Shown here piece after piece: positions 1 through 64,000 of a stretch of DNA of 64,000 bases (its first letter is position 1; each line of letters starts with the position of its first letter). Under the pieces are notes generated by a model. It ran no database searches. It worked only from the letters and a program-made list of their open reading frames with translations, and was not told the origin of the DNA. The stretch spans positions 519,501-583,500 of the forward strand of contig NZ_CP029257.1 of the NCBI RefSeq assembly GCF_024399415.1, in the 5' to 3' direction. The stretch is from Streptococcus oralis (GTDB taxonomy: Bacteria; Bacillota; Bacilli; Lactobacillales; Streptococcaceae). A program made the position numbers and the translations under genes.

Positions 1-593
1 ATGGTCTTAATGGCCTTGGACACCTTGGAATTGCTTTTGCCTTTGGTTTGGCAATCGTAGTTGCAGCTTTCTCAATCGGAACTGTTTCAGGTGCACACTT
101 GAACCCGGCGGTTTCGATCGCTATGTTTGTAAACAAACGTTTGTCATCTTCAGAGCTTGTAAACTATATCCTTGGACAAGTAGTTGGAGCTTTCCTTGCG
201 TCAGCTGCAGTATTCTTCCTCTTGTCTAACTCAGGCATGTCAACTGCTAGTCTTGGTGAAAATGCCTTGGCAAACGGTGTCACTGTCTTTGGTGGATTCT
301 TGTTTGAAGTCATCGCAACTTTCTTGTTTGTCCTAGTTATCATGACTGTAACATCAGCAAGCAAGGGTAATGGCGCAATCGCTGGTTTGGTAATCGGCTT
401 GTCCTTGATGGCTATGATCCTTGTGGGATTGAACATTACTGGCCTTTCAGTAAATCCAGCTCGTAGCTTGGCTCCTGCTGCATTGGTAGGTGGTGCAGCC
501 CTTCAACAAGTATGGATTTTCATCCTTGCCCCAATCGTTGGTGGCGTTCTTGCAGCACTTGTTGCGAAAAATTTCCTTGGAACAGAAGAATAA
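1..593 (+). CDS. Aquaporin / MIP family channel (5' end outside window)
   Basis: Membrane channel of the MIP family, moving water or small neutral solutes such as glycerol across the cytoplasmic membrane. The reading frame is open from base 3, so the true start lies upstream of the window. Both signature NPA boxes are visible: SGAHLNPAVS near the beginning and LSVNPARS in the second half, separated by hydrophobic helices as in the six-helix hourglass fold. About 196 residues are present, so only the first helix or so is missing. The family assignment is firm; whether it is an AqpZ-type water channel or a glycerol facilitator cannot be settled from the visible part. Confidence 0.9.
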   Translation, partial: GLNGLGHLGIAFAFGLAIVVAAFSIGTVSGAHLNPAVSIAMFVNKRLSSSELVNYILGQVVGAFLASAAVFFLLSNSGMSTASLGENALANGVTVFGGFLFEVIATFLFVLVIMTVTSASKGNGAIAGLVIGLSLMAMILVGLNITGLSVNPARSLAPAALVGGAALQQVWIFILAPIVGGVLAALVAKNFLGTEE

Positions 594-602
594 TTGAAAC
601 TC

Positions 603-642
603 AAAAAGCCTTGCTCCTCAGTTTGAGGAACAGGGCTTTTTC
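603..642. terminator. Bidirectional Rho-independent terminator
   Basis: A hairpin (AAAAGCCTTG paired with CAGGGCTTTT, inner stem TCCTCA/TGAGGA) with A-rich 5' and T-rich 3' flanks sits between the convergent aquaporin and queF genes and can serve both strands. Confidence 0.8.
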
Positions 643-650
643 GTATCTGT

Positions 651-1142
651 TTAACGGTTGTCAATTTTCTCTGGATAAAGGTCGTGCTGGAAGAGGCGTT
701 GTTCTGCCAAACCTTCATACTTGCTTCCAGGTCTACCGTAGTTGTAGTAGGGGTCGATTGAGATGCCACCGCGCGGAGTGAATTTTCCCCATACCTCCAA
801 ATAGCGAGGGTTTAGTAGATTGACCAAGTCTTTCCCGATGGTGTTGATACAGTTTTCGTGAAAATCCCCATGGTTTCGATAGCTAAAGAGGTAGAGTTTG
901 AGGGATTTTGACTCGACGCAGAGCTTGTCAGGAATGTAGGAAATATAAATGGTCGCAAAGTCTGGCTGAGCAGTGATTGGGCAAAGGGAGGTAAATTCAG
1001 GACAGTTGAATTTGATGAAATAATCATTTTCCACATGACGATTGTCAAAGGATTCGAGAACTTCTGGTTGATAGTCAAAAATGTAGTTGGTTTCTTTGTT
1101 GCCCAGTAGGCTTAGGTTTTTCATTTCTTCTTGTTGTGACAT
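651..1142 (-). CDS. queF: NADPH-dependent 7-cyano-7-deazaguanine reductase (preQ0 reductase)
   Basis: Reduces the nitrile of preQ0 to the amine preQ1 in queuosine biosynthesis. The 163-residue length is that of the single-domain (YkvM-type) QueF. The catalytic Cys is at residue 54 in [11 protein letters not shown], with the Asp of the motif at residue 61. The substrate-binding segment [20 protein letters not shown] follows. It is the last gene of the queC-D-E-F operon, 17 bp after queE, so it is presumably controlled by the leader upstream of queC. Confidence 0.93.
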
Positions 1143-1159
1143 GTTTTTTTCTTTCTAAT

Positions 1160-1876
1160 TTAAACACCACGTTGGTTGTCGTAGAGGAGGGTATGGAGTT
1201 GAGGAAGGACGCGGACATTGCCCCAGCTATCGTCAGTAGCGACACATTCCCAGAGTTCTTTGAGTCGGTCTAGTTGGTCTTGGACAATATTGCCTGTAGC
1301 CTTGGGCTCAGGATTTCCAGCCGATAAGAAAAGGACATCTGGTTGGTAGCGTTCTTGAATCCCTTTAGCAAAGGCCAAATCGGCATCATCAAAGACAGGG
1401 ATTTTAAAGGTGACCTTGTCTGGATCCAATTGGGAAACGATAAAGTCCAAGGTCTCGAAGTTGACTTCCATCTTTGATGAAGGAGGCTTGGGGCTCAGAG
1501 TGACCTGGTCGATGTCTTTTAACCAATTTTGCCAGCGAGAACCTTGAGTCTCAACAGCCAGAGTGATACCGCGTTCCTTGAGCTTGGTGACGAGTTCGGC
1601 CATGTTAGCTGCTAGGATAGCGGGATTTCCGCCAGATAGGGTTACATAGTCGTAGCTTCCTAGCTTATCTAAGGCTGCAATGACTTCATCAGCGGTCATG
1701 CGAGTTGGTTTTTCAGAACCATCCCAAGTAAAGGCAGAGTCGCACCAGTCGCAGTGGTAGTCGCAACCAGCAGTGCGGACAAACATGGTTTTCTGCCCGA
1801 TAGCACGACCTTCACCTTGAAAGGTTGGGCCGAAAATTTCCAGAACTGGTAGTTTGAGGACACGTTCCCTAGTCAT
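1160..1876 (-). CDS. queE: 7-carboxy-7-deazaguanine synthase (radical SAM)
   Basis: Radical-SAM enzyme that contracts 6-carboxy-tetrahydropterin to 7-carboxy-7-deazaguanine, the step after QueD. The Cx3Cx2C cluster motif is seen at C38, C42 and C45 (GCDYHCDWCDSAF). GEG near residue 22 and SGGNPA around residue 100 are further family landmarks. At 238 residues it is a normal length for the family. The start overlaps the end of queD by 8 bp, which indicates translational coupling. It lies on the minus strand within the que operon. Confidence 0.93.
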   Translation of the reverse strand: MTRERVLKLPVLEIFGPTFQGEGRAIGQKTMFVRTAGCDYHCDWCDSAFTWDGSEKPTRMTADEVIAALDKLGSYDYVTLSGGNPAILAANMAELVTKLKERGITLAVETQGSRWQNWLKDIDQVTLSPKPPSSKMEVNFETLDFIVSQLDPDKVTFKIPVFDDADLAFAKGIQERYQPDVLFLSAGNPEPKATGNIVQDQLDRLKELWECVATDDSWGNVRVLPQLHTLLYDNQRGV

Positions 1877-2312
1877 CTAACCACTCCCGTCTAAACTCCG
1901 CAAAGGCAGTCGGAGTCTCATAGAGACGAACATATTCCAAACGGAGATTGCGCTCGTCTGGCAACTCTTGGCTCATGGTTTGAAAAATCCAGTAAACCAT
2001 ATTTTCAGCGGTTGTATTCATATAAGGCAAGGTTTCATTGAGATAGCGATGATCCAAGTGGGGTTCTAAGTAGTTCTTGTAGATCGCTTTGATATCTCCA
2101 AAATCGTAGGTCATACCACGTTCATCTAAAAATCCACTGACAGCAACTTGCAGATGATAGGTGTGGCCATGCAGGGATTTGCATTTTCCCTCATAGTGAA
2201 AGAGGTGGTGGGCAGCGTCGAAGGTGAACTCTTTTGATACCAAGGTTCTGTGAGGATTGTAGACAAGAGACTCCCCAGTTTCCTGTTTGATTTCTTTGGG
2301 TGCAAAAAACAT
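1869..2312 (-). CDS. queD: 6-carboxy-5,6,7,8-tetrahydropterin synthase
   Basis: Converts 7,8-dihydroneopterin triphosphate to 6-carboxy-tetrahydropterin in preQ0 synthesis. The 147-residue protein shows the PTPS-family zinc ligands (HH at 35-36, then H48 and H50 in SLHGH) and the catalytic Cys44 in GKCKSLHGH. The stop of queC and the start of queD share one base, and the 3' end overlaps queE by 8 bp, so the operon is tightly packed. Confidence 0.93.
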   Translation of the reverse strand: MFFAPKEIKQETGESLVYNPHRTLVSKEFTFDAAHHLFHYEGKCKSLHGHTYHLQVAVSGFLDERGMTYDFGDIKAIYKNYLEPHLDHRYLNETLPYMNTTAENMVYWIFQTMSQELPDERNLRLEYVRLYETPTAFAEFRREWLDD

Positions 2313-2965
2313 TAACCCTCTCCTTTCTGTGAGAGATAAACATCAAGGCCATGCTGACGCAGGTGGCAGGCTGGACAATCACCGCAGCCACTTCCGATAA
2401 TCCCATTGTAGCAGGTCAAGGTCCTTTCACGAACGTAGTCAAATGCGTCGAGTTGGTCGGCTAATTCCCAAGTTTCAGACTTGTCTAGCCACATGAGAGG
2501 TGTTTGGATAACAAAGTCGTAATCCATGGCAAGGTTGAGAGTGACATTGAGAGATTTGACAAAGACATCCCGGCAGTCAGGGTAGCCAGAAAAATCTGTC
2601 TCGCAGACACCAGTAACGATATCTTGAATGCCTCGTTGCTTGGCAAGAACTGCTGCAAAGGATAGAAAGAGGTGGTTGCGGCCGTCAACAAAGGTATTGG
2701 GAACCTCTCCCTCTTTTTGCTCGATTTCCATATCAGAGGTCAGGGCATTTTCAGTGATTTGTCCCAGCAGAGACATATCTAAGATGTGATGACGAATGCC
2801 TTGTTCCTTAGCGATTTCTCTAGCAACTTGAATTTCGAGATGATGGCGTTGGCCGTAGGAAAAGGTGACGGCTTCGACTGTTTCATAGTGTTCTTTAGCC
2901 CAAAAGAGGCAGGTTGTGGAATCTTGACCGCCACTAAAGACGACCAAGGCTGATTGACGTTTCAT
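2312..2965 (-). CDS. queC: 7-cyano-7-deazaguanine synthase
   Basis: ATP-dependent enzyme that turns 7-carboxy-7-deazaguanine into preQ0. The chosen start gives 217 residues beginning [16 protein letters not shown], which puts the PP-loop SGGQDS right at the N-terminus as in other QueC proteins. A good ribosome site (AAGGAG) precedes this ATG. A longer in-frame reading back to 3070 would run through the riboswitch and terminator and is rejected. The C-terminal zinc cysteines are visible in [16 protein letters not shown]. It is the first gene of queC-D-E-F. Confidence 0.93.
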
Positions 2966-3000
2966 AGTACTCCTTCCAAAGTGGAAAATGTTCAGAGCAC

Positions 3001-3025
3001 GCAAAAAGCTCCCTTGAGGGGAGCT
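3001..3025 (-). terminator. Intrinsic terminator inside the que leader (attenuator)
   Basis: On the minus strand AGCTCCC / GGGAGCT forms a 7-bp stem with a 5-base loop followed by TTTTT. It lies between the candidate preQ1 aptamer and the queC ribosome site, the position expected for riboswitch-controlled termination. Confidence 0.75.
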
Positions 3026-3040
3026 AAAAAATACCAAGTA

Positions 3041-3078
3041 GAGGTTTTTTTTAGCGATGGCATGTCCCAAACATCGTA
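3041..3078 (-). promoter_or_regulatory. Probable preQ1 class I riboswitch aptamer
   Basis: On the minus strand a 5-bp stem CGATG/CATCG encloses a 12-base loop containing GGG. It is followed by an A-rich tail (CTAAAAAAAA) and then CCTC, which can pair back to the loop. This is the H-type pseudoknot layout of preQ1-I aptamers, with the same stem and loop lengths as the well-known Bacillus queC aptamer. It sits upstream of queC with a terminator immediately downstream. The structural call is by eye; the family is small and degenerate. Confidence 0.62.
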
Positions 3079-3091
3079 ATATTCTATCTAC

Positions 3092-3120
3092 AGTCTAGCA
3101 TATTTTTTGAAAAATGGCAA
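3092..3120 (-). promoter_or_regulatory. Promoter of the que operon
   Basis: TTGCCA, 17-bp spacer, TAGACT, with an extended -10 TGC. Initiation just downstream would place the preQ1 aptamer at the very start of the transcript. Confidence 0.65.
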
Positions 3121-3128
3121 AGGGCAAG

Positions 3129-3160
3129 AAAAAAGAGACCAAATGAAGCACTTGGTCTCT
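3129..3160 (-). terminator. Terminator after trxA
   Basis: AGAGACCAA and TTGGTCTCT form a perfect 9-bp stem, followed on the minus strand by a T run. Confidence 0.85.
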
Positions 3161-3167
3161 CGTGTGA

Positions 3168-3482
3168 TTAGCTCAATTCAGCAACGATGGCCTTGATTTG
3201 TTCTGCAGTATGTACTCCAGCAACTTGTTTTACCACTTGGCCGTCTTTTTTGAAGAGAAGAGTTGGGATAGACATGATTCCAAAGGCACGAGCTGTGTTT
3301 GGATTTTCATCAACGTCCATTTTAACGATTTTCAAAACATCTTCTGAAAGTTCTTCAGACAATTTATCCAAGATTGGACCTTGCATACGACATGGACCAC
3401 ACCAAGTTGCCCAGAAGTCTACCAAGACCAAACCGTCTTTTGTTTCTTGTTCAAATGTTGCATCTGTAATTGCTTTTGCCAT
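3168..3482 (-). CDS. trxA: Thioredoxin
   Basis: Cytoplasmic dithiol oxidoreductase of 104 residues with the active site WATWCGPCRM near residue 30 and the conserved cis-Pro segment MSIPTLLF. It follows the DUF4649 gene by 15 bp on the same strand and probably shares its promoter. An AAAAAAGGAG ribosome site precedes the ATG. Family membership is clear; which thioredoxin paralogue of the genome this is cannot be told from here. Confidence 0.93.
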   Translation of the reverse strand: MAKAITDATFEQETKDGLVLVDFWATWCGPCRMQGPILDKLSEELSEDVLKIVKMDVDENPNTARAFGIMSIPTLLFKKDGQVVKQVAGVHTAEQIKAIVAELS

Positions 3483-3497
3483 TGTATTTCTCCTTTT

Positions 3498-3719
3498 TTA
3501 GTTATATTGGCTTAAATCTTGTTTCATGAGATAGAAGAAAACATCTCCATAAGTCCCATGGTAGTCCAAATCATGACCATTGTAGGTTAATTTTTGGACA
3601 GTATAGTAATCAGCAACGCCGATGAGGCAGGCGTGTTGAGAACGTTCAAAGTCTTGGTAAGACTCGAAAGTCATGGTTCTCTCTTGCTTACTGGCGTCTA
3701 GATAAGTAATTTCGATCAT
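3498..3719 (-). CDS. Small DUF4649-type protein
   Basis: A 73-residue soluble protein starting MIEITYLDASKQERTMTF. It resembles the small streptococcal proteins filed as DUF4649, for which I know no function. It is the first gene of a two-gene unit with trxA and has a strong promoter directly upstream. Co-transcription with thioredoxin hints at a redox link, but nothing in the sequence proves it. Confidence 0.7.
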   Translation of the reverse strand: MIEITYLDASKQERTMTFESYQDFERSQHACLIGVADYYTVQKLTYNGHDLDYHGTYGDVFFYLMKQDLSQYN

Positions 3720-3748
3720 ATAAAACTCCTTTGTTCGATCTTGACTTT

Positions 3749-3777
3749 ATTGTACTCCTTGAAAAGAGAAATGTCAA
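3749..3777 (-). promoter_or_regulatory. Promoter of the DUF4649-trxA unit
   Basis: TTGACA, 17 bp, TACAAT on the minus strand: a near-consensus sigma-A promoter with its -10 about 30 bp before the start codon. Confidence 0.8.
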
Positions 3778-3786
3778 GAAAAATGA

Positions 3787-3798
3787 TTGCGCACGCAA
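3787..3798. promoter_or_regulatory. Palindromic operator candidate, copy 1
   Basis: TTGCGCACGCAA is a palindrome with 5-bp arms (TTGCG/CGCAA), 9 bp upstream of the -35 box of the DUF4649-trxA promoter. A closely similar sequence occurs at the promoter of the neighbouring MarR gene. Confidence 0.5.
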
Positions 3799-3816
3799 CT
3801 TTTTTAAAAAATCTGA

Positions 3817-4197
3817 TTAAGAAATGAAATCAAGACTCGTTTCCAGTCTTTCTTCGACGGCTTTTTGCAGGTAAGCTAGGGTGGTTTGTCCCTCGTCAGT
3901 CAGGCAGATAAAACTAGCCCGTCTATCCTGATCGCAACATCTGCGACTAAGCAAACCGCAGTTTTTCTCTTCTAATCGTGCCACCATTCGAGAAACAGCG
4001 CTCGGACTGAGATGGAGTTTATCGGGTAAATCAATCTGTCGTAAGGATTTTTCATCGGCTAGATCCAAATAGTAGAGCAGGTAAAACTCTTTCAAATTCA
4101 GCCTTTGTTCACTCTGCTGGGCAATAGTTTCTTCCAACAAGGCTTCCATTTCTTTTTGATGGCGGTTGTAGTCAAACCATTTTTCTAAGTAGGTCAT
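3817..4197 (-). CDS. MarR-family transcriptional regulator
   Basis: DNA-binding regulator of 126 residues with a winged helix-turn-helix (DLPDKLHLSPSAVSRMVARLEEK, about residues 56-78) and the wing carrying DQDRRASFICLTDEG. The start at 4197 (MTYLEKWFDYN) has a good AGGAG site; the longer reading frame to 4278 crosses the promoter and operator and is rejected. It is divergent from the lrgAB-like pair and has a palindromic operator candidate overlapping its own transcription start, consistent with autorepression. The ligand is unknown. Confidence 0.85.
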   Translation of the reverse strand: MTYLEKWFDYNRHQKEMEALLEETIAQQSEQRLNLKEFYLLYYLDLADEKSLRQIDLPDKLHLSPSAVSRMVARLEEKNCGLLSRRCCDQDRRASFICLTDEGQTTLAYLQKAVEERLETSLDFIS

Positions 4198-4265
4198 TGC
4201 TTTCTCCTGTCTTTTCAAAGTAAAAATCACAAAGTCATTAGTGACTGTTTCTGCAATACAAGATG

Positions 4266-4279
4266 ATTGCGCATGCAAT
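4266..4279. promoter_or_regulatory. Palindromic operator candidate, copy 2 (MarR autoregulation)
   Basis: ATTGCGCATGCAAT has perfect 5-bp arms ATTGC/GCAAT and shares the core ATTGCGCA-Y-GCAA with the site at 3787-3798. It begins one base after the -10 of the MarR promoter, so a bound dimer would cover the start of transcription. Confidence 0.55.
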
Positions 4280-4280
4280 G

Positions 4281-4309
4281 ATTATACTACTTTTAACTAA
4301 TCCGTGCAA
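4281..4309 (-). promoter_or_regulatory. Promoter of the MarR gene
   Basis: TTGCAC, 17 bp, TATAAT on the minus strand, directly abutting the palindromic operator candidate. Confidence 0.75.
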
Positions 4310-4332
4310 GAGAGAAGAATTGCAATATTTCC

Positions 4333-4360
4333 TTGAAATTTTCTGAAAAAAGAGTAAACT
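4333..4360 (+). promoter_or_regulatory. Promoter of the lrgA-like gene
   Basis: TTGAAA, 16 bp, TAAACT. Transcription would begin near 4367, which excludes the ATG at 4364 and supports the start at 4394. Confidence 0.55.
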
Positions 4361-4393
4361 GGTATGCAAGAAGTCTATTTCGTGGAGTTTAGA

Positions 4394-4768
4394 ATGAAAT
4401 TATATGTTCAATTAATGATTCTCTTTGTGATTTCATTGATCGGTGAGGGAATTTCTAGTTTCTTTCATCTGCCTATCCCAGGCAGTATTATCGGTTTGAT
4501 TATTCTCTTTCTAGCCTTACAGTTCAAGTGGCTGAGAACCAGACATGTCAACATGGTGGGGAATTTCTTGCTGGCCAATATGACTATTCTCTTTTTGCCA
4601 CCAGCAGTGGGAATAATGGAGAAGTTTGATGTGATTGCTCCCTATCTCCTGCCCATCGTTTTGATTGTCTTTTTTGCAGCTGTCATCAATATTATCCTCA
4701 TAGCCGTGGTAGTTCAGTTCATTAAGAGACGATTTGAGGGAGATTATGAGAAAGGAGATGCCAAATGA
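4394..4768 (+). CDS. CidA/LrgA family membrane protein
   Basis: Small holin-like membrane protein of 124 residues with four hydrophobic segments and the family pattern IPGSIIGLIILF near the N-terminus. In the CidA/LrgA family such proteins pair with an LrgB partner and influence autolysis or organic-acid export. The start MKLYVQLMIL has GGAG 6 bases upstream and lies downstream of the visible promoter. The stop overlaps the next start by 4 bp, which points to stoichiometric expression with LrgB. The exact LrgA versus CidA assignment is not possible from sequence alone. Confidence 0.88.
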   Translation: MKLYVQLMILFVISLIGEGISSFFHLPIPGSIIGLIILFLALQFKWLRTRHVNMVGNFLLANMTILFLPPAVGIMEKFDVIAPYLLPIVLIVFFAAVINIILIAVVVQFIKRRFEGDYEKGDAK

Positions 4769-5460
4769 GTGAATTTGTTTCCAATCCCCTGTTTGGGCTT
4801 GCCCTGTCTATCCTTGCTTATCTAGTGGGGATGCTGATTTACAGACGTTTTCCCCATCCATTGACAACGCCCTTGCTTTTGTCGGCTGTTTTCATTATCA
4901 TTTTTCTAAAGCTGACGGGGATTTCTTACCAAGATTACTACCAAGGTGGGGTTTATCTGAACAATTTGATTGTTCCGTCAACAGTGGCTTTAGGGATTCC
5001 GCTTTATAAGAGTTTTCACTTGATGAAGCACCATGCTCGCAGTATTCTCTTTGGTAGTCTGTTAGCAGTAGTTGTCAATACTTGCTTTACTGCCATAGTA
5101 GCGAAAATATTTGGCATGGACTTTTTCCTAGCTATTTCTCTCTTTCCCAAGTCAGTGACAACCGCTATGGCAGTGGGGATTACAGAAAAATTGCAAGGTT
5201 TGACGACTGTGACCTTGGTCGTCGTAGTGGCCACTGGCATTTTGACCAGTGTGATCGGACCAACCCTTTTGAAATGGTTGAAGATCGATGACCCAGTGGC
5301 TGTGGGACTTTCTCTTGGAGGAACAGGTCATGCTGTCGGAACGGGAACCGCCTTTCGATACGGATCGGTAGCAGGAGCCATGGGTGGCTTGGCTATCGGT
5401 GTCACTGGTATTCTCTACGTCTTTGTCAGCCCCATCGTAGCCAGTTTGATATTGAGTTAA
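4765..5460 (+). CDS. LrgB family membrane protein
   Basis: Polytopic membrane protein of 231 residues, the partner of the preceding LrgA/CidA-like protein. Typical LrgB features include LNNLIVPSTVALGIPLYK, the segment SLFPKSVTTAMAVGI and a glycine-rich stretch GLSLGGTGHAVGTGTA. It overlaps the upstream gene by 4 bp and is followed by a strong terminator, so the unit is a two-gene operon. Confidence 0.9.
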   Translation: MSEFVSNPLFGLALSILAYLVGMLIYRRFPHPLTTPLLLSAVFIIIFLKLTGISYQDYYQGGVYLNNLIVPSTVALGIPLYKSFHLMKHHARSILFGSLLAVVVNTCFTAIVAKIFGMDFFLAISLFPKSVTTAMAVGITEKLQGLTTVTLVVVVATGILTSVIGPTLLKWLKIDDPVAVGLSLGGTGHAVGTGTAFRYGSVAGAMGGLAIGVTGILYVFVSPIVASLILS

Positions 5461-5492
5461 AAAGCAAGGAAGCTGAGTTCCTTGCTTTTTTC
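5461..5492. terminator. Bidirectional terminator after the lrgAB-like pair
   Basis: AAGCAAGGAA / TTCCTTGCTT pair around a short loop with A- and T-rich flanks. It lies between convergent genes and may serve both. Confidence 0.85.
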
Positions 5493-5512
5493 CAATTTTA
5501 TTTTGTAAGGAT

Positions 5513-7060
5513 TTACTTTTCTTTGCTTAAATGAATGACTTGGTCGTAGCGTTTTAAGTCCTCGTCTGTATAATGGTGAATGACTTCAATGACTGTCTGA
5601 GGTAGCGAGAAGAGGAGGTCGCTAATCTTTTTGCTATTCTCTAAGTCAAGATTGGCCTTAATCTCATCAGCCAAGATGAGTTGGCTGTCGTGATAGAGCG
5701 CGCGAGCGATTTCGAGTCGTTGTTTCTCGCCACCAGACAGGCTATCGTTGCTAAGAGTTCGATTTTTCAAATGTTCTAAACCAGTTGTCTTGAGGATATG
5801 ATTCAACCTTTCTTGCTTTTTAGTCATTCCTAGAAGGATATTGTCTTCCAGAGACAGCGTGTCAAAGTAATGGCTATCTTGGAGGATATAGGAGCTAACG
5901 CTCGTGATTTCTTGGCGTGATAGGCTTTGGCCAGCAAATGCAATCCGTCCACTGGTCGCAGCCAACTCTCCATGAATGATATTGAGTAAAGTCGTTTTTC
6001 CAGAGCCACTTTCACCGATAATGGCAATCTTTTCTCCTTTCTTGATGTGCATGGAAAGAGGGGATAAAAGGACCTGTCCCTCTTTTTCTAGAGAGATATT
6101 CTCTAGTTGGACGGGATAAATGTTTTGGAAGGTGCTAGTAGAAATAGGACTAGAATTTGTGAAAAGTACTTGGTACTTTTCACAGAGGTATTGAGTTGCT
6201 TTTCGGGTGTTAGTAAAGTAGGCTAATTCTTGGAATTGATAGCCAATATTATGAGAAACGAGATAAATGGCTACAAAACTAGCTGCGTTTAAATAACCAT
6301 AATAGGTCATAAAACCGCCAATGACAATAGGGGCAACGGAGCAAAAGGCATCGATGCTATTGATAAAGAGACTGTTTAGGGTACGTTGTTTCTCATATCG
6401 TATTTCCGCATCCAAACTAGTCTGTAACTGATTTTGATAGCGAGCAAAAAAGAAGTCCTGTCCCTGATAATGACGAATCTGTTGGCTACCGCCAATAAAA
6501 TTTGTCAAGCTTGATAAGTAGCTCTGGTTAATAGTGGACCGCTTTTCAGAAAGTGAATCTAAACGCTTAGATCCGATGGCACTACAGAGGACAGGGACGG
6601 AGTAGAAGAGAATAAAAATCAAGCCTAGGTAAAAATTAGTCCACAGGGCATATAGAATGGAGACGGTTGTGAAACCAAGAGAAGAAATAATGATAACGGT
6701 TGGCTCAATATAGCTCTTTTCTAACTGGTTGACGTCGTTTTCTAAATCAGACAAAATATCCTTTTCATCAATATCATAACCGCTGAGGAATCGCTTGAAA
6801 ATAGCGCTTTTAATTCCATATCTGAAATCAGTAATCAAACGAGCGTAGTAATAGCGTTTTCCAGCTAGCCCCAGTAAGAGGATGAGGTTTCCAAGGATTC
6901 CCAGAATCAACACTTTCCAAAGAAGTTCCAGTTCTTGATTGGTAAAACTAGCAACGATACTCTGAATGAGCGCTGGCGTAATAATCGCTTCCAGCCATGT
7001 GATTGCAATCGAAAAGAAGTAAAGTGTTAAGTGTTTCTTTGCAACAAACGTTCTAAGCAT
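5513..7060 (-). CDS. ABC transporter, fused permease and ATPase (half transporter)
   Basis: Exporter-type half transporter of 515 residues, six hydrophobic helices in the first 300 residues followed by a nucleotide-binding domain. Walker A is GESGSGKTT, the Q-loop region YILQDSHYF, the signature LSGGEKQRLEIARAL, and Walker B LILADE; the latter is followed by IKANLD rather than the usual P-T. The start at 7060 has a very strong AAGGAGGGAG site; the longer frame to 7138 lacks one. It stands alone without a second half, so it probably works as a homodimer. The substrate is unknown; peptides or lipids are typical of the family. Confidence 0.85.
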   Translation of the reverse strand: MLRTFVAKKHLTLYFFSIAITWLEAIITPALIQSIVASFTNQELELLWKVLILGILGNLILLLGLAGKRYYYARLITDFRYGIKSAIFKRFLSGYDIDEKDILSDLENDVNQLEKSYIEPTVIIISSLGFTTVSILYALWTNFYLGLIFILFYSVPVLCSAIGSKRLDSLSEKRSTINQSYLSSLTNFIGGSQQIRHYQGQDFFFARYQNQLQTSLDAEIRYEKQRTLNSLFINSIDAFCSVAPIVIGGFMTYYGYLNAASFVAIYLVSHNIGYQFQELAYFTNTRKATQYLCEKYQVLFTNSSPISTSTFQNIYPVQLENISLEKEGQVLLSPLSMHIKKGEKIAIIGESGSGKTTLLNIIHGELAATSGRIAFAGQSLSRQEITSVSSYILQDSHYFDTLSLEDNILLGMTKKQERLNHILKTTGLEHLKNRTLSNDSLSGGEKQRLEIARALYHDSQLILADEIKANLDLENSKKISDLLFSLPQTVIEVIHHYTDEDLKRYDQVIHLSKEK

Positions 7061-7149
7061 AAAGAGCTCCCTCCTTATCAATATACAGTAATCACTTTTA
7101 AAATTATTATACTCCTTTTTATCCACATTTTCATACAATATATCTAAAA

Positions 7150-7182
7150 GAAAAGATCTAGCGATACAGAGTCGCTAGACCT
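7150..7182 (-). terminator. Terminator after the ABC-2 permease gene
   Basis: TCTAGCGA / TCGCTAGA form an 8-bp perfect stem, followed on the minus strand by TCTTTTCTTTT. Confidence 0.75.
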
Positions 7183-7187
7183 TTAAC

Positions 7188-7916
7188 TTATTGCAAGTTA
7201 ACCTTGTTTTTCAAGATATAGTAGGTACCGAGATAGTAGATAGCTGATAAAAAGAGATCGCGCAGAATTTCTGTACCAATCATCATGTTAAAGTCATTTT
7301 CAATTCGGAAAAAGAGAGAAACATAACCAATGACGATGGCAATGACGATATAGGCTAGAATCCCCATAGCTGTTCGATACTCATTAAAGAGTTGTCCGAT
7401 AGAGATGGAGAGGTAGATGGATAAAATCCATGCGATCGAACCTACAAACAGTGATAGCGCATACAGCCAGCCGTAGCTGAGGTAAGGGGAAATGAAGTTA
7501 TAGAGGGCAGTGAAGTCTTTTTCTATTGGTGTTAAGAAGAAGATAATCAATATACTCAAGATAAAGACGATATAGCTTAAGATGGACCAGACAAGACCAC
7601 CTAAAAGTTTTGCGATGATGATTTGGTGCTCAGAGACAGGCAAGGTCAGGGTCAAGTACCCTTGGCGGTCATAAACACTGCCCTTGAATCTTCGGATGAT
7701 TAAAAAGATTGTTGCAATCCAAAGAGTGACGCTGAGTCCTCCAAAGACTAGTACTAAAAAGAAGATGAAATAAGCAGCATTGTTAGGATTGTAACTCTGG
7801 CTAAGGCTGCTAATAAAAGCTCCAATCAAAACTGAAATTGCAAGCACAGCACCGTAGAGTGCCAGATACCATTTATTGACATTTTTAAATTCATAACGAA
7901 CTAGATTCCAAAACAT
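7188..7916 (-). CDS. ABC-2 type transporter permease
   Basis: Membrane protein of 242 residues with about six hydrophobic segments and no ATPase motif. It lies 15 bp downstream of an ABC ATPase gene on the same strand, with a GntR regulator heading the operon. This GntR / ATPase / permease arrangement is that of YtrA-type units, which often respond to cell-envelope stress or antimicrobial peptides. The substrate cannot be told from the sequence. Confidence 0.82.
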   Translation of the reverse strand: MFWNLVRYEFKNVNKWYLALYGAVLAISVLIGAFISSLSQSYNPNNAAYFIFFLVLVFGGLSVTLWIATIFLIIRRFKGSVYDRQGYLTLTLPVSEHQIIIAKLLGGLVWSILSYIVFILSILIIFFLTPIEKDFTALYNFISPYLSYGWLYALSLFVGSIAWILSIYLSISIGQLFNEYRTAMGILAYIVIAIVIGYVSLFFRIENDFNMMIGTEILRDLFLSAIYYLGTYYILKNKVNLQ

Positions 7917-7931
7917 AATAATCTCCTTTGC

Positions 7932-8627
7932 TTAGGCTTTAAATTCCTGGCGGAAGAGCTGGTCAATTGATTCACCTGACTCGTAACGAATATCATCAAC
8001 ATTTCCTTGGCGGACGACTTTTCCGTCTTTGAGGAAGATAATCTCATCCAAGATTGGCTCAATATCTGAAATCAAGTGGGTTGAAATTAGCACCGTAGAA
8101 GTTGGGGAATAGTTGTTGATGATGGTATTGAGGATATAATCACGGGCAGCTGGATCCACGCCTCCGATAGGTTCGTCCAGAACGTAGAGGCGGGCTTCAC
8201 GGCTCATAACCAAGATGAGTTGGACCTTTTCCTTGTTCCCTTTTGATAGTTTCTTGAGGCGACTGTTTTCATCAATACCGAGATCGGCTAAAAGGTGTTG
8301 GGCTTTTTCGAGATTGAAATCCTGGTAGAAGGTTTTAAAATAGGTTAGAGCATCCTTAACCTTCATCTCTTCATTGAGGTAGGTTGTGTCTGGCAGATAG
8401 GAAACGATCGCCTTGGTAGCAGGACTTGGATCCTGTCCGTTAATGAGGACACGTCCTTTATTTGGTTGAAGGAGGCCATTGATTAGTTTGATTAGAGTTG
8501 TTTTTCCGGATCCGTTTGGTCCAAGGAGCCCGACAATCTTTCCGGCTGAGATCTCTAGTGAGATATTGTCAAGTGCCGCGGTTGCTCCATATGATTTTGT
8601 TACATTTTCAAGTGCTAGTAGTGTCAT
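7932..8627 (-). CDS. ABC transporter ATP-binding protein
   Basis: Stand-alone ABC ATPase of 231 residues: Walker A GPNGSGKTT near residue 37, signature region KLSKGNKEKVQL, Walker B LYVLDEPIGGVD and switch His in STHL. The degenerate signature (SKGNKEK instead of SGGQ) is common in this exporter subgroup. It is placed between the GntR regulator (4 bp upstream) and its permease (15 bp downstream). Confidence 0.9.
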   Translation of the reverse strand: MTLLALENVTKSYGATAALDNISLEISAGKIVGLLGPNGSGKTTLIKLINGLLQPNKGRVLINGQDPSPATKAIVSYLPDTTYLNEEMKVKDALTYFKTFYQDFNLEKAQHLLADLGIDENSRLKKLSKGNKEKVQLILVMSREARLYVLDEPIGGVDPAARDYILNTIINNYSPTSTVLISTHLISDIEPILDEIIFLKDGKVVRQGNVDDIRYESGESIDQLFRQEFKA

Positions 8628-8631
8628 AGTC

Positions 8632-8997
8632 TTAAACTCCTTTAATATAGTCGCTTAATACATTTGGCAGTTCTTCTTTTTTGTAGCCAAATTGGAGCAT
8701 GCAAGAGACGAATTGTTGCAGTTGCTCCTCGGAAAGTTGTTTGCGGGACTGAAGGATGAGGTCCAAATCCTCGGTGACAAATCGACCAGTTGTCCGCTTG
8801 CTATATACAAATCCTTCACGTTCGAGGTCAGACAAGGCGCGCTGAATGGTATTGGGATTGACCCCAGCCTCGCTCGCCAAATCTCTCACGGTAGGGAGCT
8901 GTTGATTGGGTTCCAGTTCATGGGAAACAATCTGTAATTTGATTTTTTCCATAATCTGTAAATAAATCGGTTTTGTATTATCAAATGACCAGGACAT
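8632..8997 (-). CDS. GntR-family regulator, YtrA subfamily
   Basis: Regulator of 121 residues. The N-terminal winged helix-turn-helix spans roughly residues 10-75 (PIYLQIMEKIKLQIVSHEL, QLPTVRDLASEAGVNPNTIQ, the classic GntR pattern). The short C-terminal tail is too small for a ligand domain, which is diagnostic of the YtrA subgroup. Two adjacent ATG codons exist; the second is better spaced from AAAGGAG. It heads the operon with the ABC ATPase and permease and most likely represses it. Confidence 0.88.
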   Translation of the reverse strand: MSWSFDNTKPIYLQIMEKIKLQIVSHELEPNQQLPTVRDLASEAGVNPNTIQRALSDLEREGFVYSKRTTGRFVTEDLDLILQSRKQLSEEQLQQFVSCMLQFGYKKEELPNVLSDYIKGV

Positions 8998-9081
8998 CAT
9001 AGTCTCCTTTCTTTGCCTTTATTGTTCTAATCAAATAATACAATAAAACAAAAAACTTGTCAAGTAAAAATAAGAATTGTT

Positions 9082-9109
9082 TTGGGAATTGCTCAAAAAA
9101 TGGTATAAT
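9082..9109 (+). promoter_or_regulatory. Promoter of the nrdR operon
   Basis: TTGGGA, 16 bp, TATAAT, 28 bp before the nrdR start codon. Confidence 0.65.
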
Positions 9110-9137
9110 GAAAAGAAAACGACAAGGAGGGAAGTGC

Positions 9138-9611
9138 ATGCGTTGTCCAAAATGTGGGGCTACCAAGTCTAGTGTTGTTGATAGTCGACAAGCCGAAGAA
9201 GGAAATACCATCCGCCGAAGACGTGAGTGCGACGAGTGTCAGCATCGTTTTACAACCTATGAACGAGTAGAAGAAAGAACGCTGGTTGTCGTCAAAAAAG
9301 ACGGTACGCGAGAGCAGTTTTCAAGAGATAAAATCTTTAATGGGATTATCCGCTCAGCCCAGAAACGTCCTGTGTCAAGTGATGAAATCAACATGGTGGT
9401 CAATCGCATCGAGCAAAAACTCCGTAGTCGCAGTGAGAATGAGATCCAAAGTGAATATATTGGGTCCTTAGTCATGGAAGAATTGGCAGAGCTTGATGAG
9501 ATTACCTATGTTCGTTTTGCCAGTGTTTACCGTAGCTTTAAGGATGTGAGTGAGTTGGAGAGTCTGCTCCAGCAGATCACCCAGTCCTCTAAGAAGAAAA
9601 AGGAAAAATAG
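9138..9611 (+). CDS. nrdR: Transcriptional repressor NrdR
   Basis: Nucleotide-sensing repressor of ribonucleotide reductase genes. The 157-residue form starts [12 protein letters not shown], giving the N-terminal zinc ribbon (CPKC ... CDEC) at the very start, then the ATP-cone domain from about residue 48. AAGGAGGG lies just before this ATG, so the longer frame from 9057 is rejected; it would run across the promoter. It is followed directly by dnaB and dnaI, a conserved arrangement in streptococci. Confidence 0.95.
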
Positions 9612-10775
9612 ATGAAACCAAATGACCGTTTTTCTTTTCTAAAGAATAATCGGGTGTCGCAAGATACCTCTTCTCTGGTGCAGTGCTACCTCCCGATTAT
9701 CGGTCAGGAGGCACTGAGCCTCTATCTATATACCATTACCTTTTGGGATGGTGGGCAAAAGGAACACCTCTTTTCCCATATCCTCAACCACTTAAACTTT
9801 GGCATGCCGACCTTGCTCCAATCCTTCAAAGTCTTATCTGCCTTCGATCTGTTGACCCTTTATCAGAAGGAGAATGTCTATGAATTACAGCTTCATTCTC
9901 CCCTCTCCAGTCAAGAATTTCTAAGTCATTCTGTCTATAGCAGATTATTAGAGAAAAAGATTGGGGATACAGCTGTTTCTGCTATGAAGCAGACTCCAAG
10001 TGAGGGAGAAGCACTCTCTGTTTCTTTGAGCCAAGTCTTTCCAACCCTGACTGAAGAAGTGACACCAAGCGAGTCTAAAAGCAAGTTAAAAAATGATTTT
10101 GACTTGGAACATTTCCAGCGTCTGATGGCTCGAGATGGCTTGCGTTTTGAAGACGAGCAGGCGGATGTTTTGGAATTGTTTGCCATCGCAGATGAAAAAA
10201 AATGGACCTGGTTTGAAACCTATCAATTAGCTAAGGCGACAGCTGTAGCTCAGGTTATTTCTGTCAAACGCATGCGTGAAAAGATAGCACAAAAACCAGC
10301 TACTTCTGACTTTAGCCCCAAAGAAATGACCATTATCAGGGAAGCCAAAAATAAAACACCCCTACATTTTTTAGCGGAAATCAAGCAAACGCGTAAGGGG
10401 AACATCACCCAAAGTGAAAGAGAACTCCTTCACCAGATGGCGTCTTTAGGCTTGATGGATGAAGTCATCAATATCATCTTGCTTCTAACCTTTAACAAGG
10501 TTGATTCGGCAAATGTCAATGAAAAATATGCCATGAAGGTTGCCAATGACTATGCTTATCAAAAAATTCGAACAGCAGAAGAAGCTGTGCTTCGGATTCG
10601 AGAGCGTCAGAAAAAAGGGCAAGAAGACCAGAAATCGAAAACTAGCTCGACTAAGACAAATGTTCCCAAGTGGAGCAATCCAGAATATAAAAATCAAACC
10701 AGTGAGGAAACTCGTCTGGAACTAGAACGTAAAAAACAAGAAATGTTAGCCCGATTAGAAGAAGGAGGAGACTAG
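9612..10775 (+). CDS. dnaB: Replication initiation / helicase-loading protein DnaB (Firmicutes type)
   Basis: Firmicute DnaB of 387 residues, which with DnaD and DnaI loads the replicative helicase at the origin and at restart sites. It is not the E. coli helicase of the same name. The start codon directly follows the nrdR stop. The C-terminal part carries the DnaB/DnaD-like segment (LHQMASLGLMDEVINIILLL, then NDYAYQKI near residue 315) and a charged tail. The assignment rests on these segments and on the conserved nrdR-dnaB-dnaI order. Confidence 0.88.
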   Translation: MKPNDRFSFLKNNRVSQDTSSLVQCYLPIIGQEALSLYLYTITFWDGGQKEHLFSHILNHLNFGMPTLLQSFKVLSAFDLLTLYQKENVYELQLHSPLSSQEFLSHSVYSRLLEKKIGDTAVSAMKQTPSEGEALSVSLSQVFPTLTEEVTPSESKSKLKNDFDLEHFQRLMARDGLRFEDEQADVLELFAIADEKKWTWFETYQLAKATAVAQVISVKRMREKIAQKPATSDFSPKEMTIIREAKNKTPLHFLAEIKQTRKGNITQSERELLHQMASLGLMDEVINIILLLTFNKVDSANVNEKYAMKVANDYAYQKIRTAEEAVLRIRERQKKGQEDQKSKTSSTKTNVPKWSNPEYKNQTSEETRLELERKKQEMLARLEEGGD

Positions 10776-11672
10776 ATGGAGAGTGTTGGCGACGTTATCA
10801 AGCGTCAGATAAGTCGTTTTCAGTATCAGGACCTAGTCCAGCAGATTATGAAAGACCCAGATGTAGCGGCTTTTATCCAGAAAGAATCCCTCAGCCCAGA
10901 GGAGTTGAATCGTAGCATCTCCAAGTTCAACCAATATATCACAGAACGGGACAAGTTTCTTCGTGGGGATGCGGACTATATAGCGCGTGGCTACAAGCCC
11001 ATCTTGGTTATGAATCACGGATATGCGGATGTGTCTTATGAAGAAACACCAGAACTAATCGCGGCAGAAAAAGAGGCTGCAATTAAGAATCGTCTTAAGT
11101 TGATCAATCTACCAGCCAGTCTCAAGAAAGCGAAATTGGCTCAGATTGACCTGGATGATCTAGGACGGTTGCCGATTTTTGAGAGACTCTATTCCTTTGT
11201 TGACCTTTACCCAAGCATTCGAAAAGGCCTCTATCTTTACGGAGATTTTGGTGTTGGTAAGAGTTTTATGATGGCAGCCTTAGCTCATGACCTATCTGAA
11301 AAACGTGGGGCATCAACGACCATTCTCCATTATCCAAGTTTTGTCATTGATGTGAAAAATGCCATCGGTGAAGGATCTGTGAAGACCTTGGTGGATGACA
11401 TCAAGTTAGCAGAGGTCCTGGTCTTGGATGATATTGGTGCAGAGCAGTCGACACCTTGGGTACGTGATGAGATTCTCCAAGTCATTCTTCAGTACCGCAT
11501 GCAGGAAGATTTGCCAACCTTCTTTACTTCCAACTTTAATTTCCAAGATTTGGAAAAACATTTTGCCAAAGGAAAGAATGGAAATGACGAGACTTGGGAA
11601 GCTAGACGGGTCATGGAACGAATCCGTTATTTGGCTGAGGAAACGAGACTAGAAGGAGAAAATCGCCGATGA
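10776..11672 (+). CDS. dnaI: Primosomal helicase loader DnaI
   Basis: AAA+ ATPase of 298 residues that delivers the replicative helicase to DNA. Walker A is YGDFGVGKSFM near residue 160, Walker B VLVLDDIGAE near residue 216, and the sensor region FFTSNFN follows. The N-terminal 100 residues form the helicase-binding domain. It begins right after the dnaB stop and overlaps the next gene by 4 bp. Confidence 0.93.
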   Translation: MESVGDVIKRQISRFQYQDLVQQIMKDPDVAAFIQKESLSPEELNRSISKFNQYITERDKFLRGDADYIARGYKPILVMNHGYADVSYEETPELIAAEKEAAIKNRLKLINLPASLKKAKLAQIDLDDLGRLPIFERLYSFVDLYPSIRKGLYLYGDFGVGKSFMMAALAHDLSEKRGASTTILHYPSFVIDVKNAIGEGSVKTLVDDIKLAEVLVLDDIGAEQSTPWVRDEILQVILQYRMQEDLPTFFTSNFNFQDLEKHFAKGKNGNDETWEARRVMERIRYLAEETRLEGENRR

Positions 11673-12382
11673 CAGAAACCATTAAACTGATGAAAGCTCA
11701 TACTTCAGTTCGTCGCTTTAAGGAGGAAGAAATTCCTCAAGCAGACTTGGAAGAGATTTTGACTGCTGGACAAATGGCATCATCTTGGAAAAATTTCCAA
11801 TCCTACTCTGTGATTCTTGTGCGCAGTCAAGAGAAGAAAGATGCTCTTTATGAATTGGTTCCTCAGGAAGCCATTCGCCAATCAGCAGCCTTTTTGCTCT
11901 TTGTTGGTGACTTGAATCGAGCGGAAAAGGGAGCAAGCCTTCATACGGACACTTTCCAACCTCAAGGGGTAGAAGGTCTCCTTATCACGTCTGTGGACGC
12001 TGCGCTTGCGGGGCAAAATACCTTGCTTGCAGCAGAGAGTCTGGGATATGGTGGTGTTATCATCGGTTTGGTTCGTTACAAGTCAGAAGAAGTGGCAGCG
12101 CTTTTTAACCTACCTGACTATACCTACCCTGTTTTTGGGATTGCCCTTGGCGTGCCAGATCAACAACACGAGGTCAAACCAAGACTGCCTTTGAACCAAG
12201 TGGTATTTGAAGAGGAATACCAAGAACAGCCAGTAGCGGCGATTTTGGACTATGACAAAGTACAGGCAGACTATGCTGGTGCGCGTGCGACGACCTCTTG
12301 GAGTCAACGTTTGGCAGAGCAGTTTGGTCAAGCTGAACCTAGTTCAACTCGGAAGAATCTAGAACAGAAAAAGTTATTGTAG
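11669..12382 (+). CDS. Nitroreductase-family NADPH-dependent oxidoreductase
   Basis: FMN-dependent reductase of 237 residues in the NfsA/FRP branch of the nitroreductase family. HTSVRRFKEEEIP at the N-terminus and AGQMASSWKNFQSYSVILV are the typical phosphate- and flavin-binding stretches, and GYGGVIIGLVRY lies mid-protein. Its start overlaps the dnaI stop (ATGA). The physiological substrate is unknown. Confidence 0.85.
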   Translation: MTETIKLMKAHTSVRRFKEEEIPQADLEEILTAGQMASSWKNFQSYSVILVRSQEKKDALYELVPQEAIRQSAAFLLFVGDLNRAEKGASLHTDTFQPQGVEGLLITSVDAALAGQNTLLAAESLGYGGVIIGLVRYKSEEVAALFNLPDYTYPVFGIALGVPDQQHEVKPRLPLNQVVFEEEYQEQPVAAILDYDKVQADYAGARATTSWSQRLAEQFGQAEPSSTRKNLEQKKLL

Positions 12383-12395
12383 AAAGTGAGAAAAC

Positions 12396-13706
12396 ATGGC
12401 CTTACCAACTATTGCCATTGTGGGACGTCCCAATGTTGGGAAATCAACCCTATTTAATCGAATCGCTGGTGAGCGAATCTCAATCGTAGAAGATGTCGAG
12501 GGTGTGACACGTGACCGTATCTATGCAACGGGTGAGTGGCTCAACCGTTCTTTCAGTATGATTGATACGGGAGGGATTGACGACGTCGATGCTCCCTTCA
12601 TGGAGCAAATCAAACACCAGGCAGAAATTGCCATGGAAGAAGCGGATGTCATCGTCTTTGTAGTTTCTGGGAAAGAAGGAATCACAGATGCAGATGAGTA
12701 CGTAGCTCGTAAACTTTATAAGACCCATAAACCTGTTATCCTTGCGGTTAACAAGGTTGACAACCCTGAGATGCGAAATGATATCTTTGATTTCTATGCG
12801 CTAGGATTGGGTGAACCACTGCCAATTTCGTCTGTCCATGGTATCGGTACGGGTGATGTGCTGGATGCCATTGTGGAAAATCTACCACACGAAGTCGAAG
12901 AAGAAAATCCAGATGTCATCAAATTCAGCTTGATTGGCCGTCCTAACGTTGGAAAGTCAAGTTTAATCAACGCTATTTTGGGAGAAGACCGTGTGATTGC
13001 CAGCCCAGTAGCTGGAACAACGCGTGATGCCATTGATACCCACTTTACAGATACGGATGGACAAGAGTTTACCATGATTGATACAGCTGGTATGCGTAAG
13101 TCTGGTAAAGTCTATGAAAATACGGAGAAATACTCTGTCATGCGTGCCATGCGTGCCATTGACCGTTCTGACGTGGTCTTGATGGTCCTCAATGCCGAAG
13201 AAGGTATCCGTGAGTACGACAAGCGTATCGCAGGTTTTGCCCACGAAGCCGGTAAAGGGATGATCATCGTGGTCAATAAGTGGGATACCCTTGAGAAAGA
13301 TAACCACACCATGAAAAAATGGGAAGAAGATATCCGTGAGCAGTTCCAATACCTGCCTTACGCACCGATTGTCTTCGTGTCTGCTCTGACCAAGCAACGT
13401 CTCCACAAACTGCCTGAGATGATCAAGCAAATCAGCGAAAGTCAAAACACACGTATCCCATCAGCTGTCTTAAACGATGTCATCATGGATGCCATTGCCA
13501 TCAATCCAACACCGACAGACAAAGGGAAACGCCTCAAGATTTTCTACGCAACCCAAGTGGCAACCAAGCCACCAACCTTTGTCATCTTTGTCAATGAAGA
13601 AGAACTCATGCACTTCTCTTACCTGCGTTTCTTGGAAAATCAAATTCGCAAGGCCTTTGTCTTTGAAGGAACCCCGATTCATTTGATCGCAAGAAAACGC
13701 AAGTAA
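12396..13706 (+). CDS. der: Ribosome biogenesis GTPase Der (EngA)
   Basis: Essential tandem-GTPase that assists 50S subunit assembly. Two G domains are clear: [11 protein letters not shown] with DTGG and NKVD in the first, and [11 protein letters not shown] with DTAG and NKWD in the second, followed by the C-terminal KH-like domain. The 436-residue length is standard. Confidence 0.96.
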
Positions 13707-13738
13707 GCCTTACTTATTTTTCTACAAAAACAAACTAA

Positions 13739-13765
13739 AAGAAGACTTCATAGTCTTCTTTTTTC
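13739..13765 (+). terminator. Terminator after der
   Basis: AGAAGACT-TCAT-AGTCTTCT stem-loop followed by TTTTTT. Confidence 0.9.
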
Positions 13766-13841
13766 TATCTAAGAGGGGAGAAAAGAACCTATCAAATTGG
13801 AGGAGAATCTGTCATCAAATTTCAATCATTCTCCTATCTTT

Positions 13842-13858
13842 TGTAATCTATTTGTAAT
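13842..13858 (+). promoter_or_regulatory. WalR (VicR) box candidate
   Basis: TGTAAT-N5-TGTAAT matches the WalR/VicR consensus TGTWAH-N5-TGTWAH at every position. It lies about 34 bp upstream of the extended -10 box TGCTATAAT (-10 hexamer 13892-13897) of the TPM-domain gene. Confidence 0.5.
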
Positions 13859-13891
13859 GAAAATGCACTTTCTTTGTAAAAATCAAAATGC

Positions 13892-13897
13892 TATAAT
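13892..13897 (+). promoter_or_regulatory. Extended -10 promoter of the TPM-domain gene
   Basis: TGC-TATAAT with only a poor -35 (TTTCTT, 17 bp upstream), as expected for a promoter that needs an activator. Confidence 0.55.
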
Positions 13898-13933
13898 TCC
13901 TTAAATCAATTTTCCTTTATCAGGGAGGTTATT

Positions 13934-14800
13934 ATGAAAAAAAGCAGATTATTTAAACATAGTTTGTTGGTTCGCTTGCTTGGGTTGCTGATGGTCTTTC
14001 TCTTCTTGTCAGCATTCACAGCACCTGAAAAACCTGAGTACGGGATCTATGACCCGGATCACTATCTAACGGATGAGACTATAAGTCAGATTCGGGAATT
14101 GAATAATGTAAATAGTAAAAAATCAGAAAAATTCCAGATGGGTGTTTACGTTGTGAAAAGCCTAGATGGAGAAACAATCGAGACTGTAGCCAATGAAACA
14201 GCTAGAGCTTGGAAGATTGGCTACTCGGGAGACAATCACGGTGTCTTGATTGTGGTAGCAGTCCAAGATAGAAAATCACGGATTGAAACCAGTAATAATG
14301 TGGCCAGTAAGATCACTGACTATCAGACTCACAGGTTCTTGACAACAGCACGTCCTTACTTTAAAAATGGTGACTATAACAAGGGTGTTCTCTCAATAGT
14401 CAATAATCTCAACTACATGTTCTATAGTGGATCGAGTACGACTGCTTCAAGTTCTAAAAGTAGTTACGACTATACTACCAACTCTAGTCGCTTAAGGGAA
14501 CTTGAAAGGTATGCTGGTGAGAGCAGTTCTTCGAGACGTCATCGAAAAAGCAGTTCAAGTGACGGAGTTATCGTATTTGGAGTTCTCATTTACTTCATCG
14601 TGATGATTATCGGATTTCTATTTGGTGGTCGTGGTTCACGTGGAGATGATTCTGGCGGTGGCTGGTGGGGCGGTGACTCATCAGACTCAGGTTCCTCTTG
14701 GTCTGATTCGGGCTCCTCTTGGTCTGACTCAGGCTCCGACTCATCTGGTGGCTGGGACGGCGGTGGCTTTGATGGTGGCGGTTCGTCTGATGACTGGTGA
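13934..14800 (+). CDS. TPM-domain membrane protein with Gly/Ser/Asp-rich tail
   Basis: Protein of 288 residues: N-terminal signal/membrane segment (LLVRLLGLLMVFLFLSAF), an extracytoplasmic TPM domain (about residues 35-155, beginning YDPDHYLTDETISQI), a serine-rich linker, a second membrane helix (VIVFGVLIYFIVMIIGFLF near 212), and a C-terminal low-complexity tail of Gly, Ser, Asp and Trp with repeated SGSSWSD units. TPM proteins are often next to LemA genes, as here. The function is not established; a role at the envelope is likely, and a WalR-like box upstream agrees with that. Confidence 0.85.
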   Translation: MKKSRLFKHSLLVRLLGLLMVFLFLSAFTAPEKPEYGIYDPDHYLTDETISQIRELNNVNSKKSEKFQMGVYVVKSLDGETIETVANETARAWKIGYSGDNHGVLIVVAVQDRKSRIETSNNVASKITDYQTHRFLTTARPYFKNGDYNKGVLSIVNNLNYMFYSGSSTTASSSKSSYDYTTNSSRLRELERYAGESSSSRRHRKSSSSDGVIVFGVLIYFIVMIIGFLFGGRGSRGDDSGGGWWGGDSSDSGSSWSDSGSSWSDSGSDSSGGWDGGGFDGGGSSDDW

Positions 14801-14960
14801 GTAATCGTATATAGCTCAAATCGATTTCTCCATACAGTAAGGTGACTCCTTTGCAAGAGTTCACTCCTTAATTAAAAATAAAAACAAAGTTTGGGAAATT
14901 GATTTAAAATCTGAGTATTTTCTCAGAAAAGTTAATAAAAGAAAGTGTTAAGGTTTTGAT

Positions 14961-15557
14961 ATGAAACAAAATAAAGTAATTCTCTCAATAGTGGCTATTT
15001 TCTTTGGACTACTAATTCTGGGAAGTTGTTCCGCAGTGACGACCTATAATGGTCTGGTTGGTGAACAGACTAAAGTGGAGCAGGCTCAGGCTGATGTCTC
15101 GACAGCCCTCCAACGTCGTTCGGACTTGATTGGTAACTTGGTGGAGTCCGTTAAAGGACAAATGAATCATGAAACCGAAGTCTTTACCAAGATTGCGGAT
15201 GCTAGAGCTAAAATCGGTAGTAGCTCAGTGACATCGGAAGAAAACCAAAAGGCTCAGGGAGAGTTGAGCTCAGCTCTTTCCCGCTTGATTTCCTTGACGG
15301 AGAATTATCCAGAACTCAAGAGCAATCAAAATGTTGAGCAACTAATGGTCGAACTTTCAGGCAGTGAAAATCGTATCTTTGTAGCACGCAAGGATTATAA
15401 TAAAGTCGCAGCCGAGTACAATCAAAAGTTGAGAAGTTTTCCAACCGTGCTTTTTGCGAATATGATGAACTTTAAAGAAGCTGAAACCTTCAAGGAAACA
15501 GAAGAAGCCAAGACAGTTCCTAAGGTTGATTTTGGAACCTCTTCATCAAGTCAATAA
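14961..15557 (+). CDS. LemA family protein
   Basis: Membrane-anchored coiled protein of 198 residues with one N-terminal helix (VILSIVAIFFGLLILGSC) followed by the LemA hallmark TTYNGLVGEQTKVEQAQADV and RRSDLIGNLVESVKG, and a Ser-rich end. LGSC at the end of the hydrophobic stretch resembles a lipobox, so lipidation is possible but unusual for LemA. It is 160 bp downstream of the TPM-domain gene; the two families frequently co-occur. Function unknown. Confidence 0.88.
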   Translation: MKQNKVILSIVAIFFGLLILGSCSAVTTYNGLVGEQTKVEQAQADVSTALQRRSDLIGNLVESVKGQMNHETEVFTKIADARAKIGSSSVTSEENQKAQGELSSALSRLISLTENYPELKSNQNVEQLMVELSGSENRIFVARKDYNKVAAEYNQKLRSFPTVLFANMMNFKEAETFKETEEAKTVPKVDFGTSSSSQ

Positions 15558-15615
15558 AGTGAATCAGCCTATGAATAAAGGAATTTCTCTAGCGTGACTA
15601 GTGATTTCCAACCGA

Positions 15616-15642
15616 ACCTGGAAAGCTTTTTCCAGGTATTTT
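15616..15642 (+). terminator. Terminator after lemA
   Basis: ACCTGGAAA / TTTCCAGGT stem with a short loop followed by ATTTTT; a -10 box (TATAAT, 15646-15651) for the next gene follows at once. Confidence 0.6.
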
Positions 15643-15688
15643 TGGTATAATAAAAGGGAAGAGACAGTGACTCAAATGGAGGTTTGCT

Positions 15689-15979
15689 ATGGAGAAAACA
15701 AAAGCCTTTCTTGAAGCGCACTACAAGAGATATATCCTTACGATTTGCCTTCTCTGGTTCCTCATGTTTTTTCTTCCTTGGGATTGGCAAATAGGAGGAG
15801 TTTCAGTATATTATTTCGTTATGAGAAAACTCTTTGTGGTTTTTGGTGTTTTATCTATCTTATACTCCGTGCTGATTAAAAAATTCAGTCTTCTCATCTT
15901 TGGAATTATCTTTTGCTTGGCCTTCTGGATCAATCTCTTTTTGTACTTTGGCTTATTGCCAGCATTTTTGGGAAATTAA
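15689..15979 (+). CDS. Small hypothetical membrane protein
   Basis: A 96-residue protein with about three hydrophobic helices (ILTICLLWFLMFFLPW, LFVVFGVLSILYSVLI, LLIFGIIFCLAFWINLFLYF). The start has GGAGG 6 bases upstream and a promoter just before it, and a terminator follows, so it is a free-standing gene. I do not recognise the family. Confidence 0.7.
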   Translation: MEKTKAFLEAHYKRYILTICLLWFLMFFLPWDWQIGGVSVYYFVMRKLFVVFGVLSILYSVLIKKFSLLIFGIIFCLAFWINLFLYFGLLPAFLGN

Positions 15980-15993
15980 ACATTAAAAATTGG

Positions 15994-16024
15994 TGGACTA
16001 GACGAGTTTCTAGTCCTTTTTTCT
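15994..16024 (+). terminator. Terminator after the small membrane-protein gene
   Basis: GGACTAGA / TCTAGTCC perfect 8-bp stem followed by a T run. Confidence 0.9.
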
Positions 16025-16059
16025 TCCTTGACAAAATAGTTTGAGAAGTGAAAATGATT

Positions 16060-16088
16060 TTGTTGACGGGCGATCTGTATGATATAAT
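16060..16088 (+). promoter_or_regulatory. Promoter of the DNA-alkylation-repair-like gene
   Basis: TTGTTG, 17 bp, TATAAT. It rules out starts upstream of about 16095 for the next gene. Confidence 0.7.
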
Positions 16089-16122
16089 AAGTTCCGTAAA
16101 CAGAAGATTAAGGAATTTAATA

Positions 16123-16878
16123 ATGGCGAAAAAAGTAAAGGACTATTATGACTTGGCTTATGCTAGGGATTTGAGTCAACGGATGCAAGAAGCGTCCCCT
16201 GCCTTTGAGGGACAAAAATTTATCTTGTTGCTAGAAAAAGACTTGGAAAATTTGGAGTTTAGCCAGCGTCAAGAACTCTTGGCTAAAAGTATCAAAGAAT
16301 GTCTCCCCCTATCTTATCAGGACTCTCTCAAGGTTTTTGAGAAAATTTTAGGTCCTGAGTTAGAGGGTGGTTTAGGCATGTTTTCAGAAGGGTATTGGCT
16401 TTGGCCAATCGGTAAATATGTAGAACTATATGGAGACAAGGAATTTGAATTGAGCGCGGCCTTTAGTAAGGAACTAACCAAGCGATTTACTGGAGAATTT
16501 TCTATGAGACCTTTGCTGGCTCGCTATCCTAAGGCTACAATGACTTTGCTGTTAGAATGGAGTCGGGATGAAAATTTGCGCGTTCGTAGACTTGCTAGCG
16601 AGTGCATGCGTATCCGTCTGCCTTGGGCTAAGAGACAAACCGTGGTATTGGATTATTTTGAGGATTTTACCACTATTCTGACCAATCTAAAGGATGATAG
16701 AGACAAGTCCATTCAAAAAAGTGTAGCCAATAATCTAAATGATTTGTACAAGGAAGACCCTGATAAGTTTGAAAGGATTCTTCAAACTTGGCAAAAGGAG
16801 GAGCTGAGTCCAAGTTGTGCTTGGATCATCAAGCATGCATCTCGAACAAAAAACAAAAAGGTAGCCACAGAAGATTGA
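16123..16878 (+). CDS. DNA alkylation repair (AlkD-like HEAT-repeat) protein
   Basis: A 251-residue helical protein that looks like the AlkD-type HEAT-repeat glycosylase family. It contains SEGYWLWPIGKYVELYG, RRLASECMRIRLPWAKR (with the conserved R-x-P-W-A) and QKSVANNLNDLYKEDPDKF, the pattern seen in HEAT-repeat glycosylase-like proteins. The start MAKKVKDYYDLAYA has AAGGA nearby and is downstream of the promoter. Enzymatic activity on alkylated bases is inferred from the family only. Confidence 0.75.
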   Translation: MAKKVKDYYDLAYARDLSQRMQEASPAFEGQKFILLLEKDLENLEFSQRQELLAKSIKECLPLSYQDSLKVFEKILGPELEGGLGMFSEGYWLWPIGKYVELYGDKEFELSAAFSKELTKRFTGEFSMRPLLARYPKATMTLLLEWSRDENLRVRRLASECMRIRLPWAKRQTVVLDYFEDFTTILTNLKDDRDKSIQKSVANNLNDLYKEDPDKFERILQTWQKEELSPSCAWIIKHASRTKNKKVATED

Positions 16879-16934
16879 TGCAAAAAAAGCTGAATTTTGG
16901 CTGGCCTTTTCCGTTGTAAATTAAGGATTCTTTC

Positions 16935-16963
16935 TTGAAAAATAATGGTAAATATGCTAAAAT
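16935..16963 (+). promoter_or_regulatory. Promoter of secA
   Basis: TTGAAA, 17 bp, TAAAAT with extended TGC. Confidence 0.75.
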
Positions 16964-17008
16964 TAAAAGAACATTCTAAAATATTCAGAATAAAAAGTAA
17001 GGAAAATC

Positions 17009-19522
<2,514 letters not shown>

Positions 19523-19601
19523 TATGAGATAAGATACAGGCGGATACCTGGTAAAAATCATTTTTTGCTTGGTGTCCGTTTGCTTTATAAGGAGATGAAT
19601 C

Positions 19602-20633
19602 ATGGTATTTAAAGCTAAAAGTCCTAAAATTAACATTGAAGAAGTTCGCGCCTTGTCTAAATTAGAGGGAGCGGCTCTTGCGATAAAAAATCAACGTGAT
19701 CAGGAATTGGAAGCCATCATCCGTGGGGAAGACCAGCGTATTCTCTTGGTGATTGGACCATGTTCATCTGATAACGAAGAGGCGGTTCTCGAGTATGCCA
19801 AGCGTCTATCTGCTTTGCAAGAAGAGGTCAAAGACCGTATTTTTATGGTCATGCGTGTCTATACAGCTAAACCTCGTACCAATGGTGATGGCTATAAGGG
19901 CTTGATTCATCAACCAAATGCGACAGAAGCACCTAGCTTGATCAATGGGATCAAGGCTGTTCGCCAACTGCACTACCGTGTGATTACCGAGACGGGAATG
20001 ACAACAGCGGATGAGATGCTTTATCCTGAAAATCTTCCGCTGGTGGATGATTTGATTTCTTATATGGCTGTTGGAGCTCGATCTGTAGAGGATCAACAGC
20101 ACCGTTTTGTAGCGAGTGGAGCAGATTTCTCGACAGGATTTAAAAATCCCACATCTGGAAATCTCAATGTCATGTTTAACGGGATTTATGCAGCACAAAA
20201 TAAACAGAGTTTCCTCTTCCTCGGCAAAGAGGTGGAAACGACGGGGAATCCATTGTCCCACGCCATTCTTCGCGGAGCATTGAACGAATACGGGAAAAAT
20301 ATTCCTAATTACTACTATGACAATTTGATGGATACCATTGATCAGTATGAAAAGATGGGCTTAGAAAATCCCTTTATCATCATCGATACCAATCACGACA
20401 ATTCAGGCAAGCAGTACATGGATCAAATCCGTATCGTTCGTCAGACCTTGATTAACCGTGACTGGAATGAGAAGATCAAAAAATATGTTCGTGGTTTTAT
20501 GATTGAGTCCTATCTAGAAGATGGACGTCAAAATGAGCCAGAAGTTTTTGGTAAGTCCATTACAGATCCGTGTCTAGGCTGGGACAACACAGAAGCACTT
20601 GTTCGCGAAATTTACCAAACGCTAGGAGAGTAA
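19602..20633 (+). CDS. DAHP synthase (3-deoxy-7-phosphoheptulonate synthase), first copy
   Basis: First enzyme of the shikimate pathway, condensing PEP and erythrose-4-phosphate. The 343-residue class I (AroF/G/H-type) protein carries [39 protein letters not shown] and [13 protein letters not shown]. It is followed after 1 bp by a second copy of the same length. Tandem paralogues usually differ in feedback sensitivity; which amino acid inhibits which copy cannot be read here. Confidence 0.93.
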   Translation: MVFKAKSPKINIEEVRALSKLEGAALAIKNQRDQELEAIIRGEDQRILLVIGPCSSDNEEAVLEYAKRLSALQEEVKDRIFMVMRVYTAKPRTNGDGYKGLIHQPNATEAPSLINGIKAVRQLHYRVITETGMTTADEMLYPENLPLVDDLISYMAVGARSVEDQQHRFVASGADFSTGFKNPTSGNLNVMFNGIYAAQNKQSFLFLGKEVETTGNPLSHAILRGALNEYGKNIPNYYYDNLMDTIDQYEKMGLENPFIIIDTNHDNSGKQYMDQIRIVRQTLINRDWNEKIKKYVRGFMIESYLEDGRQNEPEVFGKSITDPCLGWDNTEALVREIYQTLGE

Positions 20634-20634
20634 G

Positions 20635-21666
20635 ATGGCATTTATCGAAAAAGGTCAAGAAATTGATATTGAAGCAATCAAGGCTGCGACCCAGTTGTCA
20701 CCTGAAGCCTTGCGAAAGAAAGAAGCCCGCGATAGAGAGCTGGCAGCCATCATCTCAGGTGAGGACGACCGAATCCTTTTGGTGATGGGACCGTGTTCTT
20801 CAGACAATGAAGAAGCTGTGCTCGAATATGCTCGTCGTTTAGCAGACTTACAGAAAAAAGTTGCAGATAAAATCTTTATTGTGATGCGTGTCTATACGGC
20901 TAAACCTCGTACCAATGGAGATGGCTATAAGGGTTTGGTTCATCAGCCGGATACTTCTAAAGCTCCAAGCTTGATTAATGGCATACAAGCTGTTCGTCAG
21001 CTGCACTACCGTGTGATTACGGAGACGGGCTTGACGACAGCTGATGAGATGCTTTATCCGTCAAATCTCGTTTTGATCGATGATCTAGTCAGCTACCATG
21101 CTGTAGGGGCTCGTTCAGTAGAAGACCAGGAACACCGTTTTGTAGCGTCTGGGATTGATGCTCCAGTTGGGATGAAAAATCCAACATCTGGGAACCTTGG
21201 GGTTATGTTTAATGCTATCTATGCAGCTCAAAACAAGCAAACCTTCCTTTACCACGGTCAAGAAGTGGAAACTTCGGGAAATCCTTTGGCCCATGTTATC
21301 CTTCGTGGCGCCATGAACGAATATGGTAAAAATGAACCCAATTTCTACTATGAAACCCTCTTAAATGCCATCAATCGTTATGAGACCATGGGACTTGAAA
21401 ATCCCTTCATTATCATCGATACCAATCATGACAATTCAGGCAAGCAGTATATGGAACAAATTCGCATTGTTCGCCAAGCCTTGCTGAATCGTGACTGGAA
21501 TGAAAAGATTAAAAAGACGGTTCGAGGCTTTATGATTGAGTCTTACCTAGCAGACGGTCGTCAAAACCAACCAGAGGTCTTTGGTTGCTCCATAACTGAC
21601 CCTTGTCTAGGTTGGGAAAATACAGTAGCCTTGGTAGAAGAAATTTATACCACCTTAACAAAATAA
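20635..21666 (+). CDS. DAHP synthase, second copy
   Basis: Tandem paralogue of the preceding gene with identical length (343 residues) and the same motifs ([45 protein letters not shown]). The first 30 residues and scattered surface positions differ most. An AGGAGAGTAAG ribosome site lies inside the end of the first copy. The duplication is old, because the DNA is clearly diverged. Confidence 0.93.
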
Positions 21667-21710
21667 GTGAAAAGGATGGAGTTGGGGGAATCTCAGCTCC
21701 TTTTATGAGT

Positions 21711-22073
21711 ATGATAGTTGGACACGGAATTGACATCGAAGAATTGGCTTCGATAGAAAACGCAGTTACACGACGTGAGGGCTTTGCTAAGCGCGTGCTG
21801 ACCCCTAAAGAAATGGAGCGTTTTGCCAGTCTCAAAGGGCGCAGGCAGATCGAATACTTGGCAGGCCGCTGGTCGGCTAAGGAGGCCTTTTCCAAGGCTA
21901 TGGGGACAGGAATTGGCAAACTGACCTTTCAGGATTTGGAAGTTTTGAACAATGAACGAGGCGCGCCTTATTTTAGTCAGGCACCATTTTCAGGAAAGAT
22001 TTGGCTATCTATCAGCCATACAGATCAGTTTGTGACAGCCAGTGTCATTTTGGAGGAAAATCATGAAAGCTAG
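21711..22073 (+). CDS. acpS: Holo-[acyl-carrier-protein] synthase
   Basis: Transfers 4'-phosphopantetheine from CoA to acyl carrier protein. The 120-residue form starts [19 protein letters not shown]; the magnesium ligand Asp (GHGIDIEE) and the motif [16 protein letters not shown] are both present. Longer frames back to 21603 overlap the upstream DAHP synthase and are rejected; an ATG at 21705 is a near alternative. It overlaps alr by 11 bp. Confidence 0.93.
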
Positions 22074-23166
22074 TCCACATAGACCAACCAAGGCTCTGAT
22101 TCATCTGGGAGCTATTCGACAAAATATTCAGCAAATGGGGGCTCATATCCCTGAAGGAACGCTCAAGTGGGCAGTGATCAAGGCTAATGCCTATGGTCAT
22201 GGGGCTGTTGCCGTTGCCAAGGCTATTCAAAATGATGTTGATGGATTTTGTGTTTCCAATATTGATGAAGCTATTGAACTTCGTCAGGCTGGCCTCAGCA
22301 AGAAAATCCTCATTCTAGGTGTATCTGAGTTAGAAGCTATTGGCCTAGCTAAAGAATACGACATCACTTTGACGGTGGCTGGACTGGAGTGGATTCGAGC
22401 GTTGGTTGCCACTGGGGCTGATTTATCTGGCTTATCGGTTCACCTCAAGATTGACTCAGGGATGGGACGGATTGGTTTTCGAGATTCCAGTGAGGCAGAG
22501 CAGGCTCAAGCCTTGCTCCAACAACACGGCGCTCGTGTTGAGGGGATTTTTACCCACTTTGCTACTGCAGATGAAGAATCAGATGACTATTTTAATGCCC
22601 AGTTAGAATGCTTTAAAACTATTTTGGCAAGTATGAAGGAAGTTCCAGAGCTGGTTCATGCCAGCAACTCAGCAACGACCCTCTGGCATGCTGAGACTAT
22701 TTTCAATGCAGTCCGTATGGGAGATGCCATGTATGGTCTCAATCCTAGTGGAGAGGTCTTGGACTTACCCTATGATTTGACACCAGCCTTGAGTTTGGAG
22801 TCTGCCCTTGTTCATGTCAAGACAGTTCCAGCTGGAGCTTGCATGGGCTATGGAGCAACCTATCAGGCGGATAGTGAGCAAGTCATTGCGACCGTGCCAA
22901 TCGGCTATGCGGATGGTTGGACACGAGATATGCAAAATTTCACTGTCTTGGTAGATGGCCAAGCTTGCCCAATCGTCGGACGAGTATCTATGGACCAAAT
23001 CACCATTCGTCTGCCTAAGATTTATCCGCTAGGAACAAAAGTAACCTTGATCGGCACAAACGGTGGCAAGGAAATCACAGCTACTCAGGTAGCGACCTAT
23101 CGTGGAACTATTAACTATGAGGTGGTTTGTCTCCTCAGCGATCGCATTCCGAGAGAATATTATTAA
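22063..23166 (+). CDS. alr: Alanine racemase
   Basis: PLP enzyme making D-alanine for peptidoglycan and teichoic acids, 367 residues. The PLP lysine is in [12 protein letters not shown] near residue 40; the phosphate-binding and catalytic-Tyr regions are seen in SGMGRIGFR and GYGATYQA. The start lies in the end of acpS behind GGAGGAAAATC, so the two are translationally coupled. Confidence 0.96.
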
Positions 23167-23184
23167 AAAAGAAAGGAGTGGAGC

Positions 23185-25200
23185 ATGAATCTACATCAAC
23201 CCTTGCATGTCTTGCCTGGTGTGGGACCAAAGTCAGCAGAGAAATACGCTAAACTAGGAATTGAAAACTTGCAAGACCTCTTGCTCTACTTTCCTTTCCG
23301 TTATGAAGATTTCAAAACCAAGCAAGTGCTGGAGCTGGAAGATGGAGAAAAGGCTGTTCTTTCTGGTCAAGTCGTGACTCCTGCCAGTGTCCAGTATTAT
23401 GGTTTTAAGCGCAATCGCCTGCGCTTTAGCCTCAAGCAGGGAGAAGTCGTTTTTGCGGTTAATTTCTTTAACCAGCCTTATCTAGCAGATAAGATAGAAT
23501 TGGGAGCAACTCTTGCCGTTTTTGGAAAATGGGACCGTGCCAAGGCCAGTCTGACTGGGATGAAGGTTCTAGCTCAGGTGGAAGATGACCTCCAGCCTGT
23601 CTATCGTCTGGCTCAAGGAATCAGTCAGGCCAGTCTGGTCAAGGCCATCAAGACGGCTTTTGATCAGGGACTGGACCTCTTGATAGAGGAAAACCTTCCC
23701 CAGTCTTTGCTGGACAAATACAAACTCATGTCCCGTTGCCAGGCTGTTCGCGCTATGCATTTTCCCAAGGATTTGGCAGAATACAAGCAGGCCCTTCGCC
23801 GGATCAAGTTTGAGGAACTCTTTTACTTCCAAATGCAGTTGCAGTTACTCAAGTCTGAAAATAGAGTTCAGGGAAGTGGTCTGGTTCTGAATTGGTCTCA
23901 GGGAAAAGTGACAGCCGTTAAAGAAAGTCTTCCTTTTGCCCTGACCCAAGCTCAAGAAAAGAGTTTGCAGGAAATTTTGACAGACATGAAGTCGGACCAT
24001 CACATGAATCGTCTCCTTCAAGGAGATGTGGGAAGCGGGAAAACGGTAGTTGCTGGCTTGGCCATGTTTGCGGCGGTGACGGTTGGCTATCAGGCAGCTC
24101 TTATGGTGCCAACAGAAATCCTAGCAGAGCAACACTTTGAGAGTTTACAGAACCTTTTTCCAGACTTGAAACTGGCTCTCTTGACAGGATCCTTGAAAGC
24201 TACAGAAAAAAGAGAAGTCTTGGAGACTATTGCCAAGGGTGAGGCTGACTTTATTATCGGGACTCATGCTTTGATACAAGATGGAGTGGATTATGCTCGC
24301 CTTGGCTTGATTATCATCGATGAGCAGCACCGTTTTGGCGTGGGGCAAAGGCGTGTTCTGAGAGAAAAAGGGAACAATCCTGACGTTCTCATGATGACAG
24401 CGACGCCCATTCCACGGACGCTGGCTATCACAGCCTTTGGCGATATGGATGTTTCCATTATCGACCAGATGCCAGCGGGTCGGAAACCCATTGTGACACG
24501 TTGGATCAAACATGAGCAACTACCTCAGGTACTGACTTGGTTAGAGGGGGAAATTCAAAAAGGTTCGCAAGCCTATGTTATCTCTCCCCTGATCGAAGAA
24601 TCTGAAGCTCTGGATCTGAAAAATGCTATTGCCTTATCTGAGGAGTTGACAGCTCATTTTGCTGGCAAGGCAGAAGTAGCCCTCCTACATGGTAAGATGA
24701 AGAGTGACGAAAAAGACCAGATCATGCAGGAGTTCAAAGAGAGAAAAACGGATATTCTGGTTTCGACAACGGTTATTGAGGTTGGGGTTAATGTTCCCAA
24801 TGCGACCGTCATGATTATCATGGATGCCGATCGGTTCGGTCTCAGCCAACTTCACCAGCTCAGAGGTCGTGTTGGTCGGGGGGACAAGCAGTCCTATGCT
24901 GTTCTCGTGGCTAATCCCAAGACGGATTCTGGGAAAGATCGCATGCGTATCATGACAGAAACGACCAATGGATTTGTCCTTGCGGAGGAAGATTTGAAAA
25001 TGCGTGGTTCTGGAGAGATTTTCGGAACCAGACAGTCAGGCCTTCCAGAGTTTCAAGTGGCTGATATTATCGAAGATTTTCCGATTTTAGAAGAAGCCAG
25101 AAAGGTTGCCAGCTACATTAGTTCGATAGAAGGTTGGCGAGAGGATCCAGAATGGCGCATGATTGCTCTCCATCTGGAAAAGAAAGAACATCTAGATTAA
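23185..25200 (+). CDS. recG: ATP-dependent DNA helicase RecG
   Basis: Branch-migration helicase that rescues stalled forks, 671 residues. N-terminal wedge domain, then Walker A QGDVGSGKTVV near residue 280, the DEQH box IIDEQHRFGVGQ, MTATPIPRTLA, and QLRGRVGRG in the second helicase lobe. AAAGGAG precedes the ATG. The gene ends at a BOX element. Confidence 0.96.
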   Translation: MNLHQPLHVLPGVGPKSAEKYAKLGIENLQDLLLYFPFRYEDFKTKQVLELEDGEKAVLSGQVVTPASVQYYGFKRNRLRFSLKQGEVVFAVNFFNQPYLADKIELGATLAVFGKWDRAKASLTGMKVLAQVEDDLQPVYRLAQGISQASLVKAIKTAFDQGLDLLIEENLPQSLLDKYKLMSRCQAVRAMHFPKDLAEYKQALRRIKFEELFYFQMQLQLLKSENRVQGSGLVLNWSQGKVTAVKESLPFALTQAQEKSLQEILTDMKSDHHMNRLLQGDVGSGKTVVAGLAMFAAVTVGYQAALMVPTEILAEQHFESLQNLFPDLKLALLTGSLKATEKREVLETIAKGEADFIIGTHALIQDGVDYARLGLIIIDEQHRFGVGQRRVLREKGNNPDVLMMTATPIPRTLAITAFGDMDVSIIDQMPAGRKPIVTRWIKHEQLPQVLTWLEGEIQKGSQAYVISPLIEESEALDLKNAIALSEELTAHFAGKAEVALLHGKMKSDEKDQIMQEFKERKTDILVSTTVIEVGVNVPNATVMIIMDADRFGLSQLHQLRGRVGRGDKQSYAVLVANPKTDSGKDRMRIMTETTNGFVLAEEDLKMRGSGEIFGTRQSGLPEFQVADIIEDFPILEEARKVASYISSIEGWREDPEWRMIALHLEKKEHLD

Positions 25201-25351
25201 TACTCTTCGAAAATAAAATTCAAACCACGTCAACGTCGCCTTGGATTATATATGTAACTGACTTCGTCAGTCTTATCTACAACCTCAAAGCAGTGCTTTG
25301 AGCAACCTGCGGCTAGTTTCCTAGTTTGCTCTTTGATTTTCATTGAGTATA
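25201..25351 (-). repeat. BOX element (A-B-C type)
   Basis: Streptococcal BOX repeat in minus orientation. On the plus strand it begins TACTCTTCGAAAAT, contains the complement of the BOXA1R primer region (CACGTCAACGTCGCCTTG) and the boxB core ACTGACTTCGTCAGT, and ends GATTTTCATTGAGTATA. It starts immediately after the recG stop codon. Confidence 0.9.
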
Positions 25352-25433
25352 AGCTTTCTCTAAGGAAAACTTAAGCTAGCTTTTAGGTTTGGGTCTTATA
25401 CTAGAGTCATCAAAAAGAAACGAGGGCTCTCAC

Positions 25434-25505
25434 ATGACTATTAAAGTAACCTACCAAAAGAAATTCCAAACCGTCAAACTAGAGAAAGGAGCTAGCACCT
25501 ATTGA
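25434..25505 (+). CDS. Very short ORF (23 codons), doubtful
   Basis: ATG preceded by GAGGG, encoding a 23-residue basic peptide that starts MTIKVTYQKKFQTVKLEKG, followed within 8 bp by a perfect terminator. A -10-like TATACT is 30 bp upstream. The layout (promoter, ribosome site, ORF, terminator) suggests a small transcript, either a peptide gene or the remnant N-terminus of a larger gene. No family recognised. Confidence 0.35.
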   Translation: MTIKVTYQKKFQTVKLEKGASTY

Positions 25506-25512
25506 TACACAG

Positions 25513-25535
25513 AGAGCGGAAACGCTCTTTTTATT
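25513..25535 (+). terminator. Terminator after the short ORF
   Basis: AGAGCG-GAAA-CGCTCT with TTTTTATTTTT; a GNRA tetraloop hairpin. Confidence 0.8.
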
Positions 25536-25538
25536 TTT

Positions 25539-25596
25539 AAAACTACTTTCAGACGATAGGTTTGAGGAAAGAGAATCTAAAATCACTTTCTATTTA
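25539..25596 (+). promoter_or_regulatory. Sialic-acid regulon element, site A (estA)
   Basis: Upstream half AAAACTACTTTCA at 25539 and downstream half AAAATCACTTTCTATTTA at 25579, exactly 40 bp apart, the latter starting 28 bp before the -35 box of estA. This is the weakest of four copies in its downstream half, but the spacing is conserved. Confidence 0.55.
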
Positions 25597-25606
25597 GAAT
25601 TCTTTC

Positions 25607-25635
25607 TTGCATTGCCTTCCTAGATATGCTAGAGT
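25607..25635 (+). promoter_or_regulatory. Promoter of the esterase gene
   Basis: TTGCAT, 17 bp, TAGAGT with extended TGC. Confidence 0.6.
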
Positions 25636-25669
25636 TATGATAGCGATTACAAAATAAAAGGAGCATACT

Positions 25670-26650
25670 ATGAAAAATCCAGCTTTGTTAGAAGAAATCA
25701 AGACCTATCTAGGAAGGGATGAGGTTCCAGAAGACTTTGATGCTTTCTGGGATGAAGAGGTCAAAAAAGTTTCATCTCTTCCAGCCTACCAGTTGGAGGA
25801 AAGAGATTTCCATATTCCTCAAGTCAAGTGCTATGAGCTCACTTTTGAAGGAACCAATGAAGGCAAGGTTTATGCACGTGTCATCCTTCCAAAGAGTGAA
25901 GGTAAAGTTCCCTTAATCTTCCACTTTCACGGCTATATGGGACGTGGCTGGGACTGGGCCGACATGCTGGCCTTTACCGTGGCTGGTTACGGTGTTGTTT
26001 CTATGGATGTCCGTGGACAGTCGGGCTATTCGCAAGACGGCATGCGTTCTCCACTAGGAAATACCGTTAAGGGACATATCATCCGTGGTGCTGTTGAAGG
26101 TAGGGATCATCTCTTTTATAAGGATGTTTATCTGGATATTTACCAGTTGATCGAAATTGTTGCTAGTCTACCTGAGATTGATGAGAAGCGACTTTCTAGT
26201 TATGGTGCCTCACAAGGAGGGGCTTTAGCCTTAGTTGCAGCTGCTCTCAATCCTCGGATTCAGAAAACAGTGGCCATCTATCCTTTCTTGTCAGACTTTA
26301 GACGAGTGCTTGAGATTGGCAATACCAGTGAAGCCTATGATGAACTCTTCCGTTATTTCAAGTTCCACGATCCCTTCCATGAAACAGAGGATGAAATCAT
26401 GGCGACTCTTGCCTATATCGATGTGAAAAATCTTGCCCATCGTATCAAAGGAGAGGTCAAGATGATTACGGGCTTGGATGACGATGTTTGCTATCCTATT
26501 ACCCAGTTTGCGATTTACAACCGCCTAACTTGCGACAAGGCCTATCGCATCATGCCAGAGTATGCTCACGAAGCCATGAATGTTTTTGTCAATGACCAAG
26601 TCTATAACTGGCTCTGTGGCAGTGAGATTCCTTTTAAGTACGTAAGATAA
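25670..26650 (+). CDS. Acetyl-xylan-esterase family deacetylase (EstA-like, probable sialic acid O-acetylesterase)
   Basis: Alpha/beta-hydrolase of 326 residues in the AXE1 / cephalosporin-C deacetylase family. The nucleophile elbow is YGASQGGALA (Ser near residue 185), the oxyanion region FHFHGYMGRGWDW, and the catalytic His in PEYAHEAMN near the C-terminus. No signal peptide is seen. Pneumococcal EstA, encoded beside nanA, removes O-acetyl groups from sialic acids so that NanA can cleave them; the position and shared regulatory element argue for the same role here. Confidence 0.85.
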   Translation: MKNPALLEEIKTYLGRDEVPEDFDAFWDEEVKKVSSLPAYQLEERDFHIPQVKCYELTFEGTNEGKVYARVILPKSEGKVPLIFHFHGYMGRGWDWADMLAFTVAGYGVVSMDVRGQSGYSQDGMRSPLGNTVKGHIIRGAVEGRDHLFYKDVYLDIYQLIEIVASLPEIDEKRLSSYGASQGGALALVAAALNPRIQKTVAIYPFLSDFRRVLEIGNTSEAYDELFRYFKFHDPFHETEDEIMATLAYIDVKNLAHRIKGEVKMITGLDDDVCYPITQFAIYNRLTCDKAYRIMPEYAHEAMNVFVNDQVYNWLCGSEIPFKYVR

Positions 26651-26655
26651 TGAAT

Positions 26656-26681
26656 GAGAGAGCCCAGGAGCTCTCTTTTTA
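26656..26681 (+). terminator. Terminator after the esterase gene
   Basis: GAGAGC-CCAG-GAGCTCTC type stem-loop with a T run, 6 bp after the stop codon. Confidence 0.8.
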
Positions 26682-26693
26682 TGTCCAAAACCT

Positions 26694-26751
26694 GAAAGTA
26701 CTTTTAGAAAATTTAAAATATTAAAATATTCTTAAAAGTAAAATCTATTCT
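26694..26751 (+). promoter_or_regulatory. Sialic-acid regulon element, site B (nanA)
   Basis: Upstream half GAAAGTACTTTTA at 26694 and downstream half AAAAGTAAAATCTATTCT at 26734, exactly 40 bp apart. The downstream half begins 29 bp before the -35 position of nanA. Confidence 0.65.
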
Positions 26752-26762
26752 GTGGGAACACA

Positions 26763-26791
26763 GATATAAATATAAGACTTTATTGTATAAT
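26763..26791 (+). promoter_or_regulatory. Promoter of nanA (poor -35)
   Basis: GATATA, 17 bp, TATAAT. The -10 is perfect and the -35 has almost no match, as expected of an activator-dependent promoter. A leader of nearly 190 bases follows before the nanA start. Confidence 0.6.
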
Positions 26792-26819
26792 AAAGGAAAA
26801 GTCACTTGTGAAAGGAGGA

Positions 26820-26940
26820 AAAAGGCTGCTGGGTGCTTAAAGAATTCCTCAGCAGAAAATGGGAGAGGATTGGAAGCTCTCATTAAGTTGGATATTTTCT
26901 TGTAAAACTTGTCTCTTGAAGAGACAATAAAAATTTTTAA
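26820..26940 (+). other. Structured nanA leader with short ORF
   Basis: The leader holds CTGCTG/CAGCAG arms, then a small ORF at 26859-26930 (23 codons, MGEDWKLSLSWIFSCK...) whose stop directly follows a perfect hairpin TTGTCTC-TTGAA-GAGACAA trailed by TAAAAATTTTT. This resembles an attenuator with a leader peptide, but the ORF has only a weak ribosome site. Confidence 0.35.
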
Positions 26941-30378
<3,438 letters not shown>

Positions 30379-30410
30379 TAAGCAAAAGCTATTTGAGTAG
30401 GTCTCAGAAG

Positions 30411-30442
30411 AGATAGCAGGTTTTTCATCCTGCTATCTTTCT
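30411..30442 (+). terminator. Terminator after nanA
   Basis: AGATAGCAGG / CCTGCTATCT perfect 10-bp stem followed by TTCTTTATT. Confidence 0.9.
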
Positions 30443-30480
30443 TTATTACATTCAGCTTGATTCGAAATCATAAGAAGTCT

Positions 30481-30538
30481 GAAACTACTTTCAGGATAGT
30501 CTGTTCTATAAAATAGTTTTGAAACTGAAATCTATTCT
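30481..30538 (+). promoter_or_regulatory. Sialic-acid regulon element, site C (nanE)
   Basis: GAAACTACTTTCA at 30481 and GAAACTGAAATCTATTCT at 30521, exactly 40 bp apart; the second half starts 29 bp before the -35 box. This is the best copy and serves as reference. Confidence 0.7.
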
Positions 30539-30549
30539 ATCACAATCTA

Positions 30550-30578
30550 TTGAAAGCGCTTAACAAATGATATATAAT
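30550..30578 (+). promoter_or_regulatory. Promoter of nanE with overlapping cre-like site
   Basis: TTGAAA, 17 bp, TATAAT. The -35 box is embedded in TTGAAAGCGCTTAACA, a cre-like sequence, so CcpA would block polymerase directly. Confidence 0.7.
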
Positions 30579-30611
30579 AAGCCCATAGAAGAAAGAAAGG
30601 GAGGAAAGAGG

Positions 30612-31310
30612 ATGCCACAGATCAGCAAAGAAGCCTTGATTGAACAAATCAAAGATGGAATCATTGTCTCTTGCCAGGCACTTCCTCACGAACCGCTTTA
30701 TACAGAAGCGGGAGGAGTCATTCCCTTGCTAGTCAAAGCGGCTGAGCAAGGTGGAGCAGTCGGTATCCGAGCAAACAGTGTTCGCGATATCAAGGAGATT
30801 AAGGAGGTTACGAAACTCCCGATTATCGGGATTATCAAACGTGACTATCCGCCACAGGAGCCATTCATTACAGCTACTATGAAAGAAGTGGATGAATTGG
30901 CTGAACTCGATATTGAGGTCATTGCTCTGGATTGTACCAAACGTGAACGTTACGACGGTTTGGAAATTCAGGACTTTATCCGACAAGTCAAAGAAAAATA
31001 TCCGCATCAACTCTTAATGGCTGATACTAGCACGTTTGAAGAGGGTATAGCAGCAGTTGAAGCAGGAATTGATTTTGTTGGAACAACCCTATCAGGTTAC
31101 ACCTCTTATAGTCCTAAGGTAGATGGTCCAGACTTTGAACTGATCAAAAAACTGTGTGAAGCAGGTGTGGATGTCATCGCTGAAGGGAAAATTCATACAC
31201 CAGAACAAGCTAAGCAAATCCTTGAATATGGAGTGCGAGGTATCGTTGTTGGTGGAGCTATCACTAGACCAAAAGAGATTACGGAACGCTTTGTTGCCGG
31301 TCTAAAATAA
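30612..31310 (+). CDS. nanE: N-acetylmannosamine-6-phosphate 2-epimerase
   Basis: TIM-barrel enzyme (232 residues) converting ManNAc-6-P to GlcNAc-6-P in sialic acid catabolism. NanE landmarks are [61 protein letters not shown] and [12 protein letters not shown]. The start MPQISKEAL follows GGGAGGAAAGAGG; the longer frame from 30567 starts inside the promoter. Confidence 0.95.
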
Positions 31311-31354
31311 CACAATCTCAAAAAAGAGGAGAGTGGTCGATGCGTCGGACAAAA

Positions 31355-31370
31355 TGAAAACGTATACAAA
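31355..31370 (+). promoter_or_regulatory. cre site before the sialic acid importer genes
   Basis: ATGAAAACGTATACAA matches the cre consensus WTGNAANCGNWWNCAW at all positions. It lies in the 113-bp gap between nanE and the solute-binding protein gene. Confidence 0.65.
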
Positions 31371-31375
31371 TATAA

Positions 31376-32752
<1,377 letters not shown>

Positions 32753-32771
32753 GCACTAAGTCAGATTGATT

Positions 32772-32817
32772 CCCCCCTTTTCCCTGTGCACTATGGTGTA
32801 AGAAAAGGGGGACTTTT
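32772..32817 (+). terminator. Leaky terminator between binding protein and permease genes
   Basis: CCCCCTTTT / AAAAGGGGG perfect 9-bp stem followed by ACTTTTGTTT. Such a hairpin commonly raises binding-protein mRNA over permease mRNA. Confidence 0.8.
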
Positions 32818-32950
32818 GTTTGAAATGGTAGGAACTGTCACGAAATTAAAATGAAGTTCTTACATAAGCGAATCTTAAAAAATTTCATTTTGGTTTTAAA
32901 ACAGTTCAAGAAAATTAAAAACTATTCTATTTGAAAGAGAGGTGCCGACT

Positions 32951-33838
32951 GTGAAAGTCAATAAAATTCGTATGCGGGAAACAGTGATTTCCTACGCTTT
33001 CCTAGCACCAGTGTTATTCTTCTTTGTCATCTTTGTCTTGGCTCCTATGATTATGGGATTCATTACAAGTTTCTTTAACTACTCCATGACTAAATTTGAG
33101 TTTGTGGGCTTGGACAACTACATTCGCATGTTTAAAGACCCTGTCTTTGTGAAGTCTTTGATCAATACCGTTATCCTGGTTATTGGATCTGTTCCGATTG
33201 TGGTTCTCTTCTCGCTCTTTGTAGCATCTCAAACCTATCATCAAAATGCCATTGCCCGTTCTTTTTATCGTTTCGTCTTCTTCCTTCCTGTAGTTACAGG
33301 TAGTGTTGCCGTAACGGTTGTATGGAAATGGATCTATGACCCCCTATCAGGGATTCTAAACTTTGTCCTTAAGTCAAGCCACATCATCAGCCAAAACATT
33401 TCTTGGCTGGGTGACAAAAACTGGGCTTTGCTAGCGATTATGATCATTCTTTTGACAACATCTGTTGGTCAACCGATTATCCTTTATATCGCTGCAATGG
33501 GGAATATTGACAACTCACTTGTTGAAGCAGCGCGTGTAGACGGTGCGACTGAATTCCAAGTCTTCTGGAAGATCAAATGGCCTAGCCTTCTTCCAACAAC
33601 TCTTTACATCGCAATCATCACAACCATCAACTCATTCCAATGTTTCGCCTTGATTCAGTTGTTGACTTCTGGTGGTCCAAACTATTCAACAAGTACCTTG
33701 ATGTACTACCTTTACGAAAAAGCCTTCCAATTGACAGAGTACGGCTATGCAAATACCATCGGTGTCTTCTTGGCAGTGATGATTGCCATTGTCAGCTTTG
33801 CTCAATTCAAGATCCTCGGAAACGACGTAGAATACTAA
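32951..33838 (+). CDS. satB: Sialic acid ABC transporter permease 1
   Basis: MalF-type inner-membrane subunit of about 295 residues with six hydrophobic segments. The EAA loop EAARVDGATEFQVFWKIKWP near residue 195 contacts the ATPase. The GTG at 32951 has GAGAGG 8 bases upstream and is preferred; a GTG at 32942 in frame is an alternative. The 3' neighbour satC follows 15 bp later. Confidence 0.88.
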   Translation: MKVNKIRMRETVISYAFLAPVLFFFVIFVLAPMIMGFITSFFNYSMTKFEFVGLDNYIRMFKDPVFVKSLINTVILVIGSVPIVVLFSLFVASQTYHQNAIARSFYRFVFFLPVVTGSVAVTVVWKWIYDPLSGILNFVLKSSHIISQNISWLGDKNWALLAIMIILLTTSVGQPIILYIAAMGNIDNSLVEAARVDGATEFQVFWKIKWPSLLPTTLYIAIITTINSFQCFALIQLLTSGGPNYSTSTLMYYLYEKAFQLTEYGYANTIGVFLAVMIAIVSFAQFKILGNDVEY

Positions 33839-33853
33839 AGAAAGGAGACAGTT

Positions 33854-34693
33854 ATGCAACCTACACAAAAGAAACCTTTAACAGCTTTCACTGTTATTTC
33901 AACGATTATCTTGCTCTTGTTGACCGTACTGTTCATCTTTCCATTCTACTGGATCTTGACAGGGGCCTTCAAATCACAACCTGATACCATTATGATTCCA
34001 CCACAGTGGTTCCCTAAAATGCCAACCATGGAGAACTTCCAACAACTCATGGTGCAAAACCCTGCTATGCAGTGGATGTGGAACTCTGTATTTATCTCAC
34101 TGGTAACCATGTTCTTAGTCTGTGCAACCTCTTCTCTAGCAGGTTATGTCTTGGCTAAAAAACGTTTCTATGGTCAACGTATCCTCTTTGCAGTCTTTAT
34201 CGCTGCCATGGCACTTCCAAAACAAGTTGTCCTTGTACCATTGGTACGTATCGTTAACTTCATGGGAATTCACGATACTCTTTGGGCAGTTATCTTGCCT
34301 TTGATTGGATGGCCATTTGGGGTATTCCTTATGAAACAATTCAGTGAAAATATCCCTACAGAATTGCTTGAATCAGCTAAAATCGACGGTTGTGGTGAGA
34401 TTCGTACCTTCTGGAGCGTAGCCTTCCCTATCGTGAAACCAGGATTTGCAGCCCTTGCAATCTTTACCTTCATCAATACTTGGAACGACTACTTCATGCA
34501 GTTGGTTATGTTGACTTCACGTCAAAACTTGACTATCTCACTCGGGGTTGCGACCATGCAGGCCGAAATGGCAACCAACTATGGTTTGATCATGGCAGGT
34601 GCAGCTCTTGCAGCCGTGCCAATCGTAACCGTCTTCCTTGTCTTCCAAAAATCCTTCACTCAAGGGATTACTATGGGAGCTGTTAAAGGATAA
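33854..34693 (+). CDS. satC: Sialic acid ABC transporter permease 2
   Basis: MalG-type permease of 279 residues: N-terminal helix (TVISTIILLLLTVLFIFPFY), five further segments, and the EAA loop ESAKIDGCGEIRTFWSVAFP near residue 175. AAAGGAG precedes the ATG. A BOX element starts at the base after the stop codon, and the next gene of the pathway is 445 bp further on. Confidence 0.9.
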   Translation: MQPTQKKPLTAFTVISTIILLLLTVLFIFPFYWILTGAFKSQPDTIMIPPQWFPKMPTMENFQQLMVQNPAMQWMWNSVFISLVTMFLVCATSSLAGYVLAKKRFYGQRILFAVFIAAMALPKQVVLVPLVRIVNFMGIHDTLWAVILPLIGWPFGVFLMKQFSENIPTELLESAKIDGCGEIRTFWSVAFPIVKPGFAALAIFTFINTWNDYFMQLVMLTSRQNLTISLGVATMQAEMATNYGLIMAGAALAAVPIVTVFLVFQKSFTQGITMGAVKG

Positions 34694-34800
34694 GACCTTG
34701 CGAAAATCGAGTTTAAACTACACCAGCATCACCTTGCCATACTTAAGTATTGCCTGCGGTTAGCTTTCTAGTTTGTTCTTCGATTTTCATTGAGTATAAG
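34694..34800 (-). repeat. BOX element, A-C type without boxB
   Basis: Diverged BOX copy in minus orientation. On the plus strand it runs from CTTGCGAAAATC through CACCAGCATCACCTTGCC and the boxC segment GCCTGCGGTTAGCTTTCTAG to GATTTTCATTGAGTATA. The boxB module is missing. Confidence 0.8.
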
Positions 34801-34809
34801 AGAATACAG

Positions 34810-34880
34810 AGTTATAAGTGTCTACAAAATGGAGAGTATGCAGTTACTTCGTGAAGTTTTGTCAGACACTTATAAACTTA
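34810..34880. repeat. Long inverted repeat (possible MITE-like element)
   Basis: Arms AGTTATAAGTGTCT and AGACACTTATAAACT pair with one bulge; just inside them ACAAAA/TTTTGT pair again, and the loop contains the palindrome ACTTCGTGAAGT. There is no ORF. It is unlike BOX and I cannot name it. Confidence 0.5.
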
Positions 34881-34931
34881 AGAATGAACTCTTTTCATGA
34901 TACTAGTTAGAGTAGGTTCGTTTTAGGGTAA

Positions 34932-35083
34932 CTATTTCCCGCTTTAGTGGTATCTAAGATAAGCATCTTACGCTTATCTTAGACGGAATTTTTGAGACTG
35001 ACGATGAAGGAGTGAAAGGCTCAAAAATTAGGAATGAAATTCCGAAGGAATTTGCTTCCGTCCGCACTATTACAGGGAAATAG
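34932..35083 (+). other. Multibranched structured element upstream of yhcH
   Basis: Nested perfect complementarities: CTATTTCCC (34932) with GGGAAATAG (35075); TAGTG (34945) with CACTA (35065); hairpin TCTAAGATAAGC / GCTTATCTTAGA (34953-34983); GACGGAA (34982) with TTCCGTC (35056), which encloses AATTTTTGAG / CTCAAAAATT (34987-35029) and AAATTCC-GAA-GGAATTT (35037-35053). Together they make a closed multi-helix fold of about 150 bases in an untranslated gap. It is either a structured RNA or a folded mobile repeat. Confidence 0.5.
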
Positions 35084-35138
35084 AGGAAGGATAATTCGAA
35101 ACTGAAAACTAGTAACTATCAGAAACGAAGGAAACAGT

Positions 35139-35591
35139 ATGATTTTTGACGATTTGAAAAACATCACCTTTTACAAGGGGATCCATCCCAATCTAGACAA
35201 GGCTATCGACTATCTCTATCAGCACCGTAAGGCTTCTTTCGAACTCGGTAAGTATGAGATTGACGGGGACAAGGTCTTTCTAGTTGTTCAGGAAAATGTC
35301 CTCAATCAAGCTGAAAATGATCAGTTTGAGCACCATAAACACTATGCAGATTTGCATTTACTGGTAGAAGGACATGAATATTCAAGCTACGGTTCACGTA
35401 TCAAAGACGAGGCAGTAGCATTCGATGAAGCGAGCGACATTGGTTTTGTCCATTGTCATGAACGCTACCCACTCTTGTTGGGTTATCACAATTTTGCGAT
35501 TTTCTTCCCAGGAGAACCGCATCAGCCAAATGGCTACGCAGGGATGGAAGAGAAGGTTCGTAAATATCTCTTTAAAATTTTGATTGATTAA
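35139..35591 (+). CDS. YhcH/YjgK/YiaL family protein
   Basis: Cupin-like protein of 150 residues (DUF386 family), a regular companion of sialic acid catabolism genes. Family landmarks are QENVLNQAENDQFEHHKHYADLHLLVEG, with the His cluster expected to bind metal, and FFPGEPHQPNGY. It has been proposed to help sugar anomer or epimer conversion; that is family knowledge, not visible here. It shares a unit with the DUF624 gene 20 bp downstream. Confidence 0.88.
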   Translation: MIFDDLKNITFYKGIHPNLDKAIDYLYQHRKASFELGKYEIDGDKVFLVVQENVLNQAENDQFEHHKHYADLHLLVEGHEYSSYGSRIKDEAVAFDEASDIGFVHCHERYPLLLGYHNFAIFFPGEPHQPNGYAGMEEKVRKYLFKILID

Positions 35592-35611
35592 AAGAATCAG
35601 GAGGAGCAAAC

Positions 35612-36256
35612 ATGGCACAAAAAGGAGTAAGCCTTATCAAGGCAGCATTTGATACAGACAACTTTCTCATGCGTTTTAGTGAAAAGGTTTTGGATATCGT
35701 CACAGTCAATCTTCTTTTTGTCGTCTCTTGTTTGCCCATCGTGACGATTGGAGTGGCGAAAATCAGCCTCTATGAAACCATGTTTGAGATTAAGAGAAGC
35801 AGACGGGTACCAGTCTTTCAAACTTTTCTAAGAGCCTTCAAGCAAAATCTGAAACTGGGTTTCCAGTTAGGTTTGCTAGAGTTGGGTATTGTGTCATTAA
35901 GCCTTTTAGATCTCTATCTCTTCTGGGGCCAGACAGCTTTGCCTTTCCAGATTGTGAAAGCAATTTGTTTGGGGATTCTCATCTTCCTCACTCTCGTGAT
36001 GCTAGCTAGTTATCCCATCGCTGCGCGCTATGATTTGTCATGGAAAGAAGTGCTGCAAAAAGGGCTTATCTTGGCAAGTTTTAACTTTCCATGGTTCTTC
36101 CTCATGTTAGCCATTCTCTTTCTCATTGTGATGGTTCTTTATCTATCCGCCTTCACTCTCCTTTTGGGTGGATCGGCCTTTATCCTCTTTGGTTTTGGTT
36201 TGCTAGTCTTTCTCCAAGCAGGTTTGATGGAGAAAATCTTCGCAAAATACCAGTAG
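35612..36256 (+). CDS. DUF624 (YesL-like) membrane protein
   Basis: Membrane protein of 214 residues with about five hydrophobic segments. The N-terminal FSEKVLDIVTVNLLFVVSCLPIVTIGVAKISLYETM is characteristic of the DUF624/YesL family, which often accompanies carbohydrate ABC importers. The function is unknown. It lies between yhcH and nanL; the element and promoter for the next unit follow it. Confidence 0.85.
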   Translation: MAQKGVSLIKAAFDTDNFLMRFSEKVLDIVTVNLLFVVSCLPIVTIGVAKISLYETMFEIKRSRRVPVFQTFLRAFKQNLKLGFQLGLLELGIVSLSLLDLYLFWGQTALPFQIVKAICLGILIFLTLVMLASYPIAARYDLSWKEVLQKGLILASFNFPWFFLMLAILFLIVMVLYLSAFTLLLGGSAFILFGFGLLVFLQAGLMEKIFAKYQ

Positions 36257-36270
36257 GATGGCTTGTTTCT

Positions 36271-36328
36271 GAAACTACTTTCAATCGTTACAGTTTCTAA
36301 AATACAAGTAGAAACTAAAATCTAAGTG
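36271..36328 (+). promoter_or_regulatory. Sialic-acid regulon element, site D (nanL-nanK)
   Basis: GAAACTACTTTCA at 36271 is identical to the half in site C. GAAACTAAAATCTA at 36311 is again exactly 40 bp downstream and 29 bp before the -35 box. Confidence 0.7.
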
Positions 36329-36339
36329 TATACAAGATA

Positions 36340-36368
36340 TTGAAAGAGATTTTCACAAGGTGTATACT
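36340..36368 (+). promoter_or_regulatory. Promoter of nanL-nanK
   Basis: TTGAAA, 17 bp, TATACT. The region also contains TGAAA-N5-TTTCA overlapping the -35 box. Confidence 0.7.
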
Positions 36369-36426
36369 AAACTTGTAAAAAATAGAGCTGCTCTCAGCAG
36401 AAAAAAGAAATCTTAGGAGAAAATCT

Positions 36427-37344
36427 ATGTCAGATTTGAAAAAATACGAAGGTGTCATTCCAGCCTTCTACGCATGTTATGATGATCAAGGAGAAGTCAG
36501 TCCAGAGCGTACCCGTGCCTTGGTTCAATACTTCATTGATAAGGGTGTTCAAGGTCTCTATGTCAATGGTTCTTCTGGTGAATGTATCTACCAAAGTGTG
36601 GCAGACCGCAAATTGATTTTGGAAGAAGTCATGGCAGTTGCTAAGGGCAAATTGACCATCATTGCTCACGTAGCTTGCAACAATACCAAAGATAGTATGG
36701 AACTTGCTCGCCACGCGGAAAGCTTGGGTGTAGATGCCATTGCAACGATTCCACCGATTTACTTCCGTTTGCCTGAGTACTCAGTTGCTAAATACTGGAA
36801 TGACATTAGTGCTGCAGCACCAAATACAGACTATGTTATCTACAACATTCCTCAATTAGCAGGTGTTGCTTTGACTCCAAGCCTTTACACTGAAATGTTG
36901 AAGAATCCTCGTGTTATCGGTGTTAAGAACTCTTCTATGCCAGTTCAAGATATCCAAACCTTTGTCAGCCTTGGTGGAGAAGACCACATCGTATTCAATG
37001 GCCCAGATGAACAATTCCTAGGTGGTCGCCTCATGGGTGCCAAAGCTGGTATTGGTGGTACTTATGGTGCGATGCCAGAACTCTTCTTGAAACTCAATCA
37101 GTTAATTGCTGAGAAAGACTTGGAAACAGCGCGTGAATTGCAGTATGCTATCAATGCGATCATTGGCAAACTCACTTCTGCACATGGAAATATGTACGGT
37201 GTGATTAAGGAAGTCTTGAAGATCAATGAAGGCTTGAACATTGGTTCAGTTCGTTCGCCATTGACGCCAGTAACCGAAGAAGATCGCCCAGTTGTAGAAG
37301 CAGCAGCACAATTGATTCGTGAAACCAAGGAGCGCTTCCTCTAA
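36427..37344 (+). CDS. nanL: N-acetylneuraminate lyase
   Basis: Class I aldolase of the DHDPS/NAL family, 305 residues, splitting Neu5Ac into ManNAc and pyruvate. The Schiff-base Lys is in RVIGVKNSS (about residue 167), the proton-relay Tyr in YVIYNIPQLAG, and the carboxylate-binding motif GSSGE at about 48 in YVNGSSGECIY. It is followed 17 bp later by the ROK kinase gene, giving a two-gene unit for the first two intracellular steps. Confidence 0.93.
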   Translation: MSDLKKYEGVIPAFYACYDDQGEVSPERTRALVQYFIDKGVQGLYVNGSSGECIYQSVADRKLILEEVMAVAKGKLTIIAHVACNNTKDSMELARHAESLGVDAIATIPPIYFRLPEYSVAKYWNDISAAAPNTDYVIYNIPQLAGVALTPSLYTEMLKNPRVIGVKNSSMPVQDIQTFVSLGGEDHIVFNGPDEQFLGGRLMGAKAGIGGTYGAMPELFLKLNQLIAEKDLETARELQYAINAIIGKLTSAHGNMYGVIKEVLKINEGLNIGSVRSPLTPVTEEDRPVVEAAAQLIRETKERFL

Positions 37345-37361
37345 TCCATAAGGAGGTATTT

Positions 37362-38246
37362 ATGACACACTACGTTGCAATTGATATCGGTGGAACCAAC
37401 ATCAAATATGGTTTGATTGACCAAGAAGGCCAACTTGTTGAATCGCATGAAATGCCAACTGAGGCATATAAGGGTGGACCCCATATCTTACAAAAGACAA
37501 AAGATATCGTTGCCAGCTATTTAGAAAAGGGCCCAGTAGCAGGTGTTGCCATTTCTTCTGCAGGAATGGTGGATCCTGATAAGGGTGAGATTTTCTATGC
37601 TGGTCCTCAGATTCCCAACTATGCAGGAACCCAGTTTAAGAAGGAAATCGAGACGAGTTTTGCTATTCCTTGTGAGATTGAAAATGATGTCAACTGTGCA
37701 GGTCTTGCTGAGGCAGTATCTGGTTCAGGCAAGGGAGCGAGTGTCACTCTTTGCTTGACCATTGGAACAGGTATCGGTGGTTGCTTAATTATGGATGGGA
37801 AAGTTTTCCATGGATTTAGCAATTCAGCCTGTGAAGTTGGTTATATGCATATGCAGGATGGAGCTTTCCAAGACTTGGCTTCTACGACAGCCTTGGTAGA
37901 GTATGTAGCAGCAGCTCATGGTGATCCAGTTGACCAGTGGAATGGCCGACGCATTTTCAAGGAAGCTACTGAAGGAAACAAGATCTGTATGGCTGGCATT
38001 GACCGCATGGTAGATTACCTTGGAAAAGGTTTGGCAAATATTTGCTACGTTGCCAATCCAGAAGTAGTCATTCTCGGTGGCGGCATCATGGGGCAAGAGG
38101 CTATTCTCAAACCGAAGATCCGCACAGCCTTGAAGGCGGCCTTGGTGCCAAGCCTAGCTGAAAAAACACGATTAGAATTTGCCTATCACCAAAATACGGC
38201 AGGTATGTTGGGAGCTTATTATCATTTCAAAACAAAACAATCCTAG
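37362..38246 (+). CDS. nanK: ROK family sugar kinase (probable N-acetylmannosamine kinase)
   Basis: ROK protein of 294 residues with the ATP motif VAIDIGGTNIKYGLID at the N-terminus, the central CLTIGTGIGGCLIMDGKVFHG, the NSACEVGYMHM segment and VVILGGGIM near the C-terminus. No DNA-binding domain is present, so it is a kinase rather than a NagC-type repressor. Context between lyase and epimerase functions makes ManNAc the likely substrate. The last 20 codons are duplicated, in diverged form, 1.2 kb downstream. Confidence 0.88.
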   Translation: MTHYVAIDIGGTNIKYGLIDQEGQLVESHEMPTEAYKGGPHILQKTKDIVASYLEKGPVAGVAISSAGMVDPDKGEIFYAGPQIPNYAGTQFKKEIETSFAIPCEIENDVNCAGLAEAVSGSGKGASVTLCLTIGTGIGGCLIMDGKVFHGFSNSACEVGYMHMQDGAFQDLASTTALVEYVAAAHGDPVDQWNGRRIFKEATEGNKICMAGIDRMVDYLGKGLANICYVANPEVVILGGGIMGQEAILKPKIRTALKAALVPSLAEKTRLEFAYHQNTAGMLGAYYHFKTKQS

Positions 38247-38257
38247 TTTGGAATTAT

Positions 38258-38320
38258 AGAATTAAGCAGAACACTTAATCACTAGTTGAGTGAAAAATGT
38301 TTTGCTTAATTCTTTTTTTA
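38258..38320 (+). terminator. Terminator after nanK
   Basis: AGAATTAAGCA / TGCTTAATTCT form an 11-bp stem with a 34-base loop that can fold further, then TTTTTTT. The rest of the 329-bp gap up to the methyltransferase gene holds only a TATAAT (38463-38468) and no other feature I can see. Confidence 0.75.
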
Positions 38321-38575
38321 TTGAAAAATTTGAGCCAAAGGATGTAATCGTGAGAAACTAGGAGAAAATAACCGACTTGCATGAGAAGTTAAGGAGAGAG
38401 CAATTCTATCATCAATTCAACTAGTGTTTAGCTTGAGTAAATGAGAAAATGTGGAAAAGTGATATAATGAGATGGATGAGAAATTGACAAATTAGAATTT
38501 GTAGAGGTGAGAAAATGTAATGGCAACCTATTCACCTGAAATCGAAATACTATAAAATTGCGAGGAGATTGTAAG

Positions 38576-39340
38576 ATGAATAATTATATAAAATTAAATG
38601 AAGATAGATGGAATAATGTAAAAAACGACTATACTGAGCCATTGACACATGAAGAATTAGAAGAAGCTAGAAAGCATCCAATTTCTGTCGCCTTAACTGT
38701 GGGGAAAAAAGTTCCGACAGAATGGTTTGAAAAAGCCAAGGGACAAAAGATATTAGGTTTAGCTTGTGGTGGTGGCCAGCAGGGTCCGGTTTTTGCTGCA
38801 AAAGGTTATGATGTTACCATCATGGATTTTTCTAAATCGCAATTAGAAAGAGATGAGATGGCTGCAAAACGAGAAGGCTTAAAAATCAATACCGTTCAAG
38901 GCGATATGACAAAACCATTTCCATTTGAAGATGAAACCTTTGATATTGTTTTTAATCCGGTTTCAAATGTATATATAGAAGATTTAGAAAACATGTATAA
39001 AGAAGCCTCTCGCGTATTGAAAAAGGGTGGTCTGTTAATGGTTGGATTTATGAATCCTTGGATCTACATGTATGATGCTGACATTGTATGGGACAAACCT
39101 GATGAGGAATTACTGTTAAAGTTTTCACTCCCTTTTAATTCAAGAGAGCTTGAAGCGGAAGGCAGAATAACCATCAATCCAGAATATGGATATGAATTTA
39201 GCCATACCTTAGAAATGCAGATTAGAGGACAACTGAAGAATGGTCTCGCTATGATCGATTTTTATGAATCGTGTGACAAAAGACATCGATTGTCACGTTA
39301 TGGAAATGACTACATTGCTACACTCTGCATTAAACTATGA
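38576..39340 (+). CDS. SAM-dependent class I methyltransferase
   Basis: A 254-residue methyltransferase with the SAM-binding motif ILGLACGGGQQGPVFAAKG (about residues 60-78), the acidic turn VTIMDFSKSQLERDE and FDIVFNPVSNVYIEDL. The start follows GAGGAGATTGTAAG. It is more AT-rich in codon use than its neighbours. It sits between nanK and the RpiR gene, bracketed by a duplicated nanK 3' end, so it looks inserted. The substrate is unknown and nothing links it to sialic acid. Confidence 0.85.
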   Translation: MNNYIKLNEDRWNNVKNDYTEPLTHEELEEARKHPISVALTVGKKVPTEWFEKAKGQKILGLACGGGQQGPVFAAKGYDVTIMDFSKSQLERDEMAAKREGLKINTVQGDMTKPFPFEDETFDIVFNPVSNVYIEDLENMYKEASRVLKKGGLLMVGFMNPWIYMYDADIVWDKPDEELLLKFSLPFNSRELEAEGRITINPEYGYEFSHTLEMQIRGQLKNGLAMIDFYESCDKRHRLSRYGNDYIATLCIKL

Positions 39341-39381
39341 TATTATAGAACGTACCTCAGGAGAATAGCTCGTTTTATTTT

Positions 39382-39468
39382 ACGATTAGAATTTCCCATA
39401 CCCAAAATACCGCAATGTTGGGTGCCTATTATCATTTTTTACTCAATGAAAACCAAAGAGCAAAGTAG
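39382..39468 (+). pseudogene. Remnant 3' end of a second nanK allele
   Basis: The frame reads HTQNTAMLGAYYHF and then runs into the BOX element to a TAG at 39466. It aligns with the true nanK end (YHQNTAGMLGAYYHF, from 38168) with several differences. There is no 5' part, so it is a leftover tail and not a gene. Confidence 0.8.
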
Positions 39469-39591
39469 GGAGCGAGCCAGAGGTTGCTCACAGCACAGCT
39501 TTGAGGTTGTAGATAAGACTGACGAAGTCAGTTACCTATACGTACGGCAAGGTGAAGCTGACGTGGTTTGAAGAGATTTTTGAAGAGTATT
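39440..39591 (+). repeat. BOX element (A-B-C type)
   Basis: Plus orientation, from ACTCAATGAAAACCAAAGAG through boxB GACTGACGAAGTCAGT and the BOXA1R-like stretch TACGGCAAGGTGAAGCTGACG to GATTTTTGAAGAGTAT. It splits a nanK-tail copy from the conserved sequence that follows it in the intact nanK locus. Confidence 0.9.
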
Positions 39592-39596
39592 AAAAC

Positions 39597-39629
39597 AAAA
39601 CAATCCTAGTTTGGTTCAACCAAACTAGG
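39597..39629 (-). terminator. Terminator of the RpiR gene
   Basis: CCTAGTTTGG / CCAAACTAGG perfect 10-bp stem, T-rich on the minus strand. It overlaps the stop codon of the regulator gene. Confidence 0.8.
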
Positions 39630-40476
39630 ATTTTCTAACACGTTTTTGTCTACGATAGCCGTTGAGTTTTTTATTTTCCCAATAGCTGTTAAAGATTTTT
39701 TCCTTGCTCTCGCGATTGATTTCTAAAAAGTAGGCATAAATCAAATCTATTAAAATGAGCATAGGGAGTTGAGCGGAAATACGCTGGATGTAAGAAGATT
39801 GACTATGGCTTGTCACAAGGACTGTTTCAGTATAAGCCTGACTGTTTTTGTTTGGAGCGCTGGTAAATAAAATGGTCTTGGCCCCCATTTCCTTGGCGTC
39901 CAGCAAACTATCGAGGACGGATTGGGTAGTGCCTGAGAGAGAAAAGCCAAGTACCAGACAATTTTCATCCATGATACTAGTCGTCCAAGCAAAGCCATCC
40001 TGATCGGTCAAAGCTTCACAGACAACACCTAGACGCATAAAGCGCAGTTTCATCTCGCGGGCAATCAGACCAGAACTTCCCGTCCCAAAAAAGTAAACTC
40101 GTTCTGCGTCATCGATTAATTGGGCGACGCGTTCCAGTTGTTCTTCGTCAATCAAATCCTGAGTTTGTTCTCGCATGATACTGTAGCTTCGCAAAACACG
40201 TTTGGTCAAAGGACTGTGTTTGTGCGAATGAGTGTCCGGTTTACTAGCCTGATGCTGGTATTGAAAGACGAACTCTCGGTAGCCTGTAAAACCACACTTT
40301 TTGGCAAAGCGGGTCAAGGCTGCTTGGGAGATATGTAATTTCTGGGTAACTTGCTGAGAAGAGAGATCATCTTGGATCGTTTCAGCTTGCAAAAAATAGC
40401 GAGCGATTTCTTGCTCGAGCTCGGTTAATTCTTCAAAATGGAGGTCGATTATGGTTGCGATATCTGGCTTGTTCAT
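39625..40476 (-). CDS. nanR: RpiR-family regulator, probable sialic acid regulator NanR
   Basis: Regulator of 283 residues: N-terminal RpiR helix-turn-helix (about 1-77, QVTQKLHISQAALTRFAKKCGF) and a C-terminal SIS sugar-phosphate-binding domain (ERVYFFGTGSSGLIAREM, LGFSLSGTTQSVLDSLLDAKEMGAKTILFT). It faces the sialic-acid genes and closes the locus. In pneumococcus the equivalent RpiR protein activates the nan genes; four shared upstream elements in this window are its probable targets. The ligand is probably a pathway phosphate sugar such as ManNAc-6-P. Confidence 0.87.
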   Translation of the reverse strand: MNKPDIATIIDLHFEELTELEQEIARYFLQAETIQDDLSSQQVTQKLHISQAALTRFAKKCGFTGYREFVFQYQHQASKPDTHSHKHSPLTKRVLRSYSIMREQTQDLIDEEQLERVAQLIDDAERVYFFGTGSSGLIAREMKLRFMRLGVVCEALTDQDGFAWTTSIMDENCLVLGFSLSGTTQSVLDSLLDAKEMGAKTILFTSAPNKNSQAYTETVLVTSHSQSSYIQRISAQLPMLILIDLIYAYFLEINRESKEKIFNSYWENKKLNGYRRQKRVRKS

Positions 40477-40509
40477 GAGGCTCCTTTTTATGAGTCAAAG
40501 TCTTAAAAA

Positions 40510-40521
40510 TTAACGCTTTCC
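40510..40521 (-). promoter_or_regulatory. cre-like site in the nanR leader
   Basis: On the minus strand GGAAAGCGTTAA, a partial cre match, lies 15 bp downstream of the -10 box. Confidence 0.35.
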
Positions 40522-40535
40522 TAACTATTACTATC

Positions 40536-40564
40536 ATTATATCATAGAAAATAGGATAACCAAA
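40536..40564 (-). promoter_or_regulatory. Promoter of nanR
   Basis: TTTGGT, 17 bp, TATAAT on the minus strand. No bipartite element precedes it. Confidence 0.55.
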
Positions 40565-40731
40565 TAAAAAGGCATTTTCAATTAAAAGTCAAAAAATGCT
40601 TCGACTTTTCCAAGAGTTTCTCCGTAAAATATGGTACAATGAAATATACTGAGCTTCACCTGTTTGCTCTATTATTTTAGGGAAAATAAAGGTGGAAATC
40701 GGGAATTTTTCTAGAAAAGAGTCTTAGTTGT

Positions 40732-42774
40732 ATGAGAAAATTTAATAGCCATTCGATTCCGATTCGGCTTAATTTACTATTTGCGATTGTCATCCTGCTC
40801 TTTATGGCCATTATTGGTCGATTGTTATACATGCAGGTGCTCAATAAAGATTTCTATGAAACAAAATTGGCCTCAGCCAGCCAAACAAGGGTAACAACCA
40901 GTTCAGCTCGTGGACAGATCTATGATGCGGCAGGGAAACCCTTGGTGGAAAATACTGTCAAGCAAGTTGTTTCTTTCACACGAAACAATAAAATGACGGC
41001 AACTGAATTGAAGGAGACAGCCAAGAAACTCCTCACATATGTAAATGTAACCTCTCCTGATCTGACAGATCGACAGATTGCAGACTACTACTTGGCGGAC
41101 CAGGATATTTACAAAAAAACAGTCGAATCCTTGCCAAGCGATAAACGCCTGGATTCAGATGGGAACCGCTTATCGGAAGCGACACTTTACAATAATGCGG
41201 TTGAAAGCATTGACGTGAGTCAACTTAATTATACAGATGACCAGAAAAAGGAAATCTATCTCTTTAGTCAGCTCAATGCTGTTGAAAATTTTGCAACGGG
41301 AACCATTTCTACGGATGCCTTAGATGATACCCAAGTTGCTCTCGTTGCATCAGCGTCCAAGGAATTACCAGGTATCAGCATTTCAACCTCATGGGATCGT
41401 AAAGTACTGGATACATCTTTATCAACAATCGTTGGTAGCGTTTCAAATGAGAAGTCAGGACTTCCAGCAGAAGAAGTTGATGCCTATCTCAAAAAAGGCT
41501 ATTCTCTCAATGACCGAGTGGGAACTTCCTATCTTGAAAAGCAATATGAAGATGTTCTTCAAGGAAAACGTTCCGTAAAGGAAATCCACCTCGACAAACA
41601 CGGAAATATGGAAAGTGTGGAAAATGTCGAAGAAGGAAGCAAAGGAAACAATATCAAGTTAACGGTTGACCTAGCTTTCCAGAATGGTGTGGACGACCTA
41701 CTCAAGAGCTACTTCAACTCAGAGTTGGGTAACGGTGGAGCCAAATACTCTGAAGGAGTCTACGCTGTAGCCCTCAATCCTAAAACCGGTGCAGTTTTGG
41801 CCATGTCAGGTGTCAAGCATGATGTCGAATCCGGGAAATTGAGCTCAGATTCGCTTGGAACGATAACCAATGTCTTTGTGCCAGGATCTGTTGTTAAGGC
41901 AGCGACCATCAGCTCTGGTTGGGAAAACGGAGTCTTGTCAGGTAATCAAACCTTGACAGACCAGCCGATTGTTTTCCAAGGTTCGGCCCCTATCAATTCA
42001 TGGTATACCTTGTCATACGGCTCTTTCCCTATCACAGCAGTTGAGGCTTTGGAATACTCTTCTAATACCTACATGGTTCAAACTGCGCTAGGAATCATGG
42101 GACAAACCTACACACCAAATATGACAGTCGCAACGGGACAGTTAGAGACTGCAATGGGCAAATTGCGATCAACCTTTGGGGAATATGGACTCGGAGCTTC
42201 CACAGGAATTGATCTTCCTGATGAGTCAACAGGATTTACGCCGAAAGACTTCGATTTGGGGAACTATATCAATAATTCCTTTGGTCAGTTTGATAACTAC
42301 ACACCGATGCAGTTAGCCCAGTATGTCGCAACCATTGCAAACAATGGCGTACGTTTGGCTCCTCACATCGTTGAAGGAGTTTATGGAAACAATGACCAAG
42401 GTGGTTTAGGCAGCCTGATTCAAGAAACAGCAACTAAGGAACTAAACAAGGTCAATATCTCAGAATCAGATATGGCTATCTTGCAGCAAGGTTTCTATCA
42501 AGTTTCGCATGGAACGAGTGCTCTGACAACTGGTCGTGCCTTTTCAAATGGCGCAGCCGTTTCCATCAGCGGGAAAACGGGTACTGCCGAAAGTTACGTT
42601 AATGGTGGTCAAAAAGCCAATAATACCAATGCAGTCGCCTATGCACCGACCGAAAATCCTCAAATTGCGGTCGCAGTCGTCTTTCCTCATAACACCAACC
42701 TTACAAACGGTGTCGGACCTTCTATTGCGCGTGATATCATCAATCTTTATAACCAACACCATCCAATGAATTAG
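40732..42774 (+). CDS. pbp2b: Penicillin-binding protein 2B (class B transpeptidase)
   Basis: Peripheral peptidoglycan transpeptidase of 680 residues with one N-terminal membrane helix ([20 protein letters not shown]). The active-site motifs fall at the positions known for pneumococcal PBP2b: S386-VVK, S443-S-N, K615-TG. Residues T446 and A619, next to the last two motifs and changed in many resistant strains, are unaltered here. recR follows 10 bp later. Only sequence is judged; susceptibility is not shown. Confidence 0.95.
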
Positions 42775-42784
42775 AAAGGAACTT

Positions 42785-43381
42785 ATGCTGTATCCAACAC
42801 CTATTGCCAAGCTGATTGATAGCTATTCAAAGTTACCAGGTATCGGGATTAAAACGGCTACCCGCCTAGCCTTCTATACCATTGGAATGTCTGATGACGA
42901 TGTCAATGAATTTGCCAAAAATCTCCTGTCTGCTAAGCGGGAATTAACCTATTGTTCCATCTGTGGCCGTTTAACGGATGACGATCCTTGCTCGATCTGT
43001 ACAGATCCGACTCGTGATCAGACAACCATCTTGGTGCTAGAGGATAGTCGCGATGTGGCTGCTATGGAAAACATCCAAGAATACCATGGACTCTATCATG
43101 TCTTGCACGGCCTCATTTCTCCGATGAATGGTATCAGCCCAGACGATATCAACCTCAAGAGTCTCATGACCCGTCTCATGGATAGTGAGGTTTCAGAGGT
43201 GATTGTGGCAACCAATGCGACGGCAGATGGGGAAGCGACATCTATGTATCTCTCTCGTCTCCTCAAACCCGCTGGTATCAAGGTAACTCGCCTAGCACGA
43301 GGACTAGCCGTGGGAGCAGATATCGAGTATGCGGACGAAGTCACACTCTTACGAGCCATTGAAAATCGGACAGAGTTGTAG
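42785..43381 (+). CDS. recR: Recombination mediator RecR
   Basis: Recombinational repair protein of 198 residues, partner of RecF/RecO in RecA loading. Helix-hairpin-helix at the N-terminus ([14 protein letters not shown]), a four-Cys zinc finger ([19 protein letters not shown]) and a Toprim domain ([12 protein letters not shown]). It is co-transcribed with pbp2b. In pneumococcus ddl comes next, so the following 9 kb is extra DNA. Confidence 0.96.
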
Positions 43382-43417
43382 GAGTCAGTAAAAACGTAGC
43401 TCATTTTGACACATAAG

Positions 43418-43454
43418 ACGAGCCCTAGGAATTTTTCTAGGGCTTGTCTTTTTC
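43418..43454 (+). terminator. Terminator after recR
   Basis: GACGAGCCCTAG / CTAGGGCTTGTC pair along 12 bases (one G-T), followed by TTTTTCTG. From here to 43618 I see no gene or recognisable element. Confidence 0.85.
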
Positions 43455-43618
43455 TGTTTCTCACGAGAGGTGAACAAGCCTTGCTAATAAGACTACTCAA
43501 ACTATAAGGCATCAGAAAACGGGTCTCCAAAATCACTAGTGGCGTCTTTGTCAAACTCATTCACTGAGCGATAGAGTTTACTCTAAGGAGATGAGCTCAC
43601 TTGCCCTTAGGGTTTGTT

Positions 43619-43647
43619 TTGAAATCGTACTATTTTTGTGTTATGAT
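43619..43647 (+). promoter_or_regulatory. Promoter of the LXG toxin operon
   Basis: TTGAAA, 17 bp, TATGAT with TG two bases before the -10. It lies 37 bp before the first island gene. Confidence 0.7.
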
Positions 43648-43683
43648 ATGGTCAATATACAATGAATAAAGGGAGTTTGAAGT

Positions 43684-43959
43684 ATGGGTGGAAAGATAAA
43701 ATCTAGCACGATAGCAGCAGAGGCAGCTATTAATGAATTGGTTGGGTATGACACGAGCAAGAAGCAAAATCAGCAAGTAGAATTTTCATATACTTCTGAA
43801 ATTGCAGGGATGGAAGCTGGACGCCAGGCTTGCAATCAAATGCTTCAGGCGGTCAGTGATTTCAGCTCGGCTGTTTTGACCCAAGCAAATAAGTTTCCAG
43901 AAATTGCTCATAAGATTGAAAAACGCGACGTAGAGCTGGCTAAGAGATGGGAACATTAA
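43684..43959 (+). CDS. Small T7SS-associated protein (TIGR04197 / SACOL2603-like)
   Basis: A 91-residue alpha-helical protein (GGKIKSSTIAAEAAINELVG at the N-terminus, central EFSYTSEIAGMEAGRQACNQML) resembling the small WXG100-like partners that precede LXG toxin genes. In such systems they bind the LXG domain and help target the toxin to the type VII secretion machine. GGGAG precedes the start. Family call is by pattern and position, so only moderately certain. Confidence 0.72.
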   Translation: MGGKIKSSTIAAEAAINELVGYDTSKKQNQQVEFSYTSEIAGMEAGRQACNQMLQAVSDFSSAVLTQANKFPEIAHKIEKRDVELAKRWEH

Positions 43960-43961
43960 AA

Positions 43962-44318
43962 ATGGCAGATAAGAACGAAGAAAAACGCTACAAACTTTGG
44001 CGAGAAATTGTCAAGATTGACGATAAAGAAGAAAGTCTTCAGACTCTAAAAAGACAATATGAACTGCAGGTAACTCACTTTCACTCAGAAATCCAGAGTA
44101 TCCACCATCGTATGGCGACTCTATTAGCTATCTCGCCTAGTTCTCGTCAGGTGATAGAGCAAATCGAAAGTGATAATAGAACCATTCAACGACAGATCAA
44201 CTCTTATGTAGAAGAGGAACTGGATGAATTGGGAAAACAAACGAAGAAGGCTCGTCGGTCTTTCGATGAAGCTAGAGAAGAACTGATATCAGAAAGGAAT
44301 CGGCTACCATGGGAGTAA
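43962..44318 (+). CDS. Small coiled-coil protein of LXG loci (YwqH/DUF5082-like)
   Basis: A 118-residue, strongly charged helical protein (KRQYELQVTHFHSEIQSIHHRM, TIQRQINSYVEEELDELGKQ). Position between the small T7SS-associated gene and the LXG toxin, and its coiled-coil make-up, match the DUF5082-type LXG partners. Start choice is uncertain: ATG at 43947 overlaps the previous gene, while 43962 is preceded by GGGA at fair spacing. It overlaps the toxin gene by 10 bp. Confidence 0.68.
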   Translation: MADKNEEKRYKLWREIVKIDDKEESLQTLKRQYELQVTHFHSEIQSIHHRMATLLAISPSSRQVIEQIESDNRTIQRQINSYVEEELDELGKQTKKARRSFDEAREELISERNRLPWE

Positions 44319-45910
44319 AATACAGCGCACAAGAATCCCAAGAATTGATTCAGGCCATGACTAACAATCTCCAAGTCGCAAATGAAGTCACGGACCGCTT
44401 ATCTAGTGGCTGTGATCACCTAATTTCCTCTTTAGACTCAGGTGAGCTGACAGGAGCAGCCTACACAGCTGGTAAAGGTCTCTTTACAGAGATTATCATC
44501 CCCAGCATCAAGAAGTTACAAGCAGCGATAGATGATATCCAACTAGAGTTGACCTCCTACAAAAATGCAGATGCTCAGGTCTCTGGATATGGAGATTTGG
44601 ACCTGGACCAGCTCAAGGAACTTAAAAAATTGAGGGAAGAGCAGTTAGCTATCGTAGAAGCTCAGATTCAAGCGAGGGAGAACTGGCTAAATCAAATCAA
44701 AGATCTCTTTAGTCTCAATTGGGGGAAAGCCTTCTCTGAGAAGACCATCCTCTACAATACCAAGACTCAAATCGAGTCGGGTATTCAGGATTTGGATGAC
44801 AAGATTGAAAAACTAGAATTTTTTGTCTCACAGGTTTCCCAGTATTTCAGCGATAGTCTAGAAGTCCTTAGCTTAGCGATTCAAGGAGCTACGCAACTAA
44901 GTAAAGTCATTGTCGATAGCGATGGTAACTACTATGCGGACGGTGTGGACATGAGCTGGGTGCAGAAGATGAAGGATGTGAAGATTGTTTCGCATGCCAA
45001 AAGAGATTTTCAAGACTCTGAAACTCGTGCCATCAATAAAGCTTCTAGGGATATGATGCTATCGGAAGATGGTGATGCCTACTATCGTGCCGAATTAAAG
45101 AAGCGCTTAAAAGGCCATGACAAGTCCGAATGGGATAAAATAATTGACGACTACAATCACACTCTTAAGATTGATGAAACAGGGAATATCATTGAAATTT
45201 CCCCCTTGGAACAAGGCTATGTCGTTTCAAAAAACGGGAAATACGATGCTGACTATACTCATTTGGTTAACAAAAAGTTTGATGAATTAAAAGCACAAAA
45301 CTTTGAAGCAAATTCAGTCGAATTTTGGAGTGGAGTAGCTCAAATATTCTCTGGATTGGGAGTTTACTTTGCGAGTGGCGCCCTTGAAGTCTTGAGTATC
45401 ATGGCTGGTCCACCAACAGCAGGGACAAGTATCGTAGCTGGTACGGCAGCATCTGTATCAGGGGTACAATATGGGAATGTACTGATAGCTAGTGGAGCAG
45501 TAACTAGCTTATCAGCTATCACAAAGACAGCCTTACTAAATGGCGAAATTCAGGTTAATTATTCTAGCAACTACGATAGCTGGAAGGCCAATAAACCTAC
45601 GAGTAAGACCATTTCTGGCAGGGGTGGTAAACAAATTGAAGCCCGAGTAGGAAATCGAAAAGAGAACATTCGTGTAGATTGGGAGCCAAATAGTGGTCCT
45701 AATGGTGATGGATTATTTCAGGTTCAATCTGGAAGTGGGAAGTCGGGCTATTCGCTTAACGAAGCTATAGATGTTAATAGTATTTCAAGCAAAACAGATA
45801 TATTGGATTGGGTGAATAAAACTAAAAAGATAAAGAATCTAGATAAAAGTGTGAAGAGTGAAATTGTAGAAAGAATATGGAAAGGATACCGAAACTATTA
45901 CGGAAATTAG
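44309..45910 (+). CDS. LXG-domain polymorphic toxin, probable T7SS substrate
   Basis: A 533-residue protein with three parts. Residues 1 to about 210 are a helical LXG domain (GVKYSAQESQELIQAMTNNL, then long heptad-rich stretches). A middle region of about 210-430 ends in a Gly/Ala-rich hydrophobic stretch (FSGLGVYFASGALEVLSIMA ... SVSGVQYGNVLIASG). The C-terminal ~100 residues (GRGGKQIEARVGNRKENIRV ... WKGYRNYYGN) are polar and unlike the rest; this is where the toxic activity of LXG proteins sits. I do not recognise this tail as a known toxin fold. The next gene starts 9 bp later and is the likely cognate immunity gene. Confidence 0.82.
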   Translation: MGVKYSAQESQELIQAMTNNLQVANEVTDRLSSGCDHLISSLDSGELTGAAYTAGKGLFTEIIIPSIKKLQAAIDDIQLELTSYKNADAQVSGYGDLDLDQLKELKKLREEQLAIVEAQIQARENWLNQIKDLFSLNWGKAFSEKTILYNTKTQIESGIQDLDDKIEKLEFFVSQVSQYFSDSLEVLSLAIQGATQLSKVIVDSDGNYYADGVDMSWVQKMKDVKIVSHAKRDFQDSETRAINKASRDMMLSEDGDAYYRAELKKRLKGHDKSEWDKIIDDYNHTLKIDETGNIIEISPLEQGYVVSKNGKYDADYTHLVNKKFDELKAQNFEANSVEFWSGVAQIFSGLGVYFASGALEVLSIMAGPPTAGTSIVAGTAASVSGVQYGNVLIASGAVTSLSAITKTALLNGEIQVNYSSNYDSWKANKPTSKTISGRGGKQIEARVGNRKENIRVDWEPNSGPNGDGLFQVQSGSGKSGYSLNEAIDVNSISSKTDILDWVNKTKKIKNLDKSVKSEIVERIWKGYRNYYGN

Positions 45911-45919
45911 GTGAAGTGT

Positions 45920-46546
45920 ATGAGACTATATATCAAAGGAGACTATACTAGAAAAGTGCCTTTTGGATACAGAGAACTCGCATGGAAAATGTGGTTTAAA
46001 GAAAGAAATGGTCAAGAAATAAGTTTCTCAAATGTCGGGGATGATGAGATGTTGCAAAATGACTTCTATTTATCTTTGAGGTTAGATAAGTGGGGAGCAA
46101 GTGGCTCTCGTTGGAAAGATGCCAAGGTTAAAGGTGGTAGTGCAATCAATTCCCAAAAATATGAAAATATTGATTTGGATTATGAGGGAAGTTATGAAAG
46201 CGACGGTAGAGAAAAGGGAAAATATCTAAGAATCGCTTCTAATTATTTGGATGTTTTAACAGTTGATAAACGAGCTATGTATATTATGGCACTCGAAATT
46301 GCGACTGCGATTGATGGAAAAATTAGTGAAGATGATAAGAAAACATGGTTAAGAATCGAGGAGTTCAAGGAAAAGCACAAAGATATCTTATCTCTGACCT
46401 TTGACGAAGCAAATGAGATGAGTTTGGAAGAAATTCAGACGATTGACGCTATTGACGAACCCATCTGGGAAGAATTGGATAGGCTTCGTGAAGAATACAT
46501 CAAAATCCATGGTGAACGAGTTTATGACGATGAGGACGACGAGTGA
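45920..46546 (+). CDS. Probable immunity protein, family 1 copy 1
   Basis: A 208-residue cytoplasmic-looking protein (MRLYIKGDYTRKVPFGYREL) with a conserved core WKMWFKERNG, SDGREKGKYLRIAS, LTVDKRAMYIMALEIATAID and DGKISEDDKKTW. It ends in an acidic tail VYDDEDDE. It starts directly after the toxin behind AGGTGAAG, the classic place for the cognate immunity gene. Three more copies follow in tandem. The function is inferred from position; I do not recognise the family name. Confidence 0.72.
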   Translation: MRLYIKGDYTRKVPFGYRELAWKMWFKERNGQEISFSNVGDDEMLQNDFYLSLRLDKWGASGSRWKDAKVKGGSAINSQKYENIDLDYEGSYESDGREKGKYLRIASNYLDVLTVDKRAMYIMALEIATAIDGKISEDDKKTWLRIEEFKEKHKDILSLTFDEANEMSLEEIQTIDAIDEPIWEELDRLREEYIKIHGERVYDDEDDE

Positions 46547-47157
46547 AACTATATCTTAAAGGCAACTACGAAACTAGTATATACCAAAACTGTATGGAAT
46601 ATCCTTGGAAAATGTGGTTCAAAGAACGTAAGGGAGTGAAAGTTGGTTTTTCTTATGCATTTGATGATAATTTTTATTTGAGTTTAACTCTAGATAAATT
46701 TTCTTCAAATGATGAGCGTTGGGGAATGGCTGATTTTAGAATAGGAAAAGACTCTTGGGCGACTTTTAAGCGTGAAAATTTAAATTTAAATTTTGAAGAT
46801 TCTTATGAAAGTGATGGGCGAGAAAAAGGAGACTATCTTCGAATAATCACGACTCATAAGGATATTCTAACGGTTGACAAGCGAGCGCTCTATATCATGG
46901 CGATTGAGGTAGCATCTGTCATTGACGGTCAAATCAGCGAAGACGACAAAGAAACTTGGCTGAGTGTTGAAGAATTCAAAACGAAACATAAAGACCTACT
47001 GAATATGACCTACGACGAAGCAGTCGATATTAGTTTAGAAGAGATAAAGGTTTTGAAAGCTATTGACGATCCCATCTGGGAAGAATTGGATAGGAAGCGT
47101 GAGGAGTACATCCAAATCCATGGCGAACGTGTTTATGACGATGAGGACGACGAGTGA
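46543..47157 (+). CDS. Probable immunity protein, family 1 copy 2
   Basis: Paralogue of the preceding gene, 204 residues, with a GTG start sharing GTGA with the previous stop. Conserved blocks: YPWKMWFKERKGVKVGFS, SDGREKGDYLRIIT, LTVDKRALYIMAIEVASVID, GERVYDDEDDE. It differs mainly in the 50-90 region, where ligand (toxin) recognition is plausible. It has no membrane segment or signal. Confidence 0.7.
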   Translation: MKLYLKGNYETSIYQNCMEYPWKMWFKERKGVKVGFSYAFDDNFYLSLTLDKFSSNDERWGMADFRIGKDSWATFKRENLNLNFEDSYESDGREKGDYLRIITTHKDILTVDKRALYIMAIEVASVIDGQISEDDKETWLSVEEFKTKHKDLLNMTYDEAVDISLEEIKVLKAIDDPIWEELDRKREEYIQIHGERVYDDEDDE

Positions 47158-47782
47158 GAATTTACATCAAAGGTGATTATGCTAAAAAAATAACATTTAC
47201 TACTATAGAACTAGTTTGGAAGATGTGGTTTAAAGAACGGAATGGCAAGAAAATAAGTTTCTCCAATGTTGGTGATGATGCCATGCTACAGGATGATTTT
47301 TACTTTGGTGTTCGGTTACACAAATGGGCTTCTGTTGATGAAAGATGGGATAAAGCTTCTTTTATAATTCCGAGCAATCCTTGGTTGTCTTTGGAATATG
47401 AGAGTATAACATTGGAATTTGAAAAAACTTTCATTACAGAGTGGAGAGAACGTGGGGATTATCTACGTATCGCAACCTCTCATACAGATGTGTTAACAGT
47501 TGATAAACGAGCTATGTATATCATGGCAGTCGAGGTAGCTTCTGCAATTGATGGTCGGATTAGCGAGGATGACAAGGAGACCTGGATGGATGTAGAGACT
47601 TTTAAGGAGTTGCACAAGGATGTCTTATCACTAAGTTAAGATAAAGCAACCGATATCAGCGTGGAGGAACTGAAAAGTTTGAAACCTGTAGAGGAACCTT
47701 TGTGGGATGAAGAAGAACGTCTTCGTGAAGAATACATCAAAATCCATGGTGAACGTGTGTATGACGACGAGGAAGACGAGTG
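47154..47782 (+). pseudogene. Probable immunity protein, family 1 copy 3, broken by a nonsense codon
   Basis: GTG start in a GTGA overlap. The frame is open to TAA at 47637-47639 (161 residues), in the block where the sister copies read LS-T/S-F/Y-D/E-E-A. Beyond the stop the same frame continues as DKATDISVEELKSL ... GERVYDDEEDE to the normal end at 47782. A single change at a Tyr codon (TAT to TAA) explains it. The truncated product lacks the acidic tail. Confidence 0.8.
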
Positions 47783-48409
47783 AGAATTTACATCAAAGGT
47801 GATTACATCAAAGAAATTCCATTTGATTACATGGAACTAGCGAAAAGGATGTGGTTTGATACTAAAGATGGGAAGACAGTAGATATTTCTTATTTTGGGA
47901 ATACTCGCCCATTTAAAACAGACCCAACTATTCACTTGAAATTGAATAAGTGGATGCATGATAATAGATGGAATAATGTTCAGTTGAAAGAAGGGATTAT
48001 CAATAAATTTGGGAGTCATGTATATGAAAATCTTGAATTAGATTTTGAAGACAATCCAGCAACAGACTATCGAGAAAAAGGAGACTGTCTACGTTTAGCT
48101 TCTACCCACCTTGACCTTCTAACTGTTGATAAACGTGCCTTCTATATTATGGCCATTGAAATTGCGACTGCTATTGATGGTCAGATTAGCGAAGATGATA
48201 AAGAGAGCTGGTTAAGTGTGGAGGAATTTAAAAACCAGCATGAGGATATCCTTTCGATGAGTTATGAAGAGGCTAACGAGCTGAGTTTGGAAGAAATTCC
48301 GTTTATGGACGATGTAAGAGACCCGGTTTGGGAAGAAGACGACCGCAGGAATGAAGAATACATCAAAATCCATGGCGAGCCAGTTTATGACGACGAGGAA
48401 GACGAGTGA
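47780..48409 (+). CDS. Probable immunity protein, family 1 copy 4
   Basis: Fourth tandem copy, 209 residues, again starting with a GTG that overlaps the previous stop as GTGA. It keeps LTVDKRAFYIMAIEIATAID, GQISEDDKESW and the acidic end VYDDEEDE, but its N-terminal 90 residues have diverged (AKRMWFDTKDGKTVDISY). Divergence in the front half with a conserved back half is seen across all four copies. Confidence 0.7.
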   Translation: MRIYIKGDYIKEIPFDYMELAKRMWFDTKDGKTVDISYFGNTRPFKTDPTIHLKLNKWMHDNRWNNVQLKEGIINKFGSHVYENLELDFEDNPATDYREKGDCLRLASTHLDLLTVDKRAFYIMAIEIATAIDGQISEDDKESWLSVEEFKNQHEDILSMSYEEANELSLEEIPFMDDVRDPVWEEDDRRNEEYIKIHGEPVYDDEEDE

Positions 48410-48463
48410 GAGTTTATAATAAAACTTATTTGAAAGAGAGTGTTATATGGAGGGAAGAAACTA

Positions 48464-48997
48464 ATGTCAGATAAATTAAAACAGTTTAAATGGTTGATCG
48501 TATTGTTTTTGTTTCTGTTAGCAATTCCTTCATATTTTGCTTACAATCATTTCCGACAATCTAGTACTTTAAAAGAAGCCTTTGAGAAAAATGAAAGAAT
48601 TGAAGTTCTTCATCATTTAATGGCATCAGGAAAATATGCGTCTGACATCCGCAAGGCAGGATATACTATTCCTTCTGACGGAGCTATTCGATTGGATGGA
48701 GTTATTTATCCATTAGAAATTGAAGGAGAGTTACATTTGAAAATTAGCCCTCCCAAAAAGGATGCTAAGGATTTTCAGTTGTTTTTCATTACACAGATTA
48801 ATGAAAAACAAACGCATGTAGCTTTCATTTTAGATAAAAATCTGAATTTAATTTATTCCAGCTATTCTCAGCAAAATGGAAACGGGAAAAGAGAGATTGT
48901 TTCTGTCTCACAAGCCGAAGAAGATTACTTGTTGAGAAGTGTTCAAAGCGAGATTGATGACTTCATGAAAAAAATGTATCAAACCTTGTATGGTTAG
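48464..48997 (+). CDS. Membrane-anchored protein, family 2 copy 1
   Basis: A 177-residue protein with one N-terminal helix (WLIVLFLFLLAIPSYFAY) and an outside domain. Hallmarks shared with the next two genes: HLMASGKYASDIRKAGYTIP, DGAIRLDGVI, LDKNLNLIYSSY and FMKKMYQTLYG at the end. GGAGGGAAG precedes the chosen ATG. An extracytoplasmic anchored protein next to toxin genes could be immunity to a toxin acting outside the membrane; this is inference. Confidence 0.65.
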   Translation: MSDKLKQFKWLIVLFLFLLAIPSYFAYNHFRQSSTLKEAFEKNERIEVLHHLMASGKYASDIRKAGYTIPSDGAIRLDGVIYPLEIEGELHLKISPPKKDAKDFQLFFITQINEKQTHVAFILDKNLNLIYSSYSQQNGNGKREIVSVSQAEEDYLLRSVQSEIDDFMKKMYQTLYG

Positions 48998-49082
48998 ATT
49001 GTTTGAGAAAGTAACTTCTTGCTCAACGCAATGCTGTATGAACAAGACTTCTAAGATTACTTAGACAGAGGGGGTGAAAAGA

Positions 49083-49610
49083 ATGTCGGGACTTAAAAAA
49101 ATACTGATCGTTATTGGTTCTGTAATTGCCTTAGCTACTGGCTTGAATCTTTATTTTCAGTATCAAAACCACCAAGAATATATGCAATTAAAAACCTCCT
49201 TTGAAGAGAGGGACAATATAGCCGTCTTACAACGTTTAATGGCGTCAGAAAAATATGCGTCTGATATCCGTAAAGCGGGTTATGTCGTTCCTCCCGATGG
49301 TGCTATTCGTTTGGATGGAGGAATTGACTCCATAGAGATAAAAGGAGACATCAATTTGGATATCTCAAATCCGGGACGGAATGGGGTTACTGTTTATTTT
49401 AGAATGGAGATAGATGGTAAAATAACTAGCGTACTATATGAATTGGATAAGAACTTTGATATAGTTTCTAGCAGCTACTTTCAATTTAATGAAAAAAATA
49501 TAAAAGAGAGTGTGAACATCTCTCAATCCGAAGAAGAACGCCTATTAAAGATTGTTCAAAAAGAGCTTGATGGCTTCATGAAAAAGATGTATCAAACCTT
49601 GTATGGATAG
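49083..49610 (+). CDS. Membrane-anchored protein, family 2 copy 2
   Basis: A 175-residue paralogue with helix KKILIVIGSVIALATGLNLY, then RLMASEKYASDIRKAGYVVP and the terminal FMKKMYQTLYG. The start MSGLKK follows GAGGGGGTGA. With copy 3 it forms a recent tandem duplication of 613 bp that includes the upstream spacer. Confidence 0.65.
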   Translation: MSGLKKILIVIGSVIALATGLNLYFQYQNHQEYMQLKTSFEERDNIAVLQRLMASEKYASDIRKAGYVVPPDGAIRLDGGIDSIEIKGDINLDISNPGRNGVTVYFRMEIDGKITSVLYELDKNFDIVSSSYFQFNEKNIKESVNISQSEEERLLKIVQKELDGFMKKMYQTLYG

Positions 49611-49695
49611 TTTGCCAGAGAAAGTAACTTCTTGCTCAACACAATGCTGTATGAACAACACTTCTATGATTACTTAGACAGAGGGGGTGAAAAAA

Positions 49696-50223
49696 ATGTC
49701 GGGACTTAAAAAAATACTAATCGTGATTGGTTCTGTAATTGTCTTAGCTACTGGCTTGAATCTTTATTTTCAGTATCAAAACCACCAAGAATATATGCAA
49801 TTAAAAACCTCCTTTGAAGAGAGGGACAATATAGTCGTCTTACAACGTTTGATGGCATCAGAAAAATATGCGTCTGACATCCGTAAAGCGGGCTATGTCG
49901 TTCCTCCCGATGGAGCTATTCGCTTGGATGGAGGAATTGACTCCATAGAGATAAAAGGAGACATCGATTTGAAAATATCACATCCTGGACGTAATGGGGT
50001 TACTGCTTATTTTGAAATAGAGATAGATGGTAAAATAACTAGCGTACTATATGAATTGGATAAGAACTTTGATTTAACTTCTAGCGCCTATTTTCAAATA
50101 AATGAAAAAAATATAAATGAGAGGGTGACTATTCCCAAAGTCGAAGAAGAGCGCCTATTAAAGATTGTTCAAAAAGAGCTTGATGGCTTCATGAAAAAGA
50201 TATATCAGACTTTGTATGGATAG
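49696..50223 (+). CDS. Membrane-anchored protein, family 2 copy 3
   Basis: Nearly identical to copy 2 over the first 110 residues, with clustered changes in the last third (for example FDLTSSAYFQINEKNINERV against FDIVSSSYFQFNEKNIKESV). It has the same length, ribosome site and C-terminus. The pattern fits recent duplication followed by selection in one surface region. Confidence 0.65.
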   Translation: MSGLKKILIVIGSVIVLATGLNLYFQYQNHQEYMQLKTSFEERDNIVVLQRLMASEKYASDIRKAGYVVPPDGAIRLDGGIDSIEIKGDIDLKISHPGRNGVTAYFEIEIDGKITSVLYELDKNFDLTSSAYFQINEKNINERVTIPKVEEERLLKIVQKELDGFMKKIYQTLYG

Positions 50224-50284
50224 TTTGCCAGAGAAAGTAGCTTCTTGCTCAACGCAATGCTGTATGAACAACGGGGTGTGTTGA

Positions 50285-50398
50285 GGGATTTTACTAGAAA
50301 AAGATACCGTAGATGAGATACAAAAAAATTACCCAAGTACTTATAATTTCATTCGAAATATTGAAACAGGGAATCAAGAGTTGACAGAGATGAGGTGA
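50285..50398 (+). pseudogene. Orphan C-terminal gene fragment
   Basis: An open stretch of 37 codons without a start, reading LEKDTVDEIQKNYPSTYNFI and ending TEMR-stop, joined directly to the broken spacer. It looks like the tail of a lost gene, possibly another toxin or immunity gene. Confidence 0.5.
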
Positions 50399-50402
50399 TT
50401 AG

Positions 50403-51029
50403 ATGAAGAAGAGAAAATTTGTAATTTTTTCGTTGCTAATAGTTCTATTATTATCTTTCTCTGGTTTTCAGTACTATAAATATCAGAGAGTTCATAATAT
50501 TTTTGATGAAATATACTACGAAGAAAGTGATTATCACAATTATACATTTCTCTGGAAAGGACGAGCTTTTTATAAGTTAAAAAGTTTAAAATTTGTGGAC
50601 AACGATTCTCAAGAAATTTCTATTCATTCTATTGATTATAAAAGTGTAGATTTACCAAATACTATTCAATCTCTAGGTTATTATTTTTAATTTGGATTTC
50701 AGGAGATGACGAAAGTTGGGATAGAGATGCGTTTGAGACTGCCAGATACAGAGACAACCATAAATGTAGATTACCTGTACGATGTAAACAATCGGCAATT
50801 AGAACGGTTTATGTGGTACTATGATGATGAGAGTACAGGATATTTTCAGTAGTCTCAAGTAGAGGACTTTCTTGCCAAACGCGGTAAGACTGTTGATGAG
50901 ATTCGCAAGGAAGCAGACAATGTACTCCGTAATAAAGTCCTTAAAGACTGGACCACTATCTACTCTAGTCGTTTTAGCACAGATAATTGGGGAGAAGTGA
51001 CAGTTAAGGATATATGGAGAACAGAATAA
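50403..51029 (+). pseudogene. TipC-like immunity protein, two in-frame stops
   Basis: The frame encodes a protein of about 208 residues with an N-terminal helix (FVIFSLLIVLLLSFSGFQYY), then VHNIFDEIYYEES, FKYKLKSLKFV-type text (AFYKLKSLKFVDNDSQEI) and DYLYDVNNRQLERFMWYYDD. It resembles streptococcal TipC-family immunity proteins, which protect against the LXG toxin TelC. TAA at 50688-50690 and TAG at 50850-50852 interrupt a single continuous frame; no frameshift is needed. Only the first 95 residues could be made. Confidence 0.6.
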
Positions 51030-51118
51030 CAAACGAAACGGCGAGGCAATAGTGTTATACAGGTGGGGTGCTATGACAGAGTTCTTAAGAATATTTTATT
51101 TTATTCGATAGCTTTGGT

Positions 51119-51220
51119 CTGCTTTCTTTTGGTGTGACGAAAGAAACTCCCTATACTATCACCATCACCAATGTAGACAACAAGCCAGCTTACTTTGAAG
51201 CTCAAGTGGTGGATCGGTAG
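51119..51220 (+). pseudogene. Gene fragment, 3' tail type T (copy 1)
   Basis: The frame reads KETPYTITITNVDNKPAYFE and ends AQVVDR-stop, with no start. About 70 bp of it recur at 52149-52226. A remnant 3' end of a small surface or immunity-like gene. Confidence 0.5.
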
Positions 51221-51282
51221 ATTTAGGAACCGTAAACTAGGCCTCAGTTGTTGTAATTGTTTGGTAAAGGAGACTTATTTGC

Positions 51283-51399
51283 TTTGAAAGTAACAATCAG
51301 CTTGTTTCTTTCGAATATGCAAGAGAGGCTCTAGTGGCGAATACTAGTCAAAATGTCAAAAAAGATTTAGATAAACCTAATCCCGCAGTTGGAGAGTAA
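51283..51399 (+). pseudogene. Gene fragment
   Basis: An open stretch reading FESNNQLVSFEYAREALVAN and ending NPAVGE-stop just before the next start codon. No start or ribosome site is seen; probably another 3' remnant. Confidence 0.4.
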
Positions 51400-51400
51400 A

Positions 51401-52033
51401 ATGTTAAAAAGAATAAGAAACTATTATAAAAACAAACCAACTCAAGCTGTCCTAATGCTCATAGTTCTTATTTGGTCAGTATATGAGATTGGTGCGACCA
51501 GCTTGGCAAGTAACTCGGCATTAACTAAGGAATTCATGCATAGTCGGTATGTTATAGTTTGGCCAATGGTAGATAAGAAAATGAAATTATACCATTATGC
51601 GGAAGAATGGACTAATGACGTTTTAGTTGGAATGATGCATTTAGACTATGGAAATATAAGAATAACTAGTTTTCCTAAAAAATGGGAGAGTGAAGCTGAA
51701 GTTTACTATACGCTGACTCAGGATGAGTATGCTGATAGAGTATATTTTTTCTTAGACGAGCCAATTTCCAAAGCCTATATCAGCAGATTAGAACAAAATT
51801 ATTATTTGATTTCAAAGAATGCAGTTGCTATTAAAGAGGAAACAGGTAAAACGGTTGAACAGTTAGTTCAAGAAGTGGGGAATGCAAGGAAAACCTTCTT
51901 ATCAGCTCTTGGAAAGATGAAAATCCTTCGTTTGGTTTATTTGATTCTTCGTATGATAGTATTGTTGCAGTGTATCAGGTGGTCGGGTCAGCGTAGAAAA
52001 AGGAAAGAGAACGAAATTTTGCAGAATAGATAG
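51401..52033 (+). CDS. Hypothetical membrane protein of the toxin island
   Basis: A 210-residue protein with a hydrophobic helix near the N-terminus (AVLMLIVLIWSVYEIGATSL) and another near the C-terminus (LRLVYLILRMIVLLQCI), so the middle 130 residues are probably outside. The ATG at 51401 has GGAGAG just upstream. I do not recognise the family; an immunity role is possible given the neighbours. Confidence 0.6.
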   Translation: MLKRIRNYYKNKPTQAVLMLIVLIWSVYEIGATSLASNSALTKEFMHSRYVIVWPMVDKKMKLYHYAEEWTNDVLVGMMHLDYGNIRITSFPKKWESEAEVYYTLTQDEYADRVYFFLDEPISKAYISRLEQNYYLISKNAVAIKEETGKTVEQLVQEVGNARKTFLSALGKMKILRLVYLILRMIVLLQCIRWSGQRRKRKENEILQNR

Positions 52034-52226
52034 AGCTCCCAAAAGGTATGATGATAAAGAGCTTCCAAACAATCAAAAAGATATTCATTTGGTAAAGAAT
52101 GGGATTGTTGTCAGCTACCAAGGGGAGAAAGTTTTTTATGTAACCAATAACAAGTCCTACACGATCACCATCACCAATGTAGACGACAAACCGGCGCACT
52201 TTGAAGCTCAAGTGGTGGATAGGTAA
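52034..52226 (+). pseudogene. Gene fragment, 3' tail type T (copy 2)
   Basis: The frame (shifted relative to the preceding gene) reads RAPKRYDDKELPNNQKDIHL, then SYTITITNVDDKPAHFEAQ and VVDR-stop. The last 70-80 bp match the fragment at 51143-51220. No start codon precedes it. Confidence 0.5.
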
Positions 52227-52229
52227 AAT

Positions 52230-52256
52230 TTCAGCTCTCAAATGAGGGCTTTTTTA
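52230..52256 (+). terminator. Terminator at the end of the island
   Basis: AGCTCTC-AAAT-GAGGGCT stem-loop followed by TTTTT. Confidence 0.7.
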
Positions 52257-52330
52257 GATACAAGTTTCAAAAAAGAAGCAAATATGATATACTAAAGAAC
52301 GAATATTCTATTAGAATTAGGACAAGCAAT

Positions 52331-53374
52331 ATGAAACAAACGATTATTCTTTTATACGGTGGGCGTAGTGCAGAGCGTGAAGTCTCTGTCCTTTCAGCTG
52401 AAAGTGTGATGCGTGTGGTCAACTACGATCGTTTCACAGTCAAGACTTTCTTCATCAGCCAATCAGGTGACTTTATCAAAACGCAAGAATTTAGCCAGAC
52501 TCCAGGTCAAGAGGATCGTCTCATGACCAATGAGACCATTGACTGGGACAAGAAAATCGCGCAAAGTGCCATCTATGAAGAAGGTGCAGTGGTCTTTCCA
52601 GTTCTTCATGGTCCGATGGGAGAAGATGGCTCTGTTCAAGGATTCCTTGAAGTTTTGAAAATGCCTTATGTCGGTTGCAATATCTTGTCATCAAGTCTTG
52701 CCATGGATAAAATCACGACCAAGCGTGTGTTAGAATCTGTCGGGATCGCTCAAGTTCCTTATGTGGCCATTGTCGAAGGAGATGATGTGACTTCTAAAAT
52801 CGCTGAAGTTGAAGAAAAACTGACTTATCCAGTCTTCACGAAGCCGTCAAACATGGGTTCCAGTGTCGGTATTTCTAAGTCTGAAAACCAAGAAGAACTC
52901 CGCCAAGCTCTAGAACTTGCCTTCCAATATGACAGCCGTGTCTTGGTAGAGCAAGGGGTAAATGCCCGTGAAATCGAGGTTGGTCTCTTGGGCAACTACG
53001 AAGTGAAGAGCACGCTTCCTGGTGAAGTGGTCAAGGATGTTGCCTTTTATGACTACGATGCCAAATATATCGATAACAAGATTACCATGGACATCCCAGC
53101 CAAGATTAGTGATGATGTAGTAGCTGTCATGCGTCATAATGCAGAAACAGCCTTCCGTGCAATCGGTGGCCTCGGTCTGTCTCGTTGTGATTTCTTCTAT
53201 ACCGATAAGGGCGAGATTTTCCTAAATGAGCTCAATACCATGCCAGGTTTTACCCAGTGGTCTATGTATCCACTGCTTTGGGACAATATGGGGTTCAGCT
53301 ACCCAGAACTAATCGAGCATTTGGTTGACCTTGCTAAGGAAAGCTTTGACAAGCGCGAAGCGCATTTGCTATAA
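52331..53374 (+). CDS. ddl: D-alanine--D-alanine ligase
   Basis: ATP-grasp enzyme of 347 residues that makes the D-Ala-D-Ala dipeptide. [17 protein letters not shown] at the N-terminus, [30 protein letters not shown] and the end [18 protein letters not shown] are all present. The Phe/Tyr specificity position is not judged. A TATACT (52288-52293) lies upstream. Confidence 0.96.
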
Positions 53375-53385
53375 AAATGAAAGAG

Positions 53386-53446
53386 AGGGTAGAAGCCGGA
53401 ACTATCACTGCATGGTGACTAGAGTTCTCGGACTTCAACCCTTTTT
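53386..53446 (+). terminator. Long hairpin between ddl and murF
   Basis: Paired blocks in order: AGGGT/ACCCT, GAAG/CTTC, CCG/CGG, GAACT/AGTTC and ATCAC around TGCATGG, followed by TTTTT. It could be a terminator or an attenuator before murF. Confidence 0.55.
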
Positions 53447-53458
53447 AAAGGAGTAGAA

Positions 53459-54832
53459 ATGAAATTAACAATCCACGAAGTGGCTCAAGTTGTAGGAGCT
53501 AAAAATGATATCAGCATCTTTGAGGACACCCAGTTAGAAAAAGCTGAGTTTGACAGTCGTTTGATTGCGACAGGAGATTTATTTGTCCCCCTCAAAGGTG
53601 CGCGTGACGGTCATGACTTTATCGAAACAGCTTTTGAAAATGATGCAGCAATAACCCTCTCTGAGAAGGAAGTAGAAGGTCATCCCTACATTCTAGTAGA
53701 TGATGTCTTGACTGCCTTTCAAACCCTAGCTGCCTACTACCTTAAAAAAACGGCTGTTGATGTCTTTGCTGTTACAGGTTCAAATGGAAAGACAACGACC
53801 AAGGATATGCTGGCGCATTTGCTGTCAACAACCTACAAGACTTACAAAACACAAGGAAACTACAATAACGAGATCGGACTTCCTTATACAGTTCTTCATA
53901 TGCCTGATGATACTGAAAAGTTGGTCTTGGAGATGGGACAGGATCACTTGGGAGATATCCATCTCTTGTCTCAATTAGCCCACCCAAAGACAGCCATCGT
54001 TACCTTGGTTGGGGAAGCCCATTTGGCCTTTTTCAAAGACCGTTCCGAGATTGCTAAGGGGAAAATGCAAATTGCAGACGGGATGGCACCTGGTTCCTTG
54101 CTTTTAGCGCCAACTGACCCTATTGTAGAGGAATACTTGCCAACTGATAAAAAGGTGGTCCGTTTTGGGCAAGGAGCAGAGCTGGAAATTACCGACTTGG
54201 TTGAGCGTAAGGATAGCTTGACCTTTAAGGCCAATTTCTTGGAGCAAGCCCTTGATCTGCCAGTAACTGGTAAGTACAATGCCACCAATGCTATGATTGC
54301 ATCCTATGTTGCCCTGCAAGAAGGAGTCTCAGAGGAGCAAATTCGTCAGGCCTTCCAGAACCTAGAATTGACCCGAAATCGTACTGAGTGGAAGAAAGCA
54401 GCCAATGGAGCAGATATTCTGTCTGACGTATACAATGCTAATCCAACAGCTATGAAGTTGATTTTGGAGACATTCTCTGCCATCCCAGCCAACGAAGGAG
54501 GCAAGAAAATCGCTGTCTTGGCAGACATGAAGGAACTCGGAGACCAGTCTGTCCAACTCCATAACCAGATGATTTTGAGCCTATCGCCAGATGTGGTGGA
54601 TACCGTGATTTTCTATGGAGAAGATATTGCGGAATTAAGCCAGCTGGCTAGTCAAATGTTCCCAATCGGTCACGTTTTCTACTTCAAGAAAACAGCTGAC
54701 GAGGACCAATTTGAAGACCTAGTCAAGAAGGTTAAGGAAAGCCTTGGAGCCAATGACCAAATTTTGCTTAAAGGCTCTAACTCCATGAATCTAGCCAAGC
54801 TGGTAGAAAGTTTAGAAAATGAATGCAAGTGA
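53459..54832 (+). CDS. murF: UDP-N-acetylmuramoyl-tripeptide--D-alanyl-D-alanine ligase
   Basis: Adds the D-Ala-D-Ala made by Ddl to the muramyl-tripeptide, 457 residues. The Mur-ligase ATP motif is AVTGSNGKTTTKDML near residue 105, with YNNEIGLPYTVL and the NATNAMIASYVAL and VYNANPTAM regions downstream. AAAGGAG precedes the start. The stop is overlapped by the following Nudix gene. Confidence 0.96.
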   Translation: MKLTIHEVAQVVGAKNDISIFEDTQLEKAEFDSRLIATGDLFVPLKGARDGHDFIETAFENDAAITLSEKEVEGHPYILVDDVLTAFQTLAAYYLKKTAVDVFAVTGSNGKTTTKDMLAHLLSTTYKTYKTQGNYNNEIGLPYTVLHMPDDTEKLVLEMGQDHLGDIHLLSQLAHPKTAIVTLVGEAHLAFFKDRSEIAKGKMQIADGMAPGSLLLAPTDPIVEEYLPTDKKVVRFGQGAELEITDLVERKDSLTFKANFLEQALDLPVTGKYNATNAMIASYVALQEGVSEEQIRQAFQNLELTRNRTEWKKAANGADILSDVYNANPTAMKLILETFSAIPANEGGKKIAVLADMKELGDQSVQLHNQMILSLSPDVVDTVIFYGEDIAELSQLASQMFPIGHVFYFKKTADEDQFEDLVKKVKESLGANDQILLKGSNSMNLAKLVESLENECK

Positions 54833-55430
54833 TTTTACCAAGTATCTGCAAAGAATGCTAGCCATTACGGATACTGGATTAACCTTTACAAAAGATCCTT
54901 TCGACCGTGAGCGCTACGAGGACTTGCGAATCCTGTTATCTGAAATGTTGAATCAGGTATCAGACCTCGATGCAGAAGAAGTGGCAGAAGTCATGAAACC
55001 GACTTCCGCTTATGCAACTCCTCTGATGGACGTCCGTGCTTGGATTGTTGAGGATGAAAAAGTATGTTTAGTTAGAGGAAAAGGGGAGGATAGTTGGGCT
55101 TTGCCAGGTGGATTTGGTGAAGTCGGCTACTCTCCAACCGAAAATATTCTTAAAGAAATTGAAGAAGAAACTGGTTTTACAGCAAAAGCTGAAAGGCTGC
55201 TTGCAGTTTTTGATACCAATCGTTTCCAACTACAGAGCAAACAATATGCAAAGTTTGTCTTTGAATGTCAACTTCTTGACGGACAATTTCAAGAAAATCA
55301 AGAAATTGCTGAGCTTCAATTTTTTGCCATTGACCAATTGCCAGTTTTATCTGAAAAACGCATCACCAAGGAGCAAATGGAGATTCTTTGGCAAGTTTAT
55401 AAAGGACAAAGAGACCAATATGTTGATTAG
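54819..55430 (+). CDS. Nudix hydrolase with N-terminal helical domain
   Basis: A 203-residue protein. The N-terminal 65 residues (FTKYLQRMLAITDTGLTFTK) are a Nudix_N-like helical domain, followed by the Nudix fold with box GGFGEVGYSPTENILKEIEEE. The usual Arg of the REUxEE core is Lys (KEIEEE). The substrate, some nucleoside diphosphate derivative, is unknown. It overlaps the end of murF by 14 bp. Confidence 0.85.
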   Translation: MNASDFTKYLQRMLAITDTGLTFTKDPFDRERYEDLRILLSEMLNQVSDLDAEEVAEVMKPTSAYATPLMDVRAWIVEDEKVCLVRGKGEDSWALPGGFGEVGYSPTENILKEIEEETGFTAKAERLLAVFDTNRFQLQSKQYAKFVFECQLLDGQFQENQEIAELQFFAIDQLPVLSEKRITKEQMEILWQVYKGQRDQYVD

Positions 55431-55474
55431 TTTATGCTAGAGAAGTTGACAAATCAAAAAAGGGTATCTACAAG

Positions 55475-55558
55475 GTGCATTTCTGCAATACAAATGATAT
55501 AATAGGTTGCGAATTTAAGACTCAAGTATTCTATGCATGGCATAGAATCAAGTTTTTT
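55475..55558 (+). promoter_or_regulatory. Promoter plus hairpin (attenuator or short RNA)
   Basis: GTGCAT, 17 bp, TATAAT (55498-55503), then about 25 bp later the perfect stem ATTCTATGC-ATG-GCATAGAAT followed by AAGTTTTTTC. A transcript of about 50 bases would result, or read-through into the membrane-protein gene at 55629. Confidence 0.5.
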
Positions 55559-55628
55559 CAAAAAATTTAAAAGCTGGGGGGAGTGAATTTTTTTTACTGC
55601 CTCTAGCTAGATGAACGAGGAATAGAAT

Positions 55629-56333
55629 ATGAATTTGTGGGATAAATTATTTACCACACAGATATCAGAACCGCCCCAGTTTGAACTTCACTGGTACATT
55701 GGTTTGTTATGTTTATTGGCTCTTACTTTTTATGCTTCTTATCGTTTTCGCGACAAAGTTGCTTACCAGCGTTTTATTCAGATTCTTCAGTCTGTTCAAC
55801 TGATTGTTCTGTATAGCTGGTATTGGGGGAATCTCATGCCTCTGTCAGAAAGTTTGCCCTTCTATCATTGCCGTATCGCCATGTTTGTGATGCTCTTAAT
55901 TCCAGGGACATCCAAGTACAAACAGTACTTTGCCCTTTTAGGAACTTTTGGAGCAACAGCAGCACTGGCTTACCCACTCTTTGATCCCTACCCATTTCCA
56001 CACGTGACCATTTTGTCCTTCATTATCGGACATGTTGCCCTTTTAGGAAATGCGCTCCTATACTTGTTTAGAAACTATCAACCTTCCCTTCTCGATTTGA
56101 AGAATGTGGTGGTGATTACCTTCGCCTTAAATGGCTTGATATGGGTTGTCAACTTAGTTGTAGGTGGAGATTATGGATTTTTAAACAAACCACCACTTGT
56201 TGGAAGCTTCGGCCAGCCCTTAAATTATCTCATTGTTTCGACTGTTATCGTGATAGCAATTCGCTTAACAGGGAAATTAGTAGAAAATTTTTTACAACAA
56301 AAATCGGAAGAATTTATTCAAGAGAAGATCTAA
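55629..56333 (+). CDS. TIGR02206-type (YwaF-like) integral membrane protein
   Basis: A 234-residue membrane protein with about seven hydrophobic helices. YSWYWGNLMPLSESLPFYHCRIAMFVML is the characteristic region of this family, and PPLVGSFGQPLNYLI lies near the end. The function is unknown. It has its own promoter region and terminator. Confidence 0.82.
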   Translation: MNLWDKLFTTQISEPPQFELHWYIGLLCLLALTFYASYRFRDKVAYQRFIQILQSVQLIVLYSWYWGNLMPLSESLPFYHCRIAMFVMLLIPGTSKYKQYFALLGTFGATAALAYPLFDPYPFPHVTILSFIIGHVALLGNALLYLFRNYQPSLLDLKNVVVITFALNGLIWVVNLVVGGDYGFLNKPPLVGSFGQPLNYLIVSTVIVIAIRLTGKLVENFLQQKSEEFIQEKI

Positions 56334-56352
56334 AATGATCTTCTCTTTTTTG
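56321..56352 (+). terminator. Terminator after the membrane-protein gene
   Basis: AGAGAAGATC / GATCTTCTCT perfect 10-bp stem that includes the stop codon in its loop, followed by TTTTT. Confidence 0.88.
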
Positions 56353-56483
56353 GATTTTTAAGAAACAAAAAAGAAATTGTGAACGTTAACTTCAAATAAT
56401 CTCTTAGAAGAAGAATTTTTCTAGAATTTTCTCAAAAAACATGCAGGAATTTTATCAAAAACTAAGCACGATTGGATTTTTTG

Positions 56484-56492
56484 TGTTATAAT
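56484..56492 (+). promoter_or_regulatory. Extended -10 promoter of ftsA
   Basis: TGT-TATAAT, a perfect extended -10 box about 78 bp before the ftsA start. Confidence 0.6.
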
Positions 56493-56569
56493 ATTCTTTG
56501 AATAGCTATGCCCAAACATAGTTATTAAATAGAAGTGAGAAACTTGGAAGACAGAGAGGATGCGATGTA

Positions 56570-57940
56570 ATGACTAGAGATGGTTTTTTTACAGGCTTAG
56601 ATATCGGAACTAGCTCGATTAAAGTGCTAGTAGCTGAGCATAGAGATGGCGAAGTAAATGTAATTGGTGTTAGCAATGCCAAAAGTAAAGGTGTAAAAGA
56701 CGGAATTATTGTTGATATTGAAGCAGCTGCTTCAGCGATCAAATCCGCAATCACACAGGCAGAAGAGAAAGCTGGTATTTCTATTAAGTCTGTTAACGTT
56801 GGCCTTCCAGCAAACCTCTTGCAGGTTGAACCAACACAAGGAATGATTCCTGTAACTTCAGATACCAAAGAAATCACAGATCAAGATGTTGAAAATGTTG
56901 TCAAATCAGCTTTGACAAAGAGCATGACTCCTGACCGTGAAGTGATTACCTTTATTCCAGAAGAATTCATCGTGGATGGATTCCAAGGCATCCGTGACCC
57001 TCGTGGTATGATGGGTGTCCGCTTGGAAATGCGTGGTCTGCTTTACACAGGTCCTCGTACGATTCTACACAATCTTCGCAAGACGGTTGAGCGTGTAGGT
57101 ATTCATGTTGATAACGTGATTATTTCACCTTTGGCAATCGTGAACTCCGTTCTCAATGAAGGTGAACGTGAATTTGGTGCGACTGTCATTGACATGGGTG
57201 GAGGTCAGACTACTGTAGCGACTATTCGCAACCAAGAATTGCAGTTCACTAACATCTACCAAGAAGGTGGAGATTACGTTACTAAAGACATTTCTAAAGT
57301 CTTGAAAACATCTCAAAAAATTGCAGAAAGTTTGAAACTGAACTATGGTGAAGCTTACGTTCCACTTGCAAGTAACGAAACTTTCCAAGTTGAAGTAATT
57401 GGTGAAGTAGAACCTGTTGAAGTAACCGAAAGCTACTTGGCAGAAATTATCTCAGCACGCATCAAACATATCTTTGACCAAATCAAACAAGAGTTGGAAA
57501 GAAGACACTTGTTAGATTTGCCAGGAGGTATCGTCCTTATCGGTGGAAATGCAATTTTGCCAGGAATTGTTGAATTAGCCCAAGAAGTATTTGGTGTTCG
57601 CGTAAAACTTTATGTACCAAATCAAGTTGGAATTCGCAACCCTGCATTTGCGCACGTGATTAGCTTGTCTGAGTTTGCTGGTAAATTGACTGAAGTCAAT
57701 CTTCTTGCTCAAAAAGCAGTTAAAGGAGATGAATTCCTTCGTCAAAAACCAATCAACTTTGGCATTCCAAATCAACGTTTGAATCCTGTAGCGCAACCAA
57801 GTCCAGCACAAACAGCTCCAGCTGAAACCGTGCAGGAAGCTCCAGTTGCTCCCAAGGAAGAATTCCAAGCAAGTTCTCAAAGTAAACCGAAGCTAACAGA
57901 ACGTTTCCGTGGTTTGATCGGAAGCATGTTTGATGAATAA
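56570..57940 (+). CDS. ftsA: Cell division protein FtsA
   Basis: Actin-like protein of 456 residues that tethers FtsZ to the membrane. FTGLDIGTSSIKVLVAE (phosphate 1), ATVIDMGGGQTTVA (phosphate 2) and GGIVLIGGNAILPGI (adenosine) motifs are clear. The C-terminus ends in an amphipathic membrane-targeting helix (KLTERFRGLIGSMFDE) after a Pro/Gln-rich linker. ftsZ follows 16 bp later. Confidence 0.96.
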   Translation: MTRDGFFTGLDIGTSSIKVLVAEHRDGEVNVIGVSNAKSKGVKDGIIVDIEAAASAIKSAITQAEEKAGISIKSVNVGLPANLLQVEPTQGMIPVTSDTKEITDQDVENVVKSALTKSMTPDREVITFIPEEFIVDGFQGIRDPRGMMGVRLEMRGLLYTGPRTILHNLRKTVERVGIHVDNVIISPLAIVNSVLNEGEREFGATVIDMGGGQTTVATIRNQELQFTNIYQEGGDYVTKDISKVLKTSQKIAESLKLNYGEAYVPLASNETFQVEVIGEVEPVEVTESYLAEIISARIKHIFDQIKQELERRHLLDLPGGIVLIGGNAILPGIVELAQEVFGVRVKLYVPNQVGIRNPAFAHVISLSEFAGKLTEVNLLAQKAVKGDEFLRQKPINFGIPNQRLNPVAQPSPAQTAPAETVQEAPVAPKEEFQASSQSKPKLTERFRGLIGSMFDE

Positions 57941-57950
57941 AAGAGGATAA

Positions 57951-59213
<1,263 letters not shown>

Positions 59214-59216
59214 TCA

Positions 59217-59888
59217 ATGAATTTGAAAAAAAATACTGAATTAGTTTTTCAGCAAATAGCTGATGCTAGTCAAGAAGCCAACCGTGCTCTAGATGCTGTT
59301 TCAGTAATCGCAGTGACAAAGTATGTAGATGTACAAACAGCGGAAGCCTTGCTTCCGCTTGGTGTCCGTCATATAGGTGAAAATCGAGTCGATAAATTTT
59401 TAGAAAAATATCAGGCCTTGAAAGATTACCCAGTTACTTGGCATTTAATAGGAACACTACAGAGACGGAAAGTGAAAGAAGTAATCCCATATGTGGATTA
59501 CTTTCATGCTTTAGACTCCCTGAAGTTAGCCCAGGAAATTCAAAAGAGAACAGATCATGTTATCAAGTGTTTCTTGCAGGTCAATATTTCTGGGGAAGAA
59601 AGCAAGCATGGGTTTTCAAAAGAAGAATTGCTAGAACTTTTGCCAGAATTGGCTAAGTTAGATCAGATTGAGTATGTTGGTTTAATGACCATGGCTCCTT
59701 TTGAGGCAGACAGTGATGAATTGAAAGAAATTTTCAAGGATACGCAGGCTCTGCAAGCAGAAATTAGAGAAAAACAAATCCCTAATATGCCGATGACAGA
59801 GCTAAGCATGGGAATGAGTCGTGATTTTAAAGAAGCGATTCAGTTCGGCTCAACCTTTGTTCGAATCGGTACAGCATTTTTTAAATAG
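59217..59888 (+). CDS. ylmE: YggS/YlmE family PLP-binding protein
   Basis: A 223-residue single-domain PLP homeostasis protein. The PLP Lys is in VIAVTKYVDV near residue 35, and WHLIGTLQRRKV and ELSMGMSRDF are conserved. It starts 3 bp after the ftsZ stop. Confidence 0.93.
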   Translation: MNLKKNTELVFQQIADASQEANRALDAVSVIAVTKYVDVQTAEALLPLGVRHIGENRVDKFLEKYQALKDYPVTWHLIGTLQRRKVKEVIPYVDYFHALDSLKLAQEIQKRTDHVIKCFLQVNISGEESKHGFSKEELLELLPELAKLDQIEYVGLMTMAPFEADSDELKEIFKDTQALQAEIREKQIPNMPMTELSMGMSRDFKEAIQFGSTFVRIGTAFFK

Positions 59889-59897
59889 GAGAGAGCT

Positions 59898-60428
59898 ATG
59901 TCTTTAAAAGATAGATTCGATAAATTTATAGATTATTTTACAGAAGACGGAGAAGAAACGACTAACTACCAGACTCAACAAGAGGAAACAGTTAGCCCAG
60001 CCATCTCATCTTCTAAAGAATTACCAGCACCTGCTCAGTCAGGATCAGCAAAAGATGCAAATATTACTCGTCTACATGCGCGTCAGCAAGAATTAGCAAT
60101 GCAAAGCCATCGTTCAGATGAGAAAGTGACAATTGACGTTCGCTATCCAAGAAAATATGAAGATGCAACTGAAATTGTAGATTTGTTGGCTGGCAATGAA
60201 AGTATTTTGATTGATTTCCAATACATGACAGAGGTACAAGCCCGTCGTTGCCTTGATTACTTGGACGGAGCCCGTCATGTCTTGGCTGGAAATATGAAAA
60301 AAGTTGCGAGCACGATGTATCTATTGACTCCTGTCAACGTTGTCGTGAATATTGAAGATATCAAACTTCCAGATGAATCACAAAGCGCTGAGTTTGGTTT
60401 TGATATTAAACGAAATAGAGCAAGATAA
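59898..60428 (+). CDS. sepF: Cell division protein SepF
   Basis: A 176-residue FtsZ-binding protein with an N-terminal membrane-targeting helix ([15 protein letters not shown]), a variable linker, and the C-terminal SepF domain ([33 protein letters not shown]). The stop overlaps the ylmG start. Confidence 0.94.
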
Positions 60429-60688
60429 TGATTTTCTTAATCCGTTTAATCCAAAATGCGGTTAGCATTTATTCCATCATTCTCGTTGCATTTGCTCTTC
60501 TTTCATGGTTTCCAAATGCCTATGAAAGCCAACTAGGTCGCTTAGTTATCAGACTTGCTCGCCCAGTTATTGAGCCACTTCGTAAACTCAATCTACAATT
60601 TGCTGGTCTTGACTTTACGGTTTGGGCAGCGCTGATTCTGATTCAGTTTGTTGGAAATCTCTTAACACGACTAGTCTTATTACTATGA
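60428..60688 (+). CDS. ylmG: YggT family membrane protein YlmG
   Basis: An 86-residue protein with two helices (SIYSIILVAFALLSWFP and FTVWAALILIQFVGNLL) and the YggT motif PVIEPLRKL. It shares single-base and 4-base overlaps with sepF and ylmH, as usual in this cluster. Confidence 0.92.
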   Translation: MIFLIRLIQNAVSIYSIILVAFALLSWFPNAYESQLGRLVIRLARPVIEPLRKLNLQFAGLDFTVWAALILIQFVGNLLTRLVLLL

Positions 60689-61476
60689 CAGCAAATCGAG
60701 CCATTTATCAGCATTTTTCCCAAGATGATATTCCCTTTATTGATAAGGGTTTAGAGTGGTTCAAGCGTGTAGAAGATACCTATGCGCCGGTACTTACTCC
60801 TTTTATCAATCCCCATCAGGAACAGATTTTGAGGGTGCTAGCTGGGACATATGGACTGGGTTGCCAAAGTAGTGGTGATGTTCTTCCGACAGAGTCGGTT
60901 CGTGTTCTTCTCTATCCAGATTACTTTGAACCGGAGATATCAGACTTTGAAATGGCCTTGTTGGAAATTTGCTATCCGAGTAAGTTTGAACAACTGAGTC
61001 ATGGAAAAATATTGGGAACAATCATCAACCAACTAGGAATTGACCGTAAATTATTTGGTGATATCTTGGTAGATGAAAAGAGAGCACAGATTTTTGTCAA
61101 TCGTGATTTCATTCCTCTTTTTCAGGATGGAATAAGAAAGATTGGCAGACTTCCTGTATCGCTGGAGGAACGTCCTTTTACCGATAGGATTTTGTCTAAA
61201 ATTGATTATAGAGAACGAGAAATTTTAGTTTCGAGTTTTCGATTGGATGCCCTCTTATCAAGTGCCTTGAAATTATCTAGAAATCAAACTAGCCAACTGA
61301 TTGAGAAAAAATCTGTCCAGGTAAATTATCATGTGATTGAAAAATCTGATTACCAGGTTGCAGTTGGAGATTTGATCAGTGTGAGAAAGTTTGGTCGTTT
61401 GAAAGTTGTCAAAGACAATGGTCAGACCAAAAAGGATAAGAAAAAACTAACAGTCCGGCTACTTTTAAGCAAGTGA
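60685..61476 (+). CDS. ylmH: S4-domain RNA-binding protein YlmH
   Basis: A 263-residue protein with a C-terminal S4 domain (FRLDALLSSALKLSRNQTSQ). The ATG at 60685 overlaps the ylmG stop as ATGA; the longer frame from 60622 has no support. In Firmicutes YlmH has been linked to handling stalled ribosomes; its place in the division cluster is conserved. Confidence 0.92.
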   Translation: MTANRAIYQHFSQDDIPFIDKGLEWFKRVEDTYAPVLTPFINPHQEQILRVLAGTYGLGCQSSGDVLPTESVRVLLYPDYFEPEISDFEMALLEICYPSKFEQLSHGKILGTIINQLGIDRKLFGDILVDEKRAQIFVNRDFIPLFQDGIRKIGRLPVSLEERPFTDRILSKIDYREREILVSSFRLDALLSSALKLSRNQTSQLIEKKSVQVNYHVIEKSDYQVAVGDLISVRKFGRLKVVKDNGQTKKDKKKLTVRLLLSK

Positions 61477-61484
61477 GAAGAAAT

Positions 61485-61739
61485 ATGTCGATTACACCAC
61501 AAGAAATAAGTGATAAAGCTTTCTCAAGAACATTCAGAGGCTACAATCAGGAAGAAGTTGACCTCTTTCTTGATAAGATTTACTTTGAATTAGAGGAGAT
61601 GATTCGATACAAAGATGAAACTGAACTCTATATCAAAAAACTAGAAGAACGTCTTTCCTATTATACGAATGATATTCCTAAGAGAACAGTAACAAGCGAG
61701 CAAGAACCAGAAGCAATTAATGATTCTATTTTTTATTAA
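61485..61739 (+). CDS. Miniature DivIVA-like protein
   Basis: An 84-residue protein (MSITPQEISDKAFSRTFRGY) with the complete DivIVA N-terminal lipid-binding domain (FRGYNQEEVDLFLDKIYFEL) and the block KKLEERLSYY, then a short unrelated tail. It aligns with the first ~60 residues of the full DivIVA encoded 16 bp downstream, so it is a partial duplication. GAGAAG precedes the ATG. It lacks the coiled coil needed for DivIVA assembly, although the GpsB proteins show that short DivIVA-domain proteins can act in division. Confidence 0.85.
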   Translation: MSITPQEISDKAFSRTFRGYNQEEVDLFLDKIYFELEEMIRYKDETELYIKKLEERLSYYTNDIPKRTVTSEQEPEAINDSIFY

Positions 61740-61755
61740 GTAAGTGAGGAAAAGT

Positions 61756-62550
61756 ATGCCAATTACATCGTTAGAAATTAAAGATAAAACCTTTGGCACA
61801 AGATTTAGAGGTTTTGACCCAGAAGAAGTAGACGAGTTTCTTGATATCGTTGTTCGTGATTATGAAGACTTGGTTCGTAGTAATCACGATAAAGAGACAC
61901 ACATCAAAAGTTTGGAAGAACGTTTGTCTTACTTTGATGAGATGAAGGATTCCTTGAGTCAGTCAGTTTTGATTGCTCAAGATACAGCTGAGCGTGTCAA
62001 ACAAGCTGCTCAAGAACGTTCAAACAATATTATTCAACAAGCTGAACAAGATGCTCAGCGTTTGCTTGAAGAAGCGAAATACAAGGCAAATGAAATTCTC
62101 CGTCAGGCTACAGATAATGCGAAGAGAGTGGCTGTTGAGACAGAAGAGTTGAAGAACAAGAGCCGTGTATTCCATCAACGCCTCAAGTCTACGATTGAAA
62201 GTCAATTGGCTATTGTCGAGTCATCTGATTGGGAAGACATTCTTCGCCCAACAGCTACTTACCTTCAGACAAGTGATGAAGCCTTTAAAGAGGTGGTGGG
62301 TGAAGTTCTTGGTGAAACTGTATCTTTACAACCAGAGGAAGAACCAATTGATATGACTCGCCAATTCACACCAGAAGAGGTTGCTGAATTGCAAGCTCGT
62401 ATCGAGGCTGGCAATAAAGAATTAGCTGAGTTTGAAGCTCAACAAAATCAACAGACAGAAGAAAGTGACCAGCATGAAGAGTCAGTTGAAGTAGAAGCTA
62501 CTGCGGCAACTGAGAACGATGCAAATAAAGAATCTGTTCTTATCCTATAA
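61756..62550 (+). CDS. divIVA: Septum/pole protein DivIVA
   Basis: A 264-residue scaffold that recognises curved membrane at septa and poles. N-terminal DivIVA domain (PITSLEIKDKTFGTRFRGFD, EEVDEFLDIVVRDYEDLV) followed by a long coiled coil rich in Ala, Glu and Gln to about residue 200, and a Glu-rich tail. The start at 61756 has GAGGA upstream. In Mitis-group streptococci it is phosphorylated by StkP, which cannot be judged here. Confidence 0.94.
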   Translation: MPITSLEIKDKTFGTRFRGFDPEEVDEFLDIVVRDYEDLVRSNHDKETHIKSLEERLSYFDEMKDSLSQSVLIAQDTAERVKQAAQERSNNIIQQAEQDAQRLLEEAKYKANEILRQATDNAKRVAVETEELKNKSRVFHQRLKSTIESQLAIVESSDWEDILRPTATYLQTSDEAFKEVVGEVLGETVSLQPEEEPIDMTRQFTPEEVAELQARIEAGNKELAEFEAQQNQQTEESDQHEESVEVEATAATENDANKESVLIL

Positions 62551-62574
62551 AAAAATGTGAGAACAAGATCCAAC

Positions 62575-62780
62575 CAACTATATTTTCAGCGAGCGGGAGA
62601 TGGTGAGAGTCCTGCAATCCCTAGTGGTTAGATTATCCTCTCAATCAATCTAGTCCGAAAGCAGTAAGACTAGACGTCCCCCACGTTACGGGAAAAGAGG
62701 AAAAGAGACCCTGTCTTTTTTCGAACAAAGGTGGTACCACGATTTTCGTCCTTTTTGCGAATCGTGGTTTTTATTTTGTC
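62575..62780 (+). promoter_or_regulatory. T-box leader of ileS
   Basis: The 14-base T-box AAGGTGGTACCACG lies at 62728-62741, preceded by a long stem I region (62590-62690). It is followed by the terminator CCACGATT / AATCGTGG with TTTTTATTTT. The T-box can pair with the terminator 5' arm to form the antiterminator. Uncharged tRNA-Ile would switch ileS on; the specifier codon was not located with certainty. Confidence 0.88.
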
Positions 62781-62802
62781 AGTTTAAATTAAAGGAGTAA
62801 CA

Positions 62803-64000
62803 ATGAAACTTAAAGAAACCCTCAATTTAGGGAAAACAGACTTTCCTATGCGTGCTGGTCTTCCAACCAAAGAACCAGTTTGGCAAAAAGAATGGGAAGA
62901 AGCAAAACTTTACCAACGTCGTCAAGAATTGAACCAAGGAAAACCACATTTCACCTTGCATGATGGACCTCCGTATGCAAACGGAAATATCCACGTTGGA
63001 CATGCCATGAACAAGATTTCTAAAGATATTATTGTTCGTTCTAAGTCTATGTCTGGATTTTACGCTCCTTACATCCCAGGTTGGGATACTCATGGTCTGC
63101 CAATCGAACAAGTCTTGGCAAAACAGGGTGTTAAACGCAAAGAAATGGACTTGGTTGAGTACTTGAAACTTTGCCGCGAGTACGCTCTTTCTCAAGTTGA
63201 TAAACAACGTGAAGACTTTAAACGATTGGGTGTTTCTGGCGACTGGGAAAATCCTTATGTGACTTTGACTCCGGACTATGAAGCGGCTCAGATCCGTGTC
63301 TTCGGAGAAATGGCTAAGAAAGGCTACATCTACCGTGGTGCCAAGCCAGTTTACTGGTCTTGGTCATCTGAATCAGCTCTTGCTGAAGCGGAAATTGAGT
63401 ACCATGATTTGCTTTCAACTTCCCTTTACTATGCTAATCGCGTCAAAGACGGAAAAGGTGTGCTAGATACAGATACCTATATCGTTGTCTGGACAACAAC
63501 TCCATTTACCATCACAGCTTCTCGCGGTTTGACAGTTGGAGCAGATATTGATTATGTAGTCGTACAACCAGCTGGTGAATCTCGTAAGTTTGTGGTTGCT
63601 TCAGAATTATTAAATAGTCTTTCTGAGAAATTTGGTTGGGCTGATGTTCAGGTCTTGGCAACCTACCGTGGTCAAGAATTGAATCACATCGTAACAGTCC
63701 ACCCATGGGATACGGCTGTAGATGAGTTGGTAATCCTTGGTGACCACGTTACGACTGACTCTGGTACTGGTATTGTCCATACAGCCCCTGGTTTTGGTGA
63801 GGACGACTACAATGTCGGTGTTGCCAACGGCCTTGAAGTTGCTGTAACAGTTAACGAACGCGGTATTATGATGGAAAATGCTGGTCCTGAATTTGCGGGT
63901 CAGTTCTATGACAAGGTTGTGCCGACTGTTATCGAAAAACTGGGTGATTTACTCCTTGCTCAGGAAGAAATTTCTCACTCATACCCATTTGACTGGCGTA
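62803..64000 (+). CDS. ileS: Isoleucyl-tRNA synthetase (3' end outside window)
   Basis: Class I aminoacyl-tRNA synthetase charging tRNA-Ile. 399 codons are present and the frame runs off the window end. The HIGH motif appears as [16 protein letters not shown] near residue 58, followed by [11 protein letters not shown] and the editing (CP1) domain from about residue 190 ([24 protein letters not shown]). AAAGGAG precedes the ATG and a T-box leader controls it. Confidence 0.96.

Follow-up and report, generated by a model that had tools for sequence, protein, structure and literature searches.

Which protein acts through the paired sequence elements that precede the sialic-acid genes of Streptococcus oralis, and is the second element of each pair a site in its own right? 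We analysed a 64,000-nucleotide stretch of this genome, hereafter the window. Direct reading and scanning place strong NanR palindromes at 25539, 26694, 30481 and 36271, with a second element beginning 40 bp downstream of each. The features are as follows.

25539..25550, plus strand: estA promoter, distal predicted NanR site AAAACTACTTTC (1 mismatch in the 14-mer TGAAASTASTTTYA)
25579..25590, plus strand: estA promoter, proximal candidate site AAAATCACTTTC with a retained right arm (differs from GAAASTASTTTC at 3 positions; 40 bp between its start and that of the distal site)
25607..25635, plus strand: estA promoter, -35 TTGCAT (25607-25612) and -10 TAGAGT (25630-25635), assigned by eye
25670..26650, plus strand: estA-like hydrolase gene, name taken from the sequence-only reading (weak alpha/beta-hydrolase matches only, all under cut-offs)
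26694..26705, plus strand: sialidase promoter (nanA of the sequence-only reading; pneumococcal siaA), distal predicted NanR site GAAAGTACTTTT (reading and scan)
26734..26745, plus strand: sialidase promoter, proximal predicted NanR site AAAAGTAAAATC (scan)
26763..26791, plus strand: sialidase promoter, -35 GATATA (26763-26768) and -10 TATAAT (26786-26791) (reading and automatic call)
26965..30378, plus strand: cell-wall anchored sialidase gene (domain matches: YSIRK, SIALI-17 repeats, LPXTG)
30481..30492, plus strand: nanE promoter, distal predicted NanR site GAAACTACTTTC (reading and scan)
30521..30532, plus strand: nanE promoter, proximal predicted NanR site GAAACTGAAATC (reading and scan)
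30550..30578, plus strand: nanE promoter, -35 TTGAAA (30550-30555) and -10 TATAAT (30573-30578) (reading and automatic call)
30606..31310, plus strand: nanE, opening the transport operon and encoding N-acetylmannosamine-6-phosphate epimerase (domain matches; start codon our choice)
36271..36282, plus strand: lyase promoter (nanL of the sequence-only reading), distal predicted NanR site GAAACTACTTTC (reading and scan)
36311..36322, plus strand: lyase promoter, proximal predicted NanR site GAAACTAAAATC (reading and scan)
36340..36368, plus strand: lyase promoter, -35 TTGAAA (36340-36345) and -10 TATACT (36363-36368) (reading and automatic call)
36427..37344, plus strand: N-acetylneuraminate lyase gene (best NCBIfam match, under the strict cut-off)
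39625..40476, minus strand: nanR, pneumococcal NanR orthologue of the RpiR family (matches PDB 8v4v, 8tx9 and 8txl over the full length)

The sequence-only reading had proposed a two-part element at four promoters, with half starts exactly 40 bp apart. The element is real and the distance is exact at all four, and at the sialidase, nanE and lyase promoters the downstream sequence reads (G/A)AAA(C/G)TRAAATC; the downstream sequence given for estA was wrong. From the start of the second element to the -35 is 29 bp at these three promoters and 28 bp at estA, the latter from the by-eye -35/-10 pair where the automatic call picked a different one, in agreement with the 28-29 bp proposed. The -35/-10 gap of 17 bp was likewise read correctly, as was the very poor sialidase -35, in which 4 of 6 bases are mismatched. 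The distal sites of nanE and lyase are identical. At nanE, lyase and sialidase the core 12-mer of the distal site begins 69 bp ahead of the -35, which puts the end of the 18-mer about 54 bp before it; the published arrangement, an 18-bp near-palindrome some 55 bp upstream of the -35, is thus found in the window, and the nan genes are linked to nanR with the palindrome upstream of their promoters. If transcription starts 7 nt after the -10, as we assume, the proximal site is centred at about -58, near -60. A cre-like sequence overlaps the nanE -35.

The divergent RpiR gene had been named as the candidate regulator, and its product aligns over its whole length (residues 1-283, E 3e-167) with the solved pneumococcal NanR, PDB 8v4v. 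The window NanR has all the published DNA-contact residues (T18, S50, T55, R56, K59 and R67) and all the published contacts to ManNAc-6-phosphate (S135, R148, D160, S179, S181, T184 and Y229). Among 42 loci tried, T18, S50, T55, R56 and R67 are present in each of the 39 with a NanR match. The best-supported reading, from this orthology, the published activator and tetramer data and the gap spacing, is that the gene encodes an activator that binds as a pair of dimers or as a tetramer, as had been suggested.

The regulator, the strong site and the main idea for two pneumococcal promoters are already published. A December 2025 preprint reports pneumococcal NanR structures, binding to the strong palindrome and tetramers stabilised by ManNAc-6-phosphate (PMC12713135), and NanR acts as an activator (PMC12713135; PMC3509027). 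At two promoters, nan operon-I and siaA, a 'degenerate half palindrome' lies downstream, 23 bp after the 18-mer, and it is described as absent at the lyase promoter; by inspection no adjacent NanR site was seen, and the element was deemed unlikely to bind alone (PMC12713135). The window shares with that system an orthologous regulator, the same palindrome, its upstream position, the place of the second element and a cre overlapping the -35 (PMC12713135). It differs in what appears to be a full-length second site at nanE, sialidase and lyase, with a mirror form at estA; many relatives show such a site as well. Relatives also have the element at their lyase promoter, among them a locus labelled S. 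pneumoniae SMRU824 (L030) at 41 bp, and the far end of the element is conserved. No description of a complete second NanR site came up among the papers listed by our literature searches. The new part would then be comparative: the second element as a full conserved site, complete palindromes in its slot, and its occurrence at lyase and estA.

We searched 284 Streptococcus genomes for the motif pair with the gap left free, as the sequence-only reading had suggested. Although 31 spacings were allowed, 40 or 41 bp accounts for 229 of the 259 matches. Among the 150 genomes whose NanR is close (E below 1e-99), 139 have the exact element at 40/41 bp, against 4 of the 134 others, a comparison that ignores kinship. 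All ten examined of the 11 close-NanR misses have a nanE second element at 40/41 bp with 0-2 mismatches over 10 specified bases. Of genomes with the element and no close NanR, G019 lacks a NanR match at 1e-60, and the matches in G184, G188 and G283 point away from the nan gene and look like chance hits.

The spacing distribution carries this evidence, not the number of matches, because the reversed-pattern control gives 0-3 matches per genome. In the 2.0-Mb genome containing the window, the strict pair, its gap left free, is found at two places (nanE and lyase), and its reversed control likewise at two. The same genome has 10 places with at most one mismatch to the strong palindrome, and the 3 with a second element (at most one mismatch) at 40 bp are all in the nan cluster. 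We discarded a degenerate 17-base motif as stand-alone evidence: with up to 3 mismatches it matched the window 30 times against 21.6 expected, and 8 of 100 shuffles reached 30, which is not significant. Also rejected as a NanR site was a perfect palindrome elsewhere (G000:C1:273764), which is without a partner (4-5 mismatches out of 9 specified bases at best); judged by eye, the adjacent translations resemble a transporter of the cadmium type and an ArsR-like regulator. A search of a phage collection with the nanE promoter gave no match.

Rigid spacing, as had been claimed, holds within the window, whereas relatives mostly show 40 or 41 bp, with 39 bp in another lineage, 50-51 bp in two lineages, and single clusters at 32 (L062) and 34 (L092). 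The 50-51 bp gaps differ from 39-41 bp by about one helical turn, which agrees with the prediction of same-face binding; 40 bp is 3.8 turns at 10.5 bp per turn, which, like the natural gaps of 32 and 34 bp, we count against the two-site explanation. Pairs of complete palindromes occur in 7 of the 284 genomes, with gaps of 39, 39, 39 (two of these identical in sequence), 40, 50, 51 and 33 bp, against none in the control. The 40-bp pair is in G075. In more distant loci the pair scan also gave other distances. Third sites at 30-31 bp in L235, L239 and L243 (2-3 mismatches) and a gap of 48 bp in L240 and L245, whose regulators are more distant, are not numerous enough to be of use. No pair was found at the chosen thresholds in 9 of 33 distant loci (L219, L221, L225, L226, L230, L231, L232, L244 and L246), two of which, L221 and L232, do show sites in a two-slot scan.

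Could the promoters be alike merely as recent copies of one cassette? They do lie in one cluster with a common architecture, but 245 promoter instances resolve into 46 spacer clusters at 75% identity while the sites and their distance are kept, and we give this explanation almost no credence. Averaged over the 46 clusters, the match to the palindrome peaks at offset 40 with 7.2 of 12, compared with 3.65 (sd 0.61) at other offsets and 5.63 at the next highest, 47. The profile has lesser peaks at 47, which is unexplained, and at 71, which is cre/-35 sequence. In an open scan over offsets 18-65, counted by hand, 39 of the 43 usable clusters have their best palindrome at 40/41, with ties in 7 of the 39; the misses are the window nanE and L198 (both at 28), L062 and L092. 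A further idea, raised in the preprint, is that tetramers bridge strong palindromes of different promoters in kilobase loops, the 40-bp pair being secondary (PMC12713135). Up to five paired or strong sites in one locus (L209/L210) would suit such loops; they give no reason for every promoter to have a partner at 40-41 bp, and in some genomes (e.g. G140-G149) the nanE pair is the sole exact match found. We regard looping as highly improbable.

In the 35 clusters of left-arm type, C12 and T6 of the proximal 12-mer are invariant (35/35 each) and G1 is kept in 30, against a background of 11 % for C. Position 9 is A in 34 of the 35; the arm it lies in is thus more than a relaxed copy, having a consensus of its own, a point against the two-site explanation. 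This tabulation omits 3 of 46 clusters, whose primaries were false (2 mismatches, overlap with cre), and uses offsets 40/41 only, apart from hand-set exceptions (L092 at 34, L062 at 32). Offsets were chosen by arm match, so the left-arm letters are partly selected for, C12 only through tie-breaks. Anchoring nanE regions of 47 clusters on the -35 gave 45 palindromes with up to 2 mismatches, 13 at 28-29 bp and 27 at 68-70 bp; 4 loci could not be used, and the sites at 22 and 19 (L223, L231) are probably due to a misassigned -35. Complete NanR palindromes occupy the proximal slot in relatives, 28-29 bp before the -35: GAAANTANTTTC stands there alone in L217 and L220 and with a complete distal one in L227. 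The L220 regulator falls in an RpiR subgroup whose ligand residues differ, which makes its proximal-only site weaker evidence than that of L217. Proximal quality trades off only weakly against distal quality (Spearman -0.35, p 0.035 uncorrected, 36 clusters, the two-slot scan having skipped 11 of 47).

The sequence-only reading spoke of halves. Two conserved elements there are, but each looks like a dimer-sized site: the invariant far C and the complete palindromes in the same slot of relatives suggest that the second element is a full, conserved predicted NanR site. The preprint instead has one DNA-binding domain of the NanR tetramer contacting the degenerate half palindrome (GAAACT), with no second dimer site, a model put forward with structures and solution data (PMC12713135). 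The left arm is indeed the better kept one at nanE, lyase and sialidase of oral streptococci, yet that model does not account for the far C, for the complete palindromes, or for most mitis-type estA promoters keeping the opposite arm in the same register; we consider it unlikely. Less likely still is a reading in which the proximal element serves as an UP element or binds another protein, with NanR acting from the distal palindrome alone. The element is A/T-rich and adjoins the region expected for the alpha C-terminal domain, and columns 13-15 (TAW), past the palindrome, are also conserved; on the other hand the conserved letters are those of the NanR palindrome, including both outer G-C pairs, and the slot becomes a complete palindrome in relatives.

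At estA a downstream half had been placed at 25579. The 40-bp register was right; the sequence given, GAAACTGAAATCTATTC, is rejected, as the actual sequence there is AAAATCACTTTCTATTT. This matches the NanR palindrome at 9 of 12 positions, chiefly through the right arm ACTTTC, and a scan finds the left-arm-like GAATCTAAAATC at +34. Among 30 distinct mitis-type estA promoters the right arm is exact at 40/41 in 24, has one mismatch in 4 and is not kept in 2. In 7 S. cristatus-like estA promoters the left arm is found instead, at 40 in 6 (one with a mismatch) and at 34 in one.

Returning to two full sites per promoter, we think it probable that a ligand-tied NanR tetramer spans both, recruits polymerase and is subject to a CcpA veto. 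The distal site, near-consensus and centred at about -98 with the usual start point assumed, would hold a NanR dimer with or without inducer, judging from the published affinity. The proximal site, a full-length but poor copy (GAAAnTrnAWTC), would hold a lone dimer weakly. ManNAc-6-phosphate, formed from sialic acid, leaves DNA affinity unchanged and joins two dimers into a tetramer. Anchored distally, this tetramer would set its second dimer on the proximal site, which is some four turns away and faces roughly the same side of the helix. That dimer would adjoin the position of the RNA polymerase alpha C-terminal domain and recruit polymerase, and CcpA at the cre overlapping the -35 would veto activation in glucose. 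Both sites, their geometry, their conservation and the relatives' complete proximal palindromes come from our comparison, and NanR binding, tetramerisation, activation and CcpA from the papers; we infer that the proximal site is occupied in oral streptococci, in what order the events run and that polymerase is contacted.

CRP and other class I or tandem-site activators place a dimer near -60, aided by a second one further upstream and in helical phase. With the assumed start point, the proposed arrangement would resemble theirs in the dimer near -60, its upstream helper and the phasing; NanR reportedly uses ligand-driven joining of dimers into tetramers, not ligand-driven DNA affinity. E. coli MurR and Vibrio vulnificus NanR, likewise RpiR proteins, bind two neighbouring sites as tetramers or dimers (PMC12713135). 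In contrast to streptococcal NanR, an activator with sites upstream of the promoter, both repress and their ligand lowers DNA affinity, and the MurR sites overlap the promoter (PMC12713135). Group B Streptococcus NanR, an RpiR protein 49.6% identical to the pneumococcal one, is given one putative site, TCTGAAACTACTTTCACG, in the available part of its description (PMC13343189). The core of that site, TGAAACTACTTTCACG, is present in L236, which, as distinct from the one site given there, also has a second element AAAACTAAAATC 40 bp downstream.

It is possible, and we offer this tentatively, that the proximal operator of oral streptococci has been kept weak by selection, as the A at position 9 would suggest. 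Its occupancy would then report the oligomeric state of NanR, not its DNA affinity, and a strong and a weak site four turns apart would form an on-switch, the genus sliding between proximal-strong, both-strong and distal-strong forms. If so, lineages with a strong proximal site would have a higher uninduced level. An A10C change in the strong site abolished NanR binding (PMC12713135), and the nanE proximal site of the window genome has G at the matching base, which we count against the two-site explanation.

The preprint left open how a sugar phosphate with no effect on the DNA affinity of NanR turns genes on (PMC12713135). A full second site at a fixed distance, together with natural single-site, double-site and one-turn-longer versions in relatives, would make this question directly testable and would correct the map of promoters predicted to be under NanR control.

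The window (positions 519501-583500) lies in a Streptococcus genome of 2.0 Mb in one contig. The NanE encoded here is 98-100 % identical to the protein in eight contigs labelled S. oralis; in a ninth such contig the identity is 95 %. The nan cluster and the second (proximal) elements of its four promoters are as follows.

Cluster content: esterase-like gene (estA), cell-wall sialidase, nanE, ABC transporter, two small genes, lyase and ROK kinase, with the RpiR regulator divergent
25579, estA promoter: AAAATCACTTTC
26734, sialidase promoter: AAAAGTAAAATC
30521, nanE promoter: near match to the claimed motif
36311, lyase promoter: near match to the claimed motif

The sequence-only reading described four upstream sites, each followed 40 bp downstream by one conserved element, and direct reading and scanning of the sequence recovered both the sites and the register. 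The distances to the -35 (28-29 bp) and the 17-bp spacers between -35 and -10 hold as well, the estA -35/-10 pair being assigned by eye. The proximal element itself was near to its description at 26734, 30521 and 36311 but not at estA, where the sequence shares little with the claimed motif except the tail and matches the right arm of the NanR palindrome. A dispersed intergenic repeat, resembling small pneumococcal-type repeats, has copies in and beside the cluster (25249-25353, 34753-34800 and 39437-39540), with alignments of 104 nt at 89 % between inverted arms and of 48 nt at 90 % in direct orientation.

The divergent RpiR gene had been named as the likely regulator, and the end-to-end alignment of its protein with the solved pneumococcal NanR (SpNanR) supports this candidate. 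Published DNA and ligand contacts are present as far as checked, and Arg56, Arg67 and three further DNA contacts are kept at every one of the 39 loci (of 42 tried) where NanR was matched. According to the available sections of a preprint (PMC12713135), SpNanR binds TCTGAAAGTACTTTTAGA and two similar sites with roughly 480-750 nM affinity; ManNAc-6-P leaves the affinity for the nanE site unchanged but shifts dimers to tetramers, and the tetramer is proposed to reach a half palindrome of degenerate sequence that lies some 23 bp further downstream at nan operon-I and at siaA. The element noticed in the window is thus an independent finding of a feature already put forward in print, and the regulator, the palindrome, the tetramer and the downstream partner are already known. 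We found no report in the open-licence PubMed Central literature of a full-length second site, of its presence at the lyase and estA promoters, of the lineage series or of the one-turn-longer versions described below. In the portions available, work on group B streptococcus gives one site (PMC13343189), a lactic-acid regulon paper lists NanR without sites (PMC3616900) and a further paper concerns expression and mutants (PMC12931268).

The motif search in related genomes that had been suggested bears out the spacing. With the gap left free over 31 values in 284 Streptococcus genomes, 149 genomes have at least one match, and 170 of the 259 matches fall at 40 bp and 59 at 41 bp; the remaining 30 scatter over 14 gap values, 10 of them being one 53-bp case in ten genomes. 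The exact element at 40 or 41 bp is found in 139 of the 150 genomes whose NanR match is close (E < 1e-99) vs 4 of the 134 others, as plain genome counts that ignore kinship. The paired element tracks the presence of the regulator. Ten of the 11 misses among close-NanR genomes (loci L195-L204; genome G205 left out) carry a nanE second element at 40 or 41 bp with 0-2 mismatches in ten specified bases. Among the 4 extra genomes, the matches of G184, G188 and G283 are oriented away from the nan gene; in G019 the element stands without any NanR match. In an S. cristatus-like genome (loci L241, from G019, and L087) paired elements stand at nanE and estA, yet there is no NanR match at 1e-60. The nanR of G157 looks interrupted, its match (C1:1080798-1081415) spanning residues 77-283 with one internal stop; paired elements are present. 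For a second RpiR subgroup (L217, L219, L220, L240, L245 and L247) the identity is 39-43 %; the principal DNA contacts are retained, but residue 160 is H and residue 229 is L or Q. This subgroup may recognize the same palindrome and respond to a different ligand, and the L220 regulator, judged by its ligand residues, may not be a true NanR.

Is the proximal element a half site or a dimer site? Four comparative observations favour a dimer site. In the 35 promoter clusters whose proximal 12-mer best keeps the palindrome's left arm, the last base is C in all 35 (background C 11 %) and the first is G in 30 and A in the other 5. At these two ends the published structure places the Arg56 residues of the monomers; since the published nanE site carries T at its right end, C is no strict requirement at that position (PMC12713135). 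The right arm ASTTTC is kept at 40/41 bp in mitis-type estA promoters, exactly in 24 of 30 distinct sequences and with one mismatch in 4, the exceptions being L027 and L033, while S. cristatus-like estA promoters have the left arm at 40 bp in 6 of 7 (L091 with a mismatch) and at 34 bp in L092. A register with the palindrome centre, as kept at estA, would not be expected for a one-armed site. Aligning the nanE upstream regions on the -35 instead of on the palindrome (47 clusters) gave 45 palindromes with no more than 2 mismatches: 13 at 28-29 bp, 27 at 68-70, 2 at 99 and single ones at 84, 22 and 19. In other lineages the proximal slot contains the complete palindrome GAAANTANTTTC. It stands alone in L217 and L220 and is joined by a complete distal site in L227 and by a weaker one in L229, L238 and L242; in L215 a complete palindrome fills this slot before a nanR-nanE pair. 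Three palindrome-like sites in a row, some with 2-3 mismatches, precede nanE in L235, L239 and L243, at distances to the -35 of 28-29, 68 and 99 bp. In oral streptococci, whose proximal sites are the weakest, the preprint's one-domain version may apply.

As to helical phase, the best sites of the two slots in 36 nanE clusters are 39, 40 or 41 bp apart in all except L217 and L225 (both without a distal site). This result is descriptive only, as the slots were preset and L220 and L245 are likewise without a good site in one of them. Complete palindromes are paired in 7 of the 284 genomes, three times at 39 bp (two of these pairs have the same sequence) and once each at 40, 50, 51 and 33 bp, and the control gave no match. 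The 50- and 51-bp pairs precede nanR-nanE genes, and the proximal site is again 28 bp before the -35. One extra turn with the proximal slot fixed fits the prediction of same-face binding, from few events. Against such phasing, 40 bp corresponds to 3.8 turns of 10.5 bp, and gaps of 34 (L092, estA) and 32 bp (L062, lyase) exist. Natural deletions have thus altered the distance between the two sites, making it about one turn shorter in L062 and putting it out of phase in L092; the same gaps occur in G106 and G025.

Two results differ from the preprint as far as its text is available. The lyase (nanA) promoter is said there to be without a half palindrome in pneumococcus, whereas in L030 (labelled S. 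pneumoniae SMRU824) it carries GAAACTAAAATC at 41 bp, and comparable matches turn up in pneumococcus-type genomes. The preprint also terms a site downstream of siaA cryptic. In L209 (16573-16700) a site that lies between siaA and the genes of the second transporter, presumably the preprint's site 4, has a partner at 40 bp and is oriented towards the transporter operon. A reading frame of 150 codons, taken as the first gene of this operon, lies about 780 bp further downstream, with repeat-like DNA on the way. Counterparts lie in L030 (4417), L035 (4232), L040 (4233), L085 (4066) and L207 (7355). Instead of being cryptic, the paired element may be the promoter of operon-II. In the available parts of Gualdi and colleagues (PMC3509027), SPG1598 of the second transporter rises 52-fold in a ManNAc time-course and, relative to glucose, 3.35-fold on ManNAc; for sialic acid the value is 1.99-fold, stated without a p value. 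There is no growth on ManNAc when the regulator is absent. These data fit a working operon-II promoter, although PMC12713135 states, with reference to other studies, that sialic acid does not induce operon-II.

Our confidence in the best explanation is slightly reduced because the L220 regulator belongs to the other subgroup and two 39-bp pairs are identical. The geometry and the identity of the proximal slot come from sequence comparison; the occupancy of the sites, the order of events and the contact with polymerase are inferred. In the most economical mechanism, which we consider fairly likely, the strong distal site would carry a standing NanR dimer, the weak proximal one would occupy a class-I-like position, and the switch would be tetramer formation driven by ManNAc-6-P.
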